Of a stretch of DNA of 64,000 nt, positions 1 to 64,000 are shown piece by piece. The DNA is taken from IMG/VR virus record IMGVR_UViG_3300045242_000006, positions 33,287-97,286 of that record; one strand, 5' to 3'. The notes under the pieces were generated by a model, which searched no databases, was not told where the DNA came from, and saw only the letters and a list, made by a program, of their open reading frames with translations. The stretch is from a virus. The position numbers and the translations under genes are program-made. Numbering within the stretch: position 1 is the stretch's first letter; the number at the start of each line of letters is the position of its first letter.

Positions 1-1157
1 TCAACAGTTGGAGCTGGAGAAGGAGCAAGACCACCAACGCGGATACCATCGTTAAGTTGAGCACGAATCTCAGCTTCGATGATAGCAGCACCAGCCGCTG
101 TGTAAGGGATTTTCTTGCTGTTAACCATACGGCTCCACAGACGTTCTTTCATACGCTGTTCTAGCCAGTCTACGAAGATCATAACGTCGATCCACTCACC
201 ACCAAACATCTTGGCACCAATAGTGCTGTTCAATCCACCAACAGTTTCGTAGGTAGTGCCAGCTTTGGTTTGGATGTTTTTAGATTCAGTATCAGACAGA
301 CTCGAAACAGTAACACCGCTAAGAGCTTTGTAGGCCCAAGTGTTAGAGCCCGGTTGTTCTTGTAGTTGGTAGCCAACCCAAGCCGCTTCAGGGTACTGAG
401 CATCAGCTGTGGCGCTGTATAGACCAAAGGTACGTTGATACCCAAGAGCTTGCAGTTTAGAGAACACATCTGTTGTTGCAGTTGTTTTGATTGTAGGGTC
501 TTGAGAAGAGGTAGCGAAAACTTTCTTCATACCTTCAATCTGACCAGCTACAGCAAGGATGTCTGCATCTACGTGGGATTCAATCATAACGGCATACCAA
601 GTGTTGTTCACTACGGTGATGGCATTGATTACGTCAACCCAAGATTCTGTCGATGGGGCGTTAGAGTAAGACATGTTTGCAGTGACTTTAAGAGAGTAGC
701 CAACAGCAGACGCAACAGTCAGAGTGCCGTCAAGGTTGTCAGTAACAGTCACACCAGTGATTGGAGTAACGTTATAGGCAGTCTTGATACCAGCAGCAAT
801 TGTAATGGTAGTTGGAGAACCTGTAGCAACATACGTGAACGGCACGTCATCGATTGTCAGTGTGTATGTCCCAGTGGTAGCGCTGCTGATGTTTACAGTA
901 GAGCTTGGAACCAGACGACGACCAATTACGATCTGAGCTGGTGTCAATGTTTGACCGAACAAACGTTGAGCAGCAATGTAAGCAGTGTCAGTTGGAGCAA
1001 AGTCATTTGCAACAGCAAGGAGACTAGAGTAAGAACGAGCACGTTCGGCAAACTTAGTGTGAGCAGAGACGAACAGAGGCACGTTGAAGTTTGTTTGAGC
1101 AACAGCAGCAGTTTCGCGGCTGATGTTGATTTCAATAATATCCGTAAGAACGGTCAT
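1..1157 (-). CDS. DUF3383-family tail sheath-like structural protein (partial, runs off left edge)
   Basis: About 385 codons are visible from an ATG at 1157, preceded by GGAGAT; the C-terminus lies beyond the window. The start (MTVLTDIIEINISRET) and the later stretch VNSKKIPYTAAGAAIIEAEI are typical of DUF3383 phage proteins, which sit in the tail module and are usually regarded as sheath or sheath-like proteins. It follows the neck genes directly, as expected for the first tail gene of a contractile phage. The sheath role is inferred from family and position; the reading frame itself is certain. Confidence 0.7.
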   Translation of the reverse strand, partial: MTVLTDIIEINISRETAAVAQTNFNVPLFVSAHTKFAERARSYSSLLAVANDFAPTDTAYIAAQRLFGQTLTPAQIVIGRRLVPSSTVNISSATTGTYTLTIDDVPFTYVATGSPTTITIAAGIKTAYNVTPITGVTVTDNLDGTLTVASAVGYSLKVTANMSYSNAPSTESWVDVINAITVVNNTWYAVMIESHVDADILAVAGQIEGMKKVFATSSQDPTIKTTATTDVFSKLQALGYQRTFGLYSATADAQYPEAAWVGYQLQEQPGSNTWAYKALSGVTVSSLSDTESKNIQTKAGTTYETVGGLNSTIGAKMFGGEWIDVMIFVDWLEQRMKERLWSRMVNSKKIPYTAAGAAIIEAEIRAQLNDGIRVGGLAPSPAPTV

Positions 1158-1167
1158 ACGTTATCTC

Positions 1168-1737
1168 CTAAATAGGTAGAGTGATTTCAAATTGAGTCGT
1201 GATTGTATAATCAGGTGGCTCGTTTGCATCGTGATAAACACCGTTGCCTTTGATAGCAGTGGTGTATTCTTGTTCTGTTGTAACAGACGCTGTGTACGCA
1301 AAGATGCAATCAAGTTGATAGATCATGTACATATCAGTTTCCCGTTTCAACGGTAGCCTACGCAACGTGGTTTTGTTGTAGAGGCTCAGCCTATTGCTAG
1401 CCTGTAACTCATAACCAGTTGGCGACCTCAACTCATATTGAAGCTGTTGTGCCATTTCGGCTACAGAGGTTTGATCATCGTATTTACCAATGAACTCAAA
1501 TCGAACAGTTGCTTCATTATCTTGAGTTGTAGTTTGAATCAGTTTCATTCCATCCTCCCCAATGGTTGGGACAGAACTATACTCACGGCCACATGGGTGC
1601 AGCTTCCTAACATCAATAACCATGTAAGGGTTTACTGGTTCAGCAGCGTTCGTATATGCAAACAGAATGTTCCAATCAGGATGCAATTCGCTCACAATGT
1701 TGTACAGAGAGTCTTCTAGGTCTTGATAAATATTCAT
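1168..1737 (-). CDS. Neck/tail-terminator-like virion protein
   Basis: 189 aa. I use the ATG at 1737, which overlaps the upstream stop as TGATG, rather than a start 24 bases upstream. The N-terminal helix (MNIYQDLEDSLYNIVSEL) followed by a beta-rich middle and C-terminus looks like the phage neck-terminator family that caps the tail tube next to the head. It lies between a head-closure candidate and the sheath-like gene, exactly where a tail terminator is expected. Coding is firm; the specific role is a fold-level inference. Confidence 0.55.
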   Translation of the reverse strand: MNIYQDLEDSLYNIVSELHPDWNILFAYTNAAEPVNPYMVIDVRKLHPCGREYSSVPTIGEDGMKLIQTTTQDNEATVRFEFIGKYDDQTSVAEMAQQLQYELRSPTGYELQASNRLSLYNKTTLRRLPLKRETDMYMIYQLDCIFAYTASVTTEQEYTTAIKGNGVYHDANEPPDYTITTQFEITLPI

Positions 1738-2105
1738 CAGGTCAATTCCACTCTTGTGCACAGTGCTTTATAGTGGTTGAGGATTCCCATATCGTATTCA
1801 ATGACTTTCATAACTTCATACAGCTCACCTTTCCAGTAGAAACGATCAGCGGAATATCCGTTAACTCCTTCTTTCAGCTGTCTGATTTCAGCACCCTTGG
1901 AATACACTTTAAGTGTTGCACGTGAGCGGTCAGCTTCTGGAAGTAGGTAAGTGTCTGTGGATTTCAACACCGGTTGAACATTGCATTCAACAGGAACAAT
2001 ACTCTCAGCTCCGGGGCTTGGACGCCCACGAACGATTATCTCTGCTTCGCGGCGGATAATCTCAAGCGTTGTGTGCCCAGTTAGGAGCAATGGTGGATTT
2101 CTCAT
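1737..2105 (-). CDS. Head-closure/stopper candidate
   Basis: 122 aa, beginning MRNPPLLLTGHTTLEIIRRE. The C-terminal half (YSADRFYWKGELYEVMKVIE, then HYKALCTRVEL) has the short beta-barrel-like pattern seen in small head-closure proteins that seal the portal after packaging. It lies between the HK97 gp10-like gene and the neck terminator and is translationally coupled to the latter (TGATG). I cannot name a family with confidence, so the role rests mostly on gene order. Confidence 0.5.
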   Translation of the reverse strand: MRNPPLLLTGHTTLEIIRREAEIIVRGRPSPGAESIVPVECNVQPVLKSTDTYLLPEADRSRATLKVYSKGAEIRQLKEGVNGYSADRFYWKGELYEVMKVIEYDMGILNHYKALCTRVELT

Positions 2106-2115
2106 TTAACACTCC

Positions 2116-2580
2116 TTATGGGATGATTTCGAATTGAACCGATTGAAGCATCAAGCTTGTGTCGATTAGTGGTGTATCTCTTCCGCCTTTAGATTTAATT
2201 GTAGAGGCACTGTTACCTCCAGCAGCAGCGTACTGGTGGATACTATATCTCATCATTTCAGCAGATATCTCTCCGAGGGTTTTGAGTTCAGCCATAGGCG
2301 ACCCACCTTTTAATACCTTCTCAAAGATCTTAGCCATAGTCGATGCCATGAATAGTTGATTCGCTTTATCAGAGAATGTATCACTCATGAATGGTCGTTC
2401 TGGGTTGAAGCTAGTACCGAACTCGTTGTATGCAGCAACTGTAGCTACAGGCAAGTTATGATTCTCTGAGCCATATCGACTTTCTTCAAAGAAACCAACT
2501 TCGACTTCCATACCATTTAATTTGTCCAGCCTCTTTATGAGAGCTGGGATTTTTGTTTCGTACTTAATACTGAAGCCCAT
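2116..2580 (-). CDS. HK97 gp10-like virion morphogenesis protein
   Basis: 154 aa from the ATG at 2580; a GTG three codons upstream is also possible. The segment VAAYNEFGTSFNPERPF is the hallmark (A-x-x-x-E-F-G-T then P-x-R-P-F) of HK97 gp10-like and phage virion-morphogenesis proteins, which take part in tail completion at the neck. The start overlaps the end of the upstream gene by 17 bases, suggesting coupled translation. Family placement is fairly secure; the exact function in this phage is inferred. Confidence 0.65.
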   Translation of the reverse strand: MGFSIKYETKIPALIKRLDKLNGMEVEVGFFEESRYGSENHNLPVATVAAYNEFGTSFNPERPFMSDTFSDKANQLFMASTMAKIFEKVLKGGSPMAELKTLGEISAEMMRYSIHQYAAAGGNSASTIKSKGGRDTPLIDTSLMLQSVQFEIIP

Positions 2581-3046
2581 GTCCACCACCTGTACTATGG
2601 CAATTCAACGTTTCATAGTTGTACTGCCAGTTACCACAGCCAAGGCGGAGGTGGTTACGTTCAGTGGCGATAATAACAGAATTATTATCAACGTTGATTC
2701 TGTTGGCGTGCATCTCTGATCTAGAGATACCACCAGCATAAGGCATAGCCGCACTGATTGCAGCGTTTGGATCTTTCAGCATCAGTCTCAAGGCTTCGTA
2801 GTAATGAGTGAAGATATCACCACCATATACTTCGATATCACCTGTACGTTCACGTGTGTAGCGAGACAGAGTAAACATCAAAGACCTTGCAGCATCTAGT
2901 GTTGCACGGTTTTCATTGCCTTTATATTTGTCGATGAAGTATTGATAATCTTCATCATGCAGCAGTTCCATATCAGGCCAGATATCACCAACGTTCAAAC
3001 GAACTCTGTCAGTGGCAGACCCTGATGGGTTATTTGAATATGGCAT
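2564..3046 (-). CDS. Head-tail adaptor candidate
   Basis: 160 aa, mainly helical, starting MPYSNNPSGSATDRVRLNVG. It is the first gene after the major capsid protein, where the ring of adaptor proteins that docks onto the portal is normally encoded. Size and helical content fit gp6-like connector proteins, but no diagnostic motif was recognised. Spacing to the capsid gene is about 50 bases, and the end overlaps the next gene. Confidence 0.5.
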   Translation of the reverse strand: MPYSNNPSGSATDRVRLNVGDIWPDMELLHDEDYQYFIDKYKGNENRATLDAARSLMFTLSRYTRERTGDIEVYGGDIFTHYYEALRLMLKDPNAAISAAMPYAGGISRSEMHANRINVDNNSVIIATERNHLRLGCGNWQYNYETLNCHSTGGGHGLQY

Positions 3047-3097
3047 TCTAGGCTCCTAAGCAAAGAATGGGGAGCTGTGAAAAGCTCCCCATTTCAA

Positions 3098-4150
3098 TTA
3101 GGCACCAACGATGCCTTTGATAACCAACTGCGGACGACGCATAACGTTGAGGAAGTTGGACTCAGTTTGGATTTCGATCATCTGACCACGGTTATCACCG
3201 AACTCGAAAGCGTACAGCTCTTGACCTTGAGTGTTAACATAGTCGAAGTGATCTGCTGGACCGAAGTATTGAACGAAGTTATCACCCATATCGGTTGGCA
3301 GGAAGTAAGCTTCACCTGTTGGGATGTAGCGAACGCCTTCTGGAGACACACCACGGTATTCTACGTAGGTGATGTTACCGATTGTGAATTCACGGTAACG
3401 AGCATCGTAGCCCTTGGATTGCAGACGATCACGAAGGATCTGTGGAGACTGCTGGTAGGCCAGCCATAGAGCTTTAACGCTTGGGTGAGTGATCAGCTTG
3501 CTGAAGAACTCTGGAGAAGCGATAGCCCAGATATCACCACGAACGCTACCATCACGAGCGTTATCTTGCATTGCTGCGAAGACTAGTTCAGTTTTGGCGA
3601 TGATGTCGGTTGTAGCTGTGTTCAGTTCGAAGTCTACTACTACGCGAGACGCACCGAACTCAGTGTACCAGTCGTAGCTCACGTTGCCGTTAGGGGCGTA
3701 TGCTTGACCAGTTGTAATTGTGTGCCACAGAGCTGTTTCGTGAGTAGCAGCCCAAGACTTACGGATTACTTCAAGCTTACGTGCACGCACGGCAGCCAGA
3801 GTTTCCAGTTCATCTACACCGAATGCACGCTTACCTTGGATATCACGTGGAGTGATAGAAGCATCAAGTGTGAAGTGTGGAATGGAGAAGGCAGACATTT
3901 TGCGAGTTGGATCGCTAACTACGGTGTGACGAGCGCCACGGTGAACGTCTTTAATCAGACCGTAACCAGCTGTGATTTCTTCAATAGTGATTGTCTCTTG
4001 GTTTGTGGTATCTTTTTCGAAGATTCCCAGTTGTTCACCAAGGAACCAACTGTTAGGGACGATCAGCAATGGAGCCGACAGGTCTGTGTATTCATAGTTG
4101 TTGTTACCAAAACTACGAGTAGCCTGCTTAGCAAGTTGTACTTGAGACAT
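3098..4150 (-). CDS. Major capsid protein, lambda gpE family
   Basis: 350 aa. The whole-length pattern matches the lambda gpE-type major capsid family: SWFLGEQLGIFEKDTTNQET near the N-terminus, HFTLDASITPRDIQG at about residues 92-106, a long helix with RARKLEVIRKSWAATHE, and a C-terminal PTDMGDNFVQYFGPADHFDY. It sits directly after a gpD-type decoration gene, the classic gpD-gpE order. Would form the icosahedral shell as a HK97-fold protein. Preceded by GGAGAACAC upstream of the ATG. Confidence 0.92.
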   Translation of the reverse strand: MSQVQLAKQATRSFGNNNYEYTDLSAPLLIVPNSWFLGEQLGIFEKDTTNQETITIEEITAGYGLIKDVHRGARHTVVSDPTRKMSAFSIPHFTLDASITPRDIQGKRAFGVDELETLAAVRARKLEVIRKSWAATHETALWHTITTGQAYAPNGNVSYDWYTEFGASRVVVDFELNTATTDIIAKTELVFAAMQDNARDGSVRGDIWAIASPEFFSKLITHPSVKALWLAYQQSPQILRDRLQSKGYDARYREFTIGNITYVEYRGVSPEGVRYIPTGEAYFLPTDMGDNFVQYFGPADHFDYVNTQGQELYAFEFGDNRGQMIEIQTESNFLNVMRRPQLVIKGIVGA

Positions 4151-4175
4151 TAGTGTTCTCCTGTGTTATTGTGGA

Positions 4176-4553
4176 TTAGTAGGTAATCTGATCAACTGCG
4201 AAGATATTCTTCAGAGCCAGTTTATCAGTAGCGGTTTTACGTTGAGCGTCAGTAGTAACGTCAGATCCGAAAACCAATTTAGCCTTACCTACTTTCGCAT
4301 GACCACGGGCCAGCACCAATACTTTTGTGTATTCAGCAGCAGACGGACGAGTCAGGTCGTCGATAAGAATGTAAGTAGCGTCAGCCAGAGTAGCAGCAAC
4401 AACTAGAGCACCAGTGCTGTCAAGAACAGAACCTGTGATCGTTGCGTTTACAGCAGACTTCGCCAACACTTCACGTGTTACGCCAGTACCCGGTTCGTCT
4501 TCAAAGAACAACCAGTTACTCAGACGTTGTACATCAGCAGCATATTGTGCCAT
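4176..4553 (-). CDS. Head decoration protein, lambda gpD family
   Basis: 125 aa, beta-rich, with the short central repeat-like pattern of gpD proteins (GALVVAATLADATYILIDDL, then KVLVLARGHAKVGKAKLVF). Family members trim the capsid surface at three-fold sites and stabilise the expanded head. Position immediately before the gpE-type capsid gene supports the call. Start ATG at 4553 follows GGAGATACACATA. Confidence 0.85.
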   Translation of the reverse strand: MAQYAADVQRLSNWLFFEDEPGTGVTREVLAKSAVNATITGSVLDSTGALVVAATLADATYILIDDLTRPSAAEYTKVLVLARGHAKVGKAKLVFGSDVTTDAQRKTATDKLALKNIFAVDQITY

Positions 4554-4577
4554 TATGTGTATCTCCTATAAGATAAA

Positions 4578-5528
4578 TTATTTAACGCCGTAACGGGCTT
4601 TAAGAATTGCAGTGGTACGATCAACTTCTTCTTTCGATTCAGCGCCTGCACCAGCAATACCGGTTTCAGTCATCAGGTCGGAATTATCAACGGCAGAAGC
4701 CATTGCTTTTAGCAGATCAACTTGGACACCAAACGATTCGTCATCAAGTGCGGCCAAAGATTTTAGAACAGCTTCCAGTTTTTCAGCAGGAACTTTTGCA
4801 GCTGTGAGTTCAGATTTACGAACTTCAACTTTAGCAGCAACAGCAATAGCTTCGAACTCGGCCAGTTTGTCGTGGGCAGCTTTCAACAGAACAGCCTGTT
4901 CAGCAAACGCGGCTTTCTCGATAGCAACAGCAGCATCAACTGCTTTAGTGATTTCTTCTTGCAATTTAATTACTCCAGAATGTTTGTGTTCGAACATTTT
5001 CTTCAAGTGTTCTACAGTGGAAGGGTTTGTTGTGCAGGACTTGACCAGTGTATAAACACCTTCTTCAAGTTTATCCTCTGCATCATCAGACAACATAATG
5101 TCGCCATTTGTTTCTGTATATGTTACAGAAGCTGTAACAGGAGTGGCGATGTCGCCAAGTGTTGCTACAGTCCCATTGTCGCTGATCTTATACGTTGCAA
5201 CGAACAAGCCGTCTTGCGTACAGAACACAACAGTAGTATCGTCAAAGTCTTCTACGTAAGCGTATTCATCCCAATCGTCGCCACCGAACTGATCAGTTAC
5301 AGCAGACTGGAGTACATTACGAATCTGGCCGTAGAAAGCAGCCTTTACGACATTACCCTCAAGGCCAAGACCTTCAAGAGCTTTTTCAATTGCTTCAGAC
5401 ATTTCAGCACTTTTCATAAGCAGAGAGATATTACGACCGTTGGCCGCACCACCTTGCAGTTCATTGTGTGTCATTGCCAGATGCGGGGTGACTTTTTCGT
5501 CGTCTTCAGATTTGATTACGAGTCCCAT
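4578..5528 (-). CDS. Scaffold-like head protein
   Basis: 316 aa from the ATG at 5528, which overlaps the upstream stop (TGATG) and has GGAGAAG in front. The C-terminal half is strongly helical and charged (KLQEEITKAVDAAVAIEKAA, then AAKVEVRKSELTAAKVPAE), as in internal scaffolds, while the N-terminal half is beta-rich and acidic. It lies between the prohead protease and decoration genes, the usual place for a scaffold. No direct family motif was seen, so the call rests on composition and order. Confidence 0.55.
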   Translation of the reverse strand: MGLVIKSEDDEKVTPHLAMTHNELQGGAANGRNISLLMKSAEMSEAIEKALEGLGLEGNVVKAAFYGQIRNVLQSAVTDQFGGDDWDEYAYVEDFDDTTVVFCTQDGLFVATYKISDNGTVATLGDIATPVTASVTYTETNGDIMLSDDAEDKLEEGVYTLVKSCTTNPSTVEHLKKMFEHKHSGVIKLQEEITKAVDAAVAIEKAAFAEQAVLLKAAHDKLAEFEAIAVAAKVEVRKSELTAAKVPAEKLEAVLKSLAALDDESFGVQVDLLKAMASAVDNSDLMTETGIAGAGAESKEEVDRTTAILKARYGVK

Positions 5529-6025
5529 CAATCTTCTCCGTCAAATGTTACGTTAGTGATTTCACCAGTCTCTTTGTCGATAGACCCTTTACCACCAATA
5601 CTGACACCACCAATCACACCCTCTTTCTTGAGTGTCCAGAGGTCTTCATCGTGATATTTAATCTTACAAACCCAAGCACCGGCTTTGATCTTCTCACCAG
5701 TTGCATCAACAACAACATCAAATTCTTTTTGAATCCATGTAGATTCAATGGTAAACTTGTCAGTGTTCTGCAAGTGAAATAGGTTGGATTGTACAATACC
5801 TTTCTCAAGGTTTACATTGAAGTTATCACAAGCAAGTTGCAATGTTTCTTCAGACATCCACTCACCGTGAGCATCCTTAACAAGAGGCTCATATACAATC
5901 TCATAACTAATCATTTCCTCAGTGACAACTTCAGGCTTTTCTTCCTGAGAGTTGTCACCAAAACTTTTAATGATCACGCTTGTAATCGCATTAGTTAGTG
6001 CATCCTTAATACTTTTCAGGTTCAT
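5528..6025 (-). CDS. XkdF-type prohead protease
   Basis: 165 aa. The segments GEWMSEETLQLACDNFN, TIESTWIQKEFDV and IKAGAWVCKIKYHDEDLW followed by GVSIGGKG match the XkdF-like putative serine-protease domain found between portal and scaffold/capsid genes. Such enzymes clip scaffold and capsid during head maturation. AAGGAG precedes the ATG. The catalytic residues are not obvious by eye; family and position carry the call. Confidence 0.75.
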   Translation of the reverse strand: MNLKSIKDALTNAITSVIIKSFGDNSQEEKPEVVTEEMISYEIVYEPLVKDAHGEWMSEETLQLACDNFNVNLEKGIVQSNLFHLQNTDKFTIESTWIQKEFDVVVDATGEKIKAGAWVCKIKYHDEDLWTLKKEGVIGGVSIGGKGSIDKETGEITNVTFDGED

Positions 6026-6034
6026 GATAACTCC

Positions 6035-7501
6035 TTATGCGTTATTTGCAGCAGCATTGTCTCTACCAGAAGCTGTCTTACTTGCACCATTACCACCACC
6101 TGCTGCCATTCCGTCACCTGCTTGGCTATCGCCTCCCATGATTTCTTTCTTGTCAACTGGTTCGTCGTCTTTCTTAGGTACAACTTTGATTGCTTCACGG
6201 ATCTTGTTCGCCATTGGACGGTCAAGCTCAAGAGCACCAACACTACCCATACGTTGAATAGCTTTAGAGAACTCATCCAAATCAACTTCGTCAAGATCAC
6301 CATACTGCAACTTAGGCAGTTCTTTTGCTGTCAGGATTTCTCCATTCAATGCAAAGAGTTGTGGGACAAGATCGTTGTTGAGTGTGTCTTGAATCTCTTT
6401 AAGGCGGGCTTCAATAGCCATCGCCATAATGTTTGTTTTAGCACCAGCTAGAGAGTAACTACCAACTTGATCTTGACCCATCTTCAACATATCAGCAAAC
6501 AGCACCATCAGGATTTTGTTATCCCAACGCTTAATGATTGTATCAGTGTCGTACATCTTCCCACCTTGGGTGGAAGTCAGTTCAAACTTGAAGAGAGGTT
6601 GACGGCTTTCTGGGTCGAAAGCTTGTGGCAAAATCAAACCAGATTGCTCGTTCATTTGGATGTTACGAATGACGTTCTTGTAATACTCAAAGATTGCCTT
6701 CTCAGAATCACTAGCGTCTTCGCTCATATAGCGTGGTGGGAGATACAAGGTTGGCATACCGTTCATGTCACGTGTGACACCAATAGCTTCTTGTTCTTCA
6801 ATCTGTCTACGGAAGAGCCAAGCATTGTAGCAACCACGAAGAGGGCTGTTGCCTTCTGGGTTGTCACGCTTTGCATCTACACGGAACAGCATAAACTTCT
6901 TACGTGGGATCTGGATAATACCATCAGAATTCAATGTGACGACATTCATGTAGCGGTCACCGTTCTGGATGCCCGCCAGATTCTGCTCACAGCCAATTAG
7001 GTCACGCCCGTCATCACTGAACACCCAGCGGGAGATTGTGTCCTGAGAGCGAACAGGGAGCTTCTTGATGCCAATCTTGTTGTCATTGTAAGAAGAGCCA
7101 GCATCAAAGGTACGACGACGATAAACCTTTTCATGAACAGAGAAGCCATATGTGTACATGCTTGTCACTTCACGAATGAAGTCTTCGAAGCTGTGGTCCA
7201 TGTCGTGGATAACAGACTCAAGGAATGCACCACGGGCTTTCATTGCTGCATCAGGCTCTACGCCCAGATCAACAGTCCAATCAACTCTTGCAATCATCAT
7301 CTCAACGAGAGAGATAGCAGCTTTGATTGTAGCGTCTTGTGCCATAGTGCGGAAGGTGTGACATGCTTGTGGGAATCGAAGCTCACGTCTGTTCTCTTCA
7401 GCAATAAAACCACTGTATTGTTTTAGTCCGACTGTCCCCATTTCTCCAAGACGAAGACGCGGCATCGGAGCAGCAACTTTCTCAACTTTTCTCTTAGCCA
7501 T
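6035..7501 (-). CDS. Portal protein, DUF935 (Mu gp29-like) family
   Basis: 488 aa. Diagnostic portal features include RVDWTVDLGVEPD near residue 70, a clip-like region, FMLFRVDAKRDNPEGNSPLR (which matches the P-x-G-x-S/G-x-L-R motif of DUF935 portals) and the long stem helix. It forms the dodecameric ring through which DNA enters. It lies directly downstream of the large terminase with a 15-base gap, as is standard. The C-terminal 50 residues are Gly/Ala/Asn-rich low-complexity sequence. Confidence 0.9.
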   Translation of the reverse strand: MAKRKVEKVAAPMPRLRLGEMGTVGLKQYSGFIAEENRRELRFPQACHTFRTMAQDATIKAAISLVEMMIARVDWTVDLGVEPDAAMKARGAFLESVIHDMDHSFEDFIREVTSMYTYGFSVHEKVYRRRTFDAGSSYNDNKIGIKKLPVRSQDTISRWVFSDDGRDLIGCEQNLAGIQNGDRYMNVVTLNSDGIIQIPRKKFMLFRVDAKRDNPEGNSPLRGCYNAWLFRRQIEEQEAIGVTRDMNGMPTLYLPPRYMSEDASDSEKAIFEYYKNVIRNIQMNEQSGLILPQAFDPESRQPLFKFELTSTQGGKMYDTDTIIKRWDNKILMVLFADMLKMGQDQVGSYSLAGAKTNIMAMAIEARLKEIQDTLNNDLVPQLFALNGEILTAKELPKLQYGDLDEVDLDEFSKAIQRMGSVGALELDRPMANKIREAIKVVPKKDDEPVDKKEIMGGDSQAGDGMAAGGGNGASKTASGRDNAAANNA

Positions 7502-7515
7502 TAATATCCGCCTTC

Positions 7516-8985
7516 TTATCTATAAAATGCAAATGGGTTTGCCTGTGTCATTACTGGGATGGAGAAGTCAGGAAGATATTGTTCAGAAGACAATGCATGG
7601 AATGCATCAGACGTGGCGTCTACTTGGTCATCTTTAATATTCTTGCTACCATCGAAACGTTCAAGTTCCATTAGATAGTCCTTAGTCCAGTCAGCCTCAA
7701 TAACCTCAACTGACCCAGCTTCACATGTTGCAGCGAAGGGAGCGAATCGAGTGACTTTGGATTTGTTTGTTTGTTTCATACGAGCATAGAAACCATGATC
7801 AGCCAAGTCACGAATGAGTTGAGCAGCATAAGCTTTACCGGCAGCACCGGGATCGCATGGAACGATAATTTGAACATCATCACCATCGTGTCTTGCAGTT
7901 TCAAGAATCATATCGAATACACCACCATGGCGGCGGCGATCACGAACAACATCTTCAACTGTAAAAATTCCCATCTTATTTCTGCTCATGAGAACACCAG
8001 CAGTCCAGTCAGGGTTACGATTGGTTTCAGATTCGACAGTGCCGCTGATATCCCATGCACGGACACGCTTAATAGAAGCAATGTCTCGTTGAGTTACCAT
8101 ATTGCACCAACTAGATTTGAAGTAGCCTGTGCCTTCAGCACGTGCTAACCAGCTTCCATATAGTAGACGTTCTTTCTCAACACGACCAAGACCTTCTAAC
8201 CAACCAACATATTCAGGTTGAGCATTACAAAGGATTGGGTTATCGTAAACGTTGGCTGCAATGAATTTGAAGCTGAGGGGTTTAACTTGGTTCTTATGAT
8301 CTATAGATAGATGCGGCTTACCATACTTCTCAATCAGTTCCTCTCTCGACTCACCCCACATCATCTTACCATCTTGTTTCAGGAAGTAGCGCATAACACC
8401 ATCACGTTCAGGAATAGGAATTCCTGTTTCTGGGTCAAGCCACCAATCCAACCAATGACGTAGGAAACTACCATAGTCAGGGTTACAAGTGATTTTCATA
8501 TGAGGTTTAACTTCAGGACATTTAGGATTACGCATACGAGAAGTGAGGTATTCAACCATCATCTCTTCGAACTGTTGTCCCTCGTCCACGAGGAATTGAC
8601 TTACTTCCCAACCCTGAAAGTTTTCTTGGTCTTTTGGGTTTTCGAAGTGACGGAGATAAATCTTAGCTCCGTTAGAGAAGGCGAAGTGGTGTTCTTTATC
8701 ACGCCATCTTACCTTTGGATCAATGAGCTTAAAGAGTTCTTCGGCTTTCTCTTGGAGTCCGCCCGGACCTTTAAGTTGTGGTGTAGTACGTCTTACCATA
8801 CAACCACGGAATTTTGGATATTGGACATGTTTAAGGAAGTCCATAACTCCTAAGTAACTTTTACCAGCTCCAGCAGCTCCACCAAATACTGTGATGTCCG
8901 CTTCGCTGTGCATGAAGTCATATTGTTTCTGCGACTTTGGCCCGATAACGTTAGGGTCCAAGTCAAAGACCATATCGTCAGCCAT
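7516..8985 (-). CDS. terL: Terminase large subunit
   Basis: 489 aa from the ATG at 8985 (GAGGACAGG just upstream); a start 48 bases further up lacks a good ribosome site. Walker A GAAGAGKS is at residues 36-43, Walker B is FLVDEGQQF, and the RNase H-like nuclease domain shows RAWDISGT, CDPGAAGKAY and a C-terminal KDDQVDATSDAFHAL, giving the expected acidic residues. This motor packages DNA and cuts concatemers. A strong leftward promoter lies about 90 bases upstream, so packaging and head genes form one operon. Confidence 0.95.
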   Translation of the reverse strand: MADDMVFDLDPNVIGPKSQKQYDFMHSEADITVFGGAAGAGKSYLGVMDFLKHVQYPKFRGCMVRRTTPQLKGPGGLQEKAEELFKLIDPKVRWRDKEHHFAFSNGAKIYLRHFENPKDQENFQGWEVSQFLVDEGQQFEEMMVEYLTSRMRNPKCPEVKPHMKITCNPDYGSFLRHWLDWWLDPETGIPIPERDGVMRYFLKQDGKMMWGESREELIEKYGKPHLSIDHKNQVKPLSFKFIAANVYDNPILCNAQPEYVGWLEGLGRVEKERLLYGSWLARAEGTGYFKSSWCNMVTQRDIASIKRVRAWDISGTVESETNRNPDWTAGVLMSRNKMGIFTVEDVVRDRRRHGGVFDMILETARHDGDDVQIIVPCDPGAAGKAYAAQLIRDLADHGFYARMKQTNKSKVTRFAPFAATCEAGSVEVIEADWTKDYLMELERFDGSKNIKDDQVDATSDAFHALSSEQYLPDFSIPVMTQANPFAFYR

Positions 8986-9073
8986 TGCCTGTCCTCGTTT
9001 TAAATAAGAGAAAGGGCGTGGCCGAAGCCACATCCCTGTTTTTCTATCTAGAGAATTGCTCTCTGTGTATATT

Positions 9074-9101
9074 ATTGTACATCGGAATTGTCAGTTGTCA
9101 A
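9074..9101 (-). promoter_or_regulatory. Sigma70-type promoter of the head operon
   Basis: On the minus strand TTGACA (9101-9096), a 16-base spacer, then TACAAT (9079-9074). It sits between the small gene at 9351 and terL and would drive the packaging and head genes. Confidence 0.7.
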
Positions 9102-9132
9102 CCCTTTAGCATACATTTATTAAAAATAGATG

Positions 9133-9351
9133 TCAAGCTTTTAGTGCAGCAATAATTGCGTTAATTGCGACCTTGTTAGCGTTAGCCAAAGCTTCTGCTG
9201 TAGGAAGGTCTGTAGCGTTTGGCGTAGTTACCAAAGCAAGTGCGGAAACGGCTGTAGCTTGAGCAGGAGACGGTTGTAGCAATCCTGCAACGATCCCTTC
9301 GATAAGACCAAGTTGAGCTGCCAGACGGTATTGTTGATCAATAGTAAGCAT
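9133..9351 (-). CDS. Small hypothetical protein
   Basis: 72 aa, alanine-rich and helical (MLTIDQQYRLAAQLGLIEGI, then ATAVSALALVTTPNATDLPT). AAGGAAAAC precedes the ATG. It lies between the tRNA array and terL, separated from both by a terminator-like hairpin upstream and a promoter downstream. No family recognised; a minor virion or head-assembly protein is possible because of position. Confidence 0.65.
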   Translation of the reverse strand: MLTIDQQYRLAAQLGLIEGIVAGLLQPSPAQATAVSALALVTTPNATDLPTAEALANANKVAINAIIAALKA

Positions 9352-9410
9352 TTAAGTTTTCCTTCTAATTAGGATAGGTGGGATTGGGATTAAATTACAG
9401 AAACAGGAAA

Positions 9411-9427
9411 ACCCTCAAAGAGAGGGT
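9411..9427 (-). terminator. Terminator-like hairpin after the tRNA array
   Basis: Minus-strand stem ACCCTC/GAGGGT with a 5-base loop followed by TTTTCC. Short T-run, so termination may be partial. Confidence 0.45.
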
Positions 9428-9493
9428 CATCATGACAAGACAGACTGCAATGATTGCACGTAGCAATGTCTGAGTGGGTCAGTCGTCTGTGTT

Positions 9494-9567
9494 TGGTCGC
9501 CTTCGTGGAGTTGCACCACATCTTCCGCAGCTTATCCACGGAGCTTTACTGTTTAAGCTATAGGGCG
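9494..9567 (-). tRNA. Irregular tRNA, isotype uncertain
   Basis: 74 bases ending in CCA. D-stem GCTT/AAGC, anticodon stem CCGTG/TGCGG, T-stem-like GTGG/CCAC and the outer CGCC/GGCG of the acceptor are seen. The 7-base anticodon loop reads GATAAGC, so positions 34-36 would be TAA, but position 33 is not T and the T-loop is TGCAACT rather than TTC-type. May be degenerate or need an unusual fold. Confidence 0.45.
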
Positions 9568-9572
9568 TTATT

Positions 9573-9647
9573 TGGAGCGGATAGGGAATTTCGAAATCCC
9601 GACGAACAGCTTGGAAGGCTGACACTCTGCCTCTGAGTTATACCCGC
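9573..9647 (-). tRNA. tRNA-Gly(TCC)
   Basis: Acceptor GCGGGTA/TATCCGC, loop CTTCCAA giving anticodon TCC, T-loop TTCGAAA, discriminator T and encoded CCA. Cloverleaf was folded by eye. Confidence 0.85.
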
Positions 9648-9654
9648 TTTAATT

Positions 9655-9743
9655 TGGTGCCCCTAGTGAGATTCGAACTCACAACACCTTCCGGCGTGCT
9701 GGCTTCTAAGACCAGTGCGTACTGCCAATACCGCCACAGGGGC
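9655..9743 (-). tRNA. tRNA-Leu(TAG)
   Basis: 89 bases with the long variable arm of a class II tRNA. Acceptor GCCCCTG pairs with TAGGGGC, anticodon loop CTTAGAA gives TAG, T-loop TTCGAAT, CCA encoded. Confidence 0.88.
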
Positions 9744-9753
9744 AAAACTTTTT

Positions 9754-9825
9754 TGGTGTGAGGCTGGGTACTGACCCCAATCCTTCGTTTCACAGACGAA
9801 GTTCCTAACCATCGAACTACCTCAC
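9754..9825 (-). tRNA. tRNA-His(GTG)
   Basis: Acceptor GTGAGGT/GCCTCAC, anticodon loop CTGTGAA gives GTG, CCA encoded. The T-loop reads GTCAGTA and lacks the usual TTC, which is odd for an otherwise regular gene. Confidence 0.75.
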
Positions 9826-9835
9826 CATTGTTTCT

Positions 9836-9985
9836 TTAAATCCATTCTTCTTCAGAGTGAATTTCTTCAAGTGCTTCTTTGAGGGTCTGTTTATCTAGAC
9901 TCCTCTCTTTAAAGTAAACCCTTTCACAACAACCACAAGGCATCACAGCAAACTTCTTCTTGGTTTGTTTTACTCGGACTTTCAT
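9836..9985 (-). CDS. Micro-protein with a Cys knuckle, inside the tRNA array
   Basis: 49 aa from an ATG at 9985 with AGGAGTG in front. Basic N-terminus (MKVRVKQTKKKFAVM), then PCGCCERVYF, then an acidic helix ending EEIHSEEEWI. C-G-C-C could bind a metal as half of a zinc ribbon. It lies between tRNA-Ala and tRNA-His and would be co-transcribed with them. No function is known to me. Confidence 0.65.
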   Translation of the reverse strand: MKVRVKQTKKKFAVMPCGCCERVYFKERSLDKQTLKEALEEIHSEEEWI

Positions 9986-10003
9986 TTCTACACTCCTATA
10001 ATT

Positions 10004-10077
10004 TGGTGGACCGTCAGGGAGTCAAACCCTGCCTTTCGCCGTGCAAGGGCGACGAACTATCGAAATTCTTACAGCCC
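10004..10077 (-). tRNA. tRNA-Ala(TGC)
   Basis: Acceptor GGGCTGT/ACGGTCC, anticodon stem TCGCC/GGCGA around loop CTTGCAC giving TGC, T-loop TTTGACT, CCA encoded. The 109 bases between this gene and tRNA-Pro hold no feature I can name. Confidence 0.82.
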
Positions 10078-10186
10078 ATTATCGCGTCTACTGCCAGATG
10101 TTCCACTCCTACGCCGTAAGTGGTCGTGCTTGTGGCTGGAACGATAAGCTTGGGTATAAGCCCATATGCCACCTTTACAGTAAAAT

Positions 10187-10260
10187 TGGTCACTCGGGGT
10201 GGAGTCGAACCACCGCCACTTCGTTCCAAACAAAGTACGCTACCGTAACGCTTCCGAGAG
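10187..10260 (-). tRNA. tRNA-Pro(TGG)
   Basis: Acceptor CTCTCGG/CCGAGTG with one mismatch, anticodon loop TTTGGAA gives TGG, T-loop TTCGACT, CCA encoded. Confidence 0.8.
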
Positions 10261-10282
10261 ATAAATCATTTACATCTTAAAT

Positions 10283-10371
10283 TGGTCCCGCTTGGTCGGA
10301 ATCGAACCACGCAGCCAGAGGCAAGGCGTTTACAGCGCCCCGTAGCATCCCAGTGCTACTAGTCAATCGGG
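10283..10371 (-). tRNA. tRNA-Tyr(GTA)
   Basis: Class II tRNA with variable arm; acceptor CCCGATT/AAGCGGG (one mismatch), anticodon loop CTGTAAA gives GTA, T-loop TTCGATT, CCA encoded. Confidence 0.85.
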
Positions 10372-10377
10372 TTTGTT

Positions 10378-10454
10378 TGGCAGGCAATAGAGGATTCGAA
10401 CCTCCCATCTTGTGATTAACAGTCACAGACCAACACCTAGTCAGATCATTGCCT
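10378..10454 (-). tRNA. tRNA-Asn(GTT)
   Basis: Acceptor AGGCAAT/ATTGCCT is perfect, anticodon loop CTGTTAA gives GTT, T-loop TTCGAAT, CCA encoded. Confidence 0.88.
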
Positions 10455-10522
10455 ATAATTCTGATAGAGATTATATTTATACAGCACACTCTATCTGGCT
10501 GTACACGTGGGGAGCACATGTT

Positions 10523-10601
10523 TGGTAGGCCGAGTTGTTGGATTCGAACCAACGTCACCACATCTTACGTGCGGTATCCTGAGCCTCTAGACGAAACTCG
10601 A
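10523..10601 (-). tRNA. Glu-like tRNA body with anticodon loop reading TAA
   Basis: The D-arm (TCGTCTAGAGG) and overall body resemble bacterial tRNA-Glu, acceptor TCGAGTT/AACTCGG and T-loop TTCGAAT are good. The anticodon loop is CGTAAGA: 34-36 read TAA, position 33 is G instead of T, and the 3' end is CCTA before a CCA three bases on. Isotype is uncertain; the oddities suggest decay or recoding. Confidence 0.6.
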
Positions 10602-10607
10602 CATGTT

Positions 10608-10689
10608 TGGTAGCGAGTCCGTGAATCGAACACGTAAGCACTGGGATATGAACCCAGAGACAACACCAGTCAGTCTTAGCCGACTCGCC
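10608..10689 (-). tRNA. tRNA-Met(CAT) or tRNA-Ile2(CAT)
   Basis: Acceptor GGCGAGT/ACTCGCT, anticodon stem CTGGG/CCCAG around TTCATAT gives CAT, T-loop TTCGATT, CCA encoded. Elongator Met and lysidine-modified Ile2 cannot be separated by eye. Confidence 0.82.
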
Positions 10690-10696
10690 ATTTATT

Positions 10697-10770
10697 TGGT
10701 TGCTCGTAAGTGAATTGAACACCTCTCACTCGGTTATCAGCCGAACGCATTACCACTATGCTAACGAGCA
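10697..10770 (-). tRNA. tRNA-Ile(GAT)
   Basis: Acceptor TGCTCGT/ACGAGCA is perfect, anticodon loop CTGATAA gives GAT, T-loop TTCAATT, CCA encoded. The next 136 bases to tRNA-Arg(ACG) show no clear gene. Confidence 0.88.
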
Positions 10771-10906
10771 ATTTGTTTGTATCCCTGCTGGCTCTCAACT
10801 GCTTTATCTTGAGCCATTACCATCCGATCAAAGATGTATCACCTTCGTTTCCCGCAACCTTTTAAAAGCAGTAAAAGGAAGCTTCGTATCCGGCTCACAG
10901 GCGATT

Positions 10907-10981
10907 TGGTAGTCACTAGTGGGATCGAACCACTCTAAAAGGCTTCGTAGACCTTTGCCTAATCCAATCGGCCAAGCGACT
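10907..10981 (-). tRNA. tRNA-Arg(ACG)
   Basis: Acceptor AGTCGCT/AGTGACT, anticodon loop CTACGAA gives ACG, T-loop TTCGATC, CCA encoded. Confidence 0.85.
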
Positions 10982-10987
10982 ATTATT

Positions 10988-11061
10988 TGGTGCCCCATCA
11001 CAGAATCGAACTGCGTTCTCAGCGTTACAAAGGCCGAGTAATACCAATATACTAAAAGGGC
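10988..11061 (-). tRNA. tRNA-Thr(TGT)
   Basis: Acceptor GCCCTTT/ATGGGGC with one mismatch, anticodon loop TTTGTAA gives TGT with a weak closing pair, T-loop TTCGATT, CCA encoded. Confidence 0.75.
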
Positions 11062-11128
11062 GGAATTCTTAGGAGCTATAACGTGCCCGAGACGTACAGT
11101 ATTTAGGGGCTACTGTAAAGGCCAGCTT

Positions 11129-11203
11129 TGGCGGTCCTACGGAGAATCGAACTCCGTTCCCTCGCTAGACAGGCGAGTATAATAACCGTTATACGATAAG
11201 ACC
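11129..11203 (-). tRNA. tRNA-Asp(GTC)
   Basis: Acceptor GGTCTTA/TAGGACC, anticodon stem CTCGC/GCGAG with loop CTGTCTA gives GTC, T-loop TTCGATT, CCA encoded. Confidence 0.88.
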
Positions 11204-11207
11204 AAAT

Positions 11208-11283
11208 TGGAGCAGTTGACCGGATTCGAACCGGCGTCTTCTTGGTTGAAAGCCAAGCATCCTATCCGCTAGACGACAACTGC
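11208..11283 (-). tRNA. tRNA-Glu(TTC)
   Basis: Acceptor GCAGTTG/CAACTGC is perfect, anticodon loop CTTTCAA gives TTC, T-loop TTCGAAT, CCA encoded. Its 5' 22 bases overlap the 3' end of the HNH gene. Confidence 0.9.
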
Positions 11284-11690
11284 AAAATTCCTGCATGTAC
11301 CTTCCGATGGCAATTAGAGCAAAGGATGACACATTTTCTAATCTCTGCCTTTAACGTGTTTGTTGAGTACGTTAATAGGTTACTTGGGTTTGCATCTTTG
11401 CCAGATGGATCAGTGTGATGAAGGTCCAAAGCTACTGGCTCTTTCTCACAGCAAACCAAACATCCGAAAAATGACTTGAACCGTCTCATTAAGTTTCTGT
11501 TGTACTCTCTTGTCTCGGCATTTCTTGCTTTGATAGAGCTTCTACGATTCTCGTTTGTGACGTAACCACTATTATTCTGTGCTTTCTGACAATCACGACA
11601 CCTTGTCTGTAGTCCATCAGGCTTAACCTTATTCTTATTGAACTCAGACCGAGGCTTTAACTCATCACAGACTTTGCAGTGTTTTGTCAT
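11262..11690 (-). CDS. HNH endonuclease with N-terminal zinc ribbon
   Basis: 142 aa. An N-terminal C-x2-C...C-x2-C ribbon (KHCKVCDEL, then TRCRDCQKAQ) is followed by a HNH core: CLVCCEKEPVALDLHHTDP and then CVILCSNCHRKVH, giving the paired cysteines and catalytic His. Free-standing HNH genes of this type are commonly homing endonucleases that spread within phage tRNA arrays. The stop lies inside the tRNA-Glu gene and the start overlaps the upstream micro-gene stop (ATGA). Confidence 0.82.
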   Translation of the reverse strand: MTKHCKVCDELKPRSEFNKNKVKPDGLQTRCRDCQKAQNNSGYVTNENRRSSIKARNAETREYNRNLMRRFKSFFGCLVCCEKEPVALDLHHTDPSGKDANPSNLLTYSTNTLKAEIRKCVILCSNCHRKVHAGILQLSSSG

Positions 11691-11812
11691 TTGCCGCTGA
11701 CAGGGTGTTTGTCTTTGCGGGCTTTGTTCGGATGACGACCTTTGCTATCTTTCAAGCGAGTCTTATCAACCGGAGTGTGTTCTTTTGTTGCATCGTATGG
11801 ACGTTGTGCCAT
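11687..11812 (-). CDS. Basic micro-protein upstream of the HNH gene
   Basis: 41 aa, very basic (MAQRPYDATKEHTPVDKTRL, then HPNKARKDKHPVSGK). AAGGAGAAACGAA precedes the ATG and its TGA overlaps the HNH start, so it is translated with the nuclease. It is first in the transcript from the promoter at 11846-11874. Function unknown. Confidence 0.65.
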   Translation of the reverse strand: MAQRPYDATKEHTPVDKTRLKDSKGRHPNKARKDKHPVSGK

Positions 11813-11845
11813 TTCGTTTCTCCTTAATGTCTAGTTCATATGAGT

Positions 11846-11874
11846 ATTTAAACACGACAATTGTACATTGTCAA
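11846..11874 (-). promoter_or_regulatory. Promoter within the tRNA array
   Basis: Minus strand TTGACA, 17-base spacer, TTAAAT. Would drive the HNH gene and the left half of the tRNA array. Confidence 0.55.
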
Positions 11875-11904
11875 GCGTTTATTTAAAATTATTTGCACTA
11901 TCTT

Positions 11905-11979
11905 TGGTAGACCTGCTTGGGATCAAACCAAGACTAACTCTTTAGAAGAGAGTTGTGCGATTCACTACACTACAAGTCC
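11905..11979 (-). tRNA. tRNA-Arg(TCT)
   Basis: Acceptor GGACTTG/CAGGTCT, anticodon loop CTTCTAA gives TCT, T-loop TTTGATC, CCA encoded. Confidence 0.85.
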
Positions 11980-11985
11980 AATGTT

Positions 11986-12058
11986 TGGCGGGCACCCTTC
12001 GATTCGAACGAAGCTGGAAGTGATTTGGAGTCACGACTGGTCGCCAAGACCGACACCC
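11986..12058 (-). tRNA. tRNA-Trp(CCA)
   Basis: Anticodon loop CTCCAAA gives CCA, T-stem CTTCG/CGAAG with TTCGAAT, encoded CCA end. The acceptor only pairs as GGGTGTC/GGTGCCC with three G-U pairs, so the 5' end is approximate. Confidence 0.75.
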
Positions 12059-12068
12059 CTTAATACGG

Positions 12069-12195
12069 TTGCAAGTGAGGAAGGATTTGAACCTTCTCAT
12101 TGTGAGGCGCATGCTTCCTCAGTGACGAAATCAAACAGAAATCCTTACCTCTATTCCGGGTTACGCTCCCGCTCTACTCCCATAGTCACTTGCAA
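12069..12195 (-). ncRNA. 127-base tRNA-like element with extended acceptor stem
   Basis: Minus-strand ends TTGCAAGTGA and TCACTTGCAA form a perfect 10-bp stem. A T-arm (GAAGG, loop TTCAAAT, CCTTC) lies next to the 3' strand, and TGAGG/CCTCA makes a further arm. About 50 bases more than a normal tRNA lie in the 5' half and no CCA follows. It could be an intron-containing, decayed or otherwise modified tRNA. Confidence 0.45.
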
Positions 12196-12295
12196 ATTCG
12201 AAGGAGACATTTATAACACGCAGTCTCCAGTGCGTCAATCAGAGAGTTGGTTTCTCTGTCACATCCCAAGGCGCTTGAAGCTTCAGGTTGTTCTG

Positions 12296-12850
12296 TTAGT
12301 AACCGTATCCATCGAATGGATTAGCGGTTACAGCTAAAGGTGCAAAGCCCATGCTCTGGAATTTATCAGTTGTAATCTTCCAGCCGAGACGCACCCTCAA
12401 ATCTTTCGTATCAGACCAAGGCTTAACAAGGTAGTACTCAAATCCTACAAGCTTGTCTCCATCTTTGAGCTTGGAGAGCATATACCCCGGCACTTTAACC
12501 TTATCAGAGATATCAGGGTTTCCTGTCGTCTCAATTGTAAACGACTCTGACCAAGATAGTCCAGTCATTTTTGAATATCCGTACAAGGGATTCCTGAACA
12601 TCCAGAATACTCTATTTACGTAACCTTTGATGCCAGTCGTTTCATTTACGAACGGTGCACGCGTAGTGACATATCCTTCATCACCTTGTGGTGGGTTGTC
12701 ATAGGTTCCCCAGATCCAGCCCCACGTGTACTCAGACTTATCATGGTCTTGCTCTCTTGTAAAGGCAGCAATGACTGGTGCTGTAAATGGTACAGTAAGT
12801 GTTAGGATAATGTCCAGTACAGAAAGTACAAACCACTTCAGATAAATCAT
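12296..12850 (-). CDS. Predicted membrane protein embedded in the tRNA array
   Basis: 184 aa from the ATG at 12850 (AGAGGTATTT in front); a longer frame reaching into tRNA-Gln is rejected. Residues 1-28 (MIYLKWFVLSVLDIILTLTV, then PFTAPVIAAF) form a hydrophobic membrane segment or signal anchor; the rest is soluble, aromatic and beta-rich (EYTWGWIWGTYDNPPQGDEG). Similar proteins are frequent and uncharacterised in large phages. Flanked by tRNA-Gln and the tRNA-like element. Confidence 0.75.
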   Translation of the reverse strand: MIYLKWFVLSVLDIILTLTVPFTAPVIAAFTREQDHDKSEYTWGWIWGTYDNPPQGDEGYVTTRAPFVNETTGIKGYVNRVFWMFRNPLYGYSKMTGLSWSESFTIETTGNPDISDKVKVPGYMLSKLKDGDKLVGFEYYLVKPWSDTKDLRVRLGWKITTDKFQSMGFAPLAVTANPFDGYGY

Positions 12851-12865
12851 AAATACCTCTTTGTT

Positions 12866-12940
12866 TGGCAGCGGGTGAAAGGATCGAACTTTCGTAACTG
12901 GATTCAAAGTCCAGCGCCTGTGCCACTCGGCCAACCCGCA
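12866..12940 (-). tRNA. tRNA-Gln(TTG)
   Basis: Anticodon stem CTGGA/TCCAG with loop CTTTGAA gives TTG; acceptor TGCGGGT/ACCCGCT with the weak 1-72 pair usual in Gln tRNAs; discriminator G, CCA encoded. Confidence 0.87.
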
Positions 12941-12946
12941 ATTAAT

Positions 12947-13020
12947 TGGTGCTCAATGAAGGAATTGAACCTCCGTCTGCTGCGTGTAAAGCAGCGGCCC
13001 TACCATTAGACGAATCGAGC
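12947..13020 (-). tRNA. tRNA-Val(TAC)
   Basis: Acceptor GCTCGAT/ATTGAGC, anticodon stem GCTGC/GCAGC with loop TTTACAC gives TAC, T-loop TTCAATT, CCA encoded. Confidence 0.88.
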
Positions 13021-13026
13021 TTTGTA

Positions 13027-13103
13027 TGGTTGGCCCTCTGAGATTCGAACTCAGAACATTCTCCTTTTGAGAGAGACGCGACTACCAATTGCGCCAAGGG
13101 CCA
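13027..13103 (-). tRNA. tRNA with anticodon CAA (Leu by codon, short variable loop)
   Basis: Acceptor TGGCCCT/AGGGCCA is perfect, loop CTCAAAA gives CAA, T-loop TTCGAAT, CCA encoded. It lacks the long variable arm of bacterial Leu tRNAs, so charging identity is uncertain. Confidence 0.72.
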
Positions 13104-13123
13104 TCTGTTTGGTGTTTCTAATT

Positions 13124-13249
13124 TGGTACGACAAGTAGGAATCGAACCTACTATACATCAGCCGCTAAGCTGATCTTAATGAGCAAAAGACCTATACCAC
13201 GCCTATAGGAAGTTTCGAACCCTCCACAACTTGTGTCTCATCTTGCCGT
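13124..13249 (-). ncRNA. 126-base tRNA-like element with insertion in the 5' half
   Basis: Acceptor ACGGCAA pairs fully with TTGTCGT, followed by discriminator A and CCA. A good T-arm (GTAGG, TTCGATT, CCTAC) and an arm ATCAGC/GCTGAT with a 6-base loop lie in the 3' half. Candidate D-stem halves TGAG and CTCA are separated by about 50 bases that contain hairpins such as CCTATA/TATAGG. Looks like a tRNA carrying an insertion. Confidence 0.5.
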
Positions 13250-13255
13250 ATTGTT

Positions 13256-13349
13256 TGGCGGGTAGCAGAGGAGTCGAACCCCATCCGGCTCTCGCCAGAA
13301 CCTAGTTTTCAAGACTAGTCGCAGGACCAACCCCGCTGCATTACTACCC
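13256..13349 (-). tRNA. tRNA-Ser(TGA)
   Basis: 94 bases, class II. Acceptor GGGTAGT/GCTACCC, anticodon stem CTAGT/ACTAG with loop CTTGAAA gives TGA, long variable arm, T-loop TTCGACT, CCA encoded. Confidence 0.88.
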
Positions 13350-13360
13350 ATAAATTTTAG

Positions 13361-13430
13361 AGGTTCAACTTGGGACTTGTACCCCTGCCGGACTAATGCG
13401 TCATTCCGAGTGCGACCAGACCGCGAACCC
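13361..13430 (-). other. Possible tRNA relic
   Basis: Ends GGGTTCG and TGAACCT can pair as an acceptor stem and GGGG/CCCA with loop TACAAGT resembles a T-arm, but no convincing anticodon stem or CCA is present. Confidence 0.3.
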
Positions 13431-13473
13431 TCACGTCTGTGCAGTTTTCTTATGGGTTGCGACCCCATCATCT

Positions 13474-13561
13474 TGGCAGTAGATACAGGATTCGAACCTG
13501 TGGGACTTTTACATCCTATGGTTTAGCAAACCACTGCAATCGGCCTCTCTGCCAATCTACT
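13474..13561 (-). tRNA. tRNA-Ser(GCT)
   Basis: 88 bases, class II. Acceptor AGTAGAT/ATCTACT, anticodon stem GTGGT/ACCAT with loop TTGCTAA gives GCT, long variable arm, T-loop TTCGAAT, CCA encoded. Confidence 0.88.
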
Positions 13562-13566
13562 ATATT

Positions 13567-13641
13567 TGGTTGGACGACTGGGAATCGAACCCAGCATGTT
13601 CGGATTAAAAGTCCGATGCCTGACCGCTTAGCTTCCGTCCA
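13567..13641 (-). tRNA. tRNA-Lys(TTT)
   Basis: Acceptor TGGACGG/TCGTCCA, anticodon stem TCGGA/TCCGA with loop CTTTTAA gives TTT, T-loop TTCGATT, CCA encoded. First tRNA downstream of the small-terminase candidate. Confidence 0.9.
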
Positions 13642-13645
13642 ATTA

Positions 13646-13963
13646 TTACTTAGCGAAATTAAAGACTGGAGCCAGCGGCTTATCTTCAAGTTCATCTGGA
13701 GCATCACTACCTTTTGCTAACTGCATCTTAATAGCGATGTCAGATTTATACAGCATATGGTACATGTTTACAAGCTCTTGTTTCATTCTAAATCTTTCTT
13801 TGATTGTCAGGGATGTATCATCGCTGATTGTGATCATCGTGTCAATAGCGCTTCCAAAAATCTTTTTAAGAATCCTCAATGCCACATCAAGTTCTGTCTT
13901 GGTAATACCACGTGCTGCCATTTCAGCCTTCGTAGGACGACCACCTTTATTCTTCTGTTCCAT
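13646..13963 (-). CDS. Candidate terminase small subunit
   Basis: 105 aa from the ATG at 13963 with GGAGAAAGCA in front; an upstream TTG is less likely. The start MEQKNKGGRPTKAEMAARG is the GGRPTK-type opening often seen in phage small terminases, followed by two long helices (DVALRILKKIFGSAIDTMIT, then FRMKQELVNMYHMLYKSDIA). TerS proteins bind the packaging site and load the large terminase. It would be unusual in lying 4.7 kb from terL across the tRNA array. Alternative: an unrelated DNA-binding helical protein. Confidence 0.55.
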   Translation of the reverse strand: MEQKNKGGRPTKAEMAARGITKTELDVALRILKKIFGSAIDTMITISDDTSLTIKERFRMKQELVNMYHMLYKSDIAIKMQLAKGSDAPDELEDKPLAPVFNFAK

Positions 13964-14075
13964 TGCTTTCTCCAATTAATTGTGAGTGGTAGGCTTACTA
14001 CCCGAAAGGAGGAGGAAACAGGTATGCTCCACTCACGTAACTTGTTTAACAGACTGTTTCTGTCTAAGTACCGTA

Positions 14076-14103
14076 AGTATAACACGATTACACTATCTGT
14101 CAA
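14076..14103 (-). promoter_or_regulatory. Strong promoter for the small-terminase/tRNA transcript
   Basis: Minus strand TTGACA, 16-base spacer, TATACT, close to consensus. The 5' leader downstream contains the stem GTGAGTGG/CCACTCAC (14037-14030 with 13988-13981) enclosing a CCTCCTCC run. Confidence 0.75.
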
Positions 14104-14127
14104 GCCCCTGTCAAACTATATTTTAAA

Positions 14128-14325
14128 TTAATTTTCTTTAATTGGCATTGGACCAGTCACACCATTAACTGGATATCGTCCGCACACATATTCTCTTTCT
14201 GTATATGAATTGTATACAAGATTTCTGCACACACTACAAAGGTCTTCTTCTTTATGTGCGAGCTTATTCCAAGAGGGTGTATCATTATTTAGTAAAGGTA
14301 CATCGCAAGCTTTGCAACGACTCAT
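14128..14325 (-). CDS. Small zinc-ribbon protein
   Basis: 65 aa with two C-x2-C pairs: MSRCKACDVPLLNNDTP and DLCSVCRNLVYN, a likely zinc ribbon. Ending is YPVNGVTGPMPIKEN. AAGGAAACCC lies 10-12 bases before the ATG. It lies downstream of the structured RNA locus and could be on the same transcript. Function unknown. Confidence 0.7.
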   Translation of the reverse strand: MSRCKACDVPLLNNDTPSWNKLAHKEEDLCSVCRNLVYNSYTEREYVCGRYPVNGVTGPMPIKEN

Positions 14326-14419
14326 TATTAGGGTTTCCTTGTATTGGTTATTTATTCATACAATCTCCTTATATTCATTAGGTTAGGTGGTTGTATGTGT
14401 TGGTTAGTGTACTTGATCT

Positions 14420-14732
14420 GCTCATGACGCTGAGTTTCGTATTGGAAGATAGAATTACCCTAAGAAACGCCATACAGAAAAATCTGCCTAAGACGTAACT
14501 AAGGTTCTATCTTCCACACATCTCATGACGCTTGAGATCGTGATTGGCCTGCATGGGCAGGAGTCGATTGCTCGACAGATTCTGATCATTCCACCTTTCG
14601 GCGTCACCGCTACGCTTTAACCAGATTAGAACTCAGCTTGCCCAGTAGCACTCTCTTCATAGGCGTCCATCCCGAGGGACTTCCTGATGGCCGGTGAGTG
14701 GTGCTTTCGCAGACATATCTCTCCATCAGTTT
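14420..14732 (-). ncRNA. Candidate structured non-coding RNA (about 310 bases)
   Basis: No coding frame. The leftward transcript from the promoter at 14737-14765 can form at least eight helices: CTGATGG/CCATCAG (14729-14723 with 14690-14684); TGC-GAAA-GCA (14711-14702); GTCC/GGAC (14680-14665); CGCC-GAAA-GGTG (14603-14592); GTCGA-GCAA-TCGAC (14576-14563); CCTGC/GCAGG (14561-14548); ATCTC/GAGAT (14538-14520); and an 11-bp stem 14515-14505 with 14454-14444. Three loops are GNRA tetraloops, as in compact folded RNAs. A CTCATGACGC(T)TGAG hairpin occurs twice (14421-14434, 14522-14536). Family not recognised. Confidence 0.55.
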
Positions 14733-14736
14733 TTCC

Positions 14737-14765
14737 ATACTATCATGACAAATCTACCAAGTCAA
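14737..14765 (-). promoter_or_regulatory. Leftward promoter of the structured RNA
   Basis: Minus strand TTGACT, 17-base spacer, TAGTAT. Its -35 box is only four bases from the -35 box of the rightward promoter. Confidence 0.7.
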
Positions 14766-14769
14766 CCCC

Positions 14770-14797
14770 TTGACAAAAGCGGATTGTATGGTACTAT
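14770..14797 (+). promoter_or_regulatory. Rightward promoter of the 14.8-20 kb operon
   Basis: TTGACA, 16-base spacer, TACTAT, about 30 bases before the gene at 14829, which has AAGGAGAACC as ribosome site. Confidence 0.75.
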
Positions 14798-14828
14798 CCA
14801 AACTTAATCAATTAACAAGGAGAACCTT

Positions 14829-15248
14829 ATGACTGACTACGTTGATGTAGTTGAACATAACCCAATCGTCTTCGTCAAGGCAATCTGTGAAAAGATTGCA
14901 GAAGGCTACGCAGTCCATAATACAATTGCTGGTTACCCAGATTTTGGTTTGTATGGGTGCAGGGTGCGGCTCTACAAGGAGCGTAAAGGTGCCACAGTCG
15001 TTGGTGGTGTAGGTGAGTCTAACCTCGTTGAGCAATATGACCCTATGGGCTTCCTGCTGAGTCTGGAGGCTGCTATGCTCGCAGGTTACACACTAAAGGA
15101 TAGCGGTAGACACTTGCTTCAGCCTGATGGTTTGAAGAGTGTGGAAATGGAGCTTGTCAAAAGCGAGCCAGCAACACCAGCAAAGAAAGCTCCTGCAAAG
15201 AAAGCTTTGAAGGCTGAACCAACAATTAATGAAATGGAGACTGAATAA
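14829..15248 (+). CDS. Hypothetical protein with a basic C-terminal tail
   Basis: 139 aa, first gene of the rightward operon. Residues 1-105 look globular (MTDYVDVVEHNPIVFVKAIC, then YGCRVRLYKERKGAT). The tail PATPAKKAPAKKALKAEP resembles histone H1-like Ala/Lys/Pro tails and may bind nucleic acid. AAGGAG precedes the ATG. No family recognised. Confidence 0.75.
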   Translation: MTDYVDVVEHNPIVFVKAICEKIAEGYAVHNTIAGYPDFGLYGCRVRLYKERKGATVVGGVGESNLVEQYDPMGFLLSLEAAMLAGYTLKDSGRHLLQPDGLKSVEMELVKSEPATPAKKAPAKKALKAEPTINEMETE

Positions 15249-15250
15249 TT

Positions 15251-15607
15251 ATGGCAAAACTAACTAAAGCACAACGTGAATTCTTCGCAGACTTCGCTCG
15301 TAATGATATCAGCAACTCGCTATTTCCTATTCTGCATGCTCAAGGGCTGGAGTTTACGGAAGAGATTGCTAACGAGTTCTTGGACTTGGTTAATCTAGAT
15401 GCTTATACAGAAATTGTAGCTCAAGCGTTCCTTGAGCGTGTTGACTTCGTCACTATCAAGAAAATTGATAAGATCATGAAGAGTGATGAATTCCAAAATG
15501 TGATTGTCGCTTCTCATCAAGTGTCTGACGTTGTTCACGAAGAACGTATTCGAATCCTTACAGGTTTGATTCCAACTGAGGAAGGGTTTGGCGAAGAAGC
15601 AGAGTAA
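15251..15607 (+). CDS. Hypothetical helical protein
   Basis: 118 aa, all-helical and acidic (MAKLTKAQREFFADFARNDI, then YTEIVAQAFLERVDFVTIKK). Starts two bases after the previous stop, so is co-translated with it. No recognised family; its position before PhoH suggests an early accessory role only by association. Confidence 0.75.
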   Translation: MAKLTKAQREFFADFARNDISNSLFPILHAQGLEFTEEIANEFLDLVNLDAYTEIVAQAFLERVDFVTIKKIDKIMKSDEFQNVIVASHQVSDVVHEERIRILTGLIPTEEGFGEEAE

Positions 15608-15654
15608 TTCTCTTGAGGGCGAAAGCCCTCTCTTTCATGGAGGTGTTGTAAACT

Positions 15655-16419
15655 ATGGCAAAGCGTAATCAAGCAAAGGTGATTGGAAAGCGTTGGGAAG
15701 AAAAAGAAACTAAAGGTCGTGAAGTCAAACCTAAGTTTGAAGCAGCCCGTGAAGAAGGCCGCACACAACACGATACAAAGCCGCTACGCCCACGTAATGA
15801 TAAACAAGCACGCTACATCCAGTCTATCAACGAAAACCCTCTGACGATTGCCACAGGCTACGCAGGGACTTCTAAGACGTACATCCCAACTGTCATGGCA
15901 TGTGATGCCTACCTCAAAGGTGAGATTGACAAGATTGTGTTTGTTCGTCCTAATATTTCCAATAGTAAATCTCTTGGCATGTTTAAAGGGTCAGCTGTTG
16001 AGAAGATGGAAATGTGGCTGATGCCTGTAATCAACATCCTGAAAGATCGTCTGACTCCGGGTGGACTTGAAACAGCCATTGAGAATGGTAACATTCAGTA
16101 TGTTCCACTTGAGGTGCTGAAAGGCTTCTCTGCTGAACGTTGTTTCTTTATTGTTGACGAAGGCGAGGACATTAACCAAGAAGAAGCCAAGAATATCGTT
16201 ACCCGTCAAGGTAAAGATTGCAAGATGGTGATTAGTGGTGATGTAAGCCAGAGTGCATTGAAGTCTCATAGCGGTCTGAAGATGCTTACAAATATGGCGG
16301 AACGCCACAGCAATTTGCAGATTGGTTTTATCGACTTCAACCATGTAAATGACATCGAACGATCTGAGGCTTGCAAGCAATGGATCATCGCCTTTGAGAA
16401 AGATGAACGGGAGGTATAA
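15655..16419 (+). CDS. PhoH-like P-loop ATPase
   Basis: 254 aa. After a basic 45-residue N-terminus comes a PhoH-type core: Walker A GYAGTSKT (residues 68-75, with Ser where Gly is usual), KIVFVRPNIS, Walker B CFFIVDEGEDI, and the sensor MVISGDVSQSAL. PhoH proteins are RNA/nucleotide-linked ATPases widespread in phages with unresolved roles. The stop overlaps the start of the ClpP-like gene. Confidence 0.88.
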   Translation: MAKRNQAKVIGKRWEEKETKGREVKPKFEAAREEGRTQHDTKPLRPRNDKQARYIQSINENPLTIATGYAGTSKTYIPTVMACDAYLKGEIDKIVFVRPNISNSKSLGMFKGSAVEKMEMWLMPVINILKDRLTPGGLETAIENGNIQYVPLEVLKGFSAERCFFIVDEGEDINQEEAKNIVTRQGKDCKMVISGDVSQSALKSHSGLKMLTNMAERHSNLQIGFIDFNHVNDIERSEACKQWIIAFEKDEREV

Positions 16420-17027
16420 TGAGCGAAGAAATGAATAGCAACAAGCCAAATCGCATCATGGTTAATCAACATGTTGCAAGTGAATACCACCTGAGACTGG
16501 CTCGCCCTATCACAGAAGTTGATGACTTCGAAGATGAGTTCCAGTTGTTCGCTGGTGCTGGAGAACGAGATGTTATCAAGATTGATATTGTTACGCCGGG
16601 TGGCTCCGTGGATACGGCACACATGTTGTGTCGTGCTATTGCTCGCACTGCTGCCCACACAATCGCCTACATCGGGCCAACGTGTGCAAGTGCTGGTACA
16701 GCCATCGCCCTTGCCTGTGAAGAGTGGGAGATTGACGATATGTCCTCTTTCATGGTACACACAGGAAGCTATGGCTACTACGGGATGGCGCCCCACGTCA
16801 AGGCCAACGTCGCTCACAACGATAAGATGATTGAGCGTTATGTGCGTTTGTCTTACACTGGATTCCTAACAGAAGAAGAAATCCTCAAGGTGTTGGATGC
16901 CAAAGAGATTTACTTCGAAGGTGAAGAGCTTGCACAGCGCCTGTCTGCGTACAGCCAATACCGTGAAGCAATGCGTGAAGCCTACGCTGCTGAAGAAGGG
17001 GTTGACACAGACCCATTTAGTGATTAA
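16419..17027 (+). CDS. ClpP-like serine protease
   Basis: 202 aa. ClpP/SppA crotonase-type fold motifs: IVTPGGSVDTAHML (residues 58-70), nucleophile Ser91 in TCASAGTAIALA, and His114 in SSFMVHTGS; a C-terminal Asp is plausible. Family members degrade proteins with an AAA+ partner, and phage versions may act on host or scaffold proteins. It overlaps the PhoH gene by one base, a recurrent phage pair. No dedicated unfoldase is seen here. Confidence 0.85.
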   Translation: MSEEMNSNKPNRIMVNQHVASEYHLRLARPITEVDDFEDEFQLFAGAGERDVIKIDIVTPGGSVDTAHMLCRAIARTAAHTIAYIGPTCASAGTAIALACEEWEIDDMSSFMVHTGSYGYYGMAPHVKANVAHNDKMIERYVRLSYTGFLTEEEILKVLDAKEIYFEGEELAQRLSAYSQYREAMREAYAAEEGVDTDPFSD

Positions 17028-17096
17028 GATTCACCCCATGAGCCAGCCGCCTAACACGTAGCTGGCCATTTTTATGCCTGTTGATTGGAGGGATTG

Positions 17097-17366
17097 ATGA
17101 GTAAGCAGAAGGTTACGGTAGTTGATTACGCAGAGTTTTCACGTTGGGATTTCATTCCTCCTGCCACGTTTTACATCAAGAATGCGATGGGTGCTTACAT
17201 TTTCATCCACACAGCAAAACGTCAAGTAGCCCAAGAATGGGTTGATGAAGAGTTTGGCAAAGGGCGTTATACAGTAAACACAAGCCGCTTACAGAAGGGT
17301 AAACCACTTGGGGAAGACAGCAAACCTGCCTTCGGAACCGCTACTAGAAGGGGTCAAAAACGATGA
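17097..17366 (+). CDS. Hypothetical protein
   Basis: 89 aa from the ATG at 17097 with GGAGG in front. Beta-rich (MSKQKVTVVDYAEFSRWDFI, then YIFIHTAKRQVAQEWVDEEF), with a very basic end TATRRGQKR. Overlaps the next gene by four bases. No function recognised. Confidence 0.7.
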   Translation: MSKQKVTVVDYAEFSRWDFIPPATFYIKNAMGAYIFIHTAKRQVAQEWVDEEFGKGRYTVNTSRLQKGKPLGEDSKPAFGTATRRGQKR

Positions 17367-17596
17367 AAGCTACTAAACTTGCACAACTGCTGTTGAAAAC
17401 TGTTGAAGATGAGGGTGGTGATTTTGATGTGGTGTGCCCCGGCGACCACCAAATGTTGTACAAGGTTCAAGGTGTAGAAGTCGGCTTTGTTGAGGACATT
17501 CGAGAGTACCAGATGGAAGAGAAGCACATTGACGATGTAGAGGATTATATCGCTGAGGGTGGCAATCCTACTAAAGTATTTGTGGTGTACGGTTAA
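17363..17596 (+). CDS. Hypothetical acidic protein
   Basis: 77 aa, acidic (KTVEDEGGDFDVVCPGDHQM, then EDYIAEGGNPTKVFVVYG). Start overlaps the previous stop (ATGA) and its stop abuts the deaminase start. No function recognised. Confidence 0.7.
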   Translation: MKATKLAQLLLKTVEDEGGDFDVVCPGDHQMLYKVQGVEVGFVEDIREYQMEEKHIDDVEDYIAEGGNPTKVFVVYG

Positions 17597-17997
17597 TGAA
17601 CTATGACGATGCCCATATGCAAACTGCTGAAGCTTTCGCTGACAAGAGCCAATGTCCTCGCACAAAGGTGGGGTGTGCTTTGGTATTGGCAAGCGGGATC
17701 GTATCTCCCGGCCTCAACGGCCATGCAAGTGGTGGACCTAATCAATGGGACTTCTCACCTGACGGGAATCCCGAGGTTGTACACGCCGAACTTAATTCGT
17801 TGGGAAAATGTTTGGAGCAAGGACTTAGCACGAGAGGGGCGACAATGTATGTTACGTTATCTCCATGCCTCGAATGCTCAAAGTTGCTGGTTAGAGCGGG
17901 GGTCAGGCGCGTCGTTTATCGGGATGAATATCGCTTGACAACTGGGCTTGATTATTTGAAGAAGTATGGTGTGGAGGTGGAACAATATGCATTATAA
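17596..17997 (+). CDS. dCMP/cytidine deaminase
   Basis: 133 aa with the zinc-dependent deaminase signature: H63-A-E65 in VVHAELNS and P-C91-x2-C94 in LSPCLECSKLL. This supports deamination of dCMP to dUMP, which would feed the phage ThyX located 43 kb away. Starts at the previous stop (TAATGA). Length is normal for the family. Confidence 0.88.
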   Translation: MNYDDAHMQTAEAFADKSQCPRTKVGCALVLASGIVSPGLNGHASGGPNQWDFSPDGNPEVVHAELNSLGKCLEQGLSTRGATMYVTLSPCLECSKLLVRAGVRRVVYRDEYRLTTGLDYLKKYGVEVEQYAL

Positions 17998-18370
17998 TGA
18001 GGCGTTTGCTGACAAGCAGGGTATCTCGGCGGTTGATCGTCAACGTTTGGATTCGAAGTATGAAGAACTATTCGCCGTGCTGGAGAATCCAAGTGAGTGG
18101 AATTCGCCAGAGGCACAAGTGAGGAAGATTGAATTTGATCTACAGAAGCTCTGGAAGTTTCCACAAGACCCTAAGTTCCATCGTTACCAGTTGGAAATCA
18201 AAGGTTGTACTTGCCCAAGGCTTGACAACTTTGAACTGTTCGGGCACACTGCTGACCGATATCGTGTAAGTGATTGCCCTTGGCATTGGAAACCAGAAGA
18301 TGACATTCGTGTGCAAAACGCTTGGGCTGATCGTCAGAAACTGATGGAAGAACGGAGGAATGAAGTATGA
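17987..18370 (+). CDS. Hypothetical protein with Cys motif
   Basis: 127 aa from the ATG at 17987 (GGAGGTGGAACA in front); it overlaps the deaminase end by 11 bases. Helical N-terminal half, then CTCPRLDNFELFGHTADRYR and DCPWHWKPED, where C-x-C, H, and C-x2-H could bind zinc. No family recognised. Confidence 0.7.
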   Translation: MHYNEAFADKQGISAVDRQRLDSKYEELFAVLENPSEWNSPEAQVRKIEFDLQKLWKFPQDPKFHRYQLEIKGCTCPRLDNFELFGHTADRYRVSDCPWHWKPEDDIRVQNAWADRQKLMEERRNEV

Positions 18371-18597
18371 CAATTATCGCTGTAGCAATGAGAACTGAAT
18401 CTGGTGACGACTACCTGTCGATGTTCACGGGTGTTGTGAGTCCACAAGACTTTGTAGCACGTGTGGAGAATGAAATGGGAGAAGAACTTGCTTACGTCTA
18501 CCACACTAAAATCGTAGCTGACGGTGAAGCCACTAACATCTACAAACATGCTTTGCAAGAGCGTATCGAACAGTTGATGGAGGAACATTATGATTAA
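18367..18597 (+). CDS. Hypothetical small protein
   Basis: 76 aa (MTIIAVAMRTESGDDYLSMF, then AYVYHTKIVADGEATNIYKH), alpha/beta and acidic. Overlaps both neighbours, so tightly co-translated. No function recognised. Confidence 0.7.
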   Translation: MTIIAVAMRTESGDDYLSMFTGVVSPQDFVARVENEMGEELAYVYHTKIVADGEATNIYKHALQERIEQLMEEHYD

Positions 18598-19780
18598 AAC
18601 TCTATATGGCCTTGACAAGAAAGGCGAGATGAAGGTTTGGACTATTAAAGTTGAGAGAGTTTTCTGTGCACCTAACCCAGAGTCATCCATCACCATTACA
18701 CATGGTAAGCTTGGCGGTAAGCTGACTGAAAAGATTGATTTCATCACTGAGGGTAATCAAGGTCGTGATGCCTATGAGCAAGCTGTGCTTGAGGCTAAAG
18801 CTCGCATCAAGAAGCAAGAAGACAAGAACTACCGTGAGAACAAGGCTGATCTGGAACACCTTGACATTCTGGCTATGCTCGCTGCTGACTATCGTAAGCG
18901 TAGCAAGAGTATTGTGTATCCATGTTACGGCTCTGATAAGTATGATGGTGTCCGTGCTTTGGCGAAGAAACGTGATGGCGTTGTAACCATCGAGTCTCGC
19001 ACATCGCAGATTTACGATATCCCTCACATCCATGAAGCCCTTGTGATTCACATGCAAGATGGCGACATCTGGGATGGCGAAATCTACCTGCATGGTGAAG
19101 CACTTCAAGACATTACGTCTGCTGTTGGTCGTACTGACCCTCAGGCGAAGATTGATGCTGCCAAGCGTAAGGTTGAAAAACTCTCTCAGCCGGGTAGTGA
19201 CTATGAGAAGTTTGAGCTTGCCCAGCAAGAGCTGGAAGAAGCTAAGCTGATTGCATATATCCGTCCACGTCTTGAGTTCCATATCTTTGACGTGCATTCG
19301 GATAAAACGTTCGATGAGCGTGTAAAAGACCTTGACACGTTGACAGGTATTCCGGTAGTATCGCCTTGTATTAAGATCACCCAGTACGTTTGGGTTGCTG
19401 ATGCGGCTGATATGAAAGTCAAGCACGACGATTCTGTGGATCGTGGCTACGAAGGTTTGATGCTCCGTAATTTCAAGGGTGTGTATGAATCTGGCAAACG
19501 CTCTACAGACTTGCAGAAGTACAAAGAGTTTGTGGATGCTGAGTTTGAAATCCTTGATGTAATCCCAGACAAAGAGGATGGCAGTCGATTCGTTGTAAGA
19601 AACAACTTGAACGACCGTACGTTCACTGTGACACTGGGCTCAATGGCTCAACGAGCTGAGTATCTGGCTAACAAAAAGCTTTACATCGGTAAGATGATTA
19701 CTGTAAGCTACCAGTCTCGCTACAAGAAGACTAAGCTACCTCAGTTCCCAACTGGCGTAGTAATTCGTGATTATGAATAA
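18590..19780 (+). CDS. ATP-dependent DNA ligase with N-terminal WGR-like domain
   Basis: 396 aa. Residues 1-85 (WTIKVERV, ITHGKLGGKLTEKIDF, YEQAVLEAKARIKKQEDKNY) look like a WGR-type domain, known from PARPs and bacterial DNA-binding proteins. The catalytic core has motif I DKYDGVR with adenylated Lys117, ESRTSQIY, FHIFDVHSD, motif IV EGLMLRN and motif V LQKYKEFVDAEFEI, then an OB-fold. Would seal nicks in phage DNA replication or repair. The N-terminal fusion is the unusual part. Confidence 0.87.
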   Translation: MIKTLYGLDKKGEMKVWTIKVERVFCAPNPESSITITHGKLGGKLTEKIDFITEGNQGRDAYEQAVLEAKARIKKQEDKNYRENKADLEHLDILAMLAADYRKRSKSIVYPCYGSDKYDGVRALAKKRDGVVTIESRTSQIYDIPHIHEALVIHMQDGDIWDGEIYLHGEALQDITSAVGRTDPQAKIDAAKRKVEKLSQPGSDYEKFELAQQELEEAKLIAYIRPRLEFHIFDVHSDKTFDERVKDLDTLTGIPVVSPCIKITQYVWVADAADMKVKHDDSVDRGYEGLMLRNFKGVYESGKRSTDLQKYKEFVDAEFEILDVIPDKEDGSRFVVRNNLNDRTFTVTLGSMAQRAEYLANKKLYIGKMITVSYQSRYKKTKLPQFPTGVVIRDYE

Positions 19781-19790
19781 GGAGAAAGAT

Positions 19791-20234
19791 ATGACTGATG
19801 CAAACGCTGTAGTAGATGCTGTTCTGGACGCTGTGAAAGATTTCGAAGCGTTGGATACCACTGTTGTACAAGTGCGAAGTGTTCTGAACTTCATGTACGC
19901 TCTGGGATACACTCTGGATATGGGTTCTAAAACTGGCCGTTTTGTAACTGAACAACGTGTGCATCAAGGCAACCGCTTTCTAAGCTTCAGCACTGCGGCA
20001 AAAATGCACAACCTACAAGATGAGCACTGGATCGTAGATCAGGAAACAGGGTCTGCATCTCCAACTTGTGTTCATCTTGTTGTAGGTTTCTCTACGCTCG
20101 GCGTTCGACTTGCACAGGCTTCTAAGCTTGTTAAACAAGTGAAGCTGAGCGTAACTAAGCATGGCCAAGTGCTGACTCTTGACCCAATGGTTGTTCCTCT
20201 GAACAAAGTTGTTGAATCCCTTATCGGAGTTTGA
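19791..20234 (+). CDS. Hypothetical protein
   Basis: 147 aa from the ATG at 19791 with AAGGAGAAAG in front. Alpha/beta, with VVQVRSVLNFMYALGYTLDM and LVVGFSTLGVRLAQASKLVK. Last gene before a rho-independent terminator, so it closes this operon. No function recognised. Confidence 0.7.
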   Translation: MTDANAVVDAVLDAVKDFEALDTTVVQVRSVLNFMYALGYTLDMGSKTGRFVTEQRVHQGNRFLSFSTAAKMHNLQDEHWIVDQETGSASPTCVHLVVGFSTLGVRLAQASKLVKQVKLSVTKHGQVLTLDPMVVPLNKVVESLIGV

Positions 20235-20241
20235 CATGAAC

Positions 20242-20266
20242 GCCCGCCCACAAGGCGGGCTTCTTT
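20242..20266 (+). terminator. Rho-independent terminator
   Basis: Stem GCCCGCC (20242-20248) and GGCGGGC (20254-20260), then TTCTTT. Confidence 0.8.
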
Positions 20267-20289
20267 ATCACTAAATTTAGGAGAATACT

Positions 20290-20733
20290 ATGCTTGATCT
20301 GGAAAAACGTGCTGAAGCCTTCGCCACTGAACGCCACAAGGGTCAGAAGTATGGCGATGAAGACTACACATACCACCTTCGTCAGGTTGTAGAGAACGTA
20401 ATCAAGCGTAATCAAGGCCATCCGTTGTTGTCCACTCTGGTTGCCATCGCATGGTTGCACGACGTTCTAGAGGACACTGACACAGAATACCGCGTGGTTG
20501 AGCGTGAGTTTGGTACTGCTGTTGCATACTCGGTCTTAGGTCTGACCAAGCGTGATGGCCTCTCCTACAAAGAGTACATGGAAACAATTGTGAGTGCTGC
20601 TCTTGTACGTGAAGTGAAGATCTGCGATACTATGGCGAATATGGTGGAGAGCATCAAGAGTGGCAACACTAAAGGTTTGATTAAGTACCCACGTCAACTG
20701 ACTATTTTGGTAACAGGAGTTTATTATGAGTGA
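20290..20733 (+). CDS. HD-domain alarmone hydrolase-like protein
   Basis: 147 aa. ATERHKGQKYGDEDYTYHL, AWLHDVLEDTD and VKICDTMANM are the H...HD...D/ED motifs of the SpoT/Mesh1 HD hydrolase domain; no synthetase domain is present. Small alarmone hydrolases cleave (p)ppGpp, so a phage copy could dampen the stringent response or remove alarmone-like toxins. Overlaps the next gene by eight bases. MazG-like or 5'-nucleotidase activities are alternatives. Confidence 0.75.
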   Translation: MLDLEKRAEAFATERHKGQKYGDEDYTYHLRQVVENVIKRNQGHPLLSTLVAIAWLHDVLEDTDTEYRVVEREFGTAVAYSVLGLTKRDGLSYKEYMETIVSAALVREVKICDTMANMVESIKSGNTKGLIKYPRQLTILVTGVYYE

Positions 20734-21295
20734 GATTTGGTTTACAAGTGACCTGCACTTTGGTCACGCGAACATCGTTAAATACTGCAACCGTCCTTGG
20801 ACTGTAGAAGACCAAGAGGAAGAGCTTATCACTCGTTGGAATAGCCGTGTTGGGCTGCTGGATGATGTTTATCATCTGGGTGACTTCACTTTTGCTGGTC
20901 GTAAGAAAGCCGACAAGATTGTTGAAATCATCAAACAATTGAATGGTCAAATCACATTCATTAGGGGTAACCATTGTCAAGATGGCCTGTGGGAAGAGAT
21001 TGCTAAACACAATCTGGCTCATATTGTAGATGTCTGCCACTACAAAGAGATTACCATTGACCGCACAAAGGTTTGCATGTTCCACTATCCAATGGAAACT
21101 TGGAATAAAGCACACCACGGTGCATGGCATCTGCATGGCCACTGTCACGCTTCCATGGCTCCACGTGGAAAGCGACTCGATGTAGGGATCGATAATCATC
21201 CTGATCATCAGGTATTCTCGCTAGCTGAAGTCAAGATTCATATGGCTAAACAAGAATTTGTGATTGTAGATCACCATGACGGAGGACGTGAATAA
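20726..21295 (+). CDS. Calcineurin-like metallophosphoesterase
   Basis: 189 aa with the full dimetal motif set: FTSDLHFGHANI, VYHLGDFTF, FIRGNHC, CMFHYPMETW and LHGHCH. Substrate cannot be deduced. Its place next to RNA ligase and kinase genes is compatible with a role in RNA-end or cyclic-nucleotide chemistry, but that is inference. Confidence 0.85.
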   Translation: MSEIWFTSDLHFGHANIVKYCNRPWTVEDQEEELITRWNSRVGLLDDVYHLGDFTFAGRKKADKIVEIIKQLNGQITFIRGNHCQDGLWEEIAKHNLAHIVDVCHYKEITIDRTKVCMFHYPMETWNKAHHGAWHLHGHCHASMAPRGKRLDVGIDNHPDHQVFSLAEVKIHMAKQEFVIVDHHDGGRE

Positions 21296-21516
21296 TGGCA
21301 AAGATGATTGTTGATACCGAGATGAAAGTGGTGCCTGACGTAGTTCCGGGTACTCTCATGATCCATGAAGACCTCCCGCCATACATCGTAATGGCAACAA
21401 GTATTGTTATTGGGGATGAGTTTGCTGGTGTGTCCCTCTCTGATGGTGTGTATGGTGAGCAGTGGGTTATCAGCGAGTACAGTGTATTTCAAGGCAAGTT
21501 ATCACTGGAGCAATAG
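21295..21516 (+). CDS. Hypothetical protein
   Basis: 73 aa, beta-rich (KVVPDVVPGTLMIHEDLPPY, then GEQWVISEYSVFQGKLSLEQ). One-base overlap with the metallophosphoesterase and a one-base gap before the RNA ligase. No family recognised. Confidence 0.7.
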   Translation: MAKMIVDTEMKVVPDVVPGTLMIHEDLPPYIVMATSIVIGDEFAGVSLSDGVYGEQWVISEYSVFQGKLSLEQ

Positions 21517-21517
21517 T

Positions 21518-22420
21518 ATGTTTGAAGAATTGATAGCTCAAGGGCTTGTAAAACAAAAGCGTTATGAAAACGGCCTGTCTGTGTTCAAGTACGCACGTAA
21601 GGTCTTCTATGATAAGCTCTGGGAGACTGACCCTCTGCTATTGGAAGCACGTGGTATGGTGTTGGATGACGCTGGTAACAAGGTGATCTGGCCCTTCACA
21701 AAGGTGTTCAACTACTTTGAAAACAACGCTGGTGCTGAGTTGCGTCCATCAACTCCAATCATTGCCCCACGTAAGGTGAACGGATTTATGGCTGCTTGCC
21801 GTTACTGGAAAGGTGAGTTGATTGTCTCTACAACTGGCTCTCTCGACTCTGAATTCGCCGTGTTGGCTCGCACGCACATTGAGAAGCTTCAGGGTATTGA
21901 AATCATGGCCTGTAACATGACCGTGTTGTTTGAAATCTGTGATCCATCTGACCCTCACATTGTTGAGGAAGAGGCCGGAGCTTATCTGATCGGTGCACGC
22001 CTCATGCAGAACTGTGCCTACGAGTATGAGATGCTTAACGAAGCTCAGCTTGATGGATACGCTGAGTTGATTGGTGCCAAGCGGCCAGAGACTTTCCGTG
22101 GAACATTTGGTGAGCTTTGGGAGATGGTACGTGAGTGTCGTCATGAAGGTTGGATGGTGATTGACGCTGCCACTCGACAGACAGTGATGAAAATCAAGTC
22201 TCCACACTACCTGTCGAAGAAATTCCTCATGCGAATGGGCGACAAGAAAGTGACTCAGATGTTCACCAACAAGGATGAATTTCTGAAGACGATTGACGAA
22301 GAGTTCTACGCTATCGTACACTACATCACTCGCTGGTGGGGTGAGGATAAGTGGAAAGCAACAACTGAGGGTGATCGCCGTTCGGTCATCGAAAAATACT
22401 TTGAAATGGAGGCACAATAA
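21518..22420 (+). CDS. RNA ligase, T4 Rnl1-like
   Basis: 300 aa from the ATG at 21518 (CTGGAGCAAT upstream). RKVNGF at 85-90 holds the adenylated Lys86 (K-x-N-G instead of K-x-D-G), followed by STTGSL, FEICDPSDPHIVEE, EGWMVID and MKIKSPHYL, the nucleotidyltransferase motifs I-V. LEARGMVLD and VWPF-like TKVFNYFEN match the Rnl1 N-terminal region. Rnl1 enzymes rejoin tRNAs cut by host anticodon nucleases; the adjacent kinase and the phage tRNA array fit that role. Confidence 0.85.
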   Translation: MFEELIAQGLVKQKRYENGLSVFKYARKVFYDKLWETDPLLLEARGMVLDDAGNKVIWPFTKVFNYFENNAGAELRPSTPIIAPRKVNGFMAACRYWKGELIVSTTGSLDSEFAVLARTHIEKLQGIEIMACNMTVLFEICDPSDPHIVEEEAGAYLIGARLMQNCAYEYEMLNEAQLDGYAELIGAKRPETFRGTFGELWEMVRECRHEGWMVIDAATRQTVMKIKSPHYLSKKFLMRMGDKKVTQMFTNKDEFLKTIDEEFYAIVHYITRWWGEDKWKATTEGDRRSVIEKYFEMEAQ

Positions 22421-22836
22421 TGAGCAATATGACCTTGAGACTCGACACGGCTGGACTGCGATCTTTGATTGCTGAGAACCCAGCTTTTTCTGTTGAAATC
22501 CAACAAGCTGTACTGAACAACATCCGAAACGACAATATTCAGCAAGCAGTGGTTGATCGTGTCAACGGTTGTCTGGATAAAATGGCTCCACGTGAGAGTT
22601 ACTACGGCTCTGCACGTATCATCAAGGATCAAAAGCTGTTGGAAGTGATTCATGCCACTGTTCGTGCAGAGGTGAGCGAGAGCCTAAAACAAGCCGTTGA
22701 AGATGCTGTGTCGTCCGCGACCAACTCCATTGACCTTCGTATTCGCCAAGAGGTGAAGAAGCTTGCCAAGGAAATCATTCTGGAGTCTTTGACCTCTGCT
22801 GATGCCAGAGCTATTCTGCTGGAGAAGTTGGTATAG
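22420..22836 (+). CDS. Hypothetical helical protein between RNA ligase and kinase
   Basis: 138 aa, almost wholly helical with coiled-coil character (RAEVSESLKQAVEDAVSSAT, then RQEVKKLAKEIILESLTSAD). Overlaps the RNA ligase stop and the kinase start (TAGTG). Placement inside the RNA-repair pair suggests a partner, without direct evidence. Confidence 0.7.
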   Translation: MSNMTLRLDTAGLRSLIAENPAFSVEIQQAVLNNIRNDNIQQAVVDRVNGCLDKMAPRESYYGSARIIKDQKLLEVIHATVRAEVSESLKQAVEDAVSSATNSIDLRIRQEVKKLAKEIILESLTSADARAILLEKLV

Positions 22837-23228
22837 TGAATCTCTACTTAATTCGTGGCTTGCCGGGTTCCGGCAAGTCTACATTCGCCGCTACATTAGC
22901 TGAGTCTTTGGATTGTCCTCATTACGAGCATGACCAATATCTGTACACAGAAGAAGGTGAATACCTTTGGACGGAAGGGCGTATGGCTTTTGCTTATCGT
23001 CAATGTCTGTTGGACACTGAATCTGTAATGTTACTTGGATCTGACGTTGTTGTATCGAACGTCTTCCCCAAAGGCAAGAGCATGCGTAGCTATCGTAAAC
23101 TGGCTGAGCAGCACGGCTATCGTATCACGTACATTGTTGTAGAGAACCGTCGTGGAGGTGTCAACATCCACGACGTTCCTGCTGATGTGTTGGATAGCAT
23201 GCGTTCTGCATTTCAAATCGAATTATAA
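22836..23228 (+). CDS. P-loop polynucleotide-kinase-like protein
   Basis: 130 aa from a GTG overlapping the previous stop. Walker A GLPGSGKST at residues 8-16, then HYEHDQYLY and VVVSNVFPKGKSM in the positions used by AAA_33/Pnkp-type kinases. It has only the kinase half; no HAD phosphatase domain follows. Would phosphorylate 5'-OH RNA ends before ligation, as T4 Pnkp does, though zeta-toxin-like small-molecule kinases are an alternative. Confidence 0.78.
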   Translation: MNLYLIRGLPGSGKSTFAATLAESLDCPHYEHDQYLYTEEGEYLWTEGRMAFAYRQCLLDTESVMLLGSDVVVSNVFPKGKSMRSYRKLAEQHGYRITYIVVENRRGGVNIHDVPADVLDSMRSAFQIEL

Positions 23229-23237
23229 GGAGGGTCT

Positions 23238-23690
23238 ATGATCAAAGGTAATGAGCTGGCACAACGCGTTAAGGATGCTGTAGAGCAAATGCGGCAGACT
23301 GTGAAGGAAGTGAAACACGACTTCGAAACGTTCATTGTTGATAAGTCGGTGCCGCTTGACGAGCGTTGGAGTGTATGGGAAGACGCCCCAAACGAGTTGA
23401 AAGATCACCAGAGCTGGATCGTCCGCTTCAAGAATCTGCACGATGATGCCATTGGGTATGATGCACTCATTCGCCATGCAGAACGTCATGAAACAGTGCA
23501 CATCACTGACTTGTTCGAAAGCCTTGAAGAGTGTTTTGCAGAATACCAAGAAGGTGAGCCAGATGGCGCCAGTGAGTGGTCACTGCGTTGGTACAAAAAC
23601 AAAGAGAAAGTTTTCGAAAACTTCGACATGGATGCCCTGAAGGAAGAGATTCTTGAGATGAATTTAGGGTCTTTTGAGTACGATTGGTAA
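23238..23690 (+). CDS. Hypothetical acidic protein
   Basis: 150 aa, helical and acidic (QMRQTVKEVKHDFETFIVDK, then ETVHITDLFESLEECFAEYQ). AAGGAGGGTCT precedes the ATG. Last gene before the NARP1-type promoter. No family recognised. Confidence 0.7.
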   Translation: MIKGNELAQRVKDAVEQMRQTVKEVKHDFETFIVDKSVPLDERWSVWEDAPNELKDHQSWIVRFKNLHDDAIGYDALIRHAERHETVHITDLFESLEECFAEYQEGEPDGASEWSLRWYKNKEKVFENFDMDALKEEILEMNLGSFEYDW

Positions 23691-23699
23691 ACCTAAAGG

Positions 23700-23733
23700 T
23701 TGACAGCATGGGCCACTCGTTATAGAATGGCCC
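23700..23733 (+). promoter_or_regulatory. Promoter/operator of the Prs-like gene
   Basis: TTGACA (23700-23705), then TATAGAAT at 23721-23728. An inverted repeat GGGCCA (23710-23715)/TGGCCC (23728-23733) straddles the -10 box. Nearly the same sequence recurs before the NAMPT operon at 25448. Confidence 0.7.
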
Positions 23734-23757
23734 CACACAAACAAAGGAGGGTCTACA

Positions 23758-24627
23758 ATGACCGAGTTTAACGAAAATCTGTTCTACGCTCTCAACCAGA
23801 AACACAGCCAGCGTGTGTCGATTTCCACCATGAAGTTTCCGGGTGGCGAGGTTGGCGTGAATGTCAATACTGGCTCAATCGATGCCTTCACCACACAAGC
23901 TCAGGGTATCATCACTATCACTCTGACTGCAAAAATTCAGAACAGTGACCACCTGATGCAAATGTTCATGGCAACTGACGCCCTGAAGCGTGTCTACCCA
24001 TTTGCAAACATCGACCTTCTGATCCCATACTTCCCGTATGCCCGTCAGGACCGCGTGTGCAACGCTGGAGAGGCTTTGAGCGTGAAGGTGGTAGCTCAGC
24101 TCATCAATGCTATGAAGTACGCCACAGTGACGGTTGTAGACCCTCACAGCCCTGTTCTCGTAGCTGCTCTAGACAATTGTTACGTCATTGAACAATCTGA
24201 TGCCTTTAAACGTATCAAACAGGATTGGCACAACTGGACTATCGTTGCTCCTGACGCTGGTGCAGCCAAAAAGACTGAAGAGTTTGCCAAGCTGGTTGGA
24301 GCTAAGGATGTACTCTACTTCACAAAGAGTCGAGAGCTGTCCACTGGCCGTATTACTGGAATGAAGATGCTCAATCCAGAGATTCTAACTGGTGAGAACA
24401 AGCTTTTGGTGTTGGATGACATCTGTGATGGCGGTCGCACGTTCGTAGAGTTGTATCAGGCGTTTGACGTTCCTGTACACTTCAATTATGATCGTCTGGA
24501 GTTGGCCGTTACTCACGGTATCTTCTCGAAAGGTGTTACGGTGTTGACAGCGGTATACGATCACGTATACACTACAGACACATTGCCACAAGGCGAAAAC
24601 TCTAAACTCACTGTTATCAAACTGTAA
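23758..24627 (+). CDS. Prs-like ADP-ribose/ribose-phosphate pyrophosphokinase (NARP1 Adps candidate)
   Basis: 289 aa of the ribose-phosphate pyrophosphokinase family: YFPYARQDRV (residues 91-100), VVDPHSPV, APDAGAAKK, and the PRPP loop LLVLDDICDGGRTF (216-229). Cellular Prs makes PRPP. In the phage NARP1 pathway a Prs homologue instead pyrophosphorylates ADP-ribose for use by a NAMPT homologue. Pairing here with a NAMPT-like gene under a duplicate promoter favours that role; ordinary PRPP supply for NAMPT is the alternative. Confidence 0.85.
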   Translation: MTEFNENLFYALNQKHSQRVSISTMKFPGGEVGVNVNTGSIDAFTTQAQGIITITLTAKIQNSDHLMQMFMATDALKRVYPFANIDLLIPYFPYARQDRVCNAGEALSVKVVAQLINAMKYATVTVVDPHSPVLVAALDNCYVIEQSDAFKRIKQDWHNWTIVAPDAGAAKKTEEFAKLVGAKDVLYFTKSRELSTGRITGMKMLNPEILTGENKLLVLDDICDGGRTFVELYQAFDVPVHFNYDRLELAVTHGIFSKGVTVLTAVYDHVYTTDTLPQGENSKLTVIKL

Positions 24628-24637
24628 GGAGATGTAC

Positions 24638-25444
24638 ATGAAAAAGATTATGGCTGGTTTGTTTGGCTTCTTGATGATCGGCGTAATGGCTGTTGATGCA
24701 GGTGCGGCCAGCCGTGTCTCTTCATCTTCATCCCGTTCAAGCTCAAGCTTTTCACGTCCGAGTGTGTCTGCCCCAAAGTCGTATTCGGCTCCGAGTTCTT
24801 CGGGGTCGGGATCGAGCAACGCTGGTCTGAAAGCTTTGGGCTTCAGTCGTCCTGCTTCAAGTCAAACGGTAAAGACACCAAGCGTGAGTGCGAGCCAATC
24901 GCCTAGTCGTGTTACGTCTGCCCCACAGAAGACCACTTCCACCTCTGGTGGTTGGTTCTCTCGCAAGACTGTAAGCTCTACACCAGCAACCACTTATCGT
25001 GCTCCTGTACGTCAAGTGAACAGCCCCGTGGCTTACCGTTCCACTACACGTAATGTTACAGTAGTGCACAACAACTATAGCAGCTACGGTGGAGGATATG
25101 GTGGTCATTATTATGGCGGGTACGGCTACGGTTATCACCCAATGGATGATATGCTCACTGGTATGATGATTGGTTCTATGATGTCTTCCCACCACAACTA
25201 TGGTGGAGGATATAATTCTGGGGCAACTGCTGTACAGATTGAACAGGCAAAGCAAGACCAGCGTATCGAGGATAAGCTGGACGCACTGAAAGAGGACCAG
25301 AATCGGCTGGCGTATAACAACTCCCCAATGGTGCAAACTGGGCAAACAGTTGCTGCACTGCCTGTAGCCCAGCCTCAATGTTTCTTGCCTCAAGATGCAC
25401 CACTGATGATGAACACAAGTTTTTATTGCCAACCGCAAAAATAA
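24638..25444 (+). CDS. Exported Ser/Gly/Tyr-rich protein
   Basis: 268 aa from the ATG at 24638 (AAGGAG six bases upstream). Signal peptide MKKIMAGLFGFLMIGVMAVD then AGAAS. It continues as a serine-rich low-complexity stretch, a Tyr/Gly/His stretch (GGGYGGHYYGGYGYGYHPMD), a Met-rich hydrophobic patch and a short helix. No enzymatic domain. Its placement between the two NAD+ genes is striking; it may act in the periplasm or envelope. Also read in other phages as an uncharacterised protein type; I do not know a function. Confidence 0.72.
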   Translation: MKKIMAGLFGFLMIGVMAVDAGAASRVSSSSSRSSSSFSRPSVSAPKSYSAPSSSGSGSSNAGLKALGFSRPASSQTVKTPSVSASQSPSRVTSAPQKTTSTSGGWFSRKTVSSTPATTYRAPVRQVNSPVAYRSTTRNVTVVHNNYSSYGGGYGGHYYGGYGYGYHPMDDMLTGMMIGSMMSSHHNYGGGYNSGATAVQIEQAKQDQRIEDKLDALKEDQNRLAYNNSPMVQTGQTVAALPVAQPQCFLPQDAPLMMNTSFYCQPQK

Positions 25445-25447
25445 AGC

Positions 25448-25480
25448 TTGACTGAAAGGGCCACTCTGCTAAGATGGCCC
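25448..25480 (+). promoter_or_regulatory. Promoter/operator of the NAMPT-like operon
   Basis: TTGACT (25448-25453), 16-base spacer, TAAGAT (25470-25475). GGGCCA (25458-25463) and TGGCCC (25475-25480) form the same inverted repeat as before the Prs-like gene, and both are followed by CCACACAAAC-type sequence. Confidence 0.7.
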
Positions 25481-25508
25481 CACACAAACGAACAAGAGGA
25501 CGGTAATA

Positions 25509-25709
25509 ATGCACACAGTAATCAAGACTTCTGAAGGGCTGCAATCAACTTTGAGTATTGAAGTTCTTCCAGTGATGGAAGAAACTCCGCAGTGGAAGAA
25601 GGTAGTTATTGCCTGTGAAGATAAAGGTGTCGCTATCCACGTCTTCGACGATGAGATTAGTGAGCTGATTACCGCACTACAACAAGCACAAAAGGAGATG
25701 AATGTATGA
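25509..25709 (+). CDS. Small hypothetical protein leading the NAMPT operon
   Basis: 66 aa (MHTVIKTSEGLQSTLSIEVL, then EISELITALQQAQKEMNV), beta then helix. Overlaps the NAMPT-like start by four bases, so translation is coupled. No family recognised. Confidence 0.68.
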   Translation: MHTVIKTSEGLQSTLSIEVLPVMEETPQWKKVVIACEDKGVAIHVFDDEISELITALQQAQKEMNV

Positions 25710-27529
25710 GCAACTTTCTGATGCAACTGGCTACCGATGGCTACAAACTGGGCCATGGTCCAATGTACCGTAAAGGCACCACTCAAGTTGGTAGCAACCT
25801 GACACCACGTTCTGAAAAGATTCACCGCCGTAACTGCACTGCATTCTACGATGGCAAACTGGTTTGGGTTGGTGGTCAAGCAGCAGTACAAGAGCTGCAC
25901 GAAAACTGGGAACGCACTTTCTTCTCTCAACCTAAATCGAAAGTGATGCCTGAGTACGAAGAATTCCTGATGGGCTATTTGGGTCGTGAACTTCCAACTG
26001 TTGCCCAAATGGATACTCTGCACGATCTGGGTTATCTGCCTCTGGAGTTCCGTTCTCTGCCTGAAGGCTCGCTGGTTCCGATGGGTATTCCTGTCCTGAC
26101 CATCACCAACACTCTGGATGATTTCTTCTGGCTGGTGAACTACCACGAAACTCCGCTGTCCACTTCCACTTGGAAGACAGCAACTAACGCAACTATTGCA
26201 CGTGAGTATCGTAAGATTTGTGAACACTACACCAAGCTGACTGGCTGCTACGATGCCTTCACTGTTTCGGTAATGTGTCACGACTTCTCGATGCGTGGCA
26301 TGAGCGGTATTGAAGACGCTGCACGTAGCGGTATTGGCCACTTGACTCAGTTCATCGGTACTGACACCCTGCCAGCAATCACCTACGCGAAGGGTTACTA
26401 CGATGCAACTGGTTTGATTGGTGTCAGTGTTCCAGCAACTGAACACGCTGTAACTTCGAACAACATTCTGTCGATCTTGGCAGAGTTGCAAAATGGTACT
26501 TACGAATTCTTGTCCCGAGAGCAGGCAGCGATTGCATCTCAAATGAGTTACGACGGACAAGAAGAGCGTTTGATCGCTGAAGTGATGTTCGTGTATGACC
26601 TGATTACCCGCATTGTACCTAACGGTATCGTGTCTAACGTGTCGGACACCTACGACTTCTGGGGTATGCTGAGCCGTGGTTATCCGTACCTGAAAGATGT
26701 AATCATGCGTCGTGAGGGAATGGGTCCACAACCGGGTAAACTGGTGGTGCGTCCAGACTCTGGTGATCCTGTTGAAGTGATCTGCGGTGCTATCGCTCTG
26801 AATGTTGACGACTCTGAAGACTTCGGTGAGATTGAGTTCCAAGCTGTTCGCTGGATGGAGAAACACCAAGACCGCTTCAAGGTTAATGAAGGCTACGAAT
26901 TCACCTTCGTGTGTAACGATGGCGTGTACGCAACTCTGCAAATCTCTTCGTATCCGGGTGAAGAACACGGCAACGGTGATGATCTGTACTTTGAAGTGCA
27001 CTGCGGTTGGTACGAGACTGACGTGACCCCAGAAATGAAGGGTGCGATTCGTGTCCTGTTCGAAACCTTCAGTGGTACTATCACTGAGACTGGCCACAAA
27101 ATACTTGACTCGCACATGGGCTTGATTTATGGTGACTCGATCACTGCCAAGCGTGCTCTGGAGATTCTGGATCGTTTGATGGAGAACGGCTACGCTGCTG
27201 CAAACGTTGTGTTTGGTGTTGGTAGTTTTACATACCAGTGCAACACACGTGATACCTTTGGCTTTGCGGTTAAGGCTACTAACTCTGTCATCAATGGTGA
27301 TGAGGTGGCAATCTACAAAGATCCGAAGACTGACAGCAAGAAGAAAAGTGCCAAAGGTCGTCTGTTTGTCGATCTGGACCACGAACTGGATGGCTACCCA
27401 TTCTCGCTGCAAGATAACGTGTCTGCTGAGAAGGAAGCAAGCCCAGAGAACATGCTGAAAGTGTTCTACCGTGATGGCGTTTTCCTGAGCCGTGTAACGC
27501 TTGATGAGATTCGTCAACGTTCAATCTGA
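25706..27529 (+). CDS. Nicotinamide phosphoribosyltransferase family enzyme (NadV/NAMPT; NARP1 Namat candidate)
   Basis: 607 aa. Family hallmarks: TDGYKLGHGPMY at the start, CHDFSMRGMSGIEDAARSG, GVSVPATEHAVTSN, LVVRPDSGDPVEV, IYGDSIT and FGVGSFTYQCNTRDTFGFAV. Typical members are about 470-500 aa; the extra length is an insertion of about 110 residues between VRPDSGDP and the IYGDSIT motif. NAMPT joins nicotinamide to PRPP; phage NARP1 enzymes can use pyrophosphorylated ADP-ribose to rebuild NAD+ in one step. Confidence 0.9.
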   Translation: MSNFLMQLATDGYKLGHGPMYRKGTTQVGSNLTPRSEKIHRRNCTAFYDGKLVWVGGQAAVQELHENWERTFFSQPKSKVMPEYEEFLMGYLGRELPTVAQMDTLHDLGYLPLEFRSLPEGSLVPMGIPVLTITNTLDDFFWLVNYHETPLSTSTWKTATNATIAREYRKICEHYTKLTGCYDAFTVSVMCHDFSMRGMSGIEDAARSGIGHLTQFIGTDTLPAITYAKGYYDATGLIGVSVPATEHAVTSNNILSILAELQNGTYEFLSREQAAIASQMSYDGQEERLIAEVMFVYDLITRIVPNGIVSNVSDTYDFWGMLSRGYPYLKDVIMRREGMGPQPGKLVVRPDSGDPVEVICGAIALNVDDSEDFGEIEFQAVRWMEKHQDRFKVNEGYEFTFVCNDGVYATLQISSYPGEEHGNGDDLYFEVHCGWYETDVTPEMKGAIRVLFETFSGTITETGHKILDSHMGLIYGDSITAKRALEILDRLMENGYAAANVVFGVGSFTYQCNTRDTFGFAVKATNSVINGDEVAIYKDPKTDSKKKSAKGRLFVDLDHELDGYPFSLQDNVSAEKEASPENMLKVFYRDGVFLSRVTLDEIRQRSI

Positions 27530-27536
27530 TCTATCG

Positions 27537-27560
27537 CCCCTCTTCGGAGGGGCTTCTTTT
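27537..27560 (+). terminator. Rho-independent terminator after the NAMPT gene
   Basis: CCCCTC (27537-27542), TTCG loop, GAGGGG (27547-27552), then CTTCTTTT. Confidence 0.8.
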
Positions 27561-27573
27561 CAAAGGAGGATTT

Positions 27574-27696
27574 ATGGAATTTGTGATATTTGTTCTTGGT
27601 ATTCTGGCTATTGCTGCCCTCTCTGATGCACATGATAAATGGCACGAACGTCAGATGACACAACCAAAGCACTTCAAGGAGACGATTTACGTATGA
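27574..27696 (+). CDS. Single-span membrane micro-protein
   Basis: 40 aa from an ATG with AAAGGAGG upstream: MEFVIFVLGILAIAALSDAH is a transmembrane segment, then a short polar tail. Its stop overlaps the next start (ATGA). Function unknown. Confidence 0.62.
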   Translation: MEFVIFVLGILAIAALSDAHDKWHERQMTQPKHFKETIYV

Positions 27697-27917
27697 AGCT
27701 ACTCTGCACTTACTTTGCAGCTGGAATTCGATACAACTGGGGCCAAGAGAGTTCATTCCACAGAGTCTTTAAAGTTACTTGTGGAGCACCCTATGATGCT
27801 GTATGGGCTGCTGACTGGATTCAAAAACAGATTGAAAGCAAAGGTGGTAATGTGGTGTTTACGCAATTCAATATGGTGGGTGCTCCACAGGAGGTGAGTG
27901 ATGACTTTGAAGTATAA
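27693..27917 (+). CDS. Hypothetical protein
   Basis: 74 aa from the ATG at 27693 (MKLLCTYFAAGIRYNWGQES, then AADWIQKQIESKGGNVVFTQ). Couples the micro-protein and the macro-domain gene through overlaps at both ends. No family recognised. Confidence 0.65.
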   Translation: MKLLCTYFAAGIRYNWGQESSFHRVFKVTCGAPYDAVWAADWIQKQIESKGGNVVFTQFNMVGAPQEVSDDFEV

Positions 27918-28416
27918 GGTTGGTGATATTTGCGATGCTCTGCAATCTGGTGAAGTGAGTGCAATTGGGCACCAAGCAAACTGCTTCAACACTATGAACT
28001 CTGGGGTTGCCAAGGCTATCCGTGCACGCTTCCCAGATGCTTACGATGCTGACTGTGAAACAGTTAAAGGTGACATCACAAAGTTTGGTGATAGCTCTAT
28101 AGGGACTATGTACAATGATACGCACAATATGGGTTTGATCTACAACTTGTATGGCCAGTACAATTATGGTTATGACGCAAAAGGTTATACCAGTTATCCT
28201 AAGTTGAAACAGGCTCTTGAGAGTATGCGTGACGACCTGCTGAGTGCAACCGATTACCACCCACATTACTTCAAAGTAGGTTTCCCTAAAATTGGTGCTG
28301 GACTTGGAGGTGGGGATTGGGATACAATCGCTGAAATCATCGACCAAGTGTTCGACGAACGTTTCAGTGTCACAATCTACGTACTAAGGGAAGACGATGT
28401 ACCGGGACGCGGTTGA
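27901..28416 (+). CDS. Macro-domain protein (ADP-ribose binding/processing)
   Basis: 171 aa. GHQANCFNTMNSGVAKAI (residues 23-40) and FPKIGAGLGGGDWDTIAEII (128-147) are the two ADP-ribose loops of macro domains of the Appr-1-phosphate processing/TARG1 group. Such enzymes remove phosphate from ADP-ribose-1-double-prime-phosphate or reverse ADP-ribosylation. The acidic residue that follows the second loop in TARG1 is not in the same place, so activity may differ. It lies one operon after the NAD+ genes. Confidence 0.85.
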   Translation: MTLKYKVGDICDALQSGEVSAIGHQANCFNTMNSGVAKAIRARFPDAYDADCETVKGDITKFGDSSIGTMYNDTHNMGLIYNLYGQYNYGYDAKGYTSYPKLKQALESMRDDLLSATDYHPHYFKVGFPKIGAGLGGGDWDTIAEIIDQVFDERFSVTIYVLREDDVPGRG

Positions 28417-28546
28417 GTACAAACCGGGGCATTGGCTTGCTCCGGGTAGTGAAACCTTAGAGCTTTACAAAGCTAAAAAATTCAAGGAGCTTGAAGCTCT
28501 ACTTAAACAAACTGACGCCGCTTGGCGTAAACTGGAGGGACGATAA
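28397..28546 (+). CDS. Micro-protein downstream of the macro-domain gene
   Basis: 49 aa from an ATG at 28397 overlapping the macro-domain end by 20 bases: MYRDAVEYKPGHWLAPGSET, then a charged helix ELEALLKQTDAAWRKLEGR. Next gene starts one base after its stop. Function unknown. Confidence 0.6.
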   Translation: MYRDAVEYKPGHWLAPGSETLELYKAKKFKELEALLKQTDAAWRKLEGR

Positions 28547-28849
28547 ATGATTGCTTCTGCACTGGAATTCTTGTTAAACAACTGGTTGATCATCGCTACT
28601 GCATACGGTATCGTGTATGCCACCTACGTGTTCTACTACCTGTACAGTATCCGTTTCAAAGAGGTGCGTCGTGTCACCACACGTGACTTCAGTGAAGCCT
28701 GTGGTGAAGCTGTGTTCGGTCCATTCATCCTGCCATGCTGTGTCATCGGTGACGCACTGTCCACTGTCAAAGTGAGTATTCTGGCAATGGTGAACATCGG
28801 TTTGCCGAAGGAAGAGCCTAAGAAAGGTTCTGATCGTTCGGTAGTCTGA
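28547..28849 (+). CDS. Small membrane protein
   Basis: 100 aa. Residues 8-32 (FLLNNWLIIATAYGIVYATY) form one transmembrane helix; AVFGPFILPCCVIGDALSTV may be a second. Cys pair CC in the second segment. Overlaps the SLOG-like gene by one base. Function unknown; proximity to the ADP-ribose genes is noted. Confidence 0.7.
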   Translation: MIASALEFLLNNWLIIATAYGIVYATYVFYYLYSIRFKEVRRVTTRDFSEACGEAVFGPFILPCCVIGDALSTVKVSILAMVNIGLPKEEPKKGSDRSVV

Positions 28850-29421
28850 TGAAATTCTACACTGGCGTTGGAAGTCGCGAATCACCAAGTGAAATCCTGA
28901 AGTTGATGGAAAACATTGGTGAAAAGCTTGCCAGTCAGGGTTGGACTCTACGCTCGGGCGGTGCCGTTGGTGCCGACCAAGCTTTTGAGAAAGGGATGTT
29001 CAAGTTTGCAGGATATGACCAACCCTACAGTTGGTTGCCTGCTGAAATCTACCTTCCTTGGAGCGGTTATGAAGACCATTATAAGGATACCCACGGTGGA
29101 TTGAACATCCTTCCCAGCCAAATCAAGCTTGACGACGAACGTATTGCTGAGGGTATGGCAATGGCGATTCACCCAGCTTGGGAAGCATGCAAACAAGGTG
29201 CAAAGAAGATGCACACTCGTAATGTGTTCCAAGTGCTGGGAAGAACGCTTGACGCACCATCCAAAATGCTGATAGCATGGACTCGTCTTGATAATCGCGG
29301 CAACCCTAAAGGTGGGACAGCCACAGCGATCAATCTGGCAAATGAAAATGGTGTCTCAACCTTCAACTTGAACAAGCCTGAAGATTTTGAACGCGTTAAT
29401 AAGTGGATTGGAGGCTTGTGA
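28849..29421 (+). CDS. SLOG/DprA-like Rossmann protein
   Basis: 190 aa. MKFYTGVGSRESPSEILKLM, RSGGAVGADQAFEKG (residues 35-49), AEIYLPW and GGTATAINLANENGVSTF are the nucleotide-binding loops of the SLOG superfamily (DprA, LOG, YpsA relatives). SLOG domains bind nucleotides or NAD-derived ligands and occur as sensors in anti-phage systems. Whether this one binds DNA, a nucleotide or an ADP-ribose-like signal cannot be told from sequence; the neighbourhood favours the last. Confidence 0.8.
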   Translation: MKFYTGVGSRESPSEILKLMENIGEKLASQGWTLRSGGAVGADQAFEKGMFKFAGYDQPYSWLPAEIYLPWSGYEDHYKDTHGGLNILPSQIKLDDERIAEGMAMAIHPAWEACKQGAKKMHTRNVFQVLGRTLDAPSKMLIAWTRLDNRGNPKGGTATAINLANENGVSTFNLNKPEDFERVNKWIGGL

Positions 29422-29427
29422 TTGCTA

Positions 29428-29604
29428 ATGAAAGATATCTCTAAGTGCGTTGGCACTGATTGCAAGAAACGTGAAACGTGTGTAAGATTCACACACCCAG
29501 CACGTGAAAAGTATCAGTCATACATTAACATGTGCGTCTCTGTTAAAGATGTTGACAACTGTAGATTTTATGCGGAGGATTTAGTATGTCTCACGGCGGT
29601 ATGA
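29428..29604 (+). CDS. Cys-rich micro-protein
   Basis: 58 aa from the ATG at 29428; a TTG at 29422 is better spaced from GGAGG and may be the true start. Five cysteines (CVGTDCKKRETCVRF, MCVSV, NCRFY) suggest a metal or Fe-S site. Overlaps the next gene by 19 bases. Confidence 0.6.
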   Translation: MKDISKCVGTDCKKRETCVRFTHPAREKYQSYINMCVSVKDVDNCRFYAEDLVCLTAV

Positions 29605-29828
29605 CCAGAGAACAGGGCGAGGAATACAAAGCTTACCTTGCACGCCTAAAAGAGCAAATCGTTCAAGGTGTTCATCTACTTGATGACAATGATAAACTCT
29701 ACCTGCTTGATAAGGTGGAAGAGTCTCGCTGGGAAACGGGTGCAACCTACAATCGTGGTGTACATATCCTGATGGACGTGATACAATATATTGTGGAAGC
29801 GAGCTACGCTTCTCCTAATAAGAGGTGA
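29586..29828 (+). CDS. Hypothetical helical protein
   Basis: 80 aa (MTREQGEEYKAYLARLKEQI, then RGVHILMDVIQYIVEASYAS). GGAGGATTTAGT precedes the ATG. No family recognised. Confidence 0.68.
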   Translation: MSHGGMTREQGEEYKAYLARLKEQIVQGVHLLDDNDKLYLLDKVEESRWETGATYNRGVHILMDVIQYIVEASYASPNKR

Positions 29829-29831
29829 CAA

Positions 29832-30152
29832 ATGACACAAAGAGTTATGGTTTACATTATCTGCCGTTTGATCGAGGTTAGTAACCAAGGGGCTGGATCA
29901 ATCGTTGACGACTGGTGGGTTGATTGCACAACCAATGGAAGCAGCGACATCACTGCAATCAAGGCAGCCAGAAACGCAGCGGGCAACAACACTAAAACAT
30001 CTGTAGTGCAGTATCACGTTTACTACGCTGATGGTGGGCACGCTCGCTTCAAAGAGAGCTACTACCTTGCGGAAGAGAAGGCTCTGTGGCCTTCTGACGC
30101 GTCTCTGCGTCCAGATCCACTGGTTCCTACACCGGAACTACTACCTGCGTAA
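29832..30152 (+). CDS. Hypothetical protein
   Basis: 106 aa, beta-rich with aromatic residues (IVDDWWVDCTTNGSSDITAI, then VVQYHVYYADGGHARFKESY) and a Pro-rich end. Three-base gap from the previous gene. A hairpin terminator follows. Confidence 0.68.
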   Translation: MTQRVMVYIICRLIEVSNQGAGSIVDDWWVDCTTNGSSDITAIKAARNAAGNNTKTSVVQYHVYYADGGHARFKESYYLAEEKALWPSDASLRPDPLVPTPELLPA

Positions 30153-30159
30153 CCTTATG

Positions 30160-30190
30160 GGCGTCCAGCGATGGGCGCCTATTTTATTGT
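30160..30190 (+). terminator. Probable rho-independent terminator
   Basis: GGCGTCC and GGGCGCC pair around AGCGAT, followed by TATTTTATT. Confidence 0.6.
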
Positions 30191-30208
30191 CCGAAAAAGG
30201 AGAGAAAT

Positions 30209-30598
30209 ATGGAATTGTCTAACAAAATTGAAGGTGCACTGTGGTACGAGTTTGATCAGAACAACTCTGGTGGCTACTTCGAACGTGATGATTTTGTGGC
30301 TGACGTCGTGTTCATTCAAGCGATGAATTATGATCAAGCTGAAGATATCATGCGTGATATGATTGACGAGGCTGATGCTTGGAGTTACTGCGATTGCTGC
30401 GGGGAGCGTTGGAGTCTTTGGGGAGATGTCAAGGGTTTTGAAATGCCAACTCGTTATAGTAAGGACGTGACCAAAGAAGGTCTTGAGTTGTACAGTAGTG
30501 ATGGTTATGCACTATTCCACGGTTTAAATGGTCGCACCTTGAAGTGGAATGGCAAAGATACTCCTACTGAACTGGGGAAACTGAGTCATGGCCTGTGA
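30209..30598 (+). CDS. Hypothetical protein with zinc-knuckle
   Basis: 129 aa, acidic; WSYCDCCGERWSLWGDV contains C-x-C-C. AAAGGAGAGAAAT precedes the ATG. Overlaps the next gene by 11 bases. No family recognised. Confidence 0.68.
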   Translation: MELSNKIEGALWYEFDQNNSGGYFERDDFVADVVFIQAMNYDQAEDIMRDMIDEADAWSYCDCCGERWSLWGDVKGFEMPTRYSKDVTKEGLELYSSDGYALFHGLNGRTLKWNGKDTPTELGKLSHGL

Positions 30599-30800
30599 AT
30601 GTCAACTCTGCAAAGACCTACGACACCTTAAAGATTGTGGTGTCTCAGAGGAATTTATGGATCACTATCTCGATGAAGGTCTTGATGCAGAATACCGAAA
30701 AGCAGTCCTTGACGGCTCTTGGCCTTCTAGCGTAGAATTGCTCACATCAGCACTAGAGCGTGCTATCAAACGGAGAGAAGAAAATGAGCATATTCGATAA
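30588..30800 (+). CDS. Small Cys-containing protein
   Basis: 70 aa; N-terminus MACECQLCKDLRHLKDCGVS has C-x-C-x2-C, then acidic helices ending IKRREENEHIR. Overlaps the TelA-like gene by 17 bases. Function unknown. Confidence 0.65.
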   Translation: MACECQLCKDLRHLKDCGVSEEFMDHYLDEGLDAEYRKAVLDGSWPSSVELLTSALERAIKRREENEHIR

Positions 30801-38996: not shown

Positions 38997-39254
38997 TCAA
39001 GACGAAACTATTTTACAGAGCATACCCTTAGGCATGATGAACTGTAAAGCGTATTGCTGAGCATCCTCAAGCTCTATAAAGCTTTGGAATGTCCAAGCTA
39101 TATCAATGCCACCTGAGTTAGTGGACACCTCATAGGTGGGCTTGTAGAGGGCTAGAACATCATCAGACAAACCCTTTTGAGGCATTGTCTGGAATATGTG
39201 AGCTGTCTTGTTAAGCTCAAGGTTGGCATTGGTGAAGGTTTGAATCTTTTTCAT
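38997..39254 (-). CDS. Hypothetical protein
   Basis: 85 aa (MKKIQTFTNANLELNKTAHI, then FQSFIELEDAQQYALQFIMP). AAAGGAGCC precedes the ATG. Co-transcribed with the gene at 39472. No family recognised. Confidence 0.68.
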   Translation of the reverse strand: MKKIQTFTNANLELNKTAHIFQTMPQKGLSDDVLALYKPTYEVSTNSGGIDIAWTFQSFIELEDAQQYALQFIMPKGMLCKIVSS

Positions 39255-39271
39255 GGTGCAGGCTCCTTTGA

Positions 39272-39472
39272 TTACTTATTCAGGTCAGCGACAGCAGCGT
39301 CAATTGCAGCTTGAGCGTCAGCAGTGCGAATGATTTTCAGCTTGGCTTTAGGATCGCTATCCTTGACATCAGCTTTTTCATCCTCTACCACTTCCTTGTC
39401 GTAGTCACCAAAATGGATGTACCACTTGCCAGCTTCAAGGATCAAGAGGGTGTAGTAGGATTTAGTTTTCAT
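39272..39472 (-). CDS. Hypothetical protein
   Basis: 66 aa (MKTKSYYTLLILEAGKWYIH, then KAKLKIIRTADAQAAIDAAV), strand-rich then helical and highly charged. First gene of a two-gene unit with its own promoter and two 5' UTR hairpins (AGCC-GAAA-GGCT and GACAC/GTGTC). Confidence 0.68.
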   Translation of the reverse strand: MKTKSYYTLLILEAGKWYIHFGDYDKEVVEDEKADVKDSDPKAKLKIIRTADAQAAIDAAVADLNK

Positions 39473-39535
39473 GATGCATTACCTTGTTTGGGTTGACACC
39501 TTGTGTCGGGTTAGCCTTTCGGCTGGTGTAAATCC

Positions 39536-39564
39536 ATTCTACACAAACAACAAAGCCCCATCAA
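39536..39564 (-). promoter_or_regulatory. Promoter nested in the preceding terminator
   Basis: Minus strand TTGATG, 17 bases, TAGAAT. The -35 box lies in the loop region of the hairpin that terminates the upstream unit. Confidence 0.55.
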
Positions 39565-39572
39565 GGGGCTAT
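39551..39572 (-). terminator. Terminator-like hairpin
   Basis: Minus strand AGCCCC-TTGAT-GGGGCT followed by TTGTTG. Confidence 0.55.
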
Positions 39573-39582
39573 TGTGATTTAT

Positions 39583-39828
39583 TTAAGGAATGTCACTATC
39601 TGGGATGAATTCGCATTTGTAGTCGTAGTCTGTAAGCAGCTCTACAGGCTCTCTGACGTTGTACTGTTTGAGGAACAGATATGTACCCTTACCACTATCC
39701 CAAACGTCTGCAAGACGCTCAGATTGGTGTGTGAGGTTGATTGTACAGTCAGCTTGTGTCTCAGCATGATCTGTATAGTAGCTATTGCAGGCTGCATAGG
39801 TGCAGAGAGTGAGGATCGTGGCGAACAT
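39583..39828 (-). CDS. Hypothetical, possibly exported protein
   Basis: 81 aa. MFATILTLCTYAACNSYYTD could be a short signal peptide or lipoprotein signal (Y-A-A-C is a weak lipobox). The rest is acidic and Tyr-rich. Coupled to the upstream micro-gene (TAACATG). Function unknown. Confidence 0.6.
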   Translation of the reverse strand: MFATILTLCTYAACNSYYTDHAETQADCTINLTHQSERLADVWDSGKGTYLFLKQYNVREPVELLTDYDYKCEFIPDSDIP

Positions 39829-39829
39829 G

Positions 39830-39916
39830 TTATTTGCTCCCTTGAGCTAGGTGTAGCATTGTGATGAGGATGTATGCTGACAGCACTATCATAGCACAAT
39901 CGATTAGAATGTCCAT
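39830..39916 (-). CDS. Membrane micro-protein
   Basis: 28 aa, MDILIDCAMIVLSAYILITM then LHLAQGSK: one transmembrane helix. Start overlaps the upstream stop (TGATG). Confidence 0.5.
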   Translation of the reverse strand: MDILIDCAMIVLSAYILITMLHLAQGSK

Positions 39917-40068
39917 CAAGACTCCTTAGGAACAGGTATTAGCTTAATAGTGTAGCGATAACCACCATAGGCGTTATCAAGCTTGTCAACACGGTTAGAA
40001 GCTCTTGAGCGGGATTTGTAAGGACCGCCCACTTGGCAACCTGTCTTACGATCAATGATGATGTACAT
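39916..40068 (-). CDS. Basic micro-protein
   Basis: 50 aa, MYIIIDRKTGCQVGGPYKSR, then RASNRVDKLDNAYGGYRYTI. Start overlaps the upstream stop (TAATG). Function unknown. Confidence 0.55.
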   Translation of the reverse strand: MYIIIDRKTGCQVGGPYKSRSRASNRVDKLDNAYGGYRYTIKLIPVPKES

Positions 40069-40142
40069 TAGAAGATGCTCCACAGAGTGAAGAGACTGAC
40101 AACACCAGCAACATAGAACAGGATGAATTTTGTTGGTAGCAT
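40068..40142 (-). CDS. Membrane micro-protein
   Basis: 24 aa, MLPTKFILFYVAGVVSLFTL then WSIF: a single transmembrane helix. Heads a chain of four coupled small genes. AAGGACACGCC lies upstream. Very short, so only moderate support. Confidence 0.42.
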   Translation of the reverse strand: MLPTKFILFYVAGVVSLFTLWSIF

Positions 40143-40170
40143 GATGGCGTGTCCTTGAGTGTGTGAGAGC

Positions 40171-40200
40171 ATTCTACCCTAGCAATGCTCTCTTGTACAA
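40171..40200 (-). promoter_or_regulatory. Promoter inside a 9-bp inverted repeat
   Basis: Minus strand TTGTAC, 18 bases, TAGAAT. GAGAGCATT and AATGCTCTC flank the -10 region and may form an operator. Confidence 0.5.
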
Positions 40201-40204
40201 CTGT

Positions 40205-40462
40205 TTATCGAACAATTTTGAAGCATTCGATAACACTTTCAGCGCCGTACAGAGTCAGGTACAAATCTTGCTTGCTGAAACCATTCTGGTTATTCATGTA
40301 GTAGGCTGCATCGTTTTCCATCTTCATTTCACTACCAGAGGATTCACCAACATGAACAGTGATACCTTCACTGACCACAGTGCCGGTGATGCTGTAGCCT
40401 GTAGCATCAAAGTAGTCATTTGCCAGAGTAGAAGCGATTGCGTTGATTTTGATAGTGTTCAT
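40205..40462 (-). CDS. Hypothetical protein
   Basis: 85 aa (MNTIKINAIASTLANDYFDA, then YMNNQNGFSKQDLYLTLYGA), alpha/beta. Single-gene unit with promoter and a 5' UTR hairpin. No family recognised. Confidence 0.68.
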   Translation of the reverse strand: MNTIKINAIASTLANDYFDATGYSITGTVVSEGITVHVGESSGSEMKMENDAAYYMNNQNGFSKQDLYLTLYGAESVIECFKIVR

Positions 40463-40512
40463 GCTGTCACCTGTCTGAGTGGTGGGAAGCTGTTTGCTTT
40501 CCCTTGTGTTTT

Positions 40513-40540
40513 ATTCTATACCAACCAAACAGGAACGCAA
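40513..40540 (-). promoter_or_regulatory. Promoter
   Basis: Minus strand TTGCGT, 16 bases, TAGAAT; the leader then folds GGGAAAGC-AAACA-GCTTCCC. Confidence 0.6.
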
Positions 40541-40545
40541 GCATT

Positions 40546-40725
40546 TTATTTAGATTTTGACAGCTTACCATCCAAGCCCATAATGACGCCAAATACGTAG
40601 GGTGCGAACGGCATAGGCTTTCTAGCTACCTCAAAGCAGTTCCAAACACAAGCTAACACGAAACCCCAAGGAGTGAACTTATAGAATTTGGCTACCGGCC
40701 ACATGAAACGTTTTGGCTTATTCAT
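40546..40725 (-). CDS. Small basic, possibly membrane-associated protein
   Basis: 59 aa, MNKPKRFMWPVAKFYKFTPW, then GFVLACVWNCFEVARKPMPF. AAGAGGTGGGTG upstream. Aromatic and basic with a hydrophobic centre. Function unknown. Confidence 0.6.
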   Translation of the reverse strand: MNKPKRFMWPVAKFYKFTPWGFVLACVWNCFEVARKPMPFAPYVFGVIMGLDGKLSKSK

Positions 40726-40740
40726 GTTACACCCACCTCT

Positions 40741-40911
40741 TTAGGTATCCTTTGGCTCATACGGCCAGCCTTGTTTATCCCAAGCTTTGAAGCGCTTTTC
40801 TACAGCTCGAAAGTGTGGCATATTGAAGACAAGGCCAGTTGAGAATGTTTTACCATTGCGACTGATTTCTACTTTCTTTGTGGTCCTGTTAAGGATAATC
40901 TCTATACTCAC
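40741..40911 (-). CDS. Small hypothetical protein (GTG start)
   Basis: 56 aa from a GTG at 40911 that overlaps the upstream stop (GTGA): MSIEIILNRTTKKVEISRNG, then FRAVEKRFKAWDKQGWPYEP. Function unknown. Confidence 0.55.
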   Translation of the reverse strand: MSIEIILNRTTKKVEISRNGKTFSTGLVFNMPHFRAVEKRFKAWDKQGWPYEPKDT

Positions 40912-41321
40912 AGCCAACCACTCAGGACAGTGACAAGCGTTGTCATTCCACCACTGGCTTGACAGCCTGTAATCAACACTCCTAGAGTGGACAAGGCGAG
41001 TGCTTTAGCAAGCTTGTCTTTGATGGATGGGCTAGATCCAAATTGACGTGGTTTTACACGGTTAGCAGAACAGCCACGCTGTAGCGCTTCTTTGACAATC
41101 TCAGTGATGTCGGTACGGCCCCAGTCAGCACCACCATAGGCAATGAATTTGCCTTGACCCTTCCAATCAATACGTAAGATGTTATGACCTTTACGGTTTT
41201 GAATGTACACACGATTAGCGTGTCCGCCCATCTCATGCCCTTTACCTTTAGCAGCAAGGGTAATGCCTTTGCGAATCTTAGCAATCATGGTTGGGTGTGT
41301 AAGGCTGGTGATAGTGAGCAT
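40908..41321 (-). CDS. Hypothetical protein with C-terminal hydrophobic segment
   Basis: 137 aa. MLTITSLTHPTMIAKIRKGI, RVYIQNRKGHNILRIDWKGQ, then a C-terminal stretch KALALSTLGVLITGCQASGG that could anchor in a membrane. No family recognised. Confidence 0.65.
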   Translation of the reverse strand: MLTITSLTHPTMIAKIRKGITLAAKGKGHEMGGHANRVYIQNRKGHNILRIDWKGQGKFIAYGGADWGRTDITEIVKEALQRGCSANRVKPRQFGSSPSIKDKLAKALALSTLGVLITGCQASGGMTTLVTVLSGWL

Positions 41322-41351
41322 GGTGGCATGTCCTTTTGTTTATGTGTAGGC

Positions 41352-41380
41352 ATTCTAACGAAGGGCTCGAAACAATGCAA
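41352..41380 (-). promoter_or_regulatory. Promoter
   Basis: Minus strand TTGCAT, 17 bases, TAGAAT, upstream of the gene at 41321. Confidence 0.55.
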
Positions 41381-41396
41381 GCCCTTAAATAGAAAT

Positions 41397-41735
41397 CTAC
41401 AATCCTTGACTGATCAGCTTTGCAATGTGAGCATTCCACCACTGGACACGATAGTTAAAGGCACATTTGGCACCATGGCCATAGCGTCTAACTTTAGCAT
41501 TGTACACCTTGTCAGTGCGGAACAGTGCAACCATCAGAGTGATGGCCCCTGCATCACGGATGAAGTCTGCGAAAGAACCTCTAGCCACACTGAGTGCATA
41601 TAGGTCTGCATTCAACTCGTTTAGAGCAATAGGCAGGGCGTGGCACATGTAAGGTGACTTCTTAACATAACTACTTTCTTCCAAGTTAGAGTAGTTGTTG
41701 TCTAGGGCATATTGCAAAAGGGCTGAAGCTTTCAT
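41397..41735 (-). CDS. Hypothetical helical protein
   Basis: 112 aa from the ATG at 41735 (MKASALLQYALDNNYSNLEE, then RGSFADFIRDAGAITLMVAL). Follows the gene at 42010 by eight bases. No family recognised. Confidence 0.65.
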   Translation of the reverse strand: MKASALLQYALDNNYSNLEESSYVKKSPYMCHALPIALNELNADLYALSVARGSFADFIRDAGAITLMVALFRTDKVYNAKVRRYGHGAKCAFNYRVQWWNAHIAKLISQGL

Positions 41736-41743
41736 TTTGAGTC

Positions 41744-42010
41744 TCACTTCCAAATCAGGTCAATGATAAATGCATAGCCAGAGTTGTCTGGCATGCTGCC
41801 ACCACTCACGATACGCCACTCAAGGCTTTCAAGATCGCGGTCCTTATTAAGCCACAGCAGGTATTCACCCACTGCCAAAGCATGATTGTCAGACACATCG
41901 ACATTGTTGCACCACTCTACCATCTTGTTACCCATCCAACCCATCACTTTAATGCGTTGGGCTTTAGTGTCGGTGGGGCTGACCCATTTGGTGATGATTG
42001 CCTGTGCCAT
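41744..42010 (-). CDS. Hypothetical protein
   Basis: 88 aa from the ATG at 42010 (AAAGGAAAGCATC upstream). MAQAIITKWVSPTDTKAQRI, then LWLNKDRDLESLEWRIVSGG. A longer frame reaching 42154 would cross the promoter and is rejected. Confidence 0.68.
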   Translation of the reverse strand: MAQAIITKWVSPTDTKAQRIKVMGWMGNKMVEWCNNVDVSDNHALAVGEYLLWLNKDRDLESLEWRIVSGGSMPDNSGYAFIIDLIWK

Positions 42011-42056
42011 GATGCTTTCCTTTTGATTGTGAGGCTGTTTGCCTCTTGTGTGGTTG

Positions 42057-42084
42057 ATTCTACAGGGTGTGACATCCTTGTCAA
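42057..42084 (-). promoter_or_regulatory. Promoter with downstream GAGGC-AAACA-GCCTC hairpin
   Basis: Minus strand TTGACA, 16 bases, TAGAAT. The transcript leader folds GAGGC/GCCTC with an AAACA loop before the ribosome site. Confidence 0.7.
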
Positions 42085-42092
42085 CAAGAGTT

Positions 42093-42191
42093 TTAGGCCA
42101 AACTGACGTATAGGAACACAACCGAAGCAATCCACAGGACGAACAGAAAACCACAGGTTGCTAGCAGAATCTTTTCAGAACGTGTCATCAT
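42093..42191 (-). CDS. Single-span membrane micro-protein
   Basis: 32 aa with GAGGTGTAGC before ATGATG: MMTRSEKILLATCGFLFVLW, then IASVVFLYVSLA. Lies just after the DndB-like unit terminator. Function unknown. Confidence 0.58.
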   Translation of the reverse strand: MMTRSEKILLATCGFLFVLWIASVVFLYVSLA

Positions 42192-42215
42192 GCTACACCT
42201 CAGAAACCAAAGAGA

Positions 42216-42240
42216 AAGCCCCGCTCTAGGCGGGGCGAAG
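42216..42240 (-). terminator. Rho-independent terminator of the DndB-like gene
   Basis: Minus strand GCCCCGC-CTAGA-GCGGGGC followed by TTTCTC. Confidence 0.75.
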
Positions 42241-42250
42241 GGTAGCCTTA

Positions 42251-43708
42251 TCAGGCAGCGTCTTGCTTCAGAGCTGTACGACTTGGAAGCTTGAGCATCC
42301 AACGTATCATGTCAGCAATGATTGGATAGATGTCATTGTGGCGTGTGCCGAATTTCATCCAGTTGTTTTGTGTGTCAAACATCCCAATGTCACGGTTAAC
42401 ACCACCACCATCAGGAAGGTAGTCACGAAGGCCGTTCAGCTTCTCCTTGACACGTTGCTGTTCAGTCATTTCATAGAACCGCCATACAGGGTTAGTGTGG
42501 CTGAAATTGACTTGAGACAGGTTGTGTAGCAGCTTCTCAAGGTCTTCCGCTGCTGTCTCATCCCGACGACGACCGAAGCCTAAGTCGTATACCAGTTTAG
42601 CGATGGCCTTGACTACAACAGGCTGAGCCAACACTGTCTGACTCTTTGCACCCACCTTACCAAAGCCGGGAACGTTTGCAATCGCTGCCCACATTCTATA
42701 TGCTACGGCCTGCTTTTGTTCAACATCGAGGGGCGTAGCACTGGCAATGCTGGTTTTGTTCAGGAACAGAATGGCGTTAGTTGCTGCCAAATCTCTGAAT
42801 GTCCACCGTCCAGTGTCTTTTGCCCAGTTGGATTGATCACCGTCCACAACATCATCCCAATCAAGGATGTTAGGCAGCAATTCATTCTGGATGAACTGGT
42901 TAACAGGGTTAGCTGAGTCAAACCGTAAGGCCAAACTCTTTTCCACCTTTTTTGCAAGGTTATTCAGGTCGTGAAACAGTTGCTGCTCTTCCCGAACACC
43001 CAACCCTAGATGGATTTCCACGGCAATTTTGCAGTAGCCTCGGGCCATCTCATCGCATTCGTCCCATGCTGCCAGCACATCAGCTTCTAGGGTAGCTTTG
43101 AAGTCACCTTCAAACAGTTTAGGTTTACGTGGGTATTTACGATTGAGCCTCACTTCAGAAAGGAACTCAAACACCAGATCCATTGCGTAACGACGATGTT
43201 GTCCGTCAATCACATACAGCAGGTCACGTTGTCCAAGGAACACTTTAAAGCAGGCTGTCTCACCTTCGCTTTCCATACGACGGCCCACAATGCCAGTACC
43301 ACCAGGCTCAACAGTACGAAGGTTGGCGACGATAGGCTGTAACGACATGTAGGTTTGTGGCCCCATGATGCGTTGAAGCTCGTTCAAGGCTGCTGATTCA
43401 GGCTTACCGAAGTTACGACGATATTCAATTGCAGAGGCCAGCAGGCCGCGAAGGATGTACTTTGCCAACCCTGTAGCGTGAGCCTCATTGAGTGGGCGTT
43501 GAGTGGCTGGAGAGCCATCAGGTTGACGCTCGTTGGCCACCTTTGACATGGCGTAGAAGTCTTTCATTGGAATCAGGGTCATGAAAGTGCGATGACCGAG
43601 GTTGTGACCAATGAACACCTTCTCAGGGCGAGCGGTGCTGTCAGCTTCTTTCAGCAGGTTGTCGACAGAAGTGAGTGGGGTTGGCAGACCTTCGTTTTGT
43701 GCGAACAT
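42251..43708 (-). CDS. DndB-like DGQHR-domain protein
   Basis: 485 aa. LLYVIDGQHRRYAMDLVFEF carries the D-G-Q-H-R motif of DndB/ParB-like proteins; VREEQQLFHDLNNLAKKVEK is the conserved motif after it (F-x-D-x-N). DndB regulates DNA phosphorothioation operons in bacteria; related DGQHR proteins occur alone in phages. No dndA, C, D or E is nearby, so a phage role in counteracting or mimicking DNA-modification defence is only an inference. Own promoter and terminator. Confidence 0.78.
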   Translation of the reverse strand: MFAQNEGLPTPLTSVDNLLKEADSTARPEKVFIGHNLGHRTFMTLIPMKDFYAMSKVANERQPDGSPATQRPLNEAHATGLAKYILRGLLASAIEYRRNFGKPESAALNELQRIMGPQTYMSLQPIVANLRTVEPGGTGIVGRRMESEGETACFKVFLGQRDLLYVIDGQHRRYAMDLVFEFLSEVRLNRKYPRKPKLFEGDFKATLEADVLAAWDECDEMARGYCKIAVEIHLGLGVREEQQLFHDLNNLAKKVEKSLALRFDSANPVNQFIQNELLPNILDWDDVVDGDQSNWAKDTGRWTFRDLAATNAILFLNKTSIASATPLDVEQKQAVAYRMWAAIANVPGFGKVGAKSQTVLAQPVVVKAIAKLVYDLGFGRRRDETAAEDLEKLLHNLSQVNFSHTNPVWRFYEMTEQQRVKEKLNGLRDYLPDGGGVNRDIGMFDTQNNWMKFGTRHNDIYPIIADMIRWMLKLPSRTALKQDAA

Positions 43709-43771
43709 GGCATTTCTCCTAGACGGGTATTTGCTACGTTTTCAGCAGGCTGTTTGCCTTGCTTGATTGAT

Positions 43772-43799
43772 AGATTAGCACCCTAGGCGAGCATGTCAA
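43772..43799 (-). promoter_or_regulatory. Promoter of the DndB-like gene
   Basis: Minus strand TTGACA, 16 bases, TAATCT, then a CAAGGC-AAACA-GCCTGC hairpin in the leader. Confidence 0.65.
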
Positions 43800-43823
43800 G
43801 CATTTATTTTAAGAAAAAGAAAA

Positions 43824-43848
43824 AGGCCCCGAAGGGCCTTTAACATCA
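43824..43848 (-). terminator. Rho-independent terminator
   Basis: Minus strand AGGCCC-TTCG-GGGCCT followed by TTTTC, downstream of the gene at 44179. Confidence 0.75.
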
Positions 43849-43867
43849 GGGTGTTACGGCCTCTTGC

Positions 43868-44179
43868 CTATTGGTGAAACTCGATATCAACGTCGTTGCC
43901 TTCAAGAATTTGAGACTGCAAGGTCATTTGCAACTCTTCTTGATACTCTCCTTTGATGCTGTTAAACATCATTGGACAAAGCATTTGTAAGGCGCCCCCC
44001 GGCTTTACATTGATGTTACAAATCACCACTTCACTGTAAGTGTCGTCAAGGTGCTTTACCACATCATCATCACTAATGCTAACAACACCGCCTGTAACGC
44101 CGTAACCCCGGAAAGATTTAACACTGCCCAGTGCCATAACAACCTGACGTACAGCAAAAACTTGATTCTGAATGCCCAT
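43868..44179 (-). CDS. Hypothetical protein
   Basis: 103 aa (MGIQNQVFAVRQVVMALGSV, then VVICNINVKPGGALQMLCPM), beta-rich then helical. Single-gene unit with promoter, leader hairpin GGCCTA/TAGGCC and terminator. No family recognised. Confidence 0.68.
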   Translation of the reverse strand: MGIQNQVFAVRQVVMALGSVKSFRGYGVTGGVVSISDDDVVKHLDDTYSEVVICNINVKPGGALQMLCPMMFNSIKGEYQEELQMTLQSQILEGNDVDIEFHQ

Positions 44180-44243
44180 GTTTCGTTTCTACTCCTTGGT
44201 GTGTGGCCTAGGACTCATGTCTTAGGCCGTTGTTATGGCTCGC

Positions 44244-44271
44244 ATTTTACAGACTTGCTTGCCCCTGTAAA
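44244..44271 (-). promoter_or_regulatory. Promoter
   Basis: Minus strand TTTACA, 16 bases, TAAAAT. Confidence 0.5.
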
Positions 44272-44627
44272 GGGGTATTTAAACAATCTTTCATCTTGTA
44301 ACAAGCGGCGCCAGCATCAGTTAGCAACTCGCTACGATACCATGCCACACCCCATAGTGTCAACAGGGCTTGTAAGCTTCTTGTAAGCCCGTTACCTTGG
44401 GCAAATGGCGCAGTCTGCTTATAGTAAACCTCACCGTCAGACTGTACAATCACACCGCTTATACCACTGTCAAGCGCATCAGATTCAAACAACACAATTC
44501 GATGCCATCCTTTATGGTCCTTGTAAAGCTCAGCCCGCTTGCCGTCTGGGAAATTCATACAGGCAACGAGATGTTCTAAACCAGTGGTTGTACACTGATT
44601 CAGCGCATTGTATATTGTTGAGTTCAA
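44247..44627 (-). CDS. Hypothetical protein (TTG start)
   Basis: 126 aa from a TTG with AAGGGTATCG upstream. CTTTGLEHLVACMNFPDGKR, WHRIVLFESDALDSGISGVI, then YRSELLTDAGAACYKMKDCL. A GGCGCC-rich hairpin at 44647-44671 lies before it. No family recognised. Confidence 0.65.
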   Translation of the reverse strand: MNSTIYNALNQCTTTGLEHLVACMNFPDGKRAELYKDHKGWHRIVLFESDALDSGISGVIVQSDGEVYYKQTAPFAQGNGLTRSLQALLTLWGVAWYRSELLTDAGAACYKMKDCLNTPLQGQASL

Positions 44628-44679
44628 ACGATACCCTTAACAGAGTGGGCGCCAAGCCTAGAAGCTGGCGCCATTATTG

Positions 44680-44961
44680 TTAGTTTTTGGAAGGATACAC
44701 ACGACGGAAATTGTCTTTAGCGAAGTAGACGCTATCTTTCAAACCATGCTTAACAGCGCGTTTGCGGTAGAGTTCCCACACTTCAACCTCTACACCACCC
44801 TCAGTAACATACTCATCTTCAGCGTTATAGCTGGTAGCCACTACAGCAGAACGAACACCATAGTTTGCCATAGTGTCGCCAAAGAACTTCATAGACGAAC
44901 GATCAAAGTAGTGACTGTCGCCGCGTTCTTGAACGTTGTATTTCAGGTCTGAAGGTGTCAT
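44680..44961 (-). CDS. Hypothetical protein, DUF7447-like
   Basis: 93 aa. MTPSDLKYNVQERGDSHYFD, RSSMKFFGDTMANYGVRSAV and VWELYRKRAVKHGLKDSVYF match a widespread phage protein type of unknown function. Own promoter; leader hairpin AGGC/GCCT. Confidence 0.72.
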   Translation of the reverse strand: MTPSDLKYNVQERGDSHYFDRSSMKFFGDTMANYGVRSAVVATSYNAEDEYVTEGGVEVEVWELYRKRAVKHGLKDSVYFAKDNFRRVYPSKN

Positions 44962-45006
44962 GGTGCTTGTCCTTTGGTTGAGTAGGCTTGTCGCCTTGAT
45001 GTGATC

Positions 45007-45034
45007 ATTGTACAGCGTTGGATATGTAGGTCAA
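45007..45034 (-). promoter_or_regulatory. Promoter
   Basis: Minus strand TTGACC, 16 bases, TACAAT. Confidence 0.6.
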
Positions 45035-45426
45035 GGCTTAAATGAAAATATTTTGAATACCACGATTGCACAGAACACTAGCATAGCTTTCACTTGCCAC
45101 GGCTTCCACTTATGTACATGAGAACGTTTCACAGCCTTTGTGTAGATATGAATAGTTTTCTGAGGCTTGACATAACGGCCTGTGGCCTTCTGAATGCCCA
45201 CCTTAGCCTTGGCTTCACGGATGTCCAAAGCCTCACAGCAATCCAGATAAGTGTCGTACTCAATCTGGTCAAGGCTGTAGGCTTTCTCAAGCTCCAGCCT
45301 CAAGTCGTCAATTGTGTCAAGCTCAGTAGCCCCACGACCTAAGATGCGACGGTGCAAGGGTGCAACTGGCTTAACCACAGCCACCTTAACAGTTCTTTGC
45401 TTTGGTGCCCTTCTTAATGCGGCCAT
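45031..45426 (-). CDS. Basic protein with C-terminal membrane anchor
   Basis: 131 aa. Basic N-terminus (MAALRRAPKQRTVKVAVVKP), helical middle, then KPWQVKAMLVFCAIVVFKIF as a C-terminal transmembrane segment. Follows a 39-aa gene by one base. Function unknown. Confidence 0.68.
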   Translation of the reverse strand: MAALRRAPKQRTVKVAVVKPVAPLHRRILGRGATELDTIDDLRLELEKAYSLDQIEYDTYLDCCEALDIREAKAKVGIQKATGRYVKPQKTIHIYTKAVKRSHVHKWKPWQVKAMLVFCAIVVFKIFSFKP

Positions 45427-45427
45427 T

Positions 45428-45547
45428 TTAGTTCAACTCAACCCACCACAAACCATCATGCTGATACAGCTTGCAACGTTGCCCACTCTCAGCATAGGCA
45501 ATGGCGGATTTGAAAGCAAACTCTTGATAGTGGAAAAACGTTTTCAC
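45428..45547 (-). CDS. Micro-protein (GTG start)
   Basis: 39 aa from a GTG at 45547: MKTFFHYQEFAFKSAIAYAE, then RCKLYQHDGLWWVELN. It directly follows a strong promoter and its stop abuts the next start, which supports it. Confidence 0.52.
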   Translation of the reverse strand: MKTFFHYQEFAFKSAIAYAESGQRCKLYQHDGLWWVELN

Positions 45548-45579
45548 TGCACTCGCCTTGTTCAAGTTGGTATGGACGT

Positions 45580-45607
45580 ATTGTAGACCAATAGAAACCC
45601 ATGTCAA
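45580..45607 (-). promoter_or_regulatory. Promoter
   Basis: Minus strand TTGACA, 16 bases, TACAAT, at the 3' end of the gene starting at 45816. Confidence 0.65.
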
Positions 45608-45816
45608 GGGAAATGTTTGATGTTCTCAATCATCCAGTCATCAATTAGAATCGACTCATTAGGACCAATCCGAACATCTGGTACAGTGTACCTATCGACA
45701 TTCAAATCAGTACACAACATCTCAAAGATACCGCAACTGCCATGATTGCCCGCCATGTTGCCCGTGAGGATCAGTAGGATTTTAGCTTGCTTGTCAGTTA
45801 GCTTTAAGGTAGTCAT
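45604..45816 (-). CDS. Hypothetical protein
   Basis: 70 aa from the ATG at 45816. MTTLKLTDKQAKILLILTGN, then CGIFEMLCTDLNVDRYTVPD; a possible winged-helix start. GAGGCTGAATAAC upstream; follows the 46-aa gene by one base. Confidence 0.65.
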   Translation of the reverse strand: MTTLKLTDKQAKILLILTGNMAGNHGSCGIFEMLCTDLNVDRYTVPDVRIGPNESILIDDWMIENIKHFP

Positions 45817-45817
45817 G

Positions 45818-45958
45818 TTATTCAGCCTCGTTCCAAATGCCCCATGCTTGCGTCCCACGTCGGCCAGACCGACGCCCTATATCTATCTTTCTAGCTTGCT
45901 TTTTAGCAGCTTGGTATTCACGGTCGTTTTGAAACATAGCTGCCTTCAATGCTCGCAT
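45818..45958 (-). CDS. Basic micro-protein, RRSGR-W family copy 1
   Basis: 46 aa from an ATG at 45958: MRALKAAMFQNDREYQAAKK, then GRRSGRRGTQAWGIWNEAE. The C-terminal RRSGR plus GIW pattern recurs in the 47-aa protein at 50454-50597. Function unknown. Confidence 0.6.
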   Translation of the reverse strand: MRALKAAMFQNDREYQAAKKQARKIDIGRRSGRRGTQAWGIWNEAE

Positions 45959-46007
45959 TTAATACCCTTACTTTACAATGTTAGACTTGATTGCCTGCAA
46001 TGTACAC

Positions 46008-46081
46008 TGATCTAGTAGGAATCGAACCTACATTTCAAGGGACTAAACGCCCAAGTGTCCTACCATATTAGACGAGTCAGC
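46008..46081 (-). tRNA. Isolated tRNA-like gene, isotype uncertain
   Basis: T-arm GTAGG-TTCGATT-CCTAC and a D-arm-like TCGTCTAATATGGTAGGAC are clear, but the anticodon arm does not fold cleanly and no CCA is encoded. TGTACA occurs on both sides and could extend the acceptor stem. It is 32 kb from the main tRNA array. Confidence 0.45.
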
Positions 46082-46100
46082 CAATGTACATTACAAACGT

Positions 46101-46430
46101 TTAGTCTTCAAAGATGTACTCTGTACCGTCAATCTTAGCACGGGTCATCTTGGAGAGGGTGACGTTAACCCATGGGAATTTTTCACCCTTCGCCATCTTG
46201 ACAGGATCTGCCGCCGTGTAGTTGTCTGGATTGTGAGCCGCTGGATTGGCCTGCACAACCTCATTAGTACCACTCGCTAAAGCTTTGTTCATCCATTGCT
46301 TTAGCACACGTTCGGTGGTGGTGCCGTCCTTCTTCTGCCATGTTACCGCAAACATCTGACCTTTGTTAGCATCCAGAATCTCACGTTTACGTTCAATGGT
46401 AGCGCCTTTGATAACGATAGTAGTGCCCAT
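46101..46430 (-). CDS. Hypothetical protein
   Basis: 109 aa, beta-rich and basic (MGTTIVIKGATIERKREILD, GQMFAVTWQKKDGTTTERVL, then KMTRAKIDGTEYIFED). Own promoter and a GGCC-AGAGA-GGCC leader hairpin. No family recognised. Confidence 0.68.
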   Translation of the reverse strand: MGTTIVIKGATIERKREILDANKGQMFAVTWQKKDGTTTERVLKQWMNKALASGTNEVVQANPAAHNPDNYTAADPVKMAKGEKFPWVNVTLSKMTRAKIDGTEYIFED

Positions 46431-46474
46431 GATTGCAACCCTCTGTGGTGTGGCCTCTCTGGCCCTGTACTAAC

Positions 46475-46503
46475 ATTCTAGGATAGGCTGAACAGCCTGT
46501 CAA
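46475..46503 (-). promoter_or_regulatory. Promoter
   Basis: Minus strand TTGACA, 17 bases, TAGAAT; AGGCTGTTCAGCCT is an inverted repeat inside the spacer. Confidence 0.65.
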
Positions 46504-46733
46504 GCTTTGTTGTTCAATTTTTTCAGTTCGTCATGAATGCCCGAAAGCACACACCACAACCCGCTACCGATTGCCCAGAAGATGAACCCAATCAAGCCAT
46601 AGACAAGGCCGATGAGCCAACCCGAGCTGACAACGACTAACGTCATCATCAGCGCCACACCGATCAGGCCAACTGCCACTAACACATCATTGGTCTTGAT
46701 TGCAAGGCGTTTCATGCTATTAATTTCGCTCAT
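46500..46733 (-). CDS. Small membrane protein
   Basis: 77 aa with two hydrophobic spans (VLVAVGLIGVALMMTLVVVS, then LIGLVYGLIGFIFWAIGSGL) and a basic C-terminus. AGGATTGATGAA upstream. Function unknown. Confidence 0.7.
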   Translation of the reverse strand: MSEINSMKRLAIKTNDVLVAVGLIGVALMMTLVVVSSGWLIGLVYGLIGFIFWAIGSGLWCVLSGIHDELKKLNNKA

Positions 46734-46737
46734 TTCA

Positions 46738-46884
46738 TCAATCCTCTGAGTCAGGGACTACGACTGTTTGAAAGTCGTAATCATCCTGAGTAGCTTCGAT
46801 AACATCCTCAATTGACATTGTAGACGGAAACCAAAGACTGTCAACCATTACCGCCCCACCATGCCGCCAAATTTTGTAATACAT
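46738..46884 (-). CDS. Micro-protein
   Basis: 48 aa from an ATG adjoining the upstream stop: MYYKIWRHGGAVMVDSLWFP, then SIEDVIEATQDDYDFQTVVV. Function unknown. Confidence 0.55.
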   Translation of the reverse strand: MYYKIWRHGGAVMVDSLWFPSTMSIEDVIEATQDDYDFQTVVVPDSED

Positions 46885-48000
46885 TTAGATCCGCTTCACA
46901 CCGTGTTGCTTAGCAAGGTAGAAATCATTCAGGTTTATCTGGCTTGCAACTTCTTTCAAAAGCCTGCTCTGCTCTGCAATGGTACGCTGAATTTCAGCCT
47001 TCTGCAACTCAAGTGCTTTGATCTTTTCAAGATACTCAGACACCTGCAATTGAGGTAGAGCCTCGACAGGCATTTTAGTCATCTTGTCTATATCTTTCCA
47101 GCTATAGACGCTAATGTCAGAGCCAATAGGACCGAAACCCGGAGAGGATGAGTCATCGTCATAGTTCAGAACATACAGCTCACCATCGTCCTTGTATTGG
47201 AAAATGTCACCTACTTTATAGCCCATCCGTCGGCATGGTGTCAAGCTTCCAACCAAACTATCATCCCACTCGGTTTTGATAGCGTGTACCAGCTCACCCA
47301 GTTGCAGCATACGATTTGCACCATACTCACCGCCCCACTTATCAGTGATGCTACCAAAACTTTCAGTCGGGCTCTGCCCATTAACGCCTTTGACAGGGTA
47401 GTGGTATTCACCGCTGTAGCTTGGAACCCTGCGGATCAAGTTTTCTTTGACCCAAGCCATTTGGCTATAATCAGCACCAGCCTTTCGAGCAAAAGTTTCA
47501 ATGTTGTCACAAATCCCGTAACTATAAGTCAGACCGTTAGGACGTGGATTGGCTATTGGAGCAGCACGGTAGAGTGTGACAGCTTCCAACATAGCTTCAA
47601 AGGTGTCAACAGCATTCTTCTGTAGTGGCGTGTAAATCACTTCACCGGGCCACGGCGATCTTGCTGGCGTGGGGAGCACTTTGCGGTAGTCAGTAGCCAT
47701 CATGGCTGCAACACTCTCTGGCGGTAGCATGGGCACAGGCAACGGCACCTGAGGGGAATCTACTGCGATGGCAACTCGCGGCTGTTCTGGGATGATTTCC
47801 AAATCCTCAATAAGGAAACACTTGCATCCAACAGTGCCGCACTCAGACTTAAAGAAAGGTAAGCGGGATTTATCGTCGTCGATAAGAATGAAGACCAAAT
47901 CACGTAGAGCCTCTGAGTACCCCTCACCTACCAAACGCAAACGGGTGACGTCTTCAATGAAGCCTTTCTCTTGTGCTGGTGTGAGTGTGGACGTTGTCAT
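46885..48000 (-). CDS. Hypothetical protein with C-terminal coiled coil
   Basis: 371 aa from the ATG at 48000, about 40 bases after its promoter; a longer frame to 48099 would include the promoter and is rejected. MTTSTLTPAQEKGFIEDVTR, a Pro-rich middle (VPLPVPMLPPESVAAM), a central KVGDIFQYKDDGELYVLNYD beta segment, and EYLEKIKALELQKAEIQRTI coiled coil at the end. No family recognised. Confidence 0.7.
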   Translation of the reverse strand: MTTSTLTPAQEKGFIEDVTRLRLVGEGYSEALRDLVFILIDDDKSRLPFFKSECGTVGCKCFLIEDLEIIPEQPRVAIAVDSPQVPLPVPMLPPESVAAMMATDYRKVLPTPARSPWPGEVIYTPLQKNAVDTFEAMLEAVTLYRAAPIANPRPNGLTYSYGICDNIETFARKAGADYSQMAWVKENLIRRVPSYSGEYHYPVKGVNGQSPTESFGSITDKWGGEYGANRMLQLGELVHAIKTEWDDSLVGSLTPCRRMGYKVGDIFQYKDDGELYVLNYDDDSSSPGFGPIGSDISVYSWKDIDKMTKMPVEALPQLQVSEYLEKIKALELQKAEIQRTIAEQSRLLKEVASQINLNDFYLAKQHGVKRI

Positions 48001-48046
48001 TGCTCTGTTTTCCCTTGCCTTAATGGCGTTCTGTTTAAGTGGGACC

Positions 48047-48074
48047 ATCTTATCAAGTGTGGCCGGCCAGTCAA
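48047..48074 (-). promoter_or_regulatory. Promoter
   Basis: Minus strand TTGACT, 16 bases, TAAGAT. The spacer holds GGCCGGCC. Confidence 0.65.
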
Positions 48075-48210
48075 GCACTATTTTAAAAGAATTTTTCATT
48101 GGATGCGAATGATTCTACCTCTTATCCAGTGGGACATTGACGTGCTTCACGAAAAAGCTGTAGCACGTCGTTTTCCATTAACCAACCACTCTCTATAGAT
48201 TTACACCAAT

Positions 48211-48292
48211 CTCTGTAAAAAACTGGCCGGGGATTTTCCCCCAAAGAGATGCCCGTTTCTGTGAAAACCTGTCCGGGGACTTTTAATCCCAG
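48211..48292. repeat. Imperfect tandem repeat with CCGGGGA core
   Basis: Two copies of CTGTRAAAA-x-CTG-x-CCGGGGA followed by TTTT-x-CCC, about 48 bases apart, just after the gene ending at 48283. Possibly paired terminator hairpins. Confidence 0.5.
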
Positions 48293-48507
48293 CTGAAGAT
48301 GCTACCTACCACATCGAGTGCCACGTCAGCAGCAGACTCAATCAGAGAGCCCGTGGCATAGCCTATAGCCACGCCAACCGCAACGTCGAGCACGGTTTCA
48401 ATGAAGTCAGTGTCACGACTGGAGCAAGAGTAGGACGTACACTTACCACTTCGGTGGTCGGATACAAAGGTATTGTGGCAAGAGTTGCAACGAAGACGGT
48501 AAGACAT
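48283..48507 (-). CDS. Zinc-ribbon protein with hydrophobic C-terminus
   Basis: 74 aa. MSYRLRCNSCHNTFVSDHRS and KCTSYSCSSRD give C-x2-C plus further Cys, then a glycine-zipper-like VLDVAVGVAIGYATGSLIES. AGGAGAATCTTT before the ATG. Function unknown. Confidence 0.7.
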   Translation of the reverse strand: MSYRLRCNSCHNTFVSDHRSGKCTSYSCSSRDTDFIETVLDVAVGVAIGYATGSLIESAADVALDVVGSIFSWD

Positions 48508-48693
48508 AAAGATTCTCCTATTGTTTAATGAGCAGTGAATGTATACTCTCTTATCGTTTCTGTCAAGAATCTTATAAGAAAAATATCCAGACGAATTTGC
48601 CTAGCGAACATCGCAGCGAAAAGTTTTGGCGACAGCAAATAATCCATAAAAGTAAGGCCAGCGAAAAGTTTTTGGCTGGAAGTAAATCTGGGA

Positions 48694-49293
48694 TTAAATA
48701 AGGGAACGACTAACCTCTAAGGCTTTAACAACCAGTGGATACTTCTTGTACACCTTTCTCATATTATCAATATGACGCAGCTTCTCCACTCTCCATGCTT
48801 GGTGGGCTTCATCCTCAGTTTCGTAAATCCCTAAGTACTTACCTCCAAATGGCGTAGTACACTTGGCAATAAATCTAACACCATCATACTTATAAAGCTC
48901 TACACCAGCTTTATACTCAGACACTTTACGTTCTCTGAGTACACTATTCACCACTACTGGAACGAACACACAAGTTTCCGGTGAATATATTTTATTACCC
49001 GGTACTAATAAATCTTTGTCCAACTGCCAAAACCTGCCACTCTCAACTTCCATATAACCCTTCTGAGAGTGGCACCACTCGACAAAAGTTTGGAAGTCTG
49101 TGAAGCTATTACTAGTCCCTTCGTAAGCGGGCTGCCTCTTCCATAGTGATGGTAAACATCTTGAGTTTACATTGTTCCAAAGCTTACCAGCTCTTGTGTG
49201 GTACACAATACCATCCTGACCATAACTTTTAAGCCACAGGCCGAAGCTACCTTTAACGTCCTCTTTAATTACGGACTGGTCTCGACTAGCCAA
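48694..49293 (-). CDS. AP2/HNH-like endonuclease-type protein
   Basis: 199 aa from a TTG seven bases after GGAGG. LWNNVNSRC, FWQLDKDLLVPGNKIYSPET and a C-terminal KYLGIYETEDEAHQAWRVEK resemble phage endonuclease-like proteins with an AP2 DNA-binding end. The HNH histidines are not clear, so it may be inactive or only DNA-binding. Confidence 0.6.
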   Translation of the reverse strand: MASRDQSVIKEDVKGSFGLWLKSYGQDGIVYHTRAGKLWNNVNSRCLPSLWKRQPAYEGTSNSFTDFQTFVEWCHSQKGYMEVESGRFWQLDKDLLVPGNKIYSPETCVFVPVVVNSVLRERKVSEYKAGVELYKYDGVRFIAKCTTPFGGKYLGIYETEDEAHQAWRVEKLRHIDNMRKVYKKYPLVVKALEVSRSLI

Positions 49294-49296
49294 ACA

Positions 49297-49476
49297 TTAA
49301 CCTCCTTCTATGTATTGTTTCAATTGACGTAAACTGAGGAATGGATCACTCACCACCAATCCATCACAACCTCTTGGCTTATATACCCAGCCGTTCTGCT
49401 CATGATAGATACGACCTATCTGCATCTTCTTCCACTTGACAGCGATATACCCTTCCTTCTGATCGTAGTTAATCAC
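49297..49476 (-). CDS. Small hypothetical protein (GTG start)
   Basis: 59 aa from a GTG overlapping the upstream stop (GTGA): MINYDQKEGYIAVKWKKMQI, then LVVSDPFLSLRQLKQYIEGG. Its last codons overlap the ribosome site of the next gene. Confidence 0.55.
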   Translation of the reverse strand: MINYDQKEGYIAVKWKKMQIGRIYHEQNGWVYKPRGCDGLVVSDPFLSLRQLKQYIEGG

Positions 49477-49709
49477 TCTTCATCCTCGAAATCATCTTCC
49501 AGTGTATACGAGATGCCAAGATCAGCATAGGTCATTGCTTCAGGCACCATGATACAGTCAGGACCACTGTCCATACCACCATAAGACTCAGGGTCTTCCT
49601 CAATGGCACGTTCAGCCAACTCCTTGTTGAAGGTATATTGGATGGAAGTATAGCCGTCAGTGCCGCCAGCGATCAGGTATAGTGGTTTCAGCTTAACTAC
49701 GATGGTCAT
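49473..49709 (-). CDS. Hypothetical acidic protein
   Basis: 78 aa (MTIVVKLKPLYLIAGGTDGY, then ADLGISYTLEDDFEDEE). Overlaps both neighbours. No family recognised. Confidence 0.65.
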   Translation of the reverse strand: MTIVVKLKPLYLIAGGTDGYTSIQYTFNKELAERAIEEDPESYGGMDSGPDCIMVPEAMTYADLGISYTLEDDFEDEE

Positions 49710-50050
49710 TTAAACTCCCCCTTCAAAAGTGCGATTTCTTCTGGTGTAAGCTTAGCCATTGCTGCTTCAACTCTGGCCTTACGTTCAGCTTCACGTTGAG
49801 CTGTGACATCGGCAAAACATGTAGGAGTGTAGCCCTCAAGGATGTACAAGTCAGGGCCATCTTCAATAGCGTGTTTTTGCTTTACATCTCCGGGTCCACC
49901 ATACCATCCTTTGTTCTTGGCTGCAAACTCTGCTTCGTGTTTATGACGATGTACACTGAGCATGCTTCTACAGCGTCCGAACTCATCATGAACTTCGTAG
50001 GCAACGAATACTGTAACGATTGCACTCTGAATATCAGTAAGACCTTTCAT
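49706..50050 (-). CDS. Hypothetical protein
   Basis: 114 aa from the ATG at 50050 (GGAGAATCAA). MKGLTDIQSAIVTVFVAYEV, GPDLYILEGYTPTCFADVTA, then a charged helix. No family recognised. Confidence 0.66.
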   Translation of the reverse strand: MKGLTDIQSAIVTVFVAYEVHDEFGRCRSMLSVHRHKHEAEFAAKNKGWYGGPGDVKQKHAIEDGPDLYILEGYTPTCFADVTAQREAERKARVEAAMAKLTPEEIALLKGEFK

Positions 50051-50082
50051 TTGATTCTCCGTTGTTTGTCTTGATGTGGCCC

Positions 50083-50110
50083 ATTCTACAGTAACCAGAC
50101 TTCCTGTCAA
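50083..50110 (-). promoter_or_regulatory. Promoter
   Basis: Minus strand TTGACA, 16 bases, TAGAAT, followed by GGGCC. Confidence 0.65.
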
Positions 50111-50137
50111 CCACTAAATCACTTTACTATAGGCAAA

Positions 50138-50158
50138 CAAAAGCCCTCCGAAGAGGGC
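50138..50158 (-). terminator. Rho-independent terminator
   Basis: Minus strand GCCCTC-TTCG-GAGGGC followed by TTTTG. Confidence 0.8.
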
Positions 50159-50185
50159 TCTTAATACCACATACCAGCAGTGTAT

Positions 50186-50380
50186 TCAGTAACGAATGCC
50201 TGTGCGTTCGAACAGTGCAGTAGCCAGCTCGTTAATCCTACCTTCCAACCACATCTTATGACTAGGGATTGTGCAAGCTTTCAGGCTCACTCGAAAGGCT
50301 TCTAGCTTAACGCGGAGAATCCTAAGCTGTTCTTTAGCGTAGTATGCTTCTCTTACAGCGGGGATTGTTGTATCGGCCAT
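50186..50380 (-). CDS. Hypothetical helical protein
   Basis: 64 aa, basic coiled-coil-like helix (EAYYAKEQLRILRVKLEAFR, then LEGRINELATALFERTGIRY). Followed by a terminator. Function unknown. Confidence 0.65.
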   Translation of the reverse strand: MADTTIPAVREAYYAKEQLRILRVKLEAFRVSLKACTIPSHKMWLEGRINELATALFERTGIRY

Positions 50381-50453
50381 TCGTTGGCTCCTTATGTGAG
50401 AGAATCCATCCTAGCTTAGTATAGCACCGTTCGTCGGCTGTGTCTACTAATAC

Positions 50454-50597
50454 TTACTCATCAGCTGGTTTCGCTTCCCAAATCCCACGACCAGAGCGAC
50501 GACGTTCACGAGTGTTACGAGTCTTCTTACGCTCTTCACGCTTGGCCTTGTCGTATTCGTAGTCCTTATTATACTCTTCTGCTTTAAAACTTCTCAA
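50454..50597 (-). CDS. Basic micro-protein, RRSGR-W family copy 2 (TTG start)
   Basis: 47 aa from a TTG with GAGGGATG upstream: MRSFKAEEYNKDYEYDKAKR, then ERRRSGRGIWEAKPADE. Shares layout and the RRSGR-GIW end with the protein at 45818-45958. Confidence 0.55.
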   Translation of the reverse strand: MRSFKAEEYNKDYEYDKAKREERKKTRNTRERRRSGRGIWEAKPADE

Positions 50598-50598
50598 A

Positions 50599-50820
50599 CT
50601 ACATCCCTCTCACTGTTAAATTACGTTTCACTTGCATTACCACTTCAATATCCTCACTGATGCTACGGAATTGATCAGTAGTGATAGTCATATCAGCATG
50701 CCACGCTGCAAGCAACCCTCGTACAAAGGTAGCATGTGACACAGCATCACGGTATGTTTGTGCAGCGACAACCAGCTTATAGAAGCTCTGGATGTATTTA
50801 ATCTTTTGATCTGTGGTCAT
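50599..50820 (-). CDS. Hypothetical helical protein
   Basis: 73 aa (MTTDQKIKYIQSFYKLVVAA, then ADMTITTDQFRSISEDIEVV). ATGA overlap with the upstream gene. No family recognised. Confidence 0.65.
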   Translation of the reverse strand: MTTDQKIKYIQSFYKLVVAAQTYRDAVSHATFVRGLLAAWHADMTITTDQFRSISEDIEVVMQVKRNLTVRGM

Positions 50821-51077
50821 GCACCTTTAACTCCAATCTGTAGAATAAAACCATCTTTGTCTTTAGACAGCTCAAAGCGGTTGCCATAGATATATTCAAC
50901 CTCAGAGGTATCGCCTATATCCTTCCATTGCTGGTATTCAATAGTGGTGTAGAAGTCCTCTACACTGCAAGTACCGCCTTGTTGGTAATATCCTCCACCA
51001 TCATAGTGTACCAGAGTTTGCACTCTAGCATCTTGTGGCATTGTCTTCAACCATTCAATCAGTTCAGATACGATCAT
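50817..51077 (-). CDS. Hypothetical protein
   Basis: 86 aa. MIVSELIEWLKTMPQDARVQ, then YYQQGGTCSVEDFYTTIEYQ; the opening (S-E-L-I-E-x-L) is typical of small phage proteins of unknown role. Overlaps the gene at 51289. Confidence 0.66.
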   Translation of the reverse strand: MIVSELIEWLKTMPQDARVQTLVHYDGGGYYQQGGTCSVEDFYTTIEYQQWKDIGDTSEVEYIYGNRFELSKDKDGFILQIGVKGA

Positions 51078-51289
51078 ACCCTGCCGCCCAATCTTGCAAA
51101 CAGGTAGTGGTCGGGCGTAATACCGTCTTGAGCCAACCTTGCGTTGATTCGATACTGGATCAGATCACTAGCATTCTGTTCGCCCATCTTCTCACGAACA
51201 ACATCTTGGCAATCCCAGTGACACTTTAACAGGCCATTGAAGGTTTGTCCATTAATCATTGGGAGGTTACAGCCGGGGCAGTTAGACAT
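51074..51289 (-). CDS. Small zinc-finger protein
   Basis: 71 aa from the ATG at 51289. MSNCPGCNLPMINGQTFNGL then KCHWDC gives C-x2-C...H-x2-C. Helical C-terminus. Function unknown. Confidence 0.66.
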   Translation of the reverse strand: MSNCPGCNLPMINGQTFNGLLKCHWDCQDVVREKMGEQNASDLIQYRINARLAQDGITPDHYLFARLGGRV

Positions 51290-51494
51290 GACTGATAACG
51301 CCCTTTTGCCCACGTTTAAGGTCAGTTTTGCTGTGACTTAACCGGTAGAATGCTGTAATTTGTTTGGTGTCAGGTTCATAGAAACTGTACTCCAGCTTTG
51401 TGTACTCAGCTGTTGCCTGCTGTCCGACGAGCCAGTTTTGGTAATCTTCTTCAGTTTCAGCCCTTCCGCACCGCTGTTTGATAACATTACTCAC
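51282..51494 (-). CDS. Hypothetical protein
   Basis: 70 aa (RAETEEDYQNWLVGQQATAE, then SKTDLKRGQKGVISHV). Overlaps neighbours at both ends. Function unknown. Confidence 0.62.
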   Translation of the reverse strand: MSNVIKQRCGRAETEEDYQNWLVGQQATAEYTKLEYSFYEPDTKQITAFYRLSHSKTDLKRGQKGVISHV

Positions 51495-51865
51495 TTCTGT
51501 TTCTCCATACGCTTGATAGCCTTGTCAAAGATGCCACGACCAATCTTCATACCCTTAACACCCAAAGCTTCAAACTGACCCTTCATCTGGTTAGCACCAT
51601 GGCAGCACGCTACAACATTTCCAGCGATATAGCCCTTGGAGCCGTCGATACGGTCAATGGTGGCGTCTGAGAGACGCATTTCACTTTTACCATCGCTCTT
51701 AGTGAGTGGCAAGCCAGTATAGTAGCAACGCTTGGCACCCATCAGATTCTTCATCGACTGGAATGTCAGAGTGAATTCGATGCCACGTTTCTTGGCGTTC
51801 TCTGCTTTCCAAGCCAAATGCTTGGCACAGTACAGGTCGAATTCAGCTTTGGTGAAGTTGCTCAT
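51491..51865 (-). CDS. HNH/endonuclease VII-like protein
   Basis: 124 aa. RCYYTGLPLT, then ATIDRIDGSKGYIAGNVVAC and CHGANQMKG follow the layout of HNH-type recombination endonucleases (Cys-containing strand, D-R-I-D, N-x3-K). Could process branched DNA or be a solitary homing enzyme. Metal ligands are incomplete by eye. Confidence 0.62.
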   Translation of the reverse strand: MSNFTKAEFDLYCAKHLAWKAENAKKRGIEFTLTFQSMKNLMGAKRCYYTGLPLTKSDGKSEMRLSDATIDRIDGSKGYIAGNVVACCHGANQMKGQFEALGVKGMKIGRGIFDKAIKRMEKQK

Positions 51866-51877
51866 CTTTATTGTTCC

Positions 51878-52024
51878 TTAACGACGAAAGGCGATGGAAA
51901 TAACAAGTGCACCAATAATGGTGGTTACGATATTTTGTGTTGCATCTAATCCGAATGCTGGTGTGATTGCGATAGCAGTAAACAGACCCCAAACGCCAGA
52001 CCAAATCATAGCTTCTACATTCAT
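51878..52024 (-). CDS. Small membrane protein
   Basis: 48 aa: MNVEAMIWSGVWGLFTAIAI and IVTTIIGALVISIAFRR make two hydrophobic spans. Follows the next gene's stop by one base. Holin-like size, but no lysis gene is nearby. Confidence 0.55.
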   Translation of the reverse strand: MNVEAMIWSGVWGLFTAIAITPAFGLDATQNIVTTIIGALVISIAFRR

Positions 52025-52025
52025 A

Positions 52026-52169
52026 TTAGACTCCAACCTTGTGGCAGATATAATTTAGTCCAGACACCAGACCAGCCCACAATGCTACGTTATTCTGTTC
52101 AGTCAAGAGGGCCATCACTGCAATGACGCCAGCGAACAGTGCGATTTCTTTACGATAATCTACAAGCAT
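52026..52169 (-). CDS. Small membrane protein
   Basis: 47 aa: MLVDYRKEIALFAGVIAVMA then LWAGLVSGLNYICHKVGV, one or two hydrophobic spans. GGAGAGACATATTA upstream. Paired with the gene at 52024. Confidence 0.55.
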   Translation of the reverse strand: MLVDYRKEIALFAGVIAVMALLTEQNNVALWAGLVSGLNYICHKVGV

Positions 52170-52203
52170 TAATATGTCTCTCCGTTGTTTAATGTGTCAG
52201 ATA

Positions 52204-52719
52204 TTATAGGACTTGCTTCAGATCGTCAAGCGTTAACCCTTTTGCTTTCAGAATAACATCCAAAGAAGCTTTCGTTTCTTTTGCAAGATCGAATTTCTTC
52301 CTGTCAAGTGCCTGTGCGAACAGGCTTTCAACTTCAGCGAACGTTCTGCCCTCGACACCAACAAGAAAGTCAAAAACCTTATGAAAGGGGTTCTCTACTT
52401 TATGTGCAACGGCAACAGGGGTCTTTCTTTGAACTGCAACAGCCTCTTCAAAGTTCAACTTACCTTTGTTATCTGCCATGATCCAATTACTGATTCGGGT
52501 TGCCCAAGTCCAGTAGCGTTCACCAGTTGCATCAGACAATGCTGATGCAATTTTTGTATTCATCACTTTTGATCCCTTGATCATATTAACAATCATCTTT
52601 TTATCTCGGATCAAAAATACTTTTCGTACTGTGCTGTATTCTTCGTTTGCTTCGCCAGTCGTGGTCGCACGTTTACAAGCTTCAAGAACGAAGTCTACAA
52701 TTTGAGGCAAGGTGAACAT
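52204..52719 (-). CDS. Hypothetical protein
   Basis: 171 aa, helical (MFTLPQIVDFVLEACKRATT, then KVFDFLVGVEGRTFAEVESL). One-base overlap with the nucleotidyltransferase-like gene, so likely functionally linked. No family recognised. Confidence 0.66.
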   Translation of the reverse strand: MFTLPQIVDFVLEACKRATTTGEANEEYSTVRKVFLIRDKKMIVNMIKGSKVMNTKIASALSDATGERYWTWATRISNWIMADNKGKLNFEEAVAVQRKTPVAVAHKVENPFHKVFDFLVGVEGRTFAEVESLFAQALDRKKFDLAKETKASLDVILKAKGLTLDDLKQVL

Positions 52720-53723
52720 TAGTATGTCTCTCCAGTGTAAGGTTTCAGAAGATGTTGGTTCTTGTTGAACCGTTCGATATAGTCATTCTCGCCTAGTTCA
52801 TTGTACAGGTCAAGCACTTTTTGATAATTTTCCCAAGCATATTCCCTAAACCAGCCTGACGTAATACTTGTGCACACCTTCATCAGAGCCATCTCAAAGC
52901 TCCACCGAGCACTTGGCCCACCTTCCTTACCCAAACCATGGGGAATCTGCGAACGCTCAAGGGCGAGCACGCACGCCTCTTCATAGACGCCATAAAGACG
53001 TACTTGTTCCGGTACTGACATGAATTTCTCCTTAGAGGTCATCACCTCAGAACCGTCTTTCATGTAATAGGTATAGGCTGGTGTTGGTTTGCCCCAATTG
53101 CCACCCATCTGCTCATACAGCCAATCACGCTCCACACTCAAAGCCACAGCCAAGTGGATGCTATCGTGATCGTACACGTAATTCACACCATCACCATTGA
53201 AGAAGTCTTTAGAACTGACGTTCAGCTTTGGGTGTTTGTAGGTGTAGCTTTCACTCTCACGAAGCTTGAGTAGCGCCAAATTAGCGGGATTCTGTGTTAA
53301 CCAATACTTCACATCCCCGGACCCAATCTTCTCACGCAGGAAGTGGATATCTCCCATAGTTTTCAAGAAGTGTGGACTGTTCTTTTTATAACGATGACTC
53401 TGCTTGATTAGCAACAGATCTTCGTTGACAGCGATAGCAGGCTCAAGCATCACAATGTCTTTGATGCCGTAGTGCTCAAGCAGAGACTCAGCAGACGTAC
53501 CTTCCCAAGCAATCTCAAACTCGTAGTTCATGCCATCTTTATCACGGCAGTGATAGTATTTACCACCTTCAGTTGGGACAGCAAACTTCAGCATTCCTTT
53601 GTTGGCCTTGTGCCAAGCAGTGAACTGTTCGATGGTGCAGATATAATCCCAGTCAATGCACTTACGTGTCTCTGCAATTTCTGGGTTGTTTGCCACGAGG
53701 GCGCGAGAGCCTACAAGAAGCAT
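52719..53723 (-). CDS. Nucleotidyltransferase-like protein
   Basis: 334 aa. MLLVGSRALVANNP and CIDWDYICT give the G-S...D-x-D pattern of polymerase-beta-type nucleotidyltransferases, followed by YEFEIAWEGTSAESLLEHYG. Similar proteins occur in large phages. Substrate unknown; tRNA or small-molecule modification are possibilities. Coupled to the downstream 171-aa gene. Confidence 0.7.
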   Translation of the reverse strand: MLLVGSRALVANNPEIAETRKCIDWDYICTIEQFTAWHKANKGMLKFAVPTEGGKYYHCRDKDGMNYEFEIAWEGTSAESLLEHYGIKDIVMLEPAIAVNEDLLLIKQSHRYKKNSPHFLKTMGDIHFLREKIGSGDVKYWLTQNPANLALLKLRESESYTYKHPKLNVSSKDFFNGDGVNYVYDHDSIHLAVALSVERDWLYEQMGGNWGKPTPAYTYYMKDGSEVMTSKEKFMSVPEQVRLYGVYEEACVLALERSQIPHGLGKEGGPSARWSFEMALMKVCTSITSGWFREYAWENYQKVLDLYNELGENDYIERFNKNQHLLKPYTGETY

Positions 53724-53734
53724 GATGAATCCCC

Positions 53735-54082
53735 TTAGATGAATTTGATACCGGCTTTTTGCATAATCAGATTATAAACCATTGCTTGTTGTTCAAGCTC
53801 TTTGATTTGAGCGTAGATATCTTTGCAGTTTCTAACTGCTTCGTCAAGACTTATTTCAGTGGTTTCCACACCAACAGGTGGGTAGGTTTTAGCAGCTTCA
53901 ATATAAAGTTTGAATTTAGACTCATCGTAAGTGTAAGCACTCAGATCATTACCCTCCGTATCACACAGATATAGGTAGTCAAAATCTTCATGGTTTTTGA
54001 CCAAGTAGACACCACCCTTTTTAGTGCCTCTAAAGTCACCTTGAATCCTTATGACCTTGTCACCTTTTTGAAATTGTGGCAC
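53735..54082 (-). CDS. Hypothetical protein (GTG start)
   Basis: 115 aa from a GTG at 54082 with GAGGATTTAGAA; frames reaching 54142 would cross the promoter. VPQFQKGDKVIRIQGDFRGT looks like an SH3-like beta start, then a C-terminal helix (NCKDIYAQIKELEQQAMVYN). Confidence 0.64.
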   Translation of the reverse strand: MPQFQKGDKVIRIQGDFRGTKKGGVYLVKNHEDFDYLYLCDTEGNDLSAYTYDESKFKLYIEAAKTYPPVGVETTEISLDEAVRNCKDIYAQIKELEQQAMVYNLIMQKAGIKFI

Positions 54083-54113
54083 TTCTAAATCCTCGTTTGT
54101 TTGTGTGGAATAG

Positions 54114-54142
54114 ATGATATAGAAACGCCCCGGAGCTGTCAA
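54114..54142 (-). promoter_or_regulatory. Promoter embedded in a terminator-like hairpin
   Basis: Minus strand TTGACA, 17 bases, TATCAT. The -35 box is in the loop of an 8-bp stem CGCCTCGG/CCGGGGCG that is followed by TTTCTAT. Confidence 0.6.
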
Positions 54143-54160
54143 CCCCGAGGCGTAATCATT

Positions 54161-54400
54161 TTAGCAATTTTGGCTAGAGGCTCGCCAGAAGCTCTGGCCT
54201 TCATCAAGGCCGTGGTGATCACGGTCGTCTTCATCCACTTCAGAAGCAGGTACGTAGTAGCCACCCATACCGTAACCACCAAGATTCATAGTGAATCCAA
54301 GGTCATGTTCATCAGCGATGCTTTCAGCTTCCCACACAAGCTTCTGGGCTTGGTCAAGCAGAACTCCAATCTGTTTCAACACTTCACGTTTATCAGTCAT
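54161..54400 (-). CDS. Small protein with C-terminal W-x-x-S-S-x-x-C tail
   Basis: 79 aa from the ATG at 54400 (GGAGAATGAA). Helix LLDQAQKLVWEAESIADEHD, a Gly/Tyr-rich strand, and the end SFWRASSQNC. Clearly related in layout to the proteins at 54411, 55331 and 56195. Function unknown. Confidence 0.68.
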   Translation of the reverse strand: MTDKREVLKQIGVLLDQAQKLVWEAESIADEHDLGFTMNLGGYGMGGYYVPASEVDEDDRDHHGLDEGQSFWRASSQNC

Positions 54401-54410
54401 TTCATTCTCC

Positions 54411-54875
54411 TTAGCAGCGGGAACTATTCCAGTCAGAGTTTTCATCAAGGTCGGCAACACCCATAGGCATACGGCAGGAGTACGGTAATGCCGCATCATG
54501 GCTTAGTGTGATTGCTTCTTGTACAGCATTGAAGGCAACCTCATTCAACTCAGCGATACGCTTCACAGCATTCTCACGCTTGGCTTTGATATCAGCAACA
54601 TACGTTGGGTTTTCAGTGATGAACTTTTCATAGTCATCACGTGTGCATGTCTGCCCTTCGTCATACTCTTCAAGGTATTTGAACACACCATCACAATCAA
54701 AGCCAAGATCAAGCGCAACCTGTTCGCCATTCCAACGTTCCCAAGTTTGTCCAGTCTTCCAGCCTTCAAAATGCACTTCACAGTTGTCCTGAGAAGCTTC
54801 TACAGCTTCAGGCCATTGACGCCAGTCAATATTTTCTTCTGCGAATTTCAGTGCCAGATATTTTACCAGTTCCAT
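54411..54875 (-). CDS. Protein with C-terminal W-N-S-S-R-C tail
   Basis: 154 aa from the ATG at 54875, overlapping the upstream stop (TAATG). MELVKYLALKFAEENIDWRQ, EGWKTGQTWERWNGEQVALD, a long helix and the end DLDENSDWNSSRC. One of the W-S-S-C tail proteins. Function unknown. Confidence 0.68.
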   Translation of the reverse strand: MELVKYLALKFAEENIDWRQWPEAVEASQDNCEVHFEGWKTGQTWERWNGEQVALDLGFDCDGVFKYLEEYDEGQTCTRDDYEKFITENPTYVADIKAKRENAVKRIAELNEVAFNAVQEAITLSHDAALPYSCRMPMGVADLDENSDWNSSRC

Positions 54876-55279
54876 TAGACGTTCCACCCATAGTCGTAGC
54901 CTTCCTGAGCAGAGGTTTCCCACTCACAACCACCAGACGATTCCCACAGAGAAGCTGGGGTGTATGTGTTGACAAAGCCATCACGATCTTCAAAAGTGAA
55001 TGGTACTTCAGCCGATTCAGCAGTCTCAGAAGCCCACTCTTTAATCAGGTCGTACAGCGCATCATAGTCCAGATCGAGTGCACCCTCTTCAGGCAGATCC
55101 TTCAAAACCAAGGCCAGCTTGGCAAGGTTGGCCATTTCATTGCTGGACAGGCCGTCCAGATCGTAAGTGTTGTACGAACCTGTGGCGCCATTGTGATAGG
55201 TGTAGGTTACAGTTTGAGCAACCAGATCAATACCAGCACCGATGTGTTTACGTGCATTTTCAACAGTAGTAGAAGCCAT
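54875..55279 (-). CDS. Hypothetical acidic protein
   Basis: 134 aa from the ATG at 55279 (AGGAGAAACAA). MASTTVENARKHIGAGIDLV, VTYTYHNGATGSYNTYDLDG, then an acidic end LWESSGGCEWETSAQEGYDY that contains an inexact W-x-S-S-x2-C arrangement. Sits among the tail-motif genes. Confidence 0.66.
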   Translation of the reverse strand: MASTTVENARKHIGAGIDLVAQTVTYTYHNGATGSYNTYDLDGLSSNEMANLAKLALVLKDLPEEGALDLDYDALYDLIKEWASETAESAEVPFTFEDRDGFVNTYTPASLWESSGGCEWETSAQEGYDYGWNV

Positions 55280-55330
55280 TTGTTTCTCCTTTATTAAGAA
55301 AATTATTTTACTTGGTGGAAATATTGCCAC

Positions 55331-55771
55331 TTAGCAATACATCGAACTGGAATCCCAATCAACGCTGTCAATCAGACGGAAGTCATTAGTGTGTCGGCCA
55401 ACTTTGATATCCGCTGGAATGTTGTATTCATTTGCCAGTGCCAACAGTTCATTCATAGCTGGACCCACTTGAGCAACAAGCTCAGCAACACGTTCTACAG
55501 CTTCCCGCCGTGCCTTATTGTAAGCCATGTGCTCTTCAGCAAAAGGGCCATCAATGTAGGCCAACACTTCTTCTACAGAGAAGGTATTACACTCCAGTTC
55601 GAAATCATATCTATCTGGACCCAGACGCTCGCTGTCCAGATAATGCTCATCCAGATATTTATTACCATCCATTACGTTGATATCTTGATAACTTGTTACG
55701 ACAGTCTTACCATCTTCCAAGCTCAACTTACCATTTACCACTTGCATCGCAACATACAGAAGAGTTTTCAT
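55331..55771 (-). CDS. Protein with C-terminal W-D-S-S-S-M-Y-C tail
   Basis: 146 aa. MKTLLYVAMQVVNGKLSLED, then a helix VERVAELVAQVGPAMNELLA, PADIKVG strand and the end SVDWDSSSMYC. The layout helix-strand-tail matches the proteins at 54161 and 56195. Function unknown. Confidence 0.68.
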   Translation of the reverse strand: MKTLLYVAMQVVNGKLSLEDGKTVVTSYQDINVMDGNKYLDEHYLDSERLGPDRYDFELECNTFSVEEVLAYIDGPFAEEHMAYNKARREAVERVAELVAQVGPAMNELLALANEYNIPADIKVGRHTNDFRLIDSVDWDSSSMYC

Positions 55772-56184
55772 TACGCTTTCTTTCCTCCTTCAGCGAGACG
55801 ATTCTCGATTTTATGGTCTGCCCGTTGGGCATTGTAATATAGCTTATCCACGATTGCACCAGCCAAATCCCAACCTTCGTGACCAGCTAGGTCCAATAGG
55901 CGAATCATTGCGTCAGCAGCTTCAACCTCAGCCATTGGACGATCCTTCAAGTGGTCATCCATCAGACCCTTGCGAACACCCTCGACAGCCTCACTCACTT
56001 CAGAGTGTACCAATGCCAGCTTGGACAGAATCAAAGTGATATCGTTCTTCGGATGCGGCACACCTGTAACGATATTATGCCACCAGCCAGCTTCTACATT
56101 ACCATTATAGATGGTGTGTTGCAAGTGACCCAGTGCCTGATGGATACGTGCTACTTCAAATACTTCTAGATTGTTAATGCTCAA
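55771..56184 (-). CDS. MazG-like NTP pyrophosphohydrolase
   Basis: 137 aa from a TTG at 56184 with AAGGAGAAAACA. ALVHSEVSEAVEGVRKGLMD and EVEAADAMIRLLDLAGHEGW give the E-x2-E...E-x2-D helix pairs of MazG-type all-alpha NTP pyrophosphatases. Phage MazG proteins can adjust dNTP or alarmone pools. Overlaps the next gene region within the W-S-S-C cluster. Confidence 0.72.
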   Translation of the reverse strand: MSINNLEVFEVARIHQALGHLQHTIYNGNVEAGWWHNIVTGVPHPKNDITLILSKLALVHSEVSEAVEGVRKGLMDDHLKDRPMAEVEAADAMIRLLDLAGHEGWDLAGAIVDKLYYNAQRADHKIENRLAEGGKKA

Positions 56185-56194
56185 TGTTTTCTCC

Positions 56195-56392
56195 TTAGCA
56201 AGTGCCGTAACTAGACGACCAATGGTCAGGCTGATACTCAGCCGTGGTATTATATGCTCGACCACCTTCGAATGTGATATCGAAGACAATGTTGTGTTCG
56301 TCAGCAACAACCCGAGCCTGTGCGTGCAGCACTTGGATAGCTTCTACCATGCTTGCGACATATTGAGTTGCTTCGTGGTTGGACATACTCAT
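56195..56392 (-). CDS. Small protein with C-terminal W-S-S-S-Y-G-T-C tail
   Basis: 65 aa. Helix VEAIQVLHAQARVVADEHNI (compare SIADEHD at 54161), strand VFDITFEGG and the end QPDHWSSSYGTC. ATGA overlap with the glutaredoxin gene. Function unknown. Confidence 0.68.
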   Translation of the reverse strand: MSMSNHEATQYVASMVEAIQVLHAQARVVADEHNIVFDITFEGGRAYNTTAEYQPDHWSSSYGTC

Positions 56393-56625
56393 TTGATTTC
56401 TCCAATTGTGTTGAAAGTGAAACCTTGCCCATTCTGCACAATCAGAGGGAAGGTGCGGAAGCCCATCATACCGAGTTCTTCCAGTTTGTCCATTAAATCT
56501 TCCATGTGATAATCCTTATCAAGGACAAGGACATCGAATTCAATGCCGCGAGACTTTAGCACAGCTTTAGCTTGTTCGCAAGATGTGCAAGGGATTTTAC
56601 TGTAAATCACCACTTTGTTGCCCAT
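56389..56625 (-). CDS. Glutaredoxin
   Basis: 78 aa. Redox pair C-x2-C in IYSKIPCTSCEQAKAVLKSR and the cis-proline FRTFPLIV are standard glutaredoxin/NrdH features. Probably the electron donor for the NrdAB pair encoded 1-3 kb upstream. Normal length. Confidence 0.85.
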   Translation of the reverse strand: MGNKVVIYSKIPCTSCEQAKAVLKSRGIEFDVLVLDKDYHMEDLMDKLEELGMMGFRTFPLIVQNGQGFTFNTIGEIK

Positions 56626-56756
56626 TAATAGTGCTCCTCATTATCAACCAATAAATCTTCGTCATCATAGAAAAACTCTTCATCCAGAAAACTATCACAT
56701 TCTGGGCACCATACATCTTCATCATCAACGAAAGCATCGCAGATCGGACACATCAT
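56625..56756 (-). CDS. Acidic zinc-ribbon micro-protein
   Basis: 43 aa: MMCPICDAFVDDEDVWCPEC then DSFLDEEFFYDDED, two C-x2-C pairs and a very acidic tail. Start overlaps the upstream stop and its own stop overlaps the glutaredoxin start. Confidence 0.65.
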   Translation of the reverse strand: MMCPICDAFVDDEDVWCPECDSFLDEEFFYDDEDLLVDNEEHY

Positions 56757-56938
56757 ACTAATCTACCCTCCAGTTTGTCAATACGTTTTTGCATGCGTTC
56801 AATGCGCTTTTCTAGCTTGATCGCTTCGCAGGCCTTCACCCACTCACCTTTGCTGTGCTCCTTCACTTCCAGACTATGCCAGCTGTAGTCGCTCCAGCGG
56901 TCGTATTCCTTCTCAAGTGTCACATTATACCTTTTCAT
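56753..56938 (-). CDS. Small coiled-coil protein
   Basis: 61 aa (MKRYNVTLEKEYDRWSDYSW, then KLEKRIERMQKRIDKLEGRL). Its GAGG ribosome site lies in the 3' arm of a leader hairpin CGCCCTC/GAGGGCG, eight bases before the ATG, so translation may be structure-controlled. Confidence 0.65.
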   Translation of the reverse strand: MKRYNVTLEKEYDRWSDYSWHSLEVKEHSKGEWVKACEAIKLEKRIERMQKRIDKLEGRLV

Positions 56939-56969
56939 AAAAACGCCCTCGATCGTTATGATGAGGGCG

Positions 56970-56998
56970 ATTCTACGCTTCTATTTGTTAAACTGCAA
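56970..56998 (-). promoter_or_regulatory. Promoter
   Basis: Minus strand TTGCAG, 17 bases, TAGAAT, within the 3' end of the gene starting at 57338. Confidence 0.6.
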
Positions 56999-57338
56999 GC
57001 CCTTTTTGGTAAGAATCGAAAGCAATCCTTGTCACAGCTTGGGTGTACATCTTCGTCACAGCATCCTTCGTCAGAGCTTGGCTGTTGAAGGCAATCAGCT
57101 CAGCACCCATATCAGTTTCAAATTGAGCCTGTAGGGCCATCAGGTTCTCAAGGTCACGTACATCCTCAGCCGAGTCAAGGAACGTAGCGTAGACGCGATC
57201 CTGAGCTGGTGTGAGGTGAATGGTGAAATCTGGTGCAACGGTGTCGCCCGTGAGGACAAGAGTCGCCCCAGCGTTGTCTACGGTCGTTACCAGCGATCCG
57301 CCTGTTGTCAGGACGGTAGTATTAGTTACAGGTGTCAT
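56988..57338 (-). CDS. Hypothetical protein
   Basis: 116 aa (VLTTGGSLVTTVDNAGATLV, then FTIHLTPAQDRVYATFLDSA). N-terminal Thr/Gly-rich strands, C-terminal helices. GGAGAAATAAA before the ATG. Function unknown. Confidence 0.66.
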   Translation of the reverse strand: MTPVTNTTVLTTGGSLVTTVDNAGATLVLTGDTVAPDFTIHLTPAQDRVYATFLDSAEDVRDLENLMALQAQFETDMGAELIAFNSQALTKDAVTKMYTQAVTRIAFDSYQKGLAV

Positions 57339-57351
57339 TTTATTTCTCCAT

Positions 57352-57376
57352 TAAAATGGGGCGTTGCCGCCCCTTC
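57352..57376 (-). terminator. Terminator after the nrd operon
   Basis: Minus strand GGGGCG-GCAA-CGCCCC followed by ATTTT. Confidence 0.7.
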
Positions 57377-57399
57377 GCCATTATTGGCATGCGGTCAGT

Positions 57400-59133
57400 T
57401 TACTGACACATTTCGCAAGACTCAACACGGGTGATTTCCCCGGCGCCTCGCATACTGTAGATATAGTATAGGGACAAGATGTTAGGATCGTTGAAAGCAA
57501 GCCTGTGGATCTTACCGATGTACTCCGGTGTATCGTTCGACGTGAAGTAGAGGTTGATGCTCTGACCTTGGTCGATGTAGTTTTGACGCTGAGAGCACAG
57601 ACGCAAGTGGTCTTCCATTGGAATTTCAAACGCTGTACGGAACACCGCTTTCTCTTCGTCTGTCAGCCATGTCACGTGTTGAACAGAACCCTTACGTTCG
57701 TTCATATCCTTAACACATTGCTCGATATCCAAACCTTTCAGCTTGATTAGGTTCAACAGCACTTTGTTGATGCGGAAGAACTCACCACCAGCAGATTGTT
57801 TGGTGAAGCACATGGCAACGTCCAGACCAACACCCTCAGAAGCTCCTGCCATCAACTCAGCGGTCGATTTGGTAGGTGGCATCATCAGCATAGTGGCATT
57901 GCGTTGCCCAAGCCCTACACAGCCGTCTGGCTCGCCCATGGTGACAGCCAACCAAGAGTTTGCGGCAGTTGCGTCTTTGTGAATACCACGGAAGATTTTG
58001 GTGTTCAACATCATAGCTTCCATGCTCGACACAGACATCATCTCAGCTTGTAACAGAGTGTGGAACCCTAGAACGCCACTACCCAGTGCACGAAACTCTT
58101 TGGTGAAGCGTAGAATCTTCTCCATTGCACGTAGGTCCTTCTTAGACAATGTTGTTTCCATCGTCTCAATGTATTCACTGATGTTGCAGTCACTCATAAC
58201 TTGACCAACAAACACAAGGTGTTCAGGCCAGCTACGGTACAACTCTAAGTTGTAGTTGAGGATCACACAACTGAAAGTGTAGTCGTCATCTGCTGGCAAG
58301 TTGGTTTCTTGACACAAGTTGGAAGCTCTTGCTCGTAGTCCAGCACGTTTAAATGCCTTAGCCAACTTGCGATTCATCTTGTCAATGAATGTGAAATATC
58401 CCTTGCCACGTGGCATCTTAATGCCCAGCATCTTAGCAAACTTGCGAAGTGCTTCAGGATCTTCGTTGTTCATCCAATCAACAAACTCATCGTCGATCAA
58501 CCAACCAACGTTGTTACTCTCTGTACGTTCGTACAGGAAGTCTGCAACTTTATCAAAGTCACCGTGTTGAGGACGCAGGCTGTAAGCACACGATCCACGG
58601 CGTGGCCCTTGAGCCACCTCTTCCATTACGTTAATGATGTCTCTTACCAGCGGCATAAGCCCCTGAGAGTGTCCACCTCGAATCTTATCACCTTCAGCAG
58701 GCCAATCATCCAAGCAGTAACTAGTTCCATGGCTGTGCTTTGTCAGGATCGCCGCTTCTGTCAGGAAGTCATAACGATCAAATAGGCTGTTGCCAACATT
58801 ACCACCAGCACAGCTTACAGTCGTACCACGTTGACGCAGGCCACCGTTCGCCAGTAGTGGAGTAGATGGGCTCACGAAACCGTCCCACATCGTCTGGAAG
58901 AATGCATCTTCCCAAGTCTTGCCTGTCCAGTATGGATGTTGATTCCACCACTCAGGGTACACTTCAGGAGCGTGCTTCGCCATAGCTTGAGCTACAGTGC
59001 GGAAGCGAGACTTAACTGTCTCATTGTTGTACGAGTATTTATCGTAGAACAGTTGGATACCGCCCGAAGTGTACCACGATGGGCACACGCCGTCTTCAAT
59101 TTGTTTCTTTCTTAATGCAGAGTAGTTAATCAT
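57400..59133 (-). CDS. nrdA: Ribonucleotide reductase large subunit, class I
   Basis: 577 aa, short because the N-terminal ATP-cone is absent. TPLLANGGLRQRGTTVSCAG holds the first active-site Cys, SNLCQETNLP the thiyl-radical Cys with Asn and Glu, SLYYIYSMRG the Tyr pair for radical transfer, and CEMCQ the C-terminal redox pair. Reduces ribonucleotides with NrdB. Without an ATP-cone, overall activity control by dATP is likely lost. Overlaps nrdB by four bases. Confidence 0.92.
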   Translation of the reverse strand: MINYSALRKKQIEDGVCPSWYTSGGIQLFYDKYSYNNETVKSRFRTVAQAMAKHAPEVYPEWWNQHPYWTGKTWEDAFFQTMWDGFVSPSTPLLANGGLRQRGTTVSCAGGNVGNSLFDRYDFLTEAAILTKHSHGTSYCLDDWPAEGDKIRGGHSQGLMPLVRDIINVMEEVAQGPRRGSCAYSLRPQHGDFDKVADFLYERTESNNVGWLIDDEFVDWMNNEDPEALRKFAKMLGIKMPRGKGYFTFIDKMNRKLAKAFKRAGLRARASNLCQETNLPADDDYTFSCVILNYNLELYRSWPEHLVFVGQVMSDCNISEYIETMETTLSKKDLRAMEKILRFTKEFRALGSGVLGFHTLLQAEMMSVSSMEAMMLNTKIFRGIHKDATAANSWLAVTMGEPDGCVGLGQRNATMLMMPPTKSTAELMAGASEGVGLDVAMCFTKQSAGGEFFRINKVLLNLIKLKGLDIEQCVKDMNERKGSVQHVTWLTDEEKAVFRTAFEIPMEDHLRLCSQRQNYIDQGQSINLYFTSNDTPEYIGKIHRLAFNDPNILSLYYIYSMRGAGEITRVESCEMCQ

Positions 59134-60185
59134 TCAATTTCTCCAGTTTCAACATAACCACGAATAAAGCCGCTTTCATCCCAGCCGCTTTCATACTCCA
59201 TGCCCATGCCCGGAGTGAAGAAGTCAACCATCTTGTAAGAGTCAGTGCCTAATTCAAACCACTTTGTAATTGGGGAGGTTGCTTCAGGGAATGGCAAATC
59301 CAATCCTAGACGTTCAGCAAACACGTTCAACCTTACTTTGATGTAACTCTTGAAGTCATCCTTAGTCATGCCATTCAATGTATCTTCAAGGAACGCCAGA
59401 TCAATAATCAAACATTCATGTTCGTATGCATATTGAATCGCCTTGTAAATCTGTTCAACACGTTTAGTGTCTTCACGTAGGGGACGGCCCAGCTCTTTGT
59501 AATGTTGGTTGATCGCCCAAGCAGCGGCGAGTCCATGCAAGTCTTCATCAATGGCAGATTGGTTAGTACCACGCACAACTACTGGAAGTTTGTTATATCC
59601 ATTAGACTGGAAGCTCTTCAAGATTGCAAAGCTGGCAAACAGTAGTGCAGTTTCAGTCATCGAGAATACAATACAAGACAACAGTTTGTCTTCACCAGAC
59701 AACACCTTCTCAAGCCATTCAACACGTGCAGCCAACTCAGGGTTTGCCGCGTACGCACGGTAGTCTTCGTCTTTATCTAGCCCAAGTTGTGTATTTAGTT
59801 GGTTGTAGAAGCGTGCATGAACTTGAAGTTCGAAGGCAGCAAATGCAGCAGCCATTGCTTTAGCTTCTGGAGTTGGGAACACTTTAATAAACAAGCCATT
59901 CCAGAACTCTTCTCCAACAATCAACTCATATTTGAGGAACAGTTGAAGAACAAACTTTACAGCATGGAGCTGTGTAGGTGTTAAATCAAATAGAAGTTGC
60001 ATTCTGTCTAGTTCAACTTTCATTTCTGTATTAGTCCAGAACTGTTTGTCAAACTGTTGATCAGCAAACTCATAGAACTGTGGGTAGACAGTGGCGTAAC
60101 TGTCTGTCTCTGTCATGATGCGTGTCTTGGCATCAAAATCGAACGGTAGCCCCATTGCTACCGCTTCTGGTTGGTTAATCGGCAT
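59130..60185 (-). CDS. nrdB: Ribonucleotide reductase small subunit, class I
   Basis: 351 aa ferritin-like R2. FAAFELQVHARFYNQL has the metal-binding His and a Tyr four residues later where the radical Tyr sits; TETALLFASFAIL supplies a Glu; IDEDLHGLAAAW is the E-x2-H motif. C-terminal acidic end can dock NrdA. Together with NrdA and glutaredoxin it provides dNTPs. Confidence 0.9.
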   Translation of the reverse strand: MPINQPEAVAMGLPFDFDAKTRIMTETDSYATVYPQFYEFADQQFDKQFWTNTEMKVELDRMQLLFDLTPTQLHAVKFVLQLFLKYELIVGEEFWNGLFIKVFPTPEAKAMAAAFAAFELQVHARFYNQLNTQLGLDKDEDYRAYAANPELAARVEWLEKVLSGEDKLLSCIVFSMTETALLFASFAILKSFQSNGYNKLPVVVRGTNQSAIDEDLHGLAAAWAINQHYKELGRPLREDTKRVEQIYKAIQYAYEHECLIIDLAFLEDTLNGMTKDDFKSYIKVRLNVFAERLGLDLPFPEATSPITKWFELGTDSYKMVDFFTPGMGMEYESGWDESGFIRGYVETGEIE

Positions 60186-60187
60186 TA

Positions 60188-60529
60188 TTAATCCTTGTCA
60201 ACTGGTGTGATCGTACCTTGATAAGACATAGTACGAAGTGTGTGTCTCAAACTCTTATCGGTGGTTGCTTCAATTTGAGCGTCCATAGATGCACAGCCAG
60301 TAGCCAGCCATGCTTTATCAATACGTTCAAAGCCTTCAACCCGAATACCGTAGTATTCAATCTTGTTGATTGTGCGATGGTTGCACGCTACAAGTTCATA
60401 GCCTAGGGCTACGTCCATACCATTCGTAAACAGAATGGACTCAAAGATTTTCTTATTCTCAATTTCAACAGCTTCTTGGAAGCCATCAACCATGTTTAGA
60501 TCATGGAAACTCAGTGCGTAATCAGCCAT
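60188..60529 (-). CDS. Hypothetical protein between nrdB and thyX
   Basis: 113 aa (MADYALSFHDLNMVDGFQEA, then LVACNHRTINKIEYYGIRVE). Overlaps thyX by eight bases and lies two bases before nrdB, so it is translated with the nucleotide genes. No family recognised. Confidence 0.68.
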   Translation of the reverse strand: MADYALSFHDLNMVDGFQEAVEIENKKIFESILFTNGMDVALGYELVACNHRTINKIEYYGIRVEGFERIDKAWLATGCASMDAQIEATTDKSLRHTLRTMSYQGTITPVDKD

Positions 60530-61466
60530 TTTTATATTCCTTGCATACGTTATTCGGGATCAATTGGCGGTGTTGAATCCAATTGACAAAATTACCACTC
60601 CAAAGATTACCTTTGCGGTCAGCATGGGTGATACCCTCTTCCCAAGTTTCTGGAAGCGCTGGCGAGTTGACTTCAAAGTCATACGCGAATCCATGTTGGT
60701 ATTTATATGGAGCCATAGGTGACGCCTGATGCTCAAAAGGACTGGCATGTACCGGCTCACTCTCCACAAGGCGCTTATACACCATCTGAGCCTTCTCAAG
60801 TGTATCATCCAGTTTACGGTAGCTCACTTGAGCACAGCAGCTAGAAGAGATTGCCAGAGCGTTTGCAAGGGTCTTTTCTGGGTCTACCTTCTCCATGTAC
60901 GGATTCCAGTAACCATACTCTGTGTATGGAGTATGCCACCAACCCGGTTGCAGTTGAATAGGCGTACTCTCCTGCAAAACTTCCCACATCAAACGAGCAA
61001 GCTCTTTGATTTCAGGTTGTGCATCTTCATGGTTACGTAGCCAGAAGAAGTTATCCATACATGTAGCTGTCATGACAGTCTTCATTGTCTGGAATGGTTC
61101 AAGGATTCGGTTTGCTGTTTGTTTGTGAAGCCCGTGAAAGTCTAATTCCTCTGCAAATTTAGCAGCTTGATTTGCAGCAGCAACCCACACAGTTTTAACG
61201 GCACTCAGTTTCAGACCTGTTAACTGTTCTTTAGCTTGCATTCCCGGCTGATTAACACCCCAATGAAGTGGCATAGCCTCATGTCTGCGAACTGCTGCAA
61301 TGATATTCTTTACAGGAATTGCCCGCGAAGAGGCAGCATTACGTGAGAACAGACGGTGCGTCATGAACTCTCCGTGAATGAAACGTTGATACTCCAACTC
61401 CCACGTAACGATCTGTTGGCCGTTAGGTGCGATGGAGTGAGCGATGATTTTAGCAGTAATTGTCAT
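60522..61466 (-). CDS. thyX: FAD-dependent thymidylate synthase
   Basis: 314 aa. FMTHRLFSRNAASSRAIPVK is the ThyX signature R-H-R-x7-S, here with Thr in place of the first Arg; SSCCAQVSYR and PFEHQASPM match later family motifs. Converts dUMP to dTMP with methylene-tetrahydrofolate, FAD and NADPH. First gene of the nrd operon; AAGGAGAGAAA before the ATG and a long 5' UTR hairpin upstream. Confidence 0.92.
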   Translation of the reverse strand: MTITAKIIAHSIAPNGQQIVTWELEYQRFIHGEFMTHRLFSRNAASSRAIPVKNIIAAVRRHEAMPLHWGVNQPGMQAKEQLTGLKLSAVKTVWVAAANQAAKFAEELDFHGLHKQTANRILEPFQTMKTVMTATCMDNFFWLRNHEDAQPEIKELARLMWEVLQESTPIQLQPGWWHTPYTEYGYWNPYMEKVDPEKTLANALAISSSCCAQVSYRKLDDTLEKAQMVYKRLVESEPVHASPFEHQASPMAPYKYQHGFAYDFEVNSPALPETWEEGITHADRKGNLWSGNFVNWIQHRQLIPNNVCKEYKNG

Positions 61467-61484
61467 TTTCTCTCCTTAAAGACA

Positions 61485-61512
61485 AAGGGAAGCCTTTTAG
61501 TGGGCTTCCCTT
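61485..61512 (-). promoter_or_regulatory. 5' UTR hairpin of the thyX-nrd operon (or terminator)
   Basis: AAGGGAAGCC and GGCTTCCCTT form a 10-bp stem with an 8-base loop between the promoter and thyX, followed by TGTCTTT. Confidence 0.6.
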
Positions 61513-61541
61513 AATAAGTGTGATTGCCTGTGTAGGATGGT

Positions 61542-61571
61542 ATTATCGCATCTTTTACACTATCGTGTCAA
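61542..61571 (-). promoter_or_regulatory. Promoter of the thyX-nrd operon
   Basis: Minus strand TTGACA, 18 bases, GATAAT. Confidence 0.55.
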
Positions 61572-62146
61572 GCCCTCAATAGAAGAGAATCAGTATCTTT
61601 TGAGGCTGTTGGACGGTCATCAATCAATACACTTTGGGCTTGAGCATCAATGATGATTGCCAGAGAAGCCATGGCATGACCAAGGTTGTGCACTGTACTA
61701 TCAGACGCATCCTCTTGACCTTCTTGCCACTGTGCGATATGCCGCAATGCCGCGTCAATGTAGACAGACGCCTTGACGTTGGTATCACGCCAGTTGCACA
61801 GACCATATTTATCTGCACCATTCTCCAAAGCTCGGTTCACTTCGATATTAGCTGACAAAGGCAAGTATCGTAAAGAGTACTTCTTGCTAGCTGCTCCAAC
61901 TTTTGGGTTGCCAATCTCTGGAGGGCTTGTTTGTCCAGTGTGAACAGAGGACATCAGATGATCAGAAAGGCTCACCTCACGACGCCATATATCCCTTTGG
62001 ATATAGTCCTTAACTTGTTGGGTCGTGTACCCGCCAGCGGTGCCAGCTCCATTACCCTGATCTTCCCAAGACAATGTACAGTAATCACCATCTTCATGAA
62101 TGGTGTAAATTGCCCCAGTTTTCATGTTCTTAACTTTGTAAGACAT
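61568..62146 (-). CDS. dATP/dGTP diphosphohydrolase-like protein (DUF5664)
   Basis: 192 aa from the ATG at 62146 (TGATG overlap). YSLRYLPLSANIEVNRALEN, GADKYGLCNWRD, YIDAALRHIAQWQEGQ and HNLGHAMASLAIIIDAQAQ match the phage DUF5664 family related to dATP/dGTP pyrophosphohydrolases. Such enzymes can bias dNTP pools, for example before base-modified DNA synthesis. N-terminal 75 residues are a separate beta-rich part. Confidence 0.75.
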   Translation of the reverse strand: MSYKVKNMKTGAIYTIHEDGDYCTLSWEDQGNGAGTAGGYTTQQVKDYIQRDIWRREVSLSDHLMSSVHTGQTSPPEIGNPKVGAASKKYSLRYLPLSANIEVNRALENGADKYGLCNWRDTNVKASVYIDAALRHIAQWQEGQEDASDSTVHNLGHAMASLAIIIDAQAQSVLIDDRPTASKDTDSLLLRA

Positions 62147-62361
62147 CACTCTTCTTCATCCTTATGCAGCTTAGCTACAAGTGGTTCATCCAGACCAAGT
62201 GCATCCTCAAGGATAGCTTTGGCTGTAGTAATCTTGACAAGCAACACCATCAATTGATCGGCTGTTTCACCATGAGCATCCAATAGGCCACTCATGAATT
62301 CATGAAACTCAACTGGATCGAGTAGGTCTTTCGCATTTACAGCGTTAATTAGGTCACTCAC
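62146..62361 (-). CDS. Hypothetical acidic protein
   Basis: 71 aa (MSDLINAVNAKDLLDPVEFH, then LMVLLVKITTAKAILEDALG), helical. Overlaps both neighbours. Function unknown. Confidence 0.66.
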   Translation of the reverse strand: MSDLINAVNAKDLLDPVEFHEFMSGLLDAHGETADQLMVLLVKITTAKAILEDALGLDEPLVAKLHKDEEE

Positions 62362-62525
62362 AGTGCTTCCTCCAACAGGGATTCAGTAATGGATTCCAGC
62401 AACACCATCAAGACTGGAATGTTCTTTGGGATGTCTTCCACTTCAGGGAATGTTTTCTCCATCAACTCCAGAATATCAAATGCGAGAGTTGCTTGTTCCA
62501 AGCTCAGTTGAATTTTATCCGACAT
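62358..62525 (-). CDS. Hypothetical acidic protein
   Basis: 55 aa from the ATG at 62525 (AAGGAGAACAAA). MSDKIQLSLEQATLAFDILE, then NIPVLMVLLESITESLLEEA. Function unknown. Confidence 0.62.
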   Translation of the reverse strand: MSDKIQLSLEQATLAFDILELMEKTFPEVEDIPKNIPVLMVLLESITESLLEEAL

Positions 62526-62742
62526 TTTGTTCTCCTTTTTCATTCAATTTATTAAAGTATCGACGGATAGTATAACCACGTCCAATACTCCACACTGTAC
62601 AACCAATGGTTGCCACAGTAGCAGATATTACAGGGTTTGACCAGAGGGATAGACAACCTACTGTAATCAACCAGCTACCAACCATGCCAACGCCTGTGTT
62701 GGTCATAGTTTCTTTGAGAGATTGTTTCTTACTCTGTGTCAT
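62515..62742 (-). CDS. Small membrane protein, DUF7220-like
   Basis: 75 aa from the ATG at 62742. MTQSKKQSLKETMTNTGVGM, two hydrophobic spans (SWLITVGCLSLWSNPVIS, VATIGCTVWSIGRGYTIRRY) and a basic end. The TQSKKQSLKE-x-x-x-N-T opening is common to a phage/prophage membrane family of unknown function. Confidence 0.68.
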   Translation of the reverse strand: MTQSKKQSLKETMTNTGVGMVGSWLITVGCLSLWSNPVISATVATIGCTVWSIGRGYTIRRYFNKLNEKGEQNVG

Positions 62743-62809
62743 CAGGTTTTTGCCCCCAAGTCCATTCAACGTCTTCGCCGTCATTATCATCAGTTGAAAT
62801 GTTATTCAT
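62729..62809 (-). CDS. Acidic micro-protein
   Basis: 26 aa, MNNISTDDNDGEDVEWTWGQ then KPDDTE. Overlaps the genes on either side; short, so only moderate support. Confidence 0.42.
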   Translation of the reverse strand: MNNISTDDNDGEDVEWTWGQKPDDTE

Positions 62810-62981
62810 CTGCATCAATATCCACCTCAATGCGAACTCTGAACGTAGCTTTCATGCAAGCAGCTTCACCATACTCTTTCAAGAGAGCTGGGCCAGTACT
62901 ATCAAAAGCCATCTGTACATAAAACTCAAGGTCTTCAATTTGATTTACATTGTAAGTATTATCAAGAATCACGATAGACAT
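62802..62981 (-). CDS. Hypothetical protein
   Basis: 59 aa from the ATG at 62981 (GGAGGAACAAAA). MSIVILDNTYNVNQIEDLEF, then ACMKATFRVRIEVDIDADE. Function unknown. Confidence 0.64.
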   Translation of the reverse strand: MSIVILDNTYNVNQIEDLEFYVQMAFDSTGPALLKEYGEAACMKATFRVRIEVDIDADE

Positions 62982-63009
62982 TTTTGTTCCTCCTGTGTTG
63001 AGAGGGGCC

Positions 63010-64000: not shown

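Follow-up and report, generated by a model that had tools for sequence, protein, structure and literature searches.

About 310 nt without a gene lie beside the tRNA array in the window, as we call the whole 64-kb stretch of a 97,286-bp virus record that was analysed here, and the question is what these nucleotides encode and what their product does. The closest named relatives of the virus are Otagovirus-type Pseudomonas phages. The locus occupies positions 14731-14421 of the minus strand, in the intergenic region between an ORF on the same strand (14128-14325) and a rightward ORF starting at 14829 on the plus strand. Gene order around it is kept across relatives: one flank holds small divergently oriented genes, PhoH and a ClpP-like protease, and the other a CXXC protein of 65 aa, a protein of 109 aa and then the tRNA array. 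The locus in the window, hereafter copy I, is the head of this small-ORF/tRNA operon.

A preliminary description, made from the sequence alone, had proposed a compact structured RNA of at least eight helices at this place, with three GAAA or GCAA tetraloops. We found that the minus-strand stretch is a conserved, covarying structured RNA. The folding energy is modest evidence by itself (z = -2.3). The covariation is what decides: across 31 diverse sequences, 86% of the cells were paired, compensatory changes occurred in 26 of the 28 pairs, and the covariation score was 0.666, against 0.04-0.14 in controls with slid partners. An early fold scored on 40 full-length sequences was paired in 85.9% of cells and had 358 compensatory cells, compared with 29-114 in slid controls; P8 was entered one column off in this test and hence scored too low. 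The alignments were made with MAFFT on 20 sequences and on the 31-sequence set, which includes distant relatives, and P4, P7 and P8 were not hand-optimised. Compensatory changes and non-triplet indels among the relatives rule out a protein-coding explanation, yet several records annotate small ORFs there.

At least eight helices are present, and they vary by compensation around short unpaired blocks that are conserved (AGAGAUAUGUC, CACUCACCGG, AUGAAGAG, CUGA and GGAAUGA). P1 was 97.7-99.6% paired, with compensatory changes at 7/7 pairs, and S1, which swaps between GCC/GGC, GGG/CCC and GCG/CGC, was 100% paired on A1. S1 interlocks with P4 and P4 with P5, forming chained pseudoknots, while P6 sits within P5. 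The three tetraloops are there in the window sequence (GAAA in P2 and P6, GCAA in P7), and the loops vary in relatives (GTAA, TTCG, GAGA). Between P1 and S1, at about 14669-14680 on the minus strand, the window carries a 12-nt insertion, GTCCCTCGGGAT, which is absent from all aligned relatives and can add a small hairpin.

Table 1. Positions in the window of the structured RNA, its parts and the neighbouring elements.
Feature	Position	Strand	Basis
Sigma-70-type promoter TTGACT-17-TAGTAT, extended -10 (TG)	14737..14765	-	Sequence; annotated putative promoter_11 in PAK_P4
Whole structured RNA (putative leader), P1 to X2	14421..14731	-	Alignment and covariation
P1/P2 domain: P1 (14729-14723/14690-14684) around near-invariant internal loop AGAGAUAUGUC / CACUCACCGG, and hairpin P2	14684..14729	-	Covariation
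Helix S1 (GCC/GGC), across motif AUGAAGAG; opening link of the chained pseudoknots	14640..14664	-	Covariation
Helix P4 (GCTAC/GTAGC), pseudoknotted with S1 and P5	14609..14649	-	5/5 pairs compensatory
U1 (GUUCU), first upstream partner of the switching strand	14628..14632	-	Same sequence as D, and complement of B, in relatives
Helix P5 (TCTGGT/ATCAGA), with hairpin P6 (14603-14592) inside it	14581..14625	-	6/6 pairs compensatory, 99.2% paired
U2 (AUCU), second upstream partner of the switching strand	14577..14580	-	Mutual information and pair counts
Hairpins P7 (GCAA loop) and P8	14548..14576	-	Alignment; present in predicted folds
X1, AGCGUCAUGAG, in P9 loop region	14522..14532	-	Direct repeat search
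B, putative switching strand (GGAAGAUAGAAC)	14504..14515	-	Pairs with U1/U2 or with D
D, 3' strand of hairpin P10 (AUUCUAUCUUCC), contiguous restatement of U1 and U2	14444..14455	-	Mutual information and pair counts
X2, second copy of AGCGUCAUGAG	14421..14431	-	Direct repeat search
Conserved micro-ORF AUG AAU AAA UAA downstream of copy I, with strong Shine-Dalgarno site	14348..14359	-	Alignment of relatives
First downstream gene: 65-aa CXXC (zinc-ribbon-like) protein, phrog_10364	14128..14325	-	ORF list and annotation

The RNA belongs to a new, uncatalogued family. No Rfam family matched it at gathering or relaxed thresholds, in the window or in relatives (12 relatives in the gathering-threshold scan), which agrees with its having gone unrecognised at the outset. 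This includes the regulatory families, in a library that was not checked for put and EAR models. A literature search, with the 2017 ISME J transcriptome paper on PAK_P3 and PAK_P4 outside its scope, found no description of it. The family is well delimited, covaries strongly, chains its pseudoknots and visibly has two states in its design, which makes it testable at once.

By blastn, the gene-free stretch matched about 184 phage records, almost all of Pseudomonas phages. We collected relatives from IMG/VR with a DNA pattern for the P1 loop and used a covariance model, R1, which parts genuine members (E 1e-7 to 1e-34) from sequences that fit the pattern by chance and was positive on 47 of 48 whole records. 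Since the distant groups were found through this pattern, distant members lacking the P1 loop, as in Vibrio phages, are undercounted. All 18 GenBank genomes of Otagovirus, Pakpunavirus or Flaumdravirus type carry exactly two strong copies each, as does the window's own genome (whole-record positions 47853-48020, the copy studied here, and 13919-14076, outside the window). This phage group includes PAK_P1, PaP1, JG004 and phiPsa374, and several of its members have been studied for therapy or crop protection. R1 had no match in PAK_P3 (Nankokuvirus, placed in Vandenendeviridae). A host origin was rejected: none of 274 Gammaproteobacteria genomes, a set without a positive control, carried the RNA, and the well-scoring matches in a search of genome contigs were two phage-like contigs.

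Copy II lies at a divergent junction and heads an operon running into DNA primase/helicase. In vB_PpS_SYP and phiPMW the RNA is likewise placed at a divergent junction and heads other operons, without tRNAs; in Vibrio breoganii phages it is upstream of gene 59 and terS, and in most metagenomic relatives it is upstream of co-directional genes. The neighbourhood of a tRNA array, to which the preliminary description had drawn attention, therefore stands for copy I and fails for copy II and for the relatives in which the RNA heads tRNA-less operons. The presence of two copies at the heads of major operons in all tested members of the three genera suggests that the RNA likely matters for the timing of gene expression. 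The operon divergent from copy II contains an RNA ligase gene in M5.1 (L085) and PAK_P4 (L149).

The near-consensus leftward promoter reported in the preliminary description is a recurrent feature of the family. A promoter was found upstream in 32/33 copy I and 27/29 copy II loci, compared with a background of 5.4% in random windows, and in 7/10 loci of groups B, D and E; none of the eight group C loci has a recognisable sigma-70 promoter. Its distance is mostly fixed, at -43 to -45 from GAGAU in copy I. Judged from the -10 element, transcription should begin at P1, at most about 0-7 nt from this helix. Furthermore, we found no intrinsic terminator between the RNA in the window and the next downstream gene. 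In named phages, and in most further loci that were read, the gene behind the RNA runs in the same direction.

We observed that a single strand of the RNA has two sets of partners. Mutual information over 65 sequences showed that B, the 5' strand of P10, covaries with D and also with U1 and U2, which lie directly before and directly after P5. D amounts to U1 and U2 joined (in the window, GUUCU and AUCU versus AUUCUAUCU), and the identity holds by column (106=283, 100%; 158=288, 94%; 108=285, 92%). For D and B, 97.7% of cells were paired and 56 compensatory cells were counted (4-14 in slid controls); for U and B the figures were 88.0% and 53 (3-20 in slid controls), the latter a covariation that is not fully independent because it follows in part automatically from the B:D pairing and the identity of U and D. 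Of the two helices, U1:B is the weaker (83%, against 98% for P10), and its last pair is seen in 14/40 sequences. By eye, U1 is restated in D in distant members as GTCT, GTTCT, GTTAGT, GGAAGT, GGAAAT or ATAC, a stretch of only 4-6 nt. In energy folding, an RNA truncated ahead of D closes the U1:B helix beneath a multibranch loop, and the full-length RNA forms P10.

Judged from its pairing pattern, a strand B shared between two exclusive partners has the topology of a riboswitch or attenuator. We therefore consider it somewhat more probable than all other readings together that the RNA works in cis, as a switch in the 5' leader of phage operons, by control of transcription elongation (attenuation or antitermination). 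Transcription would start at the RNA's own promoter, making the RNA one leader of the operon, and the pseudoknotted receptor-like domain (P1 and S1-P4-P5) would fold. B would initially pair with U1 and U2, closing the junction under the P5 pseudoknot; after D is transcribed, B would pair with D as P10 and the junction would be undone. The fold that persists would decide whether RNA polymerase continues, or how the first gene is translated, and a ligand, a protein or the polymerase may bias which fold wins.

Riboswitch and attenuator leaders, together with the put RNAs of phage HK022, are the nearest working analogues. Like the former, the phage RNA has a 5' receptor-like domain and two mutually exclusive conserved helices with one common strand, and is positioned behind a promoter, 5' of a co-directional operon. 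It differs from them in being phage-borne, in its chained pseudoknots, in the lack of a match to any Rfam class, and in a mirrored word, X, outside the switching helix. As for an expression platform, P10 in group C is followed by GGGGTCTTTTT and was called terminator-like in L051; that P10 ends like an intrinsic terminator in this one subgroup is why we prefer elongation control. Group C has the clearest terminator-like P10, yet it is the group without a recognisable upstream promoter. In the window's group, P10 lacks a U-tract and gives no visible sign of termination.

Alternatively, the nascent RNA could bind RNA polymerase and confer resistance to terminators and Rho along the operon, as in put- or EAR-like processive antitermination. 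HK022 putL and putR lie at the heads of two early operons, bind RNA polymerase and confer terminator resistance; put and EAR are likewise phage or operon leader RNAs just past a promoter, one per major operon. The two copies per genome, each right after a promoter and heading a long operon, fit this reading, the near-invariant unpaired AGAGAUAUGUC and CACUCACCGG could contact a protein or the polymerase, and a largely untranslated tRNA operon would need protection from Rho. However, put and EAR elements are much smaller; the phage RNA contains a two-state switch and, in the scan described above, matched no Rfam model. Processive antitermination has no need of the exchange between U, B and D or of the repeat of X, and the Nankokuvirus PAK_P3, of the same family of phages, manages without the RNA. 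We regard it as unlikely, though the likeliest of the alternatives.

X is a word of 7-16 nt that stands before P10 (X1, following AUCUCA or GGCUCC) and again after it (X2, following AAACUC or UCACCA). The preliminary description had taken a duplicated CTCATGACGC-TGAG hairpin as a sign of internal repetition. In the window, AGCGTCATGAG is indeed present at both places, and this doubling is conserved family-wide; the repetition is real and belongs to the two-state, leader-type architecture. The word is the same within a locus and differs between loci, with 44 versions over 70 loci. In 35 loci with distinct X, which had been selected for a repeat of 7 nt or longer, X1 agreed with its own X2 at 7.97 of 8 positions and with the X2 of another locus at 2.65. 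The longest direct repeat at the spacing of X averaged 10.2 nt; when these sequences were shuffled the average was 6.1. Furthermore, single-base changes in X are mirrored between relatives (AGCGTC/AGTGTC; ATTCTGG/ATTTTGG/ATTCTAG), as are a few bases farther upstream (CGA or variants). We found no consistent segment complementary to X within the RNA, and no partner tracking its changes in eight phage genomes compared piece by piece. The copy II X of one subgroup did yield a site of 11 nt, away from the element, which was judged to be chance, and a binding site common to loci is ruled out because the two copies in a single genome carry different X. The identity of X1 and X2 falls outside what the leader-switch model explains and, to our knowledge, no known regulatory RNA answers why such a mirrored word must be doubled. 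In two Pakpunavirus copy II loci (L045 and L020), the X1 hairpin is enlarged and contains two copies of X that flank an AT-rich insert (ATCTGCATA...TATCTGCATGAG); in close relatives there is a single copy.

That the RNA acts apart from its operon, as a trans-acting or architectural RNA of the GOLLD/ROOL sort or as an sRNA with two identical X loops, appears quite improbable. GOLLD and ROOL are ornate phage RNAs that adjoin tRNA genes, and the size, the complex fold and the tRNA neighbourhood of copy I speak for an RNA of this sort; X1 and X2 can both sit in hairpin loops in the window's group. However, the RNA differs from GOLLD and ROOL in its length of about 310 nt, in heading operons and in having a second copy away from tRNAs, so that the association with tRNA genes is confined to copy I and is not shared by copy II, SYP or phiPMW. 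The GOLLD and ROOL models of Rfam did not match the window or 12 relatives at the gathering threshold and were not among the weak matches. The missing terminator before the downstream gene and the copy II at the head of a replication operon speak against the stand-alone RNA tied to tRNA genes suggested by the preliminary description, and the failure of any complementary X target to covary in the eight genomes also argues against it. In the RNA-seq-based annotation of PAK_P4, a putative promoter but no small-RNA feature is marked at the locus, and sRNA1 is marked farther on, between tRNAs. PAK_P3 sRNA1 and sRNA2 and PAK_P4 sRNA1 are noncoding RNAs of about 80-135 nt from the tRNA region of related phages, detected by RNA-seq (PMC4933390), and differ from our RNA in size and position; identity with those of PAK_P3 was rejected, as PAK_P3 has no model match and its sRNAs lie elsewhere. 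A free RNA like GOLLD or ROOL is less likely than the cis-acting leader switch.

The one partner that always matches X is the DNA template strand, which led us to consider an RNA-DNA strand exchange. Here D and X2 would be drawn into P10, and the freed U and X1 would replace them on the template, giving a tethered R-loop that might, for example, serve as a primer for replication or keep the RNA close to the polymerase. Such an exchange would explain why X1 equals X2, why X drifts freely through its many versions and why complementary RNA is absent, the complement being the template DNA; copy II also heads a replication operon. Hybrids of 7-16 nt are short, however, and the scheme is pure conjecture; we take it to be very unlikely in this form. 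The more general idea of a self-referential strand-exchange switch, in which an arbitrary, fast-changing word is needed twice and would act by sequence identity instead of through recognition of any fixed sequence, the shared strand probably being template DNA, is doubtful. Finally, it is extremely improbable that the RNA is mobile or catalytic (an intron-like, homing or RNA-guided element), X1 serving as the guide and X2 flanking the target: a short word that varies freely and occurs both within the RNA and again at its 3' edge does resemble a guide and its target, but the positions are syntenic and apparently vertically inherited, X1 is internal rather than terminal, annotations show no adjacent recombinase, reverse transcriptase or TnpB-like gene, and no Rfam ribozyme or intron matches.

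Several minor features accompany the locus. In group D (L031, L035 and L062), the RNA itself contains a second promoter-like sequence, TTGACR-18-TACYAT, past the P5 region. In most Otagovirus-type copy I loci (L001-L018, L077 and L046), a micro-ORF lies behind a AGGAGAUUGUAUG Shine-Dalgarno sequence, 20-40 nt before the zinc-ribbon gene. It has 0-7 codons after the AUG, reading AUG AAA UAA in many relatives and AUG UGA in ventosus, and is possibly a leader peptide or a minigene. Within the tRNA array, the tRNA-Ser(tga) gene (13261-13348, minus strand) also scores as tRNA-Sec, below the family cut-off, presumably due to its long variable arm only. The array of the window also contains an HNH-nuclease-like ORF (11262-11690, minus strand), and HNH genes are likewise found in the corresponding regions of PAK_P2, PAK_P4 and KIL3.

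Follow-up and report, generated by a model that had tools for sequence, protein, structure and literature searches.

Locus Organization

The window analysed here is a 64,000-nucleotide stretch of a virus record 97,286 bp long, in which it covers positions 33287-97286. Among named phages, its closest relatives belong to Pseudomonas hosts and include VCM and phiPsa267 (Otagovirus), Kremar, REC, and Psxphi15. The window carries two intact open reading frames on the plus strand, adps and namat, which are separated by 1,078 bp (Table 1); the initial annotation had likewise placed a Prs-family and a NAMPT-family gene about 1.1 kb apart. The order of genes around the pair is conserved in VCM (RNA ligase, small gene, ATPase, prs, hypothetical protein, NAMPT, small gene, macro, small gene, DprA-like), and nearly every homologous locus examined has an Adps-type gene close to Namat. 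The gene that follows adps encodes a 270-aa protein and is found in Otagovirus-group loci as well; it may be unrelated to the pathway. The intrinsic terminator closes the namat unit, and the macro gene therefore belongs to the next unit. PADLOC returned weak, domain-level matches only.

Table 1. Features of the adps-namat locus in window coordinates
Feature	Position	Strand	Evidence or remarks
Promoter 1, before adps: TTGACA-17-TAGAAT; dyad GGGCCA (23710)..TGGCCC (23733)	23700..23733	+	11/12 consensus
adps, predicted ADP-ribose pyrophosphate synthetase, Prs-like, 289 aa	23758..24627	+	Profile matches, tree; signatures DPHS, APDAGAAK, DDICDGGRT
270-aa secreted-looking Ser/Gly/Tyr-rich protein between adps and namat	24632..25444	+	phrog_26986
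Promoter 2, before the namat unit: TTGACT-16-TAAGAT; dyad GGGCCA (25458)..TGGCCC (25480)	25448..25480	+	
66-aa ORF overlapping the namat start (namat ATG at 25706)	25509..25709	+	Weak phrog_24648 match
namat, predicted nicotinamide ADP-ribose transferase, NAMPT-like, 607 aa	25706..27529	+	Tree, structure search, alignment
Selectivity-clamp loop (SCL) SEKIHRR, residues 36-42; K38 at the SPbetaL1 R40 site	25811..25831	+	Compared with PMC12774641
Insert 1, about residues 252-286; helices predicted well	26459..26563	+	
Insert 2, about residues 363-442; helix and strands modeled with lower confidence	26792..27031	+	Absent in VCM
Selectivity-clamp helix motif GSFTYQCNTRD, residues 506-516	27221..27253	+	
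Intrinsic terminator 3' of namat, GCCCCTCTTCGGAGGGGC TTCTTTT	27536..27560	+	
Macro-domain protein, 172 aa, TARG1/Poa1p/DarG fold class, candidate partner	27898..28416	+	Invariant H25, N28
SLOG/DprA-like protein, 190 aa, conserved neighbor; pathway role a guess	28849..29421	+	
TelA-like gene	30760-31920		3-5 kb downstream of the pair
vWA gene	31917-32603		3-5 kb downstream of the pair

Adps Differs from Cellular Prs

Profile searches label the 289-aa protein a ribose-phosphate pyrophosphokinase (Pfam Pribosyltran_N, 5.6e-12; TIGR01251, above cut-off; phrog_619, 1e-90). The marks of the cellular enzyme, a D-T-(G/A)-G-T loop and DLHA, are missing from it: DPHS stands in place of DLHA, and DDICDGGRT, which 35 of 57 Adps-type rows have, occupies the site where cellular Prs mostly have DDMIDTGGT or DDMIDTAGT. 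In the tree the 57 Adps-type rows are split from 12 cellular Prs with a support of 100. The D-T-(G/A)-G-T loop of Prs holds the 5'-phosphate of ribose-5-phosphate; its replacement in Adps would thus be consistent with a substrate that carries its 5'-phosphate in a non-terminal position. Adps and Namat of DyoEdafos carry the same signatures as the window pair.

Namat and Its Selectivity Clamp

The 607-aa protein is labeled a nicotin(amid)ate phosphoribosyltransferase in profile searches (NF006629, above cut-off; phrog_448, 5e-178), and records of Otagovirus relatives annotate the pair as a plain ribose-phosphate pyrophosphokinase and nicotinamide/nicotinate phosphoribosyltransferase. A maximum-likelihood tree groups it with SPbetaL1 Namat among 61 Namat-type rows, apart from 7 Nampt rows with a branch support of 100. 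The outcome that would have refuted the initial annotation, a clustering of both proteins with plain salvage enzymes, did not occur. In Foldseek, the AlphaFold2 model (pLDDT 91, pTM 0.90) best matches two crystal structures of Namat, 9w5x and 9w5w (E 4.7e-51; TM 0.93 by target length), followed by NadV of H. ducreyi (HdNadV, 9ke8) and then by NAMPT at about 1e-37. HdNadV, whose PDB title names a complex with NMN, is an NMN-forming, PRPP-using enzyme. It lies inside the Namat clade, and tree membership alone therefore does not settle whether ADPR-PP or PRPP is used.

The discriminating feature of Namat is a selectivity clamp, formed by the motif GSX-phi-X-phi-X-phi-TRD, in which positions 3 and 7 stack on the adenine, and by a loop residue (R40 in SPbetaL1) (PMC12774641). 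HdNadV has lost all three clamp residues (E40, Q392, R396), and Nampt proper has GGGLLQ or GGALLQ at the motif site; the window protein has neither of these two sequences. We aligned it to SPbetaL1 Namat (PDB 9w5x) and counted residues over 183 Namat homologues. The NMN-side contacts of SPbetaL1 are kept (D13, Y15, F189, S190, R192, D215, A242, R306, D308, G360, D361), and the catalytic His is present within PATEH. Clamp position 392 (motif position 3) is F508 in the window and aromatic in 182 of the 183 homologues. Two of the three adenine-stacking positions differ from the SPbetaL1 residues. At position 396 (motif position 7) the tyrosine of SPbetaL1 is replaced by Cys (C512), and in the loop R40 becomes K38, followed by I39 and H40; the clamp loop either stacks through an Arg or has a Lys or Tyr followed by the stacking residue, and in Bas63-type enzymes the residue after the Lys is reported to stack. 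Position 396 appears replaceable, because the homologues have Y (115), C (24), M (24), F (10), or H (7) there and DyoEdafos Namat has His; Adps and Namat of DyoEdafos yield NAD+ in vitro (PMC13232231), and the R40A/Y396K change in SPbetaL1 lowers activity only 2.4-fold (PMC12774641). The tyrosine typical of Namat is thus replaced in whole clades, which makes its role directly testable.

These features bear on the possibility of plain nicotinamide salvage, in which the phage Prs would make PRPP from ribose-5-phosphate, a NadV-like enzyme would make NMN, and the host would adenylate it. The place of HdNadV in the Namat clade, the non-aromatic residue at clamp position 7, and the PRPP activity that Namat retains in vitro (PMC12774641) would all be compatible with such a route. 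We nevertheless consider it improbable: Adps stands apart from cellular Prs (support 100) and lacks the DTGGT/DTAGT loop, and the window protein has the Namat motif rather than GGGLLQ. Moreover, no match to an NMN adenylyltransferase or other nucleotidyltransferase (PF01467) was found in the 97-kb record, as expected if NAD+ is made directly; the Nampt loci of YB07 and of a Novosphingobium plasmid each have a nucleotidyltransferase.

With both phylogenies, the signature residues, the structure search, and the unmatched PF01467 profile pointing the same way, we conclude that adps and namat very probably constitute a NARP1 module, as the initial annotation had proposed; the two altered clamp positions and the place of HdNadV in the Namat clade weigh against it. 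By analogy with characterized relatives, the pair would act against host defenses that cleave NAD+ to ADP-ribose and nicotinamide: Adps would move pyrophosphate from ATP onto ADP-ribose, giving ADPR-PP, and Namat would couple ADPR-PP with nicotinamide to restore NAD+ directly, with no NMN step. NARP1 is itself a known pathway; its firm placement here is in relatives of Otagovirus phages, which are studied for plant-disease biocontrol.

The pair shares with NARP1 of SPbetaL1, Bas63, and DyoEdafos (PMC12774641, PMC13232231) the enzyme families, the catalytic residues, the motif backbone GSxTYQxxTRD, and the gene order, with Adps first and Namat after it on one strand. It differs in the 1.08 kb and two further genes that separate adps from namat, in the separate promoters of these two, and in a Namat with Cys at clamp position 7 and two enlarged loops. 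NARP2-type systems (YB07, the Novosphingobium plasmid), which combine Nampt/NadV with an NMN adenylyltransferase, resemble the window in fold and nicotinamide chemistry but have GGGLLQ where the window has GSFTYQ and a partner nucleotidyltransferase where the window has Adps.

Enlarged Loops of Namat

The initial annotation had described an insertion of about 110 residues in the NAMPT-like protein. The extra length relative to the SPbetaL1 chain is real, although it is divided between two loops (about +35 and +73 residues) rather than forming a single insertion: loop 1 has 47 residues and loop 2 has 85, against 12 each in SPbetaL1. Loop lengths vary widely in the 183 Namat sequences, with loop 2 spanning 12 to 132 residues; it has 89 in the Felixounavirus phage adrianh, a member of the genus to which the experimentally studied NARP1 phage Bas63 belongs. 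VCM Namat, 87% identical to that of the window, lacks the larger insert 2. We therefore regard the inserts as variable decorations that say nothing special about function. A pocket-widening role of the insertion finds no support, given VCM and the in-vitro-active DyoEdafos Namat (494 aa), in which neither loop is enlarged. A special pocket or regulatory domain was rejected as a novelty on the range of loop 2 lengths and the absence of insert 2 from VCM.

Twin Dyad Promoters

Near-identical, σ70-like promoters precede adps and namat, and in each the arms of a dyad surround the -10 region (Table 1). Within the window, GGGCCA..TGGCCC dyads with at most one mismatch occur at these two sites only, and a promoter-anchored scan of the whole 97-kb record found GGGCCA dyads only at promoters 1 and 2. 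The duplicated promoter/operator of the initial annotation is thus borne out as regards two near-identical dyad promoters; the genes do not share one promoter but are preceded by separate ones, and namat is followed by a terminator. Judging from characterized relatives, each gene would be transcribed by host σ70 RNA polymerase from its own promoter, with the -10 region lying within the inverted repeat.

Promoter 1 is conserved in VCM, phiPsa267, and five further homologous loci. Relatives carry dyad promoters before adps and namat, with the arms AGGCCA/TGGCCT or GGGGCCAG/CTGGCCCC; the Pakpunavirus arms are GGCCCAGATT/AATCTGGGCC. SRT6 and PAK_P1-type loci differ from the window in that a dyad promoter is seen only before Namat, with different arms. 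A standard DNA alignment of the promoters left the left arms unaligned, and pair counting was replaced by a half-swapping permutation. Total complementarity was 152, compared with 135.8 (SD 4.4) when left and right halves were re-paired at random; the observed 152 was reached in 6 of 5,000 permutations, with relatedness not controlled.

The dyad is plausibly an operator for a shared regulator. SrpA, the host XRE regulator of the P. aeruginosa myovirus K5, was rejected for this role, its site TATC..GATA giving no match (PMC5945682). Alternatively, the dyad might act at the RNA level, as a hairpin that affects the processing, stability, or partial termination of read-through transcripts, or be a by-product of a conserved start region ATGGCCCCACACAAAC; we hold this to be possible but less likely. 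The spacing of the GGGCCA arms varies from 10 to 12 bp, one homologous locus keeps the right arm without the left, and some other dyad promoters have different arms, one with a UUCG-type loop, all of which would suit a hairpin or by-product. Covariation of the arms argues against a by-product, yet it suits a hairpin as well as an operator; what speaks against a hairpin is that transcripts from the promoter itself would begin near the right arm and lack the left one. Other promoters of these phages have dyads of unrelated sequence in excess of expectation (14 of 74 at a score of at least 6, compared with 3.8% in shuffled segments), so that a sequence-specific operator common to the sites is no more than plausible.

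Repeated host-type promoters are known from PAK_P1-like phages, which have 5 to 6 copies of a 41-nt σ70 repeat that is reported to be absent from phiPsa374 of P. syringae (PMC4309531). The window element resembles that repeat (TTGACA-N17-TAgAAT, with conserved surrounding bases) but its -10 region lies within a dyad, and the record has no more than two copies. The arrangement is a conserved variant, and its dyad form in Otagovirus relatives appears to be undescribed in the literature searched.

In VCM, another promoter with this kind of dyad, the third, stands directly before a Ter-cluster membrane gene, and similar downstream copies occur in three other homologous loci. Together with the TelA-like and vWA genes of the window and the presence of phosphoribosyltransferases in Ter systems (PMC7824862), this could be read as a sign that the pair makes a different product, such as a signal nucleotide for the neighboring Ter-like genes. 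That reading is very unlikely: the third promoter is absent from the window, many lineages with Adps and Namat pairs have no TelA in their flanks, and the active-site residues suit NARP1.

Macro Protein and a Proposed Accessory Slot

The modeled macro protein (pLDDT 90) finds its best fold matches in TARG1, Poa1p, and DarG, but at about 20% identity. H25, N28, M33, and G36 are invariant among 24 homologues; K95, which among the Lys residues comes closest to the catalytic position of DarG/TARG1, is not a conserved residue of the phage family. H25 is probably equivalent to H23 of Poa1p, a correspondence argued for the homologue in the Pakpunavirus phage Adele (PMC12846349). Removal of ADP-ribose from DNA, as by DarG, was rejected; the fold class fits, but the Lys is not conserved.

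NARP1 with a downstream Poa1p-like macro gene has been reported for Adele, of the sister genus, in the same order of Adps, Namat, and macro and with macro possibly supplying ADP-ribose (PMC12846349); Pakpunavirus loci differ from the window in lacking the 270-aa protein between the enzymes. Neighborhoods of phage Macro, NADAR, and SLOG genes, some with NAD+ synthesis genes, have also been described (PMC9503650). The initial view that the partner genes and regulation are new therefore holds only in part, given the macro pairing of Adele and the repeated σ70 elements of PAK_P1-like phages; the dyad form and the breadth of the macro association are what the present analysis adds. Several phage lineages have a macro gene next to the NARP1 pair: of 52 viral Namat locus clusters, 13 have one within about 6 kb and 5 have it between Adps and Namat, and on the Namat tree nearness needs 9 changes and the between-gene position 5. 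Among 17 contigs with a Pfam-detectable macro domain, the domain is close to Namat in 9, compared with 2.1 expected (P = 5e-5; P = 8.5e-4 when three related Pseudomonas-phage contigs are counted once).

Other proteins occupy the slot between Adps and Namat elsewhere. One homologous locus has a NADAR protein there (PF08719, 3.7e-47), DyoEdafos has RyDEP (PMC13232231), and four loci have small proteins with HAD-like motifs, recognized by eye and having no Pfam match; the window record has no NADAR, and the RyDEP profile PF02026 matched neither the record nor the control. The recurrence of macro genes, and the single NADAR gene, beside NARP1 pairs suggests an accessory slot whose occupants would provide NARP1 with ADP-ribose, a testable proposal for the source of ADP-ribose in NAD+ rebuilding. 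We extend this, tentatively and as something that may well prove wrong, to the idea that NARP1 is often a three-part system, in which an accessory ADP-ribose-processing enzyme (here the Poa1p-like macro protein) would free ADP-ribose from a 1''-modified form for Adps, with macro, NADAR, RyDEP, and possibly the small HAD-like proteins as alternative occupants. KptA was rejected as the source of the macro substrate, PF01885 giving no match in the record. The substrate might instead come from the host, as a signal or an adduct, or be ADP-ribose-1''-phosphate arising from breakdown of ADPR-PP; in the last case there would be a reason for the phage to retain a Poa1p-type phosphatase although no tRNA 2'-phosphotransferase (KptA) is found.

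Namat and the Possible Origin of PRPP-Using NadV

Adps/Namat pairs are common among the bacterial contigs of our set (L107 through L186), where their carriers include Achromobacter, Chromobacterium, Pseudoalteromonas, Enterobacteriaceae, and others. The Namat clade also includes the H. ducreyi enzyme HdNadV (PDB: 9ke8), which has lost all three of the adenine-stacking clamp residues of SPbetaL1 Namat, and Adps is absent nearby at a related locus from a Pasteurellaceae bacterium (L138). Based on the HdNadV and L138 observations, Namat may be the ancestor of PRPP-using NadV.

Gene Neighborhoods and Promoters

In five viral contig clusters, Adps and Namat flank a macro-domain gene. Recurrent small proteins in this position carry HAD-like motifs (DFDDT ... 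LDDRAGL), and those of L081, L086, L094, and L104 had no Pfam matches. In the window, the intervening gene encodes a 270-residue Ser/Gly/Tyr-rich protein with a signal-peptide-like start, which occupies the same position in the Otagovirus group. The gene group upstream of the pair resembles the tRNA-repair and alarmone-hydrolase genes of phage Adele, and the TelA-like and vWA genes likewise lie downstream of the SLOG gene in relatives. Klebsiella phage KP27 and Stenotrophomonas phage YB07 (L010 and L011) also carry a DprA-like SLOG gene, no more than 5 kb from a true Nampt gene. The record and the Otagovirus phage VCM contain further sigma-70-like promoters with inverted repeats around the −10 region; the repeat sequences are unrelated, and the repeat at VCM 34058(-) has a UUCG-like loop.

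Locations of neighboring genes and inverted-repeat promoters
Feature	Location	Context
HD-domain hydrolase, ORF annotated phosphoesterase in relatives, RNA ligase, P-loop kinase	window 20290-23228	upstream of pair
Ser/Gly/Tyr-rich protein	window 24632-25444	between Adps and Namat
TelA-like and vWA (Ter-type) genes	window 30760-32603	after SLOG gene
Macro-domain gene	L042, L047, L054, L055, L059, L065, L071, L077	between Adps and Namat
NADAR-domain gene	L105:3723-4244	between Adps and Namat
Small protein with HAD-like motifs	L081:5100-5669, L086:5260-5700, L094:5570-5965, L104:5574-5999	between Adps and Namat
Sigma-70-like promoter with inverted repeat	record (G000) 3025(-)	
Sigma-70-like promoters with inverted repeat	VCM 7731(-), 29460(-), 34058(-)
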